The translations under genes and the position numbers were made by a program. 28,910 bases of DNA, from positions 1-28,910 of the forward strand of contig SCRI01000013.1 in NCBI GenBank assembly GCA_004298675.1, read 5' to 3'. Each line of letters begins with the position of its first letter. Within the stretch, counting starts at the first letter, position 1. This stretch comes from a bacterium (GTDB lineage: Bacteria > Vulcanimicrobiota > Vulcanimicrobiia > Vulcanimicrobiales > SCRA01). The notes beneath the pieces are model-generated. The model saw only the letters and a program-made list of their open reading frames with translations. It did no database searches and had not been told where the DNA came from. This document shows positions 1-28,910 of this stretch, in pieces.

Positions 1-607
1 TCAGCGCGATCGTCATGTTGATGTTGATGCCCATCAACTGCGCGGCATCACGATCCTGCGCCGTGGCGCGCATCGCCTTGCCAAGCCGCGTACCGTAGAT
101 GAAGATCTGGAGCACCGCCATCAAGGCCAGCGCCGTGACCACCACCAGTACCTCGTTGGAGGAGAGGCTGACCCCGCCGAAGTGCCAGGTCACGTTGGGC
201 ACGACGTTGGGGAACGGTATCGGCGAGGGGCCGCGCCAAAGCTGCATGATGTTTTCAAGGATGAACGATGCGCCGATGGCGGTGATCAGCGGCGCTAGGC
301 GTGGTGCGTTGCGCAGCCGCCGATAGGCCAAACGCTCGAGCAGCACACCGACGATGCCGCAGAGGATCATCGCCCCCACCAGCGTCACGGCCAAGACCAG
401 CAAGAGCGGCACACCCTTCAGGCTACCGCTGGCATCCAGCAGACCGATGATCGCGATCGAAAAGAACGAGCCCAGCGTATAGACGTCACCGTGCGCAAAG
501 TTGATCAGCTCGATGATACCGTAAACCATCGTGTACCCGAGCGCGATGAGCGCGTAGATGCCGCCCAGCGAGAGCCCGTTGATCATCTGTTGGATGAAGA
601 GTTCCAA
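1..607 (-). CDS. livH: Branched-chain amino acid-type ABC transporter permease LivH, partial
   Basis: Inner-membrane permease subunit of an LIV-type ABC importer. The visible N-terminal ~202 residues begin LELFIQQMINGLSLGGIYAL and continue with the family's typical GYTMVYGIIELINFAHGD stretch. Hydrophobic helices follow, then a segment with RATAQDRDAAQLMGIN, the cytoplasmic loop that contacts the ATPase. The gene runs off the left edge, so about a third is missing compared with the usual ~290-300 residues. There is no ATG at the N-terminus; I chose TTG at 607-605 because GGAAGGA lies about 8 nt upstream. It follows the substrate-binding protein gene on the same strand by 86 nt, with a strong hairpin between. 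The remaining subunits (LivM, LivG, LivF) are expected beyond the window. Substrate specificity cannot be read here; members of the family also import amides or aromatic acids. Confidence 0.9.
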   Translation of the reverse strand, partial: MELFIQQMINGLSLGGIYALIALGYTMVYGIIELINFAHGDVYTLGSFFSIAIIGLLDASGSLKGVPLLLVLAVTLVGAMILCGIVGVLLERLAYRRLRNAPRLAPLITAIGASFILENIMQLWRGPSPIPFPNVVPNVTWHFGGVSLSSNEVLVVVTALALMAVLQIFIYGTRLGKAMRATAQDRDAAQLMGININMTIAL

Positions 608-634
608 AGTCGGTCCTTCCGCGACATGGATGGA

Positions 635-654
635 GGCGAGCGGTAACGCTCGCC
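635..654 (-). promoter_or_regulatory. Intergenic hairpin between substrate-binding protein and permease genes
   Basis: A perfect 8-bp inverted repeat (GGCGAGCG / CGCTCGCC) with a 4-nt loop lies between the substrate-binding protein stop and the permease start. Read as minus-strand RNA, the flanks extend it to about 11 pairs (632-657) with one G-U pair. There is no U-tract, so it does not look like a full intrinsic terminator. By analogy with other ABC importer operons, such a stem could protect the upstream mRNA or reduce read-through, giving more binding protein than permease. The structure is seen; the role is inferred. Confidence 0.6.
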
Positions 655-693
655 CCCACCCGCTCTAACCCAGGGACAAGGGTCTGACTCTAT

Positions 694-1917
694 CTACTTC
701 GTGGAGACGTTGATCTGGCGGACAAAGTCCTGCTTGCCGTCCTTGACCGTCCACAGCGAGATGACCGGGTTGGTCGTGTCGCCGTTCTTGTCAAAGCCGA
801 ACGAGCCGATGATCGACTTGAAGCCGCTGGTACCCTGGATGTTCTTCAGCACCTGGGCACGCGTCGGCGCCTTGCCGCCATCCTGCTTGATGGCCTTTAC
901 CGCCGCAGCGATGATCACCTGAGCGGCAACGTAGCCGTTCGCCGAGTAGGCGCCGATGTCGCTGTGATACTTCGCCTTGTACGCCTTGATGAAGGCCTGC
1001 GCGGAGGCCGACTTGGCGGCGTTGGGGGCTGCAACCGTGTAGAACGAGTTGTTGGCGGCGTCGCTCGCGACCTTGATGAACTCCTCGTCGGAGATGCCGT
1101 CACCGCCCTCGTACTTCACCTTCGCCGGGTCCATGCCAGCGGAGGCCATCTGCTGACGTACCAGGCCACCGCCGGTGGAGGTGGTGCCGCCGTAGTAGAC
1201 GGCATCGGGCTTGGTCGCCGCCACCTTGGTGAGCAGCGCCTTGAAGTCTTGCTGGTTGGCGGTGATGTGATCGTGACCGAGAATGGTCCCGCCCATCTCC
1301 TTGAAGTCGTTGGCGAAGACGTTGGCTAGACCCAAGCCGTACGTCTCGTTGTCGTCGATGACGTAGACCTTCTTCAGGCCCAGCTCCTTGGCGAACTGAG
1401 CACCGGCCTTACCCTGAACGTCGTCGGTGGCGCAGACGCGGAAGTACGTGATCTCATTGGGATGAGCGGTGCGGTACTTCGCGGTCTTCGTCAGCGTGGG
1501 GTTGGTGTTCGAGGGCGAGATCAGCGGCAAGCCGGTCTCGTTGGAGACGGGGATCTCGGCGGCGGCCACGTTCGAGTTGAACGGACCCACCACGCCCATC
1601 ACCGCCGCGTCGGCGGCGAGGCTGCGGATGTTGGTCGCACCCTGCTGCGGGTTGTGAACGCCACCCACGGCGTCGTCGAGCGCATCGACCTCGAACTTGA
1701 AGCCCTTGGGCGCGTGTGCGTTGGCCTCCTCGACGGCCAGAGCAGCGCCATTCTGCGTGGGGATACCATCGGACGCGTCGGCGCCCGAGACCGGCAGATC
1801 TACGCCGATCTTGATGACTTGGTCGGCAGCCTGCGCGGGTGCGAACGCCGCGCTCGTGCCGAACATGGACAGGATCGCCGCCAATGCAACGAACCGCGCC
1901 AGTGAACGTCTGGACAT
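694..1917 (-). CDS. ABC transporter periplasmic substrate-binding protein, LivK type
   Basis: 407-residue type I periplasmic-binding-fold protein that captures the substrate for the adjacent LivH permease. It starts with a Sec signal peptide (MSRRSLARF, a hydrophobic stretch, then APAQA-ADQ, probable cleavage near residue 30). The mature protein opens with the family pattern IKIGVDLPVSGADA and contains VMGVVGPFNSNVAAAEIPVSN and LPLISPSNTNPTLT, the ligand-proximal loops. VCATDDVQGKAGAQFAKE and VYVIDDNETYGLGLANVF follow, as in LivK/LivJ-type proteins. I prefer ATG at 1917, with GGAGGGAG about 11 nt upstream; a TTG at 1938 would add seven unconvincing residues. It is the first gene of the operon seen here. 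Family members bind branched-chain amino acids, amides, urea or aromatic acids, so the ligand is uncertain. Confidence 0.93.
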   Translation of the reverse strand: MSRRSLARFVALAAILSMFGTSAAFAPAQAADQVIKIGVDLPVSGADASDGIPTQNGAALAVEEANAHAPKGFKFEVDALDDAVGGVHNPQQGATNIRSLAADAAVMGVVGPFNSNVAAAEIPVSNETGLPLISPSNTNPTLTKTAKYRTAHPNEITYFRVCATDDVQGKAGAQFAKELGLKKVYVIDDNETYGLGLANVFANDFKEMGGTILGHDHITANQQDFKALLTKVAATKPDAVYYGGTTSTGGGLVRQQMASAGMDPAKVKYEGGDGISDEEFIKVASDAANNSFYTVAAPNAAKSASAQAFIKAYKAKYHSDIGAYSANGYVAAQVIIAAAVKAIKQDGGKAPTRAQVLKNIQGTSGFKSIIGSFGFDKNGDTTNPVISLWTVKDGKQDFVRQINVSTK

Positions 1918-2228
1918 ACTGTCGTGTACTCCCTCCAAAAGATGATGAAAACTTCGCTTCGAGAGTCGCTTACGTCCTGAGGATTACCCCTCGGGCTGCG
2001 GGGGCTGTTCCCGTGTGACGAAAGTCGTACCTTTCTACGCGATGATACGAGCAACGTTACACCAGACGGCCCCGTTCCCGAGCCGGAGAATACGCGACCA
2101 GGCTCCCTTCCCCTGCAGTATGCTCTACCATCTTGCAAAACCCAGTACCACGATGGCGACGAATGAACCCACGGGGTATCGTGAGGAAACCGGCGCCCGC
2201 CAAAGCGATCACCGTTAGGTCAGGAGGC
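1918..2228. other. 311-base intergenic region upstream of the transporter operon
   Basis: This is the largest gene-free stretch in the window. It separates the metH stop codon from the transporter operon start and should hold the operon's promoter. On the minus strand there are isolated -10-like hexamers (TATCAT near 2040, CATACT near 2120), but none pairs with a good -35 at 16-18 bp. Near the 1917 end is the ribosome binding site GGAGGGAG. I recognise no riboswitch, tRNA or small ORF. Confidence 0.5.
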
Positions 2229-5200
2229 CTATACCCGCTCTAACTCGCGCGCGGCGCGGGCGTCGAAGTACTTCGCCTGAGGATGATGGAGCACCAGCGC
2301 CGCCGTGGACTGTTCGGGCATGATCTGAAAACCGGCCGTGAGATCGACGCCGAGCCGCTGCCGCGCCTGCAGCAGCGCGAACACGGGCTCGTGCTGGGCG
2401 TGCTCGGGGCAAGCCGGATAACCCCACGAGTAGCGTTGTCCAACGCTCTCCCCCAGCCCGAGCTCGCGGCGGATGCGGCGGTGCAGCCACTCCGCCGTGG
2501 CCTCCGCGCCCTGAACCGAGAAACCATGCAAGAAGAGCGCCTCGCTGTAGCGGTCCTGGGCCTGCAGGCGTGCCGAGGCCTCGCTCGCCTTGTCGCCCAC
2601 CGTCACCACCTGCAAGCCGACGAAGTCCACGGCCCGCCCGCCCTGTGAGGGCTGAACGTAATCCGCTAAACACAGATGCTCGCCGCCCGGCTGGCGCGGG
2701 AACGTCAAGCGCGCTAGCTCGCGCGCGGGGTCCGCGGGATCGTAGATGGCGACCGCATCGCCCTCGCCTGAGGCCGGGAAGAATCCGTAGACGGCGCGCG
2801 GGCGCACGAAGCCGGTTCTCCTGGCCTCGTCCTGGAAGCCCGCCAAGCGCGGCTCGAACTCCTCGCGCACGACACGCTCCCAGGCTTCGCCTTTGAGATT
2901 GCCGCCGCCCCACGAGAGGCGGAACAGCGAGCGCAGGTCGTAACATTCGAAGATCTCGTCGACGGAAATGTCTTCAAGCGTGCGCACGCCCCAGAACGGC
3001 GGCACGGGGATCGGCGGCACGAGCAGATGCTCGCGCGCGCTCTTGCCGGAGGGCACGACCGCGGGGGCATTGGCGCGCCGTTCGCGCGCCGCGCGCGCCT
3101 CGGTCGAGATACGCTCGCGCAAGGCGTGACGATTCTCCGGATCGACGAGCTGATCGACGATCTCCAAGCCCTCGAAGGCATCCTTCGCGTAGTAGACGCC
3201 GGCCCGGTATTCACGCTCGCCCTCGACGTAGATGATGCGCCGGCCGAAGTCACGATTGATGGCGGCTCCCCCCACCACCACGGGAAACTCCAAGCCCAGC
3301 GAGTCCAACTCTTTGACGCACGCCGGCATCTGCTTGGAGGTGGAGACCAAGAGCGCCGACAGGCCGATAGCATCGGCGTCGATCTCGCGCGCCTTCTCGA
3401 GAATCGTATTGATCGGCACTTGTTTGCCGAGATCGAGGACGGTATAGCCGTTGTTGCTGAGGATGGTGCCGACCAAGTTCTTGCCGATGTCGTGCACGTC
3501 GCCGAAGACCGTGGCGATGACCACCTTGCCCTTACTATAGCCTTCCTTCTTCTCGAGAAACTGCTCGAGATGGGAGACGGCCGCCTTCATCACTTCAGCC
3601 GATTGCAGCACGAACGGCAAAATCAGCTCGCCCGCGCCGAAGCGATCTCCCACGTCCTTCATCGCCGGCAGCAGGACGTTGTTGAGTACGTCGACGGGTT
3701 CGCGCGCAGTAAGCGCTTCGTCGATCTTGCGCTGGATGTTCTCTTTGCGCCGGTACAAGATCGAGTTGTGGATGCGCTGCTCGACCGGCAGCGCCGGATC
3801 GTCCCAGGGCTTGGGGCCCTCGTCCTCTTGTGCCCCCGCGCGCGGTCCCGCCGACTCGAAATGCGCGATCAGGCGCTGCAGCGCATCCTCACGCCGGTTG
3901 AAGACGACGTCCTCGCACAGCTCGCGCTCCAACGCGGGAACGTCGGGATAAGGCGTGAGATCGGCGGGGTTGACGATCGCGAGATCCAGGCCGGCCTGCA
4001 CGGCATGGTAGAGGAACACCGAGTTGAGCGCGGCGCGCGCGTGCGGTGAGAGACCGAACGAGACGTTGGAGACGCCGAGGATCGTCAAAGCGCCGGGCAG
4101 CCTCTCCTTGATGAGGCGGATACCCTCCATCGTCTCGATGGCGCTACTGCGGTACTCCTCTTCGCCGGTAGCCAGCGTGAAGGTCAGCGCGTCGAAGATC
4201 AGCGCACCGGGGGCGATGCCGTACTCCTTGGTACAGATCTCGTAGATGCGCGCCGCCACCTCCAGCTTGCGCTCGCGGGTCTTGGCCATGCCGGTCTCGT
4301 CGATGGTCAGCGCCACCAGCGCCGCACCGTGCTCCACGGCCATCGGACAGACGGCCTCGATGCGCTCGCGTCCGCGCTCCATGTTGATGGAATTGATGAC
4401 GGCGCGCCCAGGATTGGCCTTGAGCGCCGCCTCCACCACCTTGGCCTCGGTGGAGTCGATCATCAACGGTGCCTCGATCGACTGCTGCAACCGCTTCACC
4501 AGCGTCGCCATCTGCGCGTCTTCGTCCGTACGCTCGGTGAGCGCACAGCAGAGATCGAGCACGTGGGCGCCGCCCTCCACTTGGGCCCGCGCCACGTTGA
4601 CCATCTCGTCGAGGTCGTCGGCCAAGAGCAACCGTTTGACTTTGCGCGAGCCTTGCGCGTTGAGGCGTTCGCCCACCAGCAGCGGGCGCGGATTCTGCTC
4701 CAGTGAGAGCGCGGTGATGGCGCTGGCGACGTACTCCTCACTCGCCGGTTCGCGTTGGCCCGGCGGCAGATCCGCGCAGGCCGCGCGGATGGCGCGGATA
4801 TGCGCCGGCGTGGTGCCGCAGCAGCCGCCCACGGCATTGACGCCGAAGTCGCGCACGAAGGCGCGCAGCTCCGCCGCCATCTCGTCCGGCCGCTCGGGAT
4901 AGATGGTTTGCCCCTGCGCTCCCATCTGGGGCAGGCCCGCGTTAGGAATCACCGCGATGAAGCAGCGCGCGTTCTCGGAGAGATAGCGCACCGGATCGCG
5001 CATGTGCGTGGGACCCGTGGAACAGTTGAGGCCGATGACGTCGATGGGCAACGCCTCCAGCACCGCGCACACCGCACGGATGTCGGTGCCCAGCAGCATG
5101 CGCCCCGTGACGTCGAGCGTCACCTGAGCCTGAATCGGCACGCGGCGCAGCCCGTTGCGGAACTCGCGCACGATGCCGGCGATCGCCGCCTTGACTTCCA

Positions 5201-5714
5201 GCAGATCCTGCGACGTCTCGATCAAGAGCAGATCGGCGCCGCCCTCGACCAGCGCACGTGCCTGCTCGCCGTAGACGTCGCGCAATTGGTCGTAGGTGAT
5301 CTTCGAGAGCGCGGGATCGCTGGAGGAGACCAGAAAGCCCGTGGGGCCGAGCGACCCGGCCACGAAACGCGGACGGCCATCGCGCGCCTCGAACTCATCG
5401 CAGACGCTGCGCGCGATCCGCGCGGCGCCGCGATTGACCTCGAGCGTGTGCTCACCCAGCCCGTACTCGTCCAACTTGAGCCGGCTGGCCGTGAACGAGT
5501 CGGTCTCCACGGCGTCGGCGCCCGCCTCCAAGTACGCGCGATGGATCTCCTCGATCGCGCCGGGACAGGACAAGACGAGCGCCTCGTTGCACCCGAGGTA
5601 GCGCTCGCCGCCGAAATCCTGGGCCGAAAGATTGCGGTCCATGAGCTGCGTGCCCATGGCACCATCGAAAACGACGACGCGTTCTCGCAACGCGCCTAGA
5701 TAGCTCCGATTCAC
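2229..5714 (-). CDS. metH: Cobalamin-dependent methionine synthase MetH
   Basis: Transfers the methyl group of 5-methyltetrahydrofolate via methylcobalamin to homocysteine. All modules are in order (1161 residues; E. coli is slightly longer): homocysteine domain ~1-325 with zinc ligands Cys231, Cys298 and Cys299 (NCS and GGCCG); pterin domain ~340-600 ([12 protein letters not shown]); cobalamin cap ~645-735; Rossmann cobalamin domain ~735-870 with axial His741 in DVHDIGKN plus the later SALLVSTS and VVVGGA motifs; and a C-terminal reactivation/AdoMet domain ~905-1161 with [14 protein letters not shown] at 5714 is preferred because GGGGGGAG lies just upstream; GTG at 5726 would sit upstream of that Shine-Dalgarno. 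It follows the asparaginase gene by 47 nt, which suggests co-transcription and leaves no room for a cobalamin or SAM riboswitch directly upstream. Confidence 0.97.
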
Positions 5715-5761
5715 GTCTCCCCCCACGGCAAGGGCGGGTCATCTCGCCCCGTGCGTAGCCG

Positions 5762-6805
5762 TCAATGCCCCGGCGAGAGCGAAACCTCCCGGCCGAGAAC
5801 GGCCTCATTCGCGGTAATCGCCCCCACGACCCGCCCGGCGACGTTGGTGATCTGCGGACTACGGTACGCGGCCAGCGTCTGCGTCTCGATCCCGTCGAGC
5901 AGACCAGCGTGCGCGAGGATCGCCAGCGCAGCCGGATCGGCCGCGCGCTTGGTGCCGTCGATCGTCTTGAGCGCGAGTCCTACGCCGCGCTCGCGCAGAG
6001 CCACGCACATCACGCCCTCCGCGCCCCCCTTGCTCGCTGCGCGCCCACCCGCCGCGCGCATGAAGTCGGTGTCGAAGCGCGCGCTCCCGGCCACGTACTC
6101 GGGGTGGCTGGTCATCGCGCCGTAGACGCTTGCGGCGGCGCGCGCCAAGTCGGTGGGGAGGCCGCGTCCGCTGGCAAAGCGCGCAAAGGCCATGGCGGCA
6201 TTGCGCAGCGGTGTGGCGAAGACCGGGATGCCGCAGCCGTCGACACCCAACGGCAGTTCGTCGACGCGCTGACCGACGAAGGCGGCGCACACCTCCAGGA
6301 TCGCACGCTGCGCGGGATGACTGGGCTCGAGGTAGCCGGCGGGATCGGCGCCCAAGTGCACGGTCAACGCCAAGATGCCGGCATGCTTGCCGGAGCAGTT
6401 GCTGTGCAGCGCGCTGGGCCGCTCGCCGCGCTCGCGCAGCGCGCGAGCCGTGGGCTCGTGGTAGGGCTCGTGGACGCCGCACTTGAGCGCGGAAACGTCC
6501 AAGCCGATCTTGTGCAAGATCCCGCGTACCGCTTCGACATGGAACGGCTCGCCGTTGTGTGAGGCGCTGATGACGGCCAGCTCGCGCTCCGTGAAGGCGA
6601 AGCGCTCCGCGGCACCACTGCGCACGATGGCCGTGGTGATGAACGGCTTGGCCGAGCTGCGCAGGTAGACGGGGGCATCGACGGTGCCGAGCGAAACGAT
6701 CAGTTCGCCCTCCGGATCGCAGACGGCCGCAGCGATCCGATGGATGGACTCCACGAGCGGGCCGCGAGTGACTTCAATCAATGGAACACCGTGCAGATCA
6801 GCCAT
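5762..6805 (-). CDS. L-asparaginase of the Rhizobium etli ReAV / type II-like zinc family
   Basis: 347-residue cytosolic enzyme predicted to hydrolyse asparagine to aspartate and ammonia. It belongs to the structurally distinct family that includes R. etli ReAV, not to the E. coli AnsA/AnsB or plant-type families. The residues known for ReAV (Ser48, Lys51, Cys135, Lys138, Cys189) are found here with a constant +2 offset: Ser50 and Lys53 in RSSAKPF, Cys137 and Lys140 in NCSGKH, and Cys191 in DGCGIPVF. These form the serine-lysine pair and the zinc site. It is the first gene of a probable two-gene unit with metH. The ATG at 6805 lies inside the divergent DUF72 gene, so the two 5' ends overlap by 25 nt; a TTG at 6781 is a possible shorter start. 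No strong Shine-Dalgarno is visible. Confidence 0.88.
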   Translation of the reverse strand: MADLHGVPLIEVTRGPLVESIHRIAAAVCDPEGELIVSLGTVDAPVYLRSSAKPFITTAIVRSGAAERFAFTERELAVISASHNGEPFHVEAVRGILHKIGLDVSALKCGVHEPYHEPTARALRERGERPSALHSNCSGKHAGILALTVHLGADPAGYLEPSHPAQRAILEVCAAFVGQRVDELPLGVDGCGIPVFATPLRNAAMAFARFASGRGLPTDLARAAASVYGAMTSHPEYVAGSARFDTDFMRAAGGRAASKGGAEGVMCVALRERGVGLALKTIDGTKRAADPAALAILAHAGLLDGIETQTLAAYRSPQITNVAGRVVGAITANEAVLGREVSLSPGH

Positions 6806-7650
6806 CGTCCAGCGTTTTTGGCGGCGTCTCCGTCGGGACCTGCGGTTACTCGTTCCGCGATTGGGTAGGCCCGTTCTATCCGCCCAAGACGCGCCCCGCG
6901 GAGATGCTGACGTACTACGCGCGCCACTTCGAGGCCGTGGAGCTCGACGTCACCTACTATCGCGTCCCGCCGCCCGCGACGATCGAGCGCATGGCGCAGC
7001 GCACGCCGGCGCACTTTCTCTTCACCGCGAAGGCGCCTGCGGCGGCCACACATCTGCCCGCCGACGCGCGCGGAGCATTGGGCGAGGAGGCGGCACGGCT
7101 GCGCGACGCGCTAGCACCGCTGATCGCCCGCGGGCGCCTGGGCTGCGTGCTACTGCAGTTTCCCAGCGCCTTCCATCCTGGGCGCGCAGCGGAGCAACGC
7201 CTGGCGGCGCTGGCCGATCTCTACCACGGATTACCGCTGGTGGCGGAGTTCCGCCACCGCGCCTGGCAGGCTCCAGCCACGCTGCATCTGCTCGAGCGCC
7301 TGGGCATCGGCTGGTGCAACGTGGACGAACCTGACTTCGAGAGCCTGCCGGCGCCCAGCGCCGATCTGGTTGGACCCATCGCGTACGTGCGCTTCCACGG
7401 CCGCAATCGCGCCGCGTGGTGGGGCCACGATCAGGCGCAGCGCTTCAACTACCTCTACGGTATAGAAGAGCTGGCGCCGTGGGCCGCACGCGTGGCGGAC
7501 CTCGCCGCGCAGGCGCAGCGGGTCTTCGTCTTCTTCAATAACTGCTACGCAGGGAAATCGGCGCACAACGCGCGCGACTTCGCGCGTCTACTGGGTTTGG
7601 CAAGCGCCAAGAGCGAGCTGCCCGAGAGCCTCTCGCTCTTCGACGCTTGA
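6781..7650 (+). CDS. DUF72 (YecE-like) family protein
   Basis: 289-residue protein of the DUF72 TIM-barrel family, whose biochemical role is unknown. Typical marks are present: SVGTCGYSFRDWVGPFYPP near the N-terminus, FEAVELDVTYYRVPP, FLFTAKAP, LVAEFRHRAW, VGPIAYVRFHGRN, and the C-terminal VFVFFNNCYAGKSAHNA. Its length is normal for the family. The ATG at 6781 is the only good start: an in-frame TGA lies 12 nt upstream at 6769. The start region overlaps the start of the divergent asparaginase gene, and no Shine-Dalgarno is obvious. The stop is only 5 nt from the cysK stop on the other strand, so any terminator must lie inside coding sequence. Confidence 0.9.
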   Translation: MEHRADQPSSSVFGGVSVGTCGYSFRDWVGPFYPPKTRPAEMLTYYARHFEAVELDVTYYRVPPPATIERMAQRTPAHFLFTAKAPAAATHLPADARGALGEEAARLRDALAPLIARGRLGCVLLQFPSAFHPGRAAEQRLAALADLYHGLPLVAEFRHRAWQAPATLHLLERLGIGWCNVDEPDFESLPAPSADLVGPIAYVRFHGRNRAAWWGHDQAQRFNYLYGIEELAPWAARVADLAAQAQRVFVFFNNCYAGKSAHNARDFARLLGLASAKSELPESLSLFDA

Positions 7651-7655
7651 GCGCG

Positions 7656-8624
7656 CTAGACGCCCGCCAACTCCGGCAGCACGATGCGCTCCTCTTGCTC
7701 CGCGAAGACCGGATTGGAGAGGTAACGCTCGCCCGTATCGCAGGCGAAGGTCACGATCGTCTTGCCGGCCATCTCCTTACGCGCCGCCACCTGCAGCGCG
7801 ATCCAGATGCCGGCACCAGAGCTGATTCCAACGAGCATGCCTTCCTCGCGCGCGGCACGTCGCGTGGTCTCGAAGGCATCCTCGTTCGAGACGGTGATGA
7901 CCTCGTCGTAGACCTTGGTGTCGAGCACCTTAGGGAAGAAGCCCGCGCCCGCACCTTGGATCTTGTGCGGCCCCGGCTTCCCACCGGAGAGCACGGCCGA
8001 CGTGGACGGCTCACCGGCGATCACCTTCAGTGTGGGCTTGCGCTCTCTGAGCAGACGCCCCGCGCCGGTGATGGTGCCGCCGGTCCCGACGACCGAAACC
8101 AACACGTCCACTTGACCGTCGGTATCGCGCCAGATCTCCTCACCGGTCGTACGGTAGTGGATGTCCGGATTGGAGGGATTGTCGAACTGCGAGGGCACGA
8201 AAAAGCGCGCGGGATCGGCAGCGACGATCTCCTCGACACGCTTGATGGCGCCGGGCATGCCCTCCGCTCCGGGTGTCAGCACAACTTGCGCGCCGTAGGC
8301 ACGCAGCAGGTTGCGCCGTTCCAGCGTGGCCGTGTCCGGCATGACCAGGACCGTCGGATAGCCCTTCGCCGCAGCCACGAAGGCCAGCGCGATGCCGGTA
8401 TTGCCGCTGGTGGGCTCGACGATGACGGAGTTCGGCTTGAGCGCGCCGGCTCGCTCCGCATCCTCGATCATCGCGATGCCGATGCGATCCTTCACGCTCC
8501 CGGCGGGGTTGAACGACTCCAACTTCACGAGCACGGTGCCCGGTAGACCCGCATTCAGGCGCGGGATCTTGACGAGCGGGGTATTGCCGAACGTATCGGC
8601 TAGGTTGTCGTAAATTCTCGCCAT
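7656..8624 (-). CDS. cysK: Cysteine synthase A (O-acetylserine sulfhydrylase)
   Basis: PLP-dependent enzyme that makes cysteine from O-acetylserine and sulfide. The 322-residue product has the full signature: PLP lysine Lys45 in [11 protein letters not shown], the substrate loop TSGNTG at ~72-77, the phosphate-binding [11 protein letters not shown], and SSGAG near the C-terminus. Length matches CysK (E. coli 323) rather than a CBS-like fusion. ATG at 8624 lies only 9 nt downstream of a good -10 hexamer (TATAGT), and no Shine-Dalgarno is present. The mRNA is therefore probably leaderless or nearly so. The gene is monocistronic: divergent from the exonuclease gene and convergent with the DUF72 gene. 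Confidence 0.95.
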
Positions 8625-8633
8625 AGTGAAGTT

Positions 8634-8662
8634 ACTATACCAACAATGTCTAGTATTGTCTG
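8634..8662 (-). promoter_or_regulatory. cysK promoter with dyad operator in the spacer
   Basis: On the minus strand, CAGACA (8662-8657, 4 of 6 match to the sigma-70 -35) is followed by exactly 17 nt and TATAGT (8639-8634, 5 of 6). The predicted start is near 8627, 3-4 nt before the cysK ATG. The spacer contains a perfect dyad ACAAT-N7-ATTGT (8643-8659). A plus-strand TAGTAT (8651-8656) at its centre could serve as the -10 of the divergent exonuclease gene. A repressor bound here would block cysK and possibly both genes. The identity of the regulator is unknown. Confidence 0.6.
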
Positions 8663-8701
8663 CGGCGGGAGTCGCATCTACGAAAGCGAACGTCTGTTCG
8701 C

Positions 8702-9664
8702 GTGTTCTCTCTGGTCGACGGCTCGCTCTACGCCGCGGAATTGAACCTCTGGATCGACGCCTCCGCGGGGCGGGAGCGCTGCTACGTCTCGCACGGGCAC
8801 AGCGACCATGCGCGGCGCCACGCGCTGATCGTCGCCACGCCGCAGAGCGCCGCCATCTGCCGCAGCCGCCTGGGCGACGGCCTCGCCTTCGAGACGCACG
8901 CGTACCACGAACCCTTCGAACTCGGGCCTGCGCGCCTCACGCTCTTTCCGGCCGGGCACGTGTTGGGCTCGAGCCAGCTCTTGATCGAGAACGAGCGTGG
9001 ACGCTTCGTCTACACCGGGGACTTCAAGCTCGGGCCTGCACTGACGTGCGAGCCGGCTACCGTGGAGCGCTGCGACGTGCTGCTGATGGAGTGCACCTTT
9101 GGGCGCCCGCGCTACGTCTTTCCGCCGCGCGAGGAGATCTGCGCCGCATTGACCGCGTGGGCGCGCCGCACACTGGAAGAGGGCGCGACGCCGGTGGTCT
9201 ACGCCTACTCACTGGGTAAAGCGCAGGAAGCGATGGCGCTGCTCGGAGGCGCCGGTTTCAAGCTGATGGTGCACCCTGCCATCGAGCGCCTCGCACGCGT
9301 CTACTCCGAGCAAGGCGTGGAACTCCCGCCCCACCTGGCCTTCGATGCGGCCGGCGCCGCTGGCCACGTCGTGATCTTCCCGCCGGGAGGCAACGCGCGC
9401 GCACTCGCGGAGCTGCGATACACGCGTACCGCCATGCTCACCGGCTGGGCCCTCGATCCGGGCGCACGCTACCGCAGCGGCGTCGACGCCGTCTTTCCGC
9501 TCTCAGACCACGCGGACTTCCCCTCGCTGCTGCGTTACCTCGAGCTAGCCGCGCCGCGCAAAGTGCTGCTCAACCACGGCTTCAAGGATTTCGTGCACGA
9601 GTTGCGCCGGCGCGGCATCGATGCGGAGTTTCTGGAGCCGCACGCGCAGCTCTCGCTGTTCTAA
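8702..9664 (+). CDS. Ligase-associated DNA-damage exonuclease (MBL/beta-CASP fold)
   Basis: 320-residue metallo-beta-lactamase-fold nuclease. Metal-binding motifs are His31-Gly-His33-Ser-Asp35-His36, His86 (AGHVLGSSQ), Asp107 (YTGDFKLGP) and His270 in LSDHADF. The pattern [19 protein letters not shown] and the [11 protein letters not shown] segment match the exonuclease that is normally encoded beside an ATP-dependent DNA ligase, an Lhr-type helicase and the PdeM phosphoesterase. Length fits that family. RNase J and CPSF-type RNA nucleases share the fold but are longer. The GTG at 8702 is the first usable start after an in-frame TAG at 8651; the Shine-Dalgarno is poor. The gene is isolated from its usual partners, which lie at the right end of the window. 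Confidence 0.85.
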
Positions 9665-9671
9665 CGCGACG

Positions 9672-10640
9672 CTAACCTACCGCGGCCGTTGCCTCCAGCT
9701 CGTAGCCGCTGTCGTGCTGGAGTCCAAGCATCAGATCGATATTCTGCACGGCGGCACCGGAGGCGCCCTTGCCGAGATTGTCTAGGCGCGCCACCAGCAG
9801 CGCCTGCCGCTCGGCGGTATTCTCGAAGACGAAGAGTTCGAGCTGATTGGTGCCGTTGATGCTCTCCGGCGCCAAGCGCGCCGGCGGAGACTCCAGCGCC
9901 GCAACGCGCACGAAGCGCTGCCCTTCGTAGCGTGCGCTCAGCACGCCGTGAACGTCACCCGCGCTCACGTTGCCCGGCAGCGACCACAACTGCAGCGGCA
10001 CCTGCACCAGCATGCCCTGACGGAAGACACCAACCGACGGGGAGAAGAGCGGCGTATGCGTGAGGCCGCCGTAGAGGCGCATCTCCGGGACGTGTTTGTG
10101 CGCCAGCCCGAGCGCATACAGATAGTAGGGATCGGCGATCGCCTGGCTGCCGGAGCTCTCGAATGCTTCGATGAGGCGGCGGCCGCCGCCGCTGTAGCCG
10201 GAGATCGCGTTGATCGCCAGCGGATACTCGCGCGGCAGCAAGCCGGCGTCGACGAGCGGGCGCACGAGGGCGATTGCGCCGGTGGAGTAGCAGCCCGGGT
10301 TGGAGACGCGCGCTGCCTTGCGGATACGCACGTCCTGTCCGGGGAGCATCTCGGGAAAGCCGTAGACCCAGGCGGGGTCGACGCGGTGCGCCGTGCTCGC
10401 GTCGAGCACGCGCACGTTTGGATTCGCGATCATCCCGACCGCCTCACGCGCGGCGTCGTCGGGCAGGCAGAGCACGGCCACATCGACGGCGTTGAGCAGG
10501 CGGCGCCGCTCCGCCTCGTCCTTGCGGCGCCCGGGGGCGATGCTGACGATTTCCAGGTCGTCACGCTCGCGCAGGCGCGCGTGGATCTGGAGACCGGTGG
10601 TGCCGGCCTCACCGTCGATGAAGATCGCCGGCCTGGTCAT
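9672..10640 (-). CDS. argC: N-acetyl-gamma-glutamyl-phosphate reductase, type 2
   Basis: Third step of arginine synthesis: NADPH-dependent reduction of N-acetylglutamyl phosphate to the semialdehyde. The 322-residue protein is of the shorter type-2 class (~310-320 residues). The nucleotide-binding N-terminus is [15 protein letters not shown], the catalytic cysteine is Cys117 in SNPGCYSTG, and [10 protein letters not shown] and LAHKHVPEM follow, as in other ArgC2 proteins. ATG at 10640 begins the natural N-terminus [10 protein letters not shown]; a GTG 24 nt upstream would add non-conserved residues. No clear Shine-Dalgarno is seen. The stop is 7 nt from the exonuclease stop on the opposite strand. 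No other arginine genes are nearby. Confidence 0.95.
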
Positions 10641-10807
10641 GCGTATTGTTACCGCGCCGGCCACTCGCTAGCCTTCGTGGAGCGCCCACGCGACGGCAGC
10701 GGGGGGACAGAGAGCCGATGCCGCCCGAAGCATCAGTAACCAGGATCGTTCTCCCCTTGCTGGCCCCTTCGGTGAGCACTGTAGCGTCGAAACCGCTCTA
10801 CTATGCA
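10641..10807. other. Intergenic region between argC and the SEC-C gene
   Basis: 167 bases holding the 5' side of argC and the 3' side of the SEC-C gene, both on the minus strand. It must contain any argC promoter that does not read through. A TAACAAT box sits 4 nt before the argC ATG, but no -35 partner is convincing. GC content begins to fall at about 10,780, marking the edge of the acquired-looking patch. I see no terminator stem with a T-tract. Confidence 0.4.
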
Positions 10808-11836
10808 CTACGAGAATTCGAACAACCCGGCGTCGTCCTCTCCGCCGAAGCGCTCTTTTTGTGCGAGCAGCGCTTTGTGCAGCTCGTTATAACGATTCGC
10901 CAATTCGTCGAGAGCATTAAACTTGCAGAGCGTGTTAAGCGCGCCGACCGGGTAGACCAGATAAGACCACAGCAACTCATTTGAGTCTTCATAGTCAAGG
11001 GCGCCGGGCCTCATCGTAAAGTCACCTTCAAAGTCCAGCGCTTGGTTTAGAGCGAGCGGCGTCCCATGTTTCTCTTTGCCGGGAGCATCCGCGTGAAAGT
11101 AATGGATCCGCCTTGCGACCAGGTTAACCCGTCTCGCAAACTCTACATCGTCAAGCGGCTCACGCTTCTTGCCGGCATCTTCGCGAACCCAACCTTCTGC
11201 AAGTGCATCAATCATGACGCGTGCGTTGGGTTCCTGCCAGTCGATTAGCACGGGGTTAGAAGCATTACCGCTCTTGCCCTTGGAGCGTCTCAAACCAGGG
11301 AAATCACGGTATGACTGCTCGCATTGTCTGAGCAATTGCGCAAGTTGTTCTTGGCGCACCGGATCCGCCGCGACCTCTTTATCAAAAGAGATTATCTCTT
11401 GCGCGCTGTCACGTTGCCGCAATGGCTGCGAAGCCATGAAAAGAACCGCCTCCTCCTGCTTCTCGGCATAGTAGTGCAACGCCAGCCAGTAGTAATACTG
11501 CTCACGCTTTATTGTCAGCGCCTCGACGCCTTGCTTATGGTAGATGAGGGTGAGTCCCGCCAACGTGACGCGGTACAGTTTACTTGCGTAGAACGCAATA
11601 CAAAGCTGGGCGAGCCTGCGATCACGGTGTAGAATGTCGAGTCTAATGGCCGCCAGCACCTGCTCGAAGAAATCCACAATTTGGAGCCCAAGCGAGAACA
11701 GTGTCTCATCGACTCGGTCACCTTTAGGAAGTCCTGGCGATACAGGCTTCGCTTTGCCGCTTTTGGGATCGTGACATCCTTTCCACTTCTTACCACTACC
11801 ACATATACACGGATCGTTGGGCCTGAGTTCGATCAT
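10808..11836 (-). CDS. SEC-C zinc motif protein, DUF5677-like
   Basis: 342-residue protein of unknown function. The N-terminus is a SEC-C type zinc motif, PNDPCICGSGKKWKGCH (Cys10, Cys12, Cys21, His22), the element used by the SecA C-terminus and by many unrelated proteins. A helical region ~45-150 (FYASKLYRVTLAGLTLIYH, then tandem Tyr/Trp/Ala-rich helices) and the conserved-looking KEKHGTPLAL at ~255 resemble DUF5677; that match is from memory and tentative. ATG at 11836 is chosen because GGAGAGCGGA precedes it directly. Local GC is around 50%, clearly below the ~65-70% of argC and the PBP4 gene on each side, and codons are more AT-rich at third positions. This suggests recent transfer. It stands alone, so a defence role is conceivable but unsupported. 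Confidence 0.7.
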   Translation of the reverse strand: MIELRPNDPCICGSGKKWKGCHDPKSGKAKPVSPGLPKGDRVDETLFSLGLQIVDFFEQVLAAIRLDILHRDRRLAQLCIAFYASKLYRVTLAGLTLIYHKQGVEALTIKREQYYYWLALHYYAEKQEEAVLFMASQPLRQRDSAQEIISFDKEVAADPVRQEQLAQLLRQCEQSYRDFPGLRRSKGKSGNASNPVLIDWQEPNARVMIDALAEGWVREDAGKKREPLDDVEFARRVNLVARRIHYFHADAPGKEKHGTPLALNQALDFEGDFTMRPGALDYEDSNELLWSYLVYPVGALNTLCKFNALDELANRYNELHKALLAQKERFGGEDDAGLFEFS

Positions 11837-11935
11837 TCCGCTCTCCAAGATCGCAACCACGATCCAAAGACGATTCAGTGACCGGCATGCACCTGCCTCG
11901 CGGCCCGGGCTCCGCAACGTGCCGAGAATGCGGTC

Positions 11936-13309
11936 CTAAAGGGCGGCGATCGCCTCCACGATGCGCTCGGCCGCACGGCGGGCCGCCTCGCGCCGGTCCT
12001 CGCCGGTAAATCCCTGGATCAACACGGCGAATGCAAGGTCGCCGTCATCGGCGCTGCGCACGTAGCCGGCCAGGTTGTCGACGTGCTCCATGCTGCCGGT
12101 CTTGGCGACGACGCGCGCCGCCGCGGGCGAGCCCTCGAAACGATGCAGCAGCGTGCCGGCATGCCCGGGGCGCGCCAGTGCGCCGCGCACGAGATCCGCG
12201 TATGGGCCGCGACTCAGCGCCGCCAGCAGCAGCGCGAGATCGCGCGGCGCGAGCAGATCGTAGCGCGAGAGGCCACTGCCGTCATACAACGAGAGCGTGC
12301 CCGCGTCGATACCGATCGACGCCGCGTACGCACGCTGCGCCTGCGCGCACGCGCTGAACGAGGCGGCGGGGTCACGCTGTTTGGCGATCCAACGGCAGAG
12401 CTCGTCCGCGATGAAATTGTCCGAGGGCGGGAGCATCTTGGCGATGAGCTCGCCCACGCTCGCGCCCTCGTGCGACCACAGCATACGCGAGCCGGCCGGC
12501 GCGGAGGCCGCGCCCACGCTCGACTCGACGCGCACGCCTTGCGCCTGCAAGGCTCCCGTAAGCACGGCCGCCGCAAACGCGGCGGGCTCCAGGACCGCGC
12601 AGCCTTGCTGAATCGGCGCGCCTCCCATCGGAACGTTGCCCGCGATGCGTACGGCCCATGGCTCGCGCGTCAGCGCACAGTCTGCGGTGGCCGGCGTACC
12701 CGCGGCTCCCGTGACGGCGGCATCGGCGTAGAGACCATCCCCGTACGCTTCCTCCACGCGCACAACGGCCGGATCGCCAACGTTTGTGCCGGGCGTCACG
12801 TCGACGTCGAGTGCGTTCTCTTCGAGCGCGAGCGCCGTAATGGGCGGCGCGTAGTACGCCGCCAAGTCATCCCACGACCAGCCGGCGGGATAGAACGGGG
12901 CCGCATAGTACGACTGATCCACCGCCAGCCGCTGCACGTCCGTCAAGCCGGATGCCGCGACCGCGGCGGCCGCGCCGCCCAAGTCTTGCTCCCCCAACAG
13001 CGGATCGCCCCCACCCACGAGCGTCAGCGTGACACCGTCGTAGACGAGCTGCGTGCGCGGGCGCGCAGCCTGCCCAAGCACCGCGAGCGCCGTGGCGCTG
13101 GTCAGCAGCTTCAGCGTCGAGGCGGGGAGGTAGGCGCCGCCGGCGTCGTGTCCGTAGAGGAGCGTGCCGCCGCGAGGCTCGACCACTGCGACACCGATGT
13201 GTGCCCCCTTCAGTGCCGGCCCAGCAAGCGCGTTTTGGACTGCGGCATCGATGCCGGCAACATTTGTCAGGAGCGCGGCTGCAAGCACGGCCGCGCCGGG
13301 CAGACTCAC
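11936..13309 (-). CDS. dacB: D-alanyl-D-alanine carboxypeptidase/endopeptidase, PBP4 (DacB) type
   Basis: Periplasmic penicillin-binding protein that trims or cuts peptidoglycan cross-links. The 457-residue protein has an N-terminal hydrophobic export signal (SLPGAAVLAAALLTNVAG) and the three active-site motifs of family S13: Ser64-x-x-Lys67 (PASTLKLL), Ser296-Asp-Asn298 and Lys403-Thr-Gly405. The long insert between motifs 1 and 2 is the class-C feature. The GTG at 13309 overlaps the stop of the small membrane protein gene by 4 nt (GTGA), indicating translational coupling. An in-frame ORF extends further upstream, but only by reading across that gene. It is the last gene of a minus-strand run that begins with catabolic genes; this linkage looks positional rather than functional. 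Confidence 0.92.
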   Translation of the reverse strand: MSLPGAAVLAAALLTNVAGIDAAVQNALAGPALKGAHIGVAVVEPRGGTLLYGHDAGGAYLPASTLKLLTSATALAVLGQAARPRTQLVYDGVTLTLVGGGDPLLGEQDLGGAAAAVAASGLTDVQRLAVDQSYYAAPFYPAGWSWDDLAAYYAPPITALALEENALDVDVTPGTNVGDPAVVRVEEAYGDGLYADAAVTGAAGTPATADCALTREPWAVRIAGNVPMGGAPIQQGCAVLEPAAFAAAVLTGALQAQGVRVESSVGAASAPAGSRMLWSHEGASVGELIAKMLPPSDNFIADELCRWIAKQRDPAASFSACAQAQRAYAASIGIDAGTLSLYDGSGLSRYDLLAPRDLALLLAALSRGPYADLVRGALARPGHAGTLLHRFEGSPAAARVVAKTGSMEHVDNLAGYVRSADDGDLAFAVLIQGFTGEDRREAARRAAERIVEAIAAL

Positions 13310-13515
13310 CGCTTGGGAGCTCGTGGGATAACCACGCCCAGGCGCCACAGCGCGGTGAGCGCGAAGGCAGCAAGTGCCGCGCCCAGCGCCCAGGTCCGCC
13401 ACGGATCGCGCAACGCCGTCGCGGCGGCGGCGACGGTTCCCGCTGCAAGCAGCAGTAGCGTCACGGCGCGCGGCAACGGACGCCCAAGTTCAGGGGTGCG
13501 ACGTTGCGGAGCCAT
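13306..13515 (-). CDS. Small two-TM membrane protein
   Basis: 69-residue protein not recognised as any named family. The N-terminus is basic (MAPQRRTPELGRPLPR), followed by two hydrophobic segments (~16-35, VTLLLLAAGTVAAAATAL; ~42-60, ALGAALAAFALTAL) and a basic tail (IPRAPKR). That pattern suggests a hairpin in the inner membrane with both ends cytoplasmic. The ATG at 13515 begins 11 nt after the enoyl-CoA hydratase stop, and its stop overlaps the PBP4 start by 4 nt. The overlap and the typical composition are the main arguments that it is real. A role as a membrane partner of the carboxypeptidase is only a guess. Confidence 0.65.
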   Translation of the reverse strand: MAPQRRTPELGRPLPRAVTLLLLAAGTVAAAATALRDPWRTWALGAALAAFALTALWRLGVVIPRAPKR

Positions 13516-13526
13516 GGAATACGACT

Positions 13527-14378
13527 CTACTGTCCGGTGAACTTGGCGCGGCGCTTCTCATTGTACGCCGCGATGCCTTCCTTGGCGTCCTGGCTCTTGA
13601 AGAGTAGCGACTGCAACTCGCGCTCGAGGGTCAATCCAGCTTCGAGCGACACCTCCGCGCCACTCTGCACCGCGCGCTTGATATGGCCAACCGCCATCGG
13701 CGCCTTGTTGGGCGAGGTGAACTGTTTGGCATACTCGAGGACCTGCGCGCGGAACGCCGCGGCATCACCCTCGTAGACATCGCTGACCATGCCGTACTCG
13801 CGCGCCTGCTCGAAGCTGAACGTGCGCCCGCTCACCAACAGCTCGATGGCGCGCGCCTTCCCCACCAGCCGCGCCAGCCGTTGCGTTCCGCCGGTGCCGG
13901 GCAGGACCCCCAGACTAACCTCGGGGAGCCCGATCTTCCCGGCGTCCTTGCGTGCCACGCGCAGATCGCACGCCAACGCGATCTCCAAGCCCCCGCCCAC
14001 GCAGTGCCCGTTGATCGCGGCGATCACCAGCTTCGGCGTCTGTTCCAGGCGGCTGAGCGTCTCGTTGGCGTGCAGGCAGAAGTAGTACTTGAACGCCGGC
14101 GTTACCGCGTTCAGCATCGCGATGTTGGCGCCGGCCGAGAAAAACTTCTCGCCCGCGCCGGTGACGACGATGACCTCCACCTCGTCGTCGAAGCGCGCGT
14201 CCAGCACGGCATCATCCAACTGGCGCATCATCTCGTGCGTGTAGGTGTTGGCAGGCGGATCGCACAGCTCGAGGATCGCCAGGTGCCCGTCCTTGTGGTA
14301 GTTGACCACGCGCTTGCCTTCAAACGGGCGGCTATCGCGGCCGAACGGGGTCTGCTGCGCCTGTATCTCGGTTGCCAT
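13527..14378 (-). CDS. Enoyl-CoA hydratase/isomerase (crotonase family)
   Basis: 283-residue crotonase-fold protein, predicted to hydrate an unsaturated CoA thioester in the catabolic operon (PaaF-like role). Both catalytic glutamates of true hydratases are present: Glu132 (GGGLEIALACD) and Glu153 (GLPEVSLGVLPGTGGTQRL). The oxyanion-hole segment FSAGANI is at ~80. An N-terminal extension of about 20 residues precedes the fold. ATG at 14378 has AGAAGG about 7 nt upstream; the frame stays open further but has no better start. It follows the oxygenase gene by 31 nt. Crotonases differ widely in substrate, so PaaF, PaaG or a BoxC-like role cannot be told apart here, although its length is far below that of BoxC. 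Confidence 0.85.
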   Translation of the reverse strand: MATEIQAQQTPFGRDSRPFEGKRVVNYHKDGHLAILELCDPPANTYTHEMMRQLDDAVLDARFDDEVEVIVVTGAGEKFFSAGANIAMLNAVTPAFKYYFCLHANETLSRLEQTPKLVIAAINGHCVGGGLEIALACDLRVARKDAGKIGLPEVSLGVLPGTGGTQRLARLVGKARAIELLVSGRTFSFEQAREYGMVSDVYEGDAAAFRAQVLEYAKQFTSPNKAPMAVGHIKRAVQSGAEVSLEAGLTLERELQSLLFKSQDAKEGIAAYNEKRRAKFTGQ

Positions 14379-14409
14379 TACGTGCCTTCTCTGCGCCTTG
14401 CGCCGTCGA

Positions 14410-15537
14410 TCAGTTGGGAAGGATCCGGCCCTTGGGAAGAATCCAGCCGGGCCGTTGAACGAATTCGCCGATGAGGCGTTCGTCTTCCGCGGTGGGGAGC
14501 ACCTCGCGCAGGTGCGCCGCATACTCCTGTTCGGAGAGTTGGCGCCCATCCACGGACCAGCGCTGCCCCGCGAAATCTCCGATGGAGCGGTTGAAGCGCG
14601 GGTCCGGCACGTAGAGGCGTTCTTCACCTGCCATGGCCTGGTTGACCATCTCCACCGTGCGTGACGCTTCATCGTAGAACTGCGCGCGGGCACGCTCGTT
14701 GAGATGTTCGCGATCCACCGGCTCGCCGGTCTTGTCTTCGTCCACGCGTCCCTTGATGCCGTAGGCGTAGGCCCAACTGGCGCTGGAGCTATGATCGGTC
14801 CCAAAGAGATCGAGCGATCCGGAGATCCACTTGTTGTAGTACTTCTGCTGCAGTTTGACCGGGACGATCCCGGCCGCGGCGATGCGCTTGAGCCCCGTGA
14901 TGCCGGTGCCCATGTGGAAAGCCTCCTCCTGCAGCATGGCACGCGTGGAGCGCGCCAGCGGAGCGAAAGCCGAGTGCGAGAGCATCGTGAGTTGGAACTT
15001 ACCGTCACGGTCCATGAAGTTCGTATAGGTGAAGAAATCCAGCCAATGCGTGACGTCGTTGTTGAAGGCGTTGAGCAGGCGATTGCGCCGCCCGAAGGCG
15101 CGCCGCTCCAACAGCTTCTGCGCCTCGATCTTGCCGTCTTCGCCGAAGTGCTCGATCAGCAGATAGCACATCTGGAAGCCGTGGCGCGTCTCCTCCATCA
15201 TGATGCGCACCAGCGCCGCCAAATCGTACTCCGTGGGCGCGTTGCGGACCAAGAACCGCTGCTGCTCGTTGGAGGCAAACTCGGTATCGCCCTGATAGAC
15301 GATCATGTTCATCAGCGCGTCGCGGATGCGTTGGTCGGGGATCTGCGTCAGCCGCTCCCACTTACGCTCGCCGGAGAAGTCGCCGAAGGCGATCTCCTCA
15401 GAAGGCAACGGCGCGAACTTCTCCTGCAGCGCGTAGCCGGGCAGGTAGCGCTCGATCAGACTCCTATCCAGGCCGATGTCGCGCTGCCATTCGCCCAGCA
15501 GGTCGACCCAGTCATCGAAGGTCGCAATTCTCGCCAT
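14410..15537 (-). CDS. BoxB/PaaA-like di-iron aromatic-CoA oxygenase component
   Basis: 375-residue ferritin-like di-iron protein of the phenylacetate/benzoyl-CoA epoxidase family. Iron-ligand pattern: Glu86 in GDTEFAS, Glu116-x-x-His119 in EETRHG, Asp167 in HWLDFF, and Glu205-x-x-His208 in EEAFHMG. The segments GDTE.AS.EQQR, MDRDGKFQL and SLDLFGTDHSS resemble BoxB (benzoyl-CoA 2,3-epoxidase) more than PaaA as I recall them. It is, however, about 100 residues shorter than BoxB (~475) and longer than PaaA (~310-330). It probably introduces oxygen into an aromatic CoA thioester in the cytosol. ATG at 15537 is preceded by GGGGGAGGG. Neighbours are an aldehyde dehydrogenase upstream and a hydratase downstream. 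No reductase (BoxA/PaaE) or CoA ligase is in the window. Confidence 0.82.
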   Translation of the reverse strand: MARIATFDDWVDLLGEWQRDIGLDRSLIERYLPGYALQEKFAPLPSEEIAFGDFSGERKWERLTQIPDQRIRDALMNMIVYQGDTEFASNEQQRFLVRNAPTEYDLAALVRIMMEETRHGFQMCYLLIEHFGEDGKIEAQKLLERRAFGRRNRLLNAFNNDVTHWLDFFTYTNFMDRDGKFQLTMLSHSAFAPLARSTRAMLQEEAFHMGTGITGLKRIAAAGIVPVKLQQKYYNKWISGSLDLFGTDHSSSASWAYAYGIKGRVDEDKTGEPVDREHLNERARAQFYDEASRTVEMVNQAMAGEERLYVPDPRFNRSIGDFAGQRWSVDGRQLSEQEYAAHLREVLPTAEDERLIGEFVQRPGWILPKGRILPN

Positions 15538-15568
15538 AGCCCTCCCCCGTGCGGTGCCACCCGGGGTC

Positions 15569-15593
15569 TGAGGCGAGCGTCACACGCGCCTCA
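15569..15593 (-). promoter_or_regulatory. Hairpin at the ALDH stop / oxygenase junction
   Basis: A 7-bp inverted repeat, TGAGGCG / CGCCTCA, with an 11-nt loop overlaps the TGA stop of the aldehyde dehydrogenase gene and lies 32 nt before the oxygenase start. There is no T-tract. It may tune expression between the two genes or be chance in GC-rich DNA. Confidence 0.35.
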
Positions 15594-17078
15594 CACGCGG
15601 AAGACCTCCACCGCCTTTTCACCCAGATAGGTCACGATCGCCTTAGTCTCTGTGTAGAGGTCTAATGTCTCGATACCCAATTCGCGCCCGTAGCCCGACT
15701 GCTTGTATCCGCCAAACGGTACGCCGGGAAAGACGCTGAAGGGCGTGTTGATGGCTATCGTGCCGCTGCGGATGCGCCCCGCGATGCGGCCGGCGCGCCC
15801 CACGTCCCTGGTCCAGATGCTGGCGGCCAAACCGTAGGCCGAGTCGTTGGCCAGTGCCACCGCTTCGTCGTCGCTGGAGAAGCGTGTCACGACCGCGACG
15901 GGCCCGAAGATCTCCTCGCGCGCAATCGTGGCCGCTGGATCGGCTTCGAAGATCGTGGGCGCGAAGAAATCACCGCCTTCGCAACCGCTCACCGCGGCGC
16001 GCTCGCCGCCCAGGATCAGCGTAGCCTCAGCTTTACCCTGCGCCACGTAGCGCTCGATCTTGGCGAACTGCTCGGGCAAGGTGATGGCACCCACGTGCGT
16101 GGTCTTCTCCATCGGATTGCCCATGACGAGCTTGGCGGCTTTGGTGGCAAACTTCTCGAGGAACGCGTCGTAGACGCGCTCGTGCACGAGCACGCGCGAA
16201 CGAGCCTCGCAGGTCTGCCCGGCGTTGTAGTAGATGCCGTAGAGCGCCGCAGCCACGGCGGCATCGACGTCGGAATCATCGAAGACCACCGACGGAGACT
16301 TTCCGCCCAGCTCCAGCGTCACGCGCTTGATGCTCTTAGCGGCGGCGGCGCCGATCCAGGCGCCGGTGGCCGTCGATCCGGTGAACGAGATCTTGTCCAC
16401 CAGCGGGCTCTCGACAAGGGCCTTGCCCGTTTCGGGACCCGGCCCGGTGACGATGTTCAGCACACCCTCGGGCAGTCCGGCCTCCAGCGCGATCTTCCCC
16501 AGCTCGAGCGCGGTGAGCGGCGTCGAAGGAGCGGGCTTGAGTACCAGCGTGCAGCCTGCAGCAAGCGCCGGCGCCACTTTCCAGCTCGCCAAGAGCAGCG
16601 GGAAATTCCACGGCACGATCGCGCCCACCACGCCTACGGGCTCTTTGAGTGTGTAGGTGAGGTAGGAGGAAGTGGGGCCGGGGATGGTATGGCCATAGAG
16701 CTTGGTGACGGCGCCGGCGTAGAACTCGAAGGTCTCGATCAGCGCGTTGACTTCGCCTTTGGCTACCCAGATCGGTTTGCCGTTGTCGGCAACTTCCAGC
16801 TCGGCGATCTCACTGGCCCGCTCCGCCAGCAGTTGCGCGATCTTATTGATGATGCGCGCTCGCTTGGCCGGCGGCAACTTCGTCCAGACCCCCGCGTCAC
16901 AGGCGTGGCGCGCCGCCGCAATAGCGCGCTCGACGTCCGCGCGCGTTGCCGCGGCGACGTCGGCGAGCGGAGCTCCGGTGGCTGGATTGCGATCGGAGTA
17001 CGTGGCGCCGTCCTGCGCGTCCACCCAGGCTCCGCCGATCAACAGCTGCGTCGTGCGCAGCGAGGCCGTGCTCGTCAT
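15591..17078 (-). CDS. Aldehyde dehydrogenase, NAD(P)-dependent
   Basis: 495-residue member of the classical ALDH superfamily, oxidising an aldehyde to the acid in the cytosol. Catalytic residues are Asn158 (VPWNFP), Glu256 (LELGGKSP) and Cys290 (NAGQTCEARSR); the cofactor loop SFTGSTATG is at ~231-239 and the C-terminal FGGYKQSGYGRE is intact. Length is normal. ATG at 17078 comes 1 nt after the thiolase stop (TGACATG), a strong sign of coupling. In an aromatic-CoA pathway it could act on phenylacetaldehyde feeding the route or on the ring-opened semialdehyde (BoxD or PaaZ-N role). Its sequence looks like a general ALDH1/betaine-aldehyde type, so substrate is open. Confidence 0.9.
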   Translation of the reverse strand: MTSTASLRTTQLLIGGAWVDAQDGATYSDRNPATGAPLADVAAATRADVERAIAAARHACDAGVWTKLPPAKRARIINKIAQLLAERASEIAELEVADNGKPIWVAKGEVNALIETFEFYAGAVTKLYGHTIPGPTSSYLTYTLKEPVGVVGAIVPWNFPLLLASWKVAPALAAGCTLVLKPAPSTPLTALELGKIALEAGLPEGVLNIVTGPGPETGKALVESPLVDKISFTGSTATGAWIGAAAAKSIKRVTLELGGKSPSVVFDDSDVDAAVAAALYGIYYNAGQTCEARSRVLVHERVYDAFLEKFATKAAKLVMGNPMEKTTHVGAITLPEQFAKIERYVAQGKAEATLILGGERAAVSGCEGGDFFAPTIFEADPAATIAREEIFGPVAVVTRFSSDDEAVALANDSAYGLAASIWTRDVGRAGRIAGRIRSGTIAINTPFSVFPGVPFGGYKQSGYGRELGIETLDLYTETKAIVTYLGEKAVEVFRV

Positions 17079-17079
17079 G

Positions 17080-18278
<1,199 letters not shown>

Positions 18279-18282
<4 letters not shown>

Positions 18283-18989
18283 CGCTGCGCGGGCTCCTTG
18301 CTTCCGGCTATCTCCCGCAACAACGGGGCCGGTTCGTAGGCGTCGCCCTCATGACGGCGCATGTTCTCGAGAATCGCGACGACGCGCTTGGGGCCGATCT
18401 CGCGCGCCCAAGCCAGCGGCCCACGCGGATAGTTGGTGCCCAACTGCATCGCGCGATCGACGTCGCCTTCTGATGCGACCCCGTTGGCCACCGCCCACGC
18501 GGCCTCATTGGCCAGCGCCGCGATCGTACGCCCAGAGATCAGGCCGGGGCGATCGCCCACCTTACGCGTCTCGTGTCCCAGCTCGCTGAAGAAAGTACGC
18601 GCCTGCTCTAGCGCGTCGTCGAGCGTGGCCGCACCGGTGGCCAGCTCCACGATCTTCTGGTCTGCAAGATGCGCCACCACACCGTAGCCCACGCAACGCC
18701 GTGGCTGTCCGGACCAGGTCGCGCATTCGGCGACGGTAGCCGGCAGCGCGTCCGCGAGCAATACCGCACGCGGCTGCAGCGCGCGGCCCATGGCCTCGAG
18801 CGCCTCGTACTTGCGATAGTGATCGGCGACGCACGCTTCCACGACGATCGTGGCCTCGGCCACCTCGCGCTCGATGGTGCGCAGATCCTTGACTGCGACC
18901 ACGCGATAATCCGCCGCCTGCGCGGCCTTGAAGATATCGTCGGCAACCGGTCCCCGGCCGAAGACGACCACGTAGCCTTTACTTGCCAT
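18279..18989 (-). CDS. PaaH C-terminal-half-like protein, dehydrogenase pseudo-subunit
   Basis: 236-residue protein that resembles the second half of long PaaH-type 3-hydroxyacyl-CoA dehydrogenases. The N-terminal ~110 residues look like a decayed Rossmann domain: GRGPVA stands where GxGxxG should be, the TNTSS serine motif is replaced by ALPAT, and the catalytic histidine is Gly103 (VGYG aligned with VGIH). The C-terminal domain (~147-210) is well preserved: DRPGLISGRTIAALANEA, then VASEGDVDRAMQLGTNYP and GPLAWAREIG. ATG at 18989 lies inside the upstream gene, which ends 11 nt later. I infer a non-catalytic partner of the first PaaH ORF, probably forming a heteromer that mimics the fused enzyme. 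Close paralogy within the pair could instead reflect an old duplication. Confidence 0.8.
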
Positions 18990-19851
18990 AGTCGTAGAAC
19001 CCACGAGCGGACTTGCGGCCGAGGCGCCCCTCGGCAACCATGCGTTCCTGCAGCGGCGAGGGGCGCAACCGCTCCAACTGCGTGGCCTCATAGACGCTGC
19101 GCGTGGTGGCGAGGTTGACGTCCAAACCGATGAGATCCATCAAACGGCAGGGACCCATCTTAAAGCCCAGTCCCTCCAAAATAGCATCGACGCTCTCGGC
19201 ATCGGCGGTGCCGGCGTCAATGGCGCGCAGCGCCTCTAAGTAGTAAGGGCGCGCGACGCGGTTGACGATGAAGCCCGGCGTGTCGCGCACGACCACCGGC
19301 ACCTTACCCAGGCGCTCGACGAACTCCACGGCTGCGCGCACGCTCTCTTCGGAACTCTGTTCCGCGCGCACCACCTCAACGAGCTTCATCAGCGCGGGCG
19401 GGTTGAAGAAATGGATGCCCACCACGTTCTGCGGGCGGCCGGTGGCCTTGGCGATCTCGCTCACGGCGAGCGAAGAGGTGTTGGTGGCCAGCAACGCCGG
19501 CGCCGGCGCGACGCGGTCCAACTCCGCGAAGACCGTATGCTTGAGATCGAGCAACTCCGGCACAGCTTCGATGTAGAGATCGCCCGGCGGCGCCTGCGCC
19601 AGCGACTCGACCAGACTGATGCGCGCAAAAGCGTCGGCTGCGGCCGTGCCTTCCGGAAGCAGGCGGCCAAGCGTCTTAGTGAGACCTGCCGCGGCACGCT
19701 CGCGCGCCGACGCGGCCGATTCGACCAACGCGACGGCGTAGCCGGCTGCCGCCGCGGACGCGGCGATACCCGCGCCCATCGTGCCGGCGCCGATCACGAT
19801 GATGGTATTCGTACAGGCCCCCTTATCTTGAGCAACACCGCAGCCCCCCAT
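18979..19851 (-). CDS. paaH: 3-hydroxyacyl-CoA dehydrogenase (PaaH N-terminal part, catalytic)
   Basis: 290-residue NAD-dependent dehydrogenase acting on 3-hydroxyadipyl-CoA or a similar thioester. The Rossmann motif GAGTMG is at 21-26; the catalytic set is complete: Ser126 in TNTSS, His147 in GIHFFNPP and Glu159 in LVEVV; DTPGFIVNRVARPYY and the GLDVN region form the C-terminal domain. Length fits single-domain 3-hydroxybutyryl-CoA dehydrogenases (~285). ATG at 19851 is my choice because the beta strand before GAGTMG needs it; GTG at 19884 is also possible and would leave a very short leader after the mapped promoter. It is the first gene of the catabolic operon and overlaps the next by 11 nt. 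Confidence 0.88.
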   Translation of the reverse strand: MGGCGVAQDKGACTNTIIVIGAGTMGAGIAASAAAAGYAVALVESAASARERAAAGLTKTLGRLLPEGTAAADAFARISLVESLAQAPPGDLYIEAVPELLDLKHTVFAELDRVAPAPALLATNTSSLAVSEIAKATGRPQNVVGIHFFNPPALMKLVEVVRAEQSSEESVRAAVEFVERLGKVPVVVRDTPGFIVNRVARPYYLEALRAIDAGTADAESVDAILEGLGFKMGPCRLMDLIGLDVNLATTRSVYEATQLERLRPSPLQERMVAEGRLGRKSARGFYDYGK

Positions 19852-19896
19852 CGAAGCGCTTCGACGGGACTGGTCTCCAGCCACGGGAGTACCGTC

Positions 19897-19925
19897 ATAC
19901 TACCCCCGGCCTCCCGGAGCGTCAA
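19897..19925 (-). promoter_or_regulatory. Promoter of the paaH-led catabolic operon
   Basis: Minus strand: TTGACG (19925-19920, 5 of 6) and TAGTAT (19902-19897, 4 of 6) with a 17-nt spacer. The predicted start is near 19890, giving a leader of ~38 nt to the ATG at 19851. This is the best sigma-70-like promoter in the window. The spacer contains CTCCGGGAG, a small dyad that might be an operator. No regulator gene is adjacent. Confidence 0.6.
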
Positions 19926-19980
19926 CATTGTTCACTTAGCGATAACGTCATGTCCCCCTTGGGGGCGGTTGGGGCATTGC

Positions 19981-19996
19981 CTCGCCATGAGGCGAG
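19981..19996 (+). promoter_or_regulatory. Start-codon hairpin of the prepilin gene
   Basis: CTCGCC-ATGA-GGCGAG is a perfect 6-bp stem whose 4-nt loop contains the ATG. No strong Shine-Dalgarno precedes it. A few bases upstream lies CCCCC-TT-GGGGG (19953-19964), another stem. The arrangement could limit translation of the prepilin, although a 6-bp GC palindrome is not rare in DNA of this composition. Confidence 0.4.
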
Positions 19997-21282
19997 CAGC
20001 GGGTTTCACGATTCTGGAAATCCTGATTGCGGCGGGCATCACGGCGGCAGTCGCCGTGGGGCTGGTGGTGCTGCTGCACCGCACGATCGCCGCTGCCGCT
20101 TCCCTTGCACTACACCGCCATGCGTACGCCATGGCTGAAGATTTGGACCAGCGCTGGGATGCCGAGGCCACCTCCGCTCTGGCGATCTTCGTGCCGGGCG
20201 CGGACGTAACGGGCGCCTCCAACGCCGACGGCCACGAAGTGGACTTCTTCACCCGCGACGGACACGGTACGCCCTTCTTCTGGGCCTATCGCTACGACGG
20301 CACGGCTCATACGCTGCAGCGCTACACCTACAACGCGCCGGGAACCGCCGCAACCGCGTCGGGCGATCCGCTGCCCGGCGTCACGTCCTTCACGGCGATG
20401 CCGGTGCCCGTGAACACGTTTAGCGAGCCGATCTTCAGCGCCTATAAGAGCGCACCGGTTCGCGAGAATCTCGGATATCCCGGCGTCGATGGCGGCAACG
20501 GGGTGACCGAGGTACATCTGGTAACCACCGACGATGACGTCAATGGCGACCTGCTGCCCGGAGTCTCTCCCAGCGGCTTCACTGTAGTCGTGGGCACGTT
20601 CACGCCGCCGCCAAGTCCGCTGCTCGTGGGGCCGCCGCTGACGTTCGATTCGCCTACCGCACCGGCGCAGTCGTTCACGATCTCGCAGCAGTACTACCGT
20701 GGGCCGTTCACGGTCTCACCGCAGTGCGTCGTCGGCGCAGGCCAGAGCGTCCCAGCCGGCACCGTTGCCGCGACCGTGACGGCAACGGCCCCCGGCCCCA
20801 ACGGCTCGCTCATCGTCACCGTCACACCGAATGCGAAGTTGGGGAATGCAAAAATCGTGAAGTGTAGTATTTCCGTGGCCGGCGCGAACAGTCAGACCGG
20901 TACAGAAACGATTTACATCGATCCATATCCGACGGGAAGCATTCCGCTCAGCCTTTCGCTAGCGGCCGTAGCCAACGTCAATACAGGAGGCTCGTGTGTA
21001 ATTTCGACCGTTACGGCAAAAGTTGGCCCCGTCCTCGCATCACGTCTAGCGCTAGAAGGAACGCCGTCATCGGGCGCCGGCTACCCTTTTTCTCCAGCAG
21101 TTGTGCTTGGGCAAACTTTCCAGAGCGCCTATAGCTCGGACAACCTTGCTCCACCTGGTTTGGCGACCGACTCAAGCTCGTGGAACACACTTATTGCACA
21201 AGCTCAGAACGCCGCTAGCGGTACTCCGATCTACATTACCGTAACCGCCGAACTCTACCCGGCATGTGGCGGCGGAACATAG
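19987..21282 (+). CDS. Type IV prepilin-like protein with large exported domain
   Basis: 431-residue protein with a classic prepilin N-terminus: short basic leader MRRAAG, cleavage before Phe7, Glu11 at mature position +5, then a ~20-residue hydrophobic helix. It should be processed by a prepilin peptidase and either assemble into a pilus/pseudopilus or anchor in the inner membrane. The rest is an exported Ser/Thr/Pro/Gly-rich region with beta-rich segments and several cysteines; I recognise no named domain. The length is large for a major pilin and closer to minor pseudopilins. No other pilus gene is near. GC is ~73% up to 20820 and ~50% after, within the same frame. The ATG sits in the loop of a 6-bp hairpin (19981-19996). 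Confidence 0.7.
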   Translation: MRRAAGFTILEILIAAGITAAVAVGLVVLLHRTIAAAASLALHRHAYAMAEDLDQRWDAEATSALAIFVPGADVTGASNADGHEVDFFTRDGHGTPFFWAYRYDGTAHTLQRYTYNAPGTAATASGDPLPGVTSFTAMPVPVNTFSEPIFSAYKSAPVRENLGYPGVDGGNGVTEVHLVTTDDDVNGDLLPGVSPSGFTVVVGTFTPPPSPLLVGPPLTFDSPTAPAQSFTISQQYYRGPFTVSPQCVVGAGQSVPAGTVAATVTATAPGPNGSLIVTVTPNAKLGNAKIVKCSISVAGANSQTGTETIYIDPYPTGSIPLSLSLAAVANVNTGGSCVISTVTAKVGPVLASRLALEGTPSSGAGYPFSPAVVLGQTFQSAYSSDNLAPPGLATDSSSWNTLIAQAQNAASGTPIYITVTAELYPACGGGT

Positions 21283-21620
21283 TCTCTCAGTCGGAAAATA
21301 AGGCCTCGTTGGCCAGAGACACAGTTGCCTGACGCGTGACAGGTTATCCTAACCTGTTCTGGACGAAATATCAGATTGTGCGCGTAGCAGGAGCAGTGCT
21401 GTGTGGTTACCTTTGCTAGTCTTGTACCTTCCGATCACAACTGATTTATGGATACTGCACGACAGCCGCAGCAAAATCGCTGTTACCAACAGGGTCCGGG
21501 TGAATGCCGAAGCCGAACCAGCTCATTGCCGCTCCGCTATTTTGCGGAAAGAAGGAGTTATTTGCCGCAAACATATTAGCCGTTGCCATCGCGCAATCAG
21601 AGGCACCGGAGTCGTAATCA
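20825..21620. other. Low-GC block across two convergent gene ends
   Basis: GC falls from about 73% (20761-20820) to about 48-55% from 20821 on, stays low through the intergenic gap and the 3' third of the lipoprotein gene, and rises to ~70% by 21661. The change occurs inside an open frame of the prepilin gene. The counts were made by eye on single 60-base lines. The block suggests local replacement by foreign DNA, or relaxed composition at gene ends. Confidence 0.55.
21339..21357. terminator. Candidate bidirectional terminator hairpin between convergent genes
   Basis: A perfect 8-bp inverted repeat, ACAGGTTA-tcc-TAACCTGT, lies 57 nt after the prepilin stop (21282) and 89 nt before the convergent lipoprotein gene's stop (21446). 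There is no run of T on either side, so it is not a textbook intrinsic terminator. It could stop or protect transcripts from both directions. The rest of the 163-base gap (21283-21445) is low in GC and shows no ORF. Confidence 0.5.
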
Positions 21621-22255
21621 TCCCCGGTAACGTTGCCTAAGCCGCCAGCGCTTGCATAGGCAGCCGCGGTGCCGTTCGGCGGAGTTCCAAGGCCGCTCCA
21701 CGCGGCAATCCCGGCGGCTTCTGCGCGGGCGGCGATCATCGCGGCGTTGTCGACAGGCAACGACGGCACGCCAAGCGCGACGCGTCGTTGATTGAAGAGC
21801 GTGATGCATTGCTGCTCCATTGCGGAGAGGACCGTCAATTGCGGGCTGCTAATCGCGTTCGCGCCTGGAGCAAGCGTCACGTTCCGATGCAGTGTTGCAT
21901 GGCCCCCATCGGCCGGCGCGATCTGCAGCAAGTACGAGCCGGGAGGCGGGCCAACCGCGACGCTCCACATGCCGGTTGGCGACGTGGTCGCCGTAGCCAG
22001 CGGCACCGCGCCGGTTAGGGCGACGCCCGCCTTGTAGATCGAAACGGTGGCCCCCGCCAGCGGCGACGGCAGCGGTGAGGCATCGTCGGTAACCAGGCCT
22101 GAAAGCGCAACCGGCGGGCCCGACCCGCCCGGCGTCACCGGAGACGATCCACCTCCGCCGCCACCGCACGCCACGGCCATGAACGGTAGGGCGCAGAACG
22201 CGCCAGCTCGCACAGCACGCCCAAGGTCGAGATTCGCAGGCATCGCTCGCAGCAC
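21446..22255 (-). CDS. Probable lipoprotein with carboxypeptidase-regulatory-like and CAP-like domains
   Basis: 269-residue exported protein. The N-terminus has a basic start, a hydrophobic stretch and Cys30 (FMAVAC) followed by a run of six glycines, a plausible lipobox with flexible tether. Residues ~50-130 (LSGLVTDDAS, AGATVSIYKAG, GSYLLQIAP) look like a carboxypeptidase-regulatory-like beta sandwich. Residues ~145-265 begin EQQCITLFNQRRVALGVPSL, like the first helix of a CAP/SCP domain. The usual CAP histidine and glutamate ligands and the GHYTQ-type motif are not evident, so this domain is divergent. GTG at 22255 is chosen for the Shine-Dalgarno GGAGGTGG 6 nt upstream. The 3' third is lower in GC than the rest. 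Confidence 0.68.
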   Translation of the reverse strand: MLRAMPANLDLGRAVRAGAFCALPFMAVACGGGGGGSSPVTPGGSGPPVALSGLVTDDASPLPSPLAGATVSIYKAGVALTGAVPLATATTSPTGMWSVAVGPPPGSYLLQIAPADGGHATLHRNVTLAPGANAISSPQLTVLSAMEQQCITLFNQRRVALGVPSLPVDNAAMIAARAEAAGIAAWSGLGTPPNGTAAAYASAGGLGNVTGDDYDSGASDCAMATANMFAANNSFFPQNSGAAMSWFGFGIHPDPVGNSDFAAAVVQYP

Positions 22256-22310
22256 GGGCCACCTCCCGCCGGGGGAATGCCCCGACCAGACGCGGCTTAG
22301 ACCGCTCTTT

Positions 22311-22352
22311 TTTGGGAAAACAGATTGTGTTTTCCAAACCGAAGCATATACT
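22311..22352 (+). promoter_or_regulatory. RES-Xre promoter with inverted-repeat operator
   Basis: TTGTGT (22325-22330) and TATACT (22347-22352) with a 16-nt spacer form a likely promoter; the leader to the ATG at 22372 would be short and includes GGAGG. An imperfect inverted repeat, TTTGGGAAAAC / GTTTTCCAAA with a 7-nt centre (22311-22338), covers the -35. That position suits autorepression by the antitoxin, as in other toxin-antitoxin loci. It also lies upstream of the divergent lipoprotein gene. Confidence 0.6.
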
Positions 22353-22371
22353 TGGTGGTGGAGGAACACAG

Positions 22372-22755
22372 ATGGCTTGGAGTCTCTTACTTCAGTACTT
22401 GGAAGCTCCAACGAACCCGGGAGCGCTCTCCGCTGTTCAGCCGCTCCTCGCGCGCCTCGTCGAGGCCTACGGCATACGACCGCTAGCCCGATTGCTTGGC
22501 GTCGGTCCCGGAACGGTCGCGAACTGGAACAGCGGGCGCCGCAGGATGAGCGCCGAGATGACCAAGCGCGTCATCGACCTCCATGACATCCTCAACCGCG
22601 CGCTGCAGGTCTTTCCGCCAGACACCGCCGCACGATGGCTCGTAAGCAGCGAGCCCTTCCTGGACCACCACCGACCTATCGACGTGCTCGCGCTCCGCGG
22701 CGCCGCACCCCTGATCGAAGCCCTGGAAGCCATCGATGCGGGCGCATACGCTTGA
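22372..22755 (+). CDS. Xre/MbcA/ParS-family antitoxin
   Basis: 127-residue antitoxin of a RES-type toxin-antitoxin pair. A helix-turn-helix-like segment is at ~35-60 (IRPLARLLGVGPGTVANWNSGRR). The C-terminal toxin-binding region (~80-127) shows the family pattern of a Trp-Leu helix, PIDVLALRGAAPLIEALEAIDAGAYA-like ending with the terminal GAYA that typically inserts into the RES active site. ATG at 22372 has GGAGG 6-8 nt upstream, better than upstream starts. Its stop overlaps the toxin start by 4 nt. It probably neutralises the RES protein and represses its own promoter through the inverted repeat at 22311-22338. Confidence 0.88.
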   Translation: MAWSLLLQYLEAPTNPGALSAVQPLLARLVEAYGIRPLARLLGVGPGTVANWNSGRRRMSAEMTKRVIDLHDILNRALQVFPPDTAARWLVSSEPFLDHHRPIDVLALRGAAPLIEALEAIDAGAYA

Positions 22756-23309
22756 AACTGTACCGGGTCTTCCCCCACGACGATACCGCCGCCCCGACCA
22801 ATCGAGGCGGCGCGCTGTTTGTCCCGGCGGGCTCACGTGGCCAAATCGACAATCCAGATCTTTACCGTGTGCTCTATGCAAGCAGCCACCCCGAGGGAGC
22901 AGTGGCCGAGATCTTTGGCAGGCTTGCGATTTGGAAAGCGGGCGACTTCGTTCACGCGAACGGAAACCCATACGCCTTGGCAACGTACGACCTAGCCGAC
23001 GCTGCGCTCATCTTCGACCTCGACGATATCGACGCCATGAGATCGCTGCATATCCAGCGCCCGACGAGCGTGATCACGCGCGACCGTAGGGCCACACAGG
23101 CATGGGCACGCGAGATATACGCGCGGCACGACTGGATCGGAGCGGGATGGTGGTCGTACTACGATCCCTCTTTTAAGGCCTTCGGACTGTGGGATATCTC
23201 GCTGCTCGCGCTCGCAAAACCACCCGAACCCATCACCGTTTCGTCGCCTTGCGTCATTGACGCGGCGACCACGATTATCCGCCAGATCGACGCCGGCCTT
23301 CGCCGCTAG
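22752..23309 (+). CDS. RES-domain toxin (NAD-targeting family)
   Basis: 185-residue RES domain protein. The family resembles ADP-ribosyltransferases; characterised members (MbcT, ParT, P. putida RES) degrade or consume NAD+ or modify targets with it. Candidate active-site residues by position are Arg29 (GSRGQ), Tyr42 (LYAS), Glu53 (VAEIFGR) and Ser135 (WWSYYD); the name-giving Arg, Glu and Ser are therefore all present. It looks full length and intact. The TTG at 22752 overlaps the antitoxin stop (TTGA). The stop TAG sits in a CTAG shared with the stop of convergent prfC. The intact toxin implies an active antitoxin. Confidence 0.88.
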   Translation: MKLYRVFPHDDTAAPTNRGGALFVPAGSRGQIDNPDLYRVLYASSHPEGAVAEIFGRLAIWKAGDFVHANGNPYALATYDLADAALIFDLDDIDAMRSLHIQRPTSVITRDRRATQAWAREIYARHDWIGAGWWSYYDPSFKAFGLWDISLLALAKPPEPITVSSPCVIDAATTIIRQIDAGLRR

Positions 23310-24916
23310 GCGGCGGTTTCCGCTCCTTGCGCCTGCGGCAGCTCGTCCAGACGCAGGAACTGCAGCGCGGGGTTACGCTCGCGCGCGATATCAATAGCCC
23401 AGGGCGCGGAGAAGAGCGCCAGCGGGCGCCCCTGACGGTCCTCCACCAAGCGCGCGCCGGTAGGCAGGCGTGCCGCGCTCACGTCCTCCGCGGAGCCCAG
23501 CACCCAGCGCGCCTCCTCGTACGGCAACGTCTCCATGATGCTGGCCGCGTTGTACTCGCTCTCCAGGCGGAAGCGCACCACGTCGAACTGCAAGCGTCCC
23601 ACGGCGGCCAAGATCGGCTCGCTGTGTACGCCGCCGCGTGGAAACATCAACTGAATGGCGCCCTCGTCGGCCAACTGCGCGATGCCCTTTTGGAAGCGCT
23701 TGTAGGCCGACGTATCCGTGACGCGCAAGCCGGCGAAACACTCCGGCTGGAAGGCGGGGATGGGATCGAATGCAACGCCGTCACCCTCCGCCAGCGTGTC
23801 ACCGATGGCAAAGCCGTTGTTGGCCAGCCCCACCACGTCGCCGGCAAAGGCGGCATCCAGCGTCTCGCGCTCGTTACCGAAAAGCTTCATGGCGCGCGTC
23901 AACTTCACGGCCTTACCGGTGCGTGCATTGCGTACCACCAGATCGCGGTCGAGCGCGCCGGAGCAGATGCGCACGAAGGCCACGCTGTCGTGGTGGCGCG
24001 GATCCATGTTGGCCTGGATCTTGAAGACGAAGGCGCTGAAGCGCTCGCCGGCGGGGTCCACGATGTGCTCGCCCGCCAGCCGCGCCGTGGGCGGTGGCGC
24101 CAGCGCCACGAAGCGGTCGAGGAAGAGCTGTACGCCGAAGTTCGTCACCGCCGATCCGAAGAACACCGGCGAAACCTTACCCGCCAGCACCTCGTCCATC
24201 GAAAAATCGGCCCCAGCGCCGTCGAGCAGATCCAATTGCGCCAAGAACTCGTCGTAGCTCTGTTGGTCCAGCAGCGCGCGCACGCGCTGGTCGCGCGGAT
24301 CGGTGACCTGCACCGGCGCCATGGTGGCACCGTGCGCCGTACGCTCGAAGAGATGCAGGCTGCGCTCGCGACGGTCGTAGACGCCGCGGAACGAAGGCCC
24401 GTTGCCCAACGGCCAGTTGACGGGATAGGCGCCGATGCCCAACACCGACTCCAGCTCGTCGAGCAGCTCCAGCGGATCGCGGCTGGGGCGATCCAGCTTG
24501 TTCATGAAGGTGAAGATGGGGATGCCGCGCTCGCGGCAGATGGCAAAGAGCTTCTTGGTCTGCGGCTCCACGCCCTTACCGGCATCGATGAGCATAACCG
24601 CGGCATCGGCGGCGATCAACGTGCGATAGGTGTCCTCACCGAAGTCCTGGTGCCCCGGCGTGTCCAGCAGGTTGATCGTGTAGCCCTGGTACGGGAACTG
24701 CAGCACCGTCGAGGTGATCGAGATGCCGCGCTGTTTCTCCAGCTCCATCCAGTCCGAAGTCGCTTGGCGCTGACGCTTGCGCGCGGCGACACTGCCCGCG
24801 ATATGGATGGCCCCGCCGTAGAGCAGCAGCTTCTCGGTCAGCGTGGTCTTGCCCGCGTCCGGGTGCGAGATAATGGCGAAAGTACGGCGTGCCGCGACCG
24901 CCTCGTTCAGGTTCAC
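23306..24916 (-). CDS. prfC: Peptide chain release factor 3
   Basis: GTPase that recycles RF1/RF2 from ribosomes after peptide release and assists quality control. The 536 residues match RF3 length (~529). GTPase motifs are SHPDAGKT (17-24), switch II DTPGHQDF and NKLD; ATSDWMELEKQRGISIT is the RF3-type switch I region. Domains 2 and 3 follow with VFFGSAVTNFGVQLFLD and MFPRGGVHSEPILAAVGRLQFDV. The GTG start at 24916 has GGGAG nearby. It is divergent from the NUDIX gene with a 51-nt gap and converges on the toxin gene with a 4-nt overlap. Confidence 0.96.
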   Translation of the reverse strand: MNLNEAVAARRTFAIISHPDAGKTTLTEKLLLYGGAIHIAGSVAARKRQRQATSDWMELEKQRGISITSTVLQFPYQGYTINLLDTPGHQDFGEDTYRTLIAADAAVMLIDAGKGVEPQTKKLFAICRERGIPIFTFMNKLDRPSRDPLELLDELESVLGIGAYPVNWPLGNGPSFRGVYDRRERSLHLFERTAHGATMAPVQVTDPRDQRVRALLDQQSYDEFLAQLDLLDGAGADFSMDEVLAGKVSPVFFGSAVTNFGVQLFLDRFVALAPPPTARLAGEHIVDPAGERFSAFVFKIQANMDPRHHDSVAFVRICSGALDRDLVVRNARTGKAVKLTRAMKLFGNERETLDAAFAGDVVGLANNGFAIGDTLAEGDGVAFDPIPAFQPECFAGLRVTDTSAYKRFQKGIAQLADEGAIQLMFPRGGVHSEPILAAVGRLQFDVVRFRLESEYNAASIMETLPYEEARWVLGSAEDVSAARLPTGARLVEDRQGRPLALFSAPWAIDIARERNPALQFLRLDELPQAQGAETAA

Positions 24917-24967
24917 AACGCTCCCACTCTACGGGAGGGGAGGCCGGCCGTCAAGAAGCCGGGCGCG

Positions 24968-25546
24968 ATGGATGGACGGGAACGGCGCTGGCATATCACG
25001 CAGTCCGAGGTGGTGATCGATACCCCCTGGCTGCGATTGCGCCGCGATCAGATCGACCTACCGAGCGGCCGGACGATCGCAGACTACTATGTGCGAGAGA
25101 GCCGCGGCTTTGTGGTGATCTTCGCCCTCACCCCCAGCGGCGAGGTCCCGCTGGTCCGTCAATACAAGCACGGCATTGGTGAGATGGTCTTGGAGCTGCC
25201 TGCGGGCATGATCGACCCGGGAGAGACTCCCAGCGCCGCCGCTGCGCGCGAGTTACGTGAGGAGACGGGTTACGTCGCTCCCGCACTCGAGCACGTCGCA
25301 ACGTTCCTCACCGATCCCACGCATAGCGATTCACGGATGCACCTGTTCCTCGCGCGGGATGCCGTCTCGAACGGACACCAAGATCTCGACCCTACCGAGG
25401 AGATCGACGTGGAGCTCGTTCCGCTAGAGGCGCTGGACGCGTTGCTCGACGACGGCTCGATCGCCGTGAGCCATCACGTTGCGGCGATCTATACGATCCT
25501 TCACGCACTGCGCGGCGAACGCCCGCACTCGCCGCGCACGCGCTAG
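24968..25546 (+). CDS. NUDIX hydrolase, ADP-ribose pyrophosphatase-like
   Basis: 192-residue NUDIX protein that hydrolyses nucleoside diphosphate derivatives, most likely ADP-ribose. The NUDIX box fits exactly: Gly80, then five residues, Glu86, seven residues, Arg94-Glu95-Leu-x-Glu98-Glu99-x-Gly101 (ELPAGMIDPGE, then RELREETGYV). The N-terminal part with YYVRESRGFVVIFAL and VRQYKHG is typical of ADP-ribose pyrophosphatases. ATG at 24968 is the natural start, although the frame is open far upstream across prfC; no strong Shine-Dalgarno is visible. A link to NAD turnover next to a RES toxin is attractive but the genes are not co-transcribed. Confidence 0.88.
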   Translation: MDGRERRWHITQSEVVIDTPWLRLRRDQIDLPSGRTIADYYVRESRGFVVIFALTPSGEVPLVRQYKHGIGEMVLELPAGMIDPGETPSAAAARELREETGYVAPALEHVATFLTDPTHSDSRMHLFLARDAVSNGHQDLDPTEEIDVELVPLEALDALLDDGSIAVSHHVAAIYTILHALRGERPHSPRTR

Positions 25547-25552
25547 CACGAA

Positions 25553-25927
25553 CTACTTCTTCGCGTAGTTCTCAGCGCCGAGCCAGTCGATGATCCGGCA
25601 GGTCTCGTTGCCCATCACGACCGCGTCGTGACCGGGGGCCACGAACATCAAGTCGCCGGTTGCGAACTCCTGTTTGGTCCCGTCATCCATGACGACTTCC
25701 ATGCGCCCTGAGAGGACATAACCCAGGTGGCGCACCTGACAACTACGGGTGCCGACGAGCGGCTTCACGCACTCCGACCATTTCCATCCCGGCTCGAATG
25801 TCGCCAAGCCGATTGAGGTGCCGCCAAGATGCGTGACCTCAATCTTACCCTTGGTGAAGGTACGTGTCTCGTCAGGCTTTGATGCCGTCCGCCGCTCGAT
25901 ACTCTTGACGCCAGTAGATCCAGCCAT
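25553..25927 (-). CDS. Small cupin-domain protein
   Basis: 124-residue single-domain cupin of unknown substrate. The beta-barrel motifs are recognisable: FEPGWKWSECV, then QVRHLGYVLSGRMEVVM (motif 1 region, with one His) and ATGDLMFVAPGHDAVVMG (motif 2 with PGH). The usual HxH pair is reduced, so metal binding is uncertain. ATG at 25927 has a perfect GGGAGG 5 nt upstream. It converges with the NUDIX gene (6 nt between stops). A -10 box and a hairpin leader precede it. Confidence 0.8.
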   Translation of the reverse strand: MAGSTGVKSIERRTASKPDETRTFTKGKIEVTHLGGTSIGLATFEPGWKWSECVKPLVGTRSCQVRHLGYVLSGRMEVVMDDGTKQEFATGDLMFVAPGHDAVVMGNETCRIIDWLGAENYAKK

Positions 25928-25966
25928 GTCAACCTCCCCAAAGCAGCTGCATGTGCATCTGTGCGC

Positions 25967-25999
25967 GCACGCGCCAGCGTAGCGCGTGCAGGTAGTATA
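25967..25999 (-). promoter_or_regulatory. Cupin gene -10 box and 5'-end hairpin
   Basis: Minus strand TATACT (25999-25994) is a good -10; no clean -35 is found, but a palindrome ATCGCGCGAT (26005-26014) lies between -10 and the expected -35 position. Just downstream, a perfect 8-bp inverted repeat GCACGCGC / GCGCGTGC with a 7-nt loop (25989-25967) would form at the very 5' end of the transcript, about 40 nt before the start codon. A stem there may stabilise the mRNA. Confidence 0.5.
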
Positions 26000-26037
26000 G
26001 CCGATCGCGCGATGCCAACCTACAAGGGGACTGGTGG

Positions 26038-26745
26038 TTACTTCCGGGATACACGCAGCGCGACACGCAAGGCGCCGAGCGTGTGGAATGCCGTGATTCT
26101 GCCTTCCGTCACCGCGGCCACGCGCAGCGCCGCCGGATGGTCGACCCACGCACGCAACGCGTGGGCGCACGAGTCGCCAAGCACCGAGAGGCCCGGCGAG
26201 TAAGGGGTAAGGGCGGGCAGCACCACGAGGCGTTCGCTATAAAGGAAGACCGGGGCACTGACCAAACCGCCAAGATGCAGGCTAGGATGCAGGTGGCCGA
26301 TGACGGCGCGTCCTGCACGCGCCAGCGGACGGTCGCCGTGCAGCAGGTGCCAGCCATCGCGGTGCACCGACTCTACCGTCTCACCCAGCACGGGAACGCC
26401 GCGGCTTCGCCCCTCGTGGTTGCCGGCTACGAGGACGATCGCGCAGCCCTCAGACGCGATCCGGGAGAGGCCCATGCGGATGCGGCGTGCGGCCTGTGCG
26501 CTCATACGCGTGCCGTGCAGCACGTCGCCCAAGAGGATCAGCTCGCGCACCTCGAGCGCGCGTGTCAGCCGCGCCAGCGTCTCCAACTGCTCCGCCGTGC
26601 TCCACAGCGGCAGCGCGCCGCCCACCACTTCCTCGTAGCCCAAGTGGAGGTCCGCGGCCACGAGCGAGCGCGTGCGCTCGAGCAGCAGCAAACCGGGTGC
26701 AACGCCCACCACCCCGTCCAAGAGCGTCATCTGCCCGGTACTCAC
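26038..26745 (-). CDS. pdeM: Ligase-associated DNA-damage phosphoesterase PdeM
   Basis: 235-residue calcineurin-like metallophosphoesterase, the nuclease/phosphoesterase partner of the ligase-associated helicase. Metal-binding motifs are Asp32-x-His34 (AADLHLG), Gly73-Asp74-x-x-His77 (LLGDVLH), Asn109-His110 (GNHE), His136 (LLHGD) and His151-x-His153 (GHLHPS). Size and the placing of LHLGYEE and GHLHPSL fit the family normally coded beside Lhr, an ATP-dependent ligase and an MBL exonuclease. The GTG at 26745 overlaps the Lhr stop by 4 nt (GTGA), so the two are translationally coupled. A 110-nt gap with no gene follows downstream. Confidence 0.88.
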   Translation of the reverse strand: MSTGQMTLLDGVVGVAPGLLLLERTRSLVAADLHLGYEEVVGGALPLWSTAEQLETLARLTRALEVRELILLGDVLHGTRMSAQAARRIRMGLSRIASEGCAIVLVAGNHEGRSRGVPVLGETVESVHRDGWHLLHGDRPLARAGRAVIGHLHPSLHLGGLVSAPVFLYSERLVVLPALTPYSPGLSVLGDSCAHALRAWVDHPAALRVAAVTEGRITAFHTLGALRVALRVSRK

Positions 26746-28910
26746 GCCGGCGCCTCCTCCAGGCCGGCGGTAAGCTCGGTAATACGCTCGTGCAGAGCCT
26801 CCACCAACGTCGCCCGATCGTCGAGCACCACCGTATCGGCAAACGACGAGGTGACGATACCGAACGAGCAGGGCGAAGCCGCGGGAGGATGGATGACGCG
26901 TAACTCTTCAGGCTGGCGTTCAACGAAGCGCCGCGCGGCGCGAAGGTCCAGCAGGTCGTAGAGCACGTGGCGCACGGTCTCGCGGATGAGCGGAAAGCCG
27001 CGATCGGCACGCCACAGGCGCTCGAAGATGCGCTCCGCCTGCCAAGACTGGCGCGTCACGCGCATGCCGCCGGACCGGCGTAGGACCAGCAAGCCGGTAT
27101 TGGCGATGTGGCGGAACTGACCGCGCAGCAGATAGGAGTTGCGCACGCCTTCCAACACGTCGTCATCCAAGCCGCGCGGCGCGAGCAAACGGGCCCACTG
27201 CGCGTCCGCAAGTTTGGTGCGCACCGGGAGGCTGATCATGAAACCGTTGTCATCGCAAGCGATGCCGCAGTTGACGTTGATGGCCGCGTGGACGCGTGTG
27301 GCAGCGGCGCGAGCCAGGGTCTCATTGACACGGCGACCGGCGCAAGTATGGTAGATGGCGCACTGCGCGCCGTCGAAACGGTAGAGCTCGACCACGGCAT
27401 GGCGATCGTCGGCGACGTCCGAGACGGCCAACTGCTGCGCGAGGTAGCGCACCACGTGTCCGCGTTCTTGGCCTTGCAGACCATAGCGCTCGCTCAAGTA
27501 CGACGCCGCCGCGCGTGGCCCGCCCGCGCGCAGCGCCTCCACGCACTCGCGGCGCAGGCGTCCGACCTCGCGCGCCAGCGGTTCCGTGGCGCCACGCAGG
27601 TGGCTGGACCAGCGGGGGACGGTGGGCTTGCCGCGATGCAGCGCTACCCGCACGATCGCGCCGCGCGCCTCCAGCACGCGCAGGACCCGCCCGGAGAGCA
27701 GGAAGGCATCCCCAGGCTGCAGCCGATGCGCAAAATCTTCCTCGACGCGGCCGATCGCCTCGCCCTCTTTACTCACGACCGTCACCATGACCGTGTCCGG
27801 GATGGTGCCCGCGTTGTCGTAGTAGGCCGTCGCGGCCTCGCGCCCGGGTCCGCGGACAACCGTACCATCGAACGCGACACGGCTAACGTGGGCACGCTCG
27901 CCGCCGGCGCCGCCACCGGCGAGATAGGCGAGCACCTCGCGCAAATCGGCCTCGCTCAACGCCGCATACGGCAGCGCCCGGCGCGCGATGTTCAAAGCAG
28001 CGTCCACGCCCAGCGCGCGATCGGGGACCACGCAGCCCACCAACCACTGCGCCAGTACGTCGAGCGGGCAATCCGGGACGTCGATCTCCTCCACGACACC
28101 GTCAGCGATGAGCCGGCGCGTTGCCGCGGCCTCGATCACGTCGTCGCGGTCCTGCGCCACGACGACGCCGCGCGCTACGGCGCCCGGCATGTGGCCGGAG
28201 CGGCCGACGCGCTGCAACGTCGCGGCGACGCCGCGCGCGCCACCCACGATACAGACGCGCTCGACGAAGCCGACGTCGATCCCCAACTCCAGCGAGGCGG
28301 AGCAGACGACCGCGTGCAGCTCGCCGGAGCGCAAACCCTCCTCTACACGGTGGCGCAGGCTACGCTCGATGGCGCTATGGTGCACGCCGATGCGGCGCTG
28401 CGGGAGGCCGGCGGTTGGGGCAGCCTGCATGTCGCCCTCACCGCGCGGATCGGGATCGAGAGCGGCGGGCCCGAGGATACCTTGCTGGTTCAGCTCGTGG
28501 GCGACGCGCTCGGCTTGCGAGCGCACGTTGCAGAACACGAGTGCCCCGCGCACACCCTCGATCTCGCGGCGCACCTCACCGGCCACAGCGGCCAGCGGCG
28601 CCATCGCGCCGCCGAAGGGAACGGCTATCTCCAACTCGGTGCGCCGCAGCGCGCGGGCGTCGACGATCTCGCACGGCCGGTTCACCCCCGCGAGAAATGC
28701 GGCCACACGTTCGAGGGGTGCGACCGTGGCCGAGAGCCCAATACGCTGGAGCGGGCGGCCGCAAAGCTCCTCCAGGCTCTCCAGGTGGAGTGCGAGCTGC
28801 GCCCCGCGCTTGTTGGGGGCCAGGGCATGGATCTCGTCGACGATCACGCACTCCACGTGGCGTAGCTGATCGCGATACGTGCGTAGGGCCAGCATCAGCG
28901 CCAGTGACTC
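26742..28910 (-). CDS. lhr: Lhr-type DEXH helicase, ligase-associated, partial
   Basis: Superfamily 2 DNA helicase; the last 722 residues are visible and the N-terminus (Q motif, Walker A) lies beyond the right edge. Seen in order: DEIHALAPNKRG (motif II), GLSATV (III), ALVFCNVRSQAERVAHELN (IV), SASLELGIDVG (V) and QRVGRSGH (VI). The winged-helix and Lhr C-terminal core domains follow, with LLSGRVLRV and an end near VIHPPAASPCSF. The family unwinds DNA/RNA duplexes and acts in mutagen-induced repair. It is directly coupled to PdeM, its usual partner. Family members have ~830-870 residues, so about 110-150 are missing. The partner ligase is not in the window. Confidence 0.92.
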   Translation of the reverse strand, partial: ESLALMLALRTYRDQLRHVECVIVDEIHALAPNKRGAQLALHLESLEELCGRPLQRIGLSATVAPLERVAAFLAGVNRPCEIVDARALRRTELEIAVPFGGAMAPLAAVAGEVRREIEGVRGALVFCNVRSQAERVAHELNQQGILGPAALDPDPRGEGDMQAAPTAGLPQRRIGVHHSAIERSLRHRVEEGLRSGELHAVVCSASLELGIDVGFVERVCIVGGARGVAATLQRVGRSGHMPGAVARGVVVAQDRDDVIEAAATRRLIADGVVEEIDVPDCPLDVLAQWLVGCVVPDRALGVDAALNIARRALPYAALSEADLREVLAYLAGGGAGGERAHVSRVAFDGTVVRGPGREAATAYYDNAGTIPDTVMVTVVSKEGEAIGRVEEDFAHRLQPGDAFLLSGRVLRVLEARGAIVRVALHRGKPTVPRWSSHLRGATEPLAREVGRLRRECVEALRAGGPRAAASYLSERYGLQGQERGHVVRYLAQQLAVSDVADDRHAVVELYRFDGAQCAIYHTCAGRRVNETLARAAATRVHAAINVNCGIACDDNGFMISLPVRTKLADAQWARLLAPRGLDDDVLEGVRNSYLLRGQFRHIANTGLLVLRRSGGMRVTRQSWQAERIFERLWRADRGFPLIRETVRHVLYDLLDLRAARRFVERQPEELRVIHPPAASPCSFGIVTSSFADTVVLDDRATLVEALHERITELTAGLEEAPA

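What the first reader, a model, noticed from the sequence alone, without database searches (positions are those of the whole stretch)
13527..19925. Compact aromatic-CoA operon built around a shortened BoxB-like oxygenase
One good promoter leads paaH (two parts), a ketoadipyl-CoA thiolase, an aldehyde dehydrogenase, a 375-residue BoxB/PaaA-like di-iron protein and a hydratase. The oxygenase has all iron ligands but is ~100 residues shorter than BoxB and lacks PaaBCE or BoxA and BoxC neighbours. The set matches neither the standard paa nor the standard box cluster, so substrate and electron donor may be new.
Basis: partly seen in the sequence, partly recalled or inferred. Interest (0 to 1): 0.65.

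Follow-up and report, generated by a model that had tools for sequence, protein, structure and literature searches.

The report
Short BoxB-like aromatic-ring epoxidase operon
This soil-bacterium operon carries a trimmed relative of the enzyme that attacks the ring of benzoyl-CoA with oxygen; it belongs to an apparently undescribed third family, common in Eremiobacterota and Acidobacteria, and probably runs a stripped-down benzoate-type pathway without the usual electron-donor partner.

Summary
The operon is real. Six minus-strand ORFs (13527-19884) encode a split PaaH-type dehydrogenase, a 3-oxoadipyl-CoA-type thiolase, an aldehyde dehydrogenase, a 375-aa BoxB-like di-iron protein (OX) and a crotonase (ECH). 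All six iron ligands are kept. OX is a trimmed but full-fold BoxB: its predicted model matches BoxB at Z 41 over 363 residues. It falls below the BoxB family cut-off and outside both BoxB and PaaA in a tree.

OX is widespread: 72 of 121 surveyed genomes of the phylum, plus Acidobacteria. In 65 of the 72 no BoxB, BoxC, PaaZ or AurF-like protein was found. BoxA was found in none of the 121.

This genome also has a canonical box cluster and a separate phenylacetate cluster on other contigs. OX is therefore not needed for phenylacetate.

Benzoyl-CoA-type chemistry is the best fit. The benzoyl-binding residues of BoxB are largely invariant in 92 OX sequences and changed in PaaA. Acidobacterial OX clusters carry 4-hydroxybenzoyl-CoA reductase. 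One Eremiobacterota genus has a benzoate-CoA-ligase-family gene beside OX-ECH.

Reading: a BoxA-free mini-box module with a short epoxidase. Substrate, ring-opening enzyme and electron donor are inferred, not shown.

The parts
19897..19925 (-). promoter-like site TTGACG-17-TAGTAT upstream of the operon
   Evidence: 9/12 consensus; number of such sites not clearly above chance
18979..19884 (-). PaaH-type 3-hydroxyacyl-CoA dehydrogenase, N-terminal part (301 aa from GTG; true start may lie further in)
   Evidence: PF02737 191 bits and PF00725 99 bits; TIGR02279 290 bits, below cut-off 669
18279..18989 (-). PaaH C-terminal part as a separate overlapping gene (ATG at 18989)
   Evidence: PF00725 52 bits and PF02737 28.6 bits on the ORF 18279-19091; overlap ATGGCAAGTAA; split also in L005 and L056
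17080..18282 (-). 3-oxoadipyl-CoA-type thiolase (PcaF/PaaJ-like), 400 aa
   Evidence: TIGR02430 558 bits, cut-off 597
15591..17078 (-). aldehyde dehydrogenase, 495 aa, proposed semialdehyde dehydrogenase; BoxD and PaaZ families are not among its top hits
   Evidence: PF00171 575 bits; best NCBIfam TIGR01804 511 bits, below cut-off 669
14410..15537 (-). OX: short BoxB-like di-iron oxygenase, 375 aa
   Evidence: TIGR03225 236 bits, cut-off 499; TIGR02156 39 bits, cut-off 280; tree; model and fold match; ligands and pocket
13527..14378 (-). ECH: single-domain crotonase, 283 aa, usually beside OX; candidate ring-opening hydratase or dehydroadipyl-CoA hydratase
   Evidence: PF00378 174 bits; both catalytic Glu in 80/80 orthologues; 38% to E. 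coli PaaF, 36% to BoxC N-half; neighbourhoods

Best explanation
OX is a short BoxB-type di-iron epoxidase. With O2 and two electrons it puts an epoxide on the ring of benzoyl-CoA or a ring-substituted benzoyl-CoA. The neighbouring crotonase ECH opens the ring or hydrates a product further down. The aldehyde dehydrogenase oxidises the semialdehyde, and the split PaaH and the thiolase finish through 3-hydroxyadipyl- and 3-oxoadipyl-CoA to succinyl-CoA and acetyl-CoA. It works like the box pathway with reduced or replaced parts: no BoxA, a single-domain crotonase in place of or beside the two-domain BoxC, and an aldehyde dehydrogenase outside the BoxD family. Shown here: the genes, the predicted fold, metal ligands, pocket residues, phylogenetic position and co-occurrence. 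Inferred: substrate, order of reactions, the role of ECH, and use of a general or unidentified reductase.
For: (1) The full-length BoxB fold is kept in the predicted model: Z 41.2, 363 aligned residues, 39% identity, against Z 21 for PaaA. The ~100 missing residues are the N-terminus and loops, not a domain. (2) The six iron ligands plus Gln116, Thr119, Ser123 and Phe193 of BoxB, which hold iron or orient the benzoyl group (PMC5489048), are invariant in 92 OX and 8 BoxB; PaaA has His, Ser and Gly at the first three pocket positions. (3) In one genus (G058, G059) OX-ECH is followed by a benzoate-CoA-ligase-family gene and CoA-transferase genes; the G059 ligase scores 569 bits against a cut-off of 375. 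(4) Acidobacterial OX clusters hold 4-hydroxybenzoyl-CoA reductase, which makes benzoyl-CoA: one alpha subunit scores 1039 bits against cut-off 995, and the beta subunit aligns with 1rm6_B through its cysteine-rich stretch. All 29 genomes of the phylum survey with a high-scoring relative of that alpha subunit have OX or a longer OX relative, in 17 of 17 genera. (5) ECH and ALDH stay with OX in Eremiobacterota and many Acidobacteria; the thiolase and PaaH fit a 3-oxoadipyl-CoA end. (6) In 65 of 72 OX genomes no BoxB, BoxC, PaaZ or AurF-like protein was found, so the module can stand alone.
Against: This genome already has canonical BoxB, BoxC and a benzoate-CoA ligase, so OX must be redundant or act on a different benzoyl-CoA. 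Two pocket positions differ consistently from BoxB: Phe206 is Tyr in 92/92, and Thr210 is Met, Val or Ile. ECH is closer to PaaF than to BoxC, so the ring-opening enzyme is not identified. No ligase or reductase lies beside OX in the window. Several deeper-branching OX genes (L058, L068, L135, L136) have no ECH nearby. The local regulator in relatives is PaaX-like, and the characterised PaaX responds to phenylacetyl-CoA (PMC4498308). Gene counts across the phylum are not corrected for relatedness.
Confidence: 0.6

Rival explanations
1. OX is a phenylacetyl-CoA epoxidase that replaces PaaABCE, controlled by a PaaX-like repressor.
For: A PaaX-like gene (two examples score 244 and 252 bits, cut-off 265) adjoins OX in most Eremiobacterota. 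PaaH and PaaJ-type genes are shared with the paa pathway. This genome lacks PaaA and PaaC.
Against: Only 3 of 72 OX genomes have PaaZ over the cut-off. G027 has both a canonical paaZ-A-C-D-E-I-J-K cluster and a separate OX. G029, G060 and G105 have PaaZ without OX. Pocket residues follow BoxB, not PaaA. This genome's paa cluster has its own di-iron protein and reductase.
Confidence: 0.12
2. OX is a BoxB-like epoxidase for a specific substituted aryl-CoA that canonical BoxB does not take (for example amino-, hydroxy- or methoxy-benzoyl-CoA), so box and OX divide the substrates.
For: Both enzymes coexist in three genomes of this genus (G000, G024, G025). Two consistent pocket changes. A second benzoate-CoA-ligase-family gene in the genus (C41, 610 bits), also in G026, which has OX but no BoxC over the cut-off.
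Against: Acidobacterial clusters would feed unsubstituted benzoyl-CoA if their reductase acts as named. No structural evidence for a particular substituent.
Confidence: 0.2
3. The operon is only the shared lower pathway (PaaH, thiolase, ECH, ALDH) for the box and paa clusters elsewhere, with OX a passenger or non-catalytic paralogue.
For: Neither the C32 nor the C10 stretch as read shows PaaH next to its upper-pathway genes.
Against: OX is highly conserved (all ligands in 92/92; 70% mean column identity) and widespread in genomes where neither box nor paa genes were found. OX-ECH is the part of the cluster that stays together when PaaH and thiolase are elsewhere.
Confidence: 0.08

Closest known systems
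BoxB, benzoyl-CoA 2,3-epoxidase (Azoarcus evansii, PDB 3PM5; TIGR03225)
   Same: Whole fold in the predicted model, six iron ligands, Gln116/Thr119/Ser123/Phe193 of the benzoyl pocket
   Different: About 100 residues shorter; below the family cut-off (236 vs 499 bits); separate clade; Phe206Tyr and Thr210Met/Val/Ile; no BoxA found in the phylum; no two-domain BoxC beside it
PaaA of phenylacetyl-CoA 1,2-epoxidase (PDB 4IIT; TIGR02156)
   Same: Di-iron core and superfamily
   Different: 39 vs cut-off 280 bits; pocket residues differ; no PaaB, PaaC, PaaD or PaaE beside it
box pathway (BoxA-B-C-D plus beta-oxidation of adipyl-CoA intermediates)
   Same: Epoxidase, crotonase, aldehyde dehydrogenase, 3-hydroxyacyl-CoA dehydrogenase and 3-oxoadipyl-CoA-type thiolase in one operon
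   Different: BoxA missing, BoxC not orthologous, aldehyde dehydrogenase not of the BoxD family by its top hits, PaaX-like rather than BoxR-like regulator in relatives

Membership tests
BoxB (TIGR03225 equivalog) | score over the curated cut-off (499.1 bits) | tested here: not met
   236.2 bits; this genome's own BoxB scores 790
BoxB (TIGR03225 equivalog) | groups inside the BoxB clade | tested here: not met
   BoxB rows form one clade, support 100/100; all OX rows lie outside
BoxB (TIGR03225 equivalog) | BoxB fold with six iron ligands and benzoyl-orienting residues | tested here: met
   Z 41.2 over 363 residues (predicted model); ligands and Gln116/Thr119/Ser123/Phe193 conserved; Phe206 and Thr210 changed
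BoxB (TIGR03225 equivalog) | BoxA reductase partner encoded in the genome | tested here: not met
   TIGR03224 found in 0 of 121 genomes at E <= 1e-30; canonical BoxB of this phylum fails this too
BoxB (TIGR03225 equivalog) | converts benzoyl-CoA to the 2,3-epoxide | not testable with these tools
   needs an enzyme assay
PaaA (TIGR02156) | score over cut-off (280 bits) and PaaA clade | tested here: not met
   39.2 bits; outside the PaaA clade
PaaA (TIGR02156) | PaaC structural partner encoded in the genome | tested here: not met
   PF05138 finds only OX and BoxB in this genome
BoxC (TIGR03222), for ECH | two-domain protein of ~548 aa over 712 bits | tested here: not met
   ECH is 283 aa and matches model positions 43-235 only, 92 bits
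PaaF (NF007239), for ECH | score over cut-off (371 bits) | tested here: not met
   186 bits; 38% identity to E. coli PaaF
BoxD (3,4-dehydroadipyl-CoA semialdehyde dehydrogenase, NF008868), for ALDH | score over its cut-off (444 bits) | tested here: not met
   not among the best 25 NCBIfam matches, which run from 511 down to 270 bits

The most novel reading that the evidence does not exclude
A third, undescribed family of ring-attacking di-iron epoxidases is a main aerobic route into the aromatic ring in an uncultured phylum and in many Acidobacteria. In the latter it is wired to 4-hydroxybenzoyl-CoA reductase, an enzyme known mainly from anaerobic metabolism, so that 4-hydroxybenzoate would be dehydroxylated to benzoyl-CoA and then epoxidised, with an electron donor that is not BoxA.
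Probability: 0.4. Interest if true: 0.65.

Novelty: new variant of a known kind. Interest (0 to 1): 0.5.

Why it matters
If right, aerobic CoA-thioester degradation of aromatics is more widespread than box and paa markers show, because this family falls under the curated cut-offs for both BoxB and PaaA. It would assign an aromatic-carbon route to many uncultured bacteria of two phyla, and give a compact enzyme for asking how BoxB-type epoxidases receive electrons without BoxA.

Tried and rejected
Rejected: OX as the phenylacetyl-CoA epoxidase of this genome. The paa genes on C10 have their own AurF-like di-iron protein plus reductase, and PaaZ rarely occurs with OX. Rejected: PaaH split as a sequencing artefact, since it is also seen in two relatives. 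Weakened: ECH as a BoxC orthologue; it is closer to PaaF. Searched without result: BoxA in the phylum; a TIGR03194 match over the cut-off in this genome (best 519 bits, at the level of xanthine-dehydrogenase-like paralogues); literature on this family (open-licence papers only). PaaX-like remnants in the window were not found. The plasmid search gave canonical BoxB (up to 41% identity) and PaaA, no short OX.

Full report
WHAT IS THERE. The window is contig C83 of a 98.5% complete, 3.03-Mb genome; most of its nearest named relatives are MAGs of Candidatus Eremiobacterota. Minus-strand ORFs from 19884 to 13527 encode a PaaH-type dehydrogenase in two overlapping genes, a 3-oxoadipyl-CoA-type thiolase (558 bits, cut-off 597), an aldehyde dehydrogenase, OX (375 aa) and a crotonase ECH. 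Neighbouring genes overlap or are separated by at most 53 bases, which fits one transcript. The promoter-like site at 19925-19897 is plausible but such sites are not clearly above chance.

THE OXYGENASE. OX scores 236 bits with the BoxB model (cut-off 499) and 39 bits with PaaA (cut-off 280). An AlphaFold2 model (pLDDT 88, pTM 0.87) matches BoxB at Z 41.2 over 363 residues (39% identity) and PaaA at Z 21, so OX is a complete BoxB fold with shortened N-terminus and loops. The six ligands reported for BoxB (PMC5489048) are invariant in 92 OX sequences. Of the residues said to orient the benzoyl group, Gln116, Thr119, Ser123 and Phe193 are invariant and Phe203 nearly so; Phe206 is Tyr in all 92 and Thr210 is Met, Val or Ile. 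PaaA has His, Ser and Gly at the first three. In a maximum-likelihood tree BoxB is one clade (100/100), PaaA one clade (100/99), and all OX rows lie outside both, on the BoxB side of a 99/97 split. The order of branches among OX groups is not resolved, and the branches to PaaA and PaaC are long.

DISTRIBUTION. A contig search kept 80 loci: about 50 Eremiobacterota or unnamed bacterial MAGs at 68-88% identity and about 26 Acidobacteria at 53-57%, plus single Rokubacteria, Deltaproteobacteria and Zixibacteria loci. In a survey of 121 genomes of the phylum (at least 80% complete), 72 have short OX (one of these, G102, by a contig-edge fragment), 6 a longer (413-446 aa) relative at about 30%, 14 canonical BoxB, 13 BoxC over cut-off, 19 PaaZ over cut-off, 17 an AurF-like di-iron protein, and none BoxA at E <= 1e-30. 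The lists were read off the tables by eye and tallied by script. In 65 of the 72 OX genomes none of BoxB, BoxC, PaaZ or the AurF-like protein was found. These counts take no account of relatedness.

NEIGHBOURHOODS. In Eremiobacterota of the main family the usual order is PaaH-thiolase-ALDH, a divergent PaaX-like gene, then OX-ECH. In two genomes of one genus OX-ECH is followed by a ligase and CoA-transferase genes; the ligase in G059 scores 569 bits with the benzoate-CoA-ligase family (cut-off 375). In another family CoA-transferase genes follow OX-ECH in several genomes. In Acidobacteria the usual order is TetR-ECH-ALDH-OX, followed by a further crotonase and/or CoA-transferase genes, an XDH-type triad and an amidohydrolase. 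That triad is 4-hydroxybenzoyl-CoA reductase: of two alpha subunits tested one is over the curated cut-off (1039 vs 995 bits) and the other slightly under (917), and the beta subunit aligns to 1rm6_B through the cysteine-rich insert. In the phylum survey, 29 genomes have a relative of that alpha subunit at 620-880 bits (none over the cut-off; one, G020, is a contig-edge fragment at 621), and all 29 have OX or its longer relative. The line between these and XDH-like paralogues was drawn by eye after seeing the scores: G007 scores 619 and was left out, though it has OX as well. The genome of the window has none (best 519 bits).

THE REST OF THE PATHWAY IN THIS GENOME. Contig C32 has a benzoate-CoA ligase (733 bits), a BoxR-like regulator, BoxC (877) and BoxB (790). 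Contig C10 has PaaK (708), PaaZ (959), a PaaG-like crotonase (304, cut-off 345), a thiolase, a PaaI-like thioesterase and PaaX (281), and, in place of PaaABC, an AurF-like di-iron protein and a 2Fe-2S/FAD reductase; no PaaA or PaaC is found. A second benzoate-CoA-ligase-family gene on C41 (610 bits) is shared by the genus, including G026, which has OX but no BoxC over the cut-off; it is a candidate partner, not an adjacent one.

MECHANISM. The simplest reading is a box-like route: epoxidation by OX, ring opening, semialdehyde oxidation by ALDH, then PaaH and thiolase. Which enzyme opens the ring is open. ECH is usually beside OX and has both catalytic glutamates in 80 of 80 orthologues, but by similarity it is nearer PaaF than BoxC. 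The CoA transferases in some clusters resemble glutaconate CoA-transferase family proteins and might do a step too. The electron donor is unknown.

LIMITS. No experiment supports the substrate. Co-occurrence in related MAGs is not independent evidence, and MAG gaps can hide genes. The literature searched was open-licence only, so prior description elsewhere cannot be excluded. The pocket argument uses residues named in a computational paper and an alignment at about 39% identity.

Noticed in passing
L095 (G000:C10:24000-43000), 15135-17309 minus: A phenylacetate cluster with an AurF-like di-iron protein (364 aa; no NCBIfam or PDB match at the thresholds used) and a 2Fe-2S/FAD reductase where PaaABC would be. 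Relatives: 78% in a Vitreoscilla plasmid paa cluster that also has paaABCDE, 51% in a Variovorax plasmid. Possible alternative phenylacetyl-CoA oxygenase.
   Followed up: partly
phylum survey: BoxA was found in none of 121 genomes although 13 have BoxC and 14 BoxB, so canonical BoxB here probably uses another reductase.
   Followed up: partly
L060, L070, L072 and other Acidobacterial loci: 4-hydroxybenzoyl-CoA reductase genes sit in the same cluster as an O2-dependent ring oxygenase.
   Followed up: partly
window 13403-13526: The PaaX-like gene found between ECH and the DacB-like gene in relatives L005 and L056, and next to ECH in L052, is absent here; TIGR02277 finds only the C10 PaaX in this genome.
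   Followed up: partly
L058:9475-10737: A NuoF-type protein (PF01512, PF10589) lies downstream of OX in a Deltaproteobacterial locus: a possible electron-donor lead from a single locus.
   Followed up: no
G005, G006, G108-G111 (L139-L141, L155): A longer OX relative (413-446 aa, about 30% identity) forms its own supported clade.
   Followed up: partly
window 22312-23309 plus: A RES-domain gene (PF08808, 42 bits) overlapping an upstream ORF with a weak Xre/MbcA/ParS C-terminal match (23.0 bits, cut-off 24.5): likely RES-Xre toxin-antitoxin pair.
   Followed up: partly
window 19411-21282 plus: Divergent ORF with a weak prepilin N-methylation motif (17.9 bits, cut-off 21.2) beside the operon; similar genes lie in the same place in L005 and L056.
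   Followed up: no
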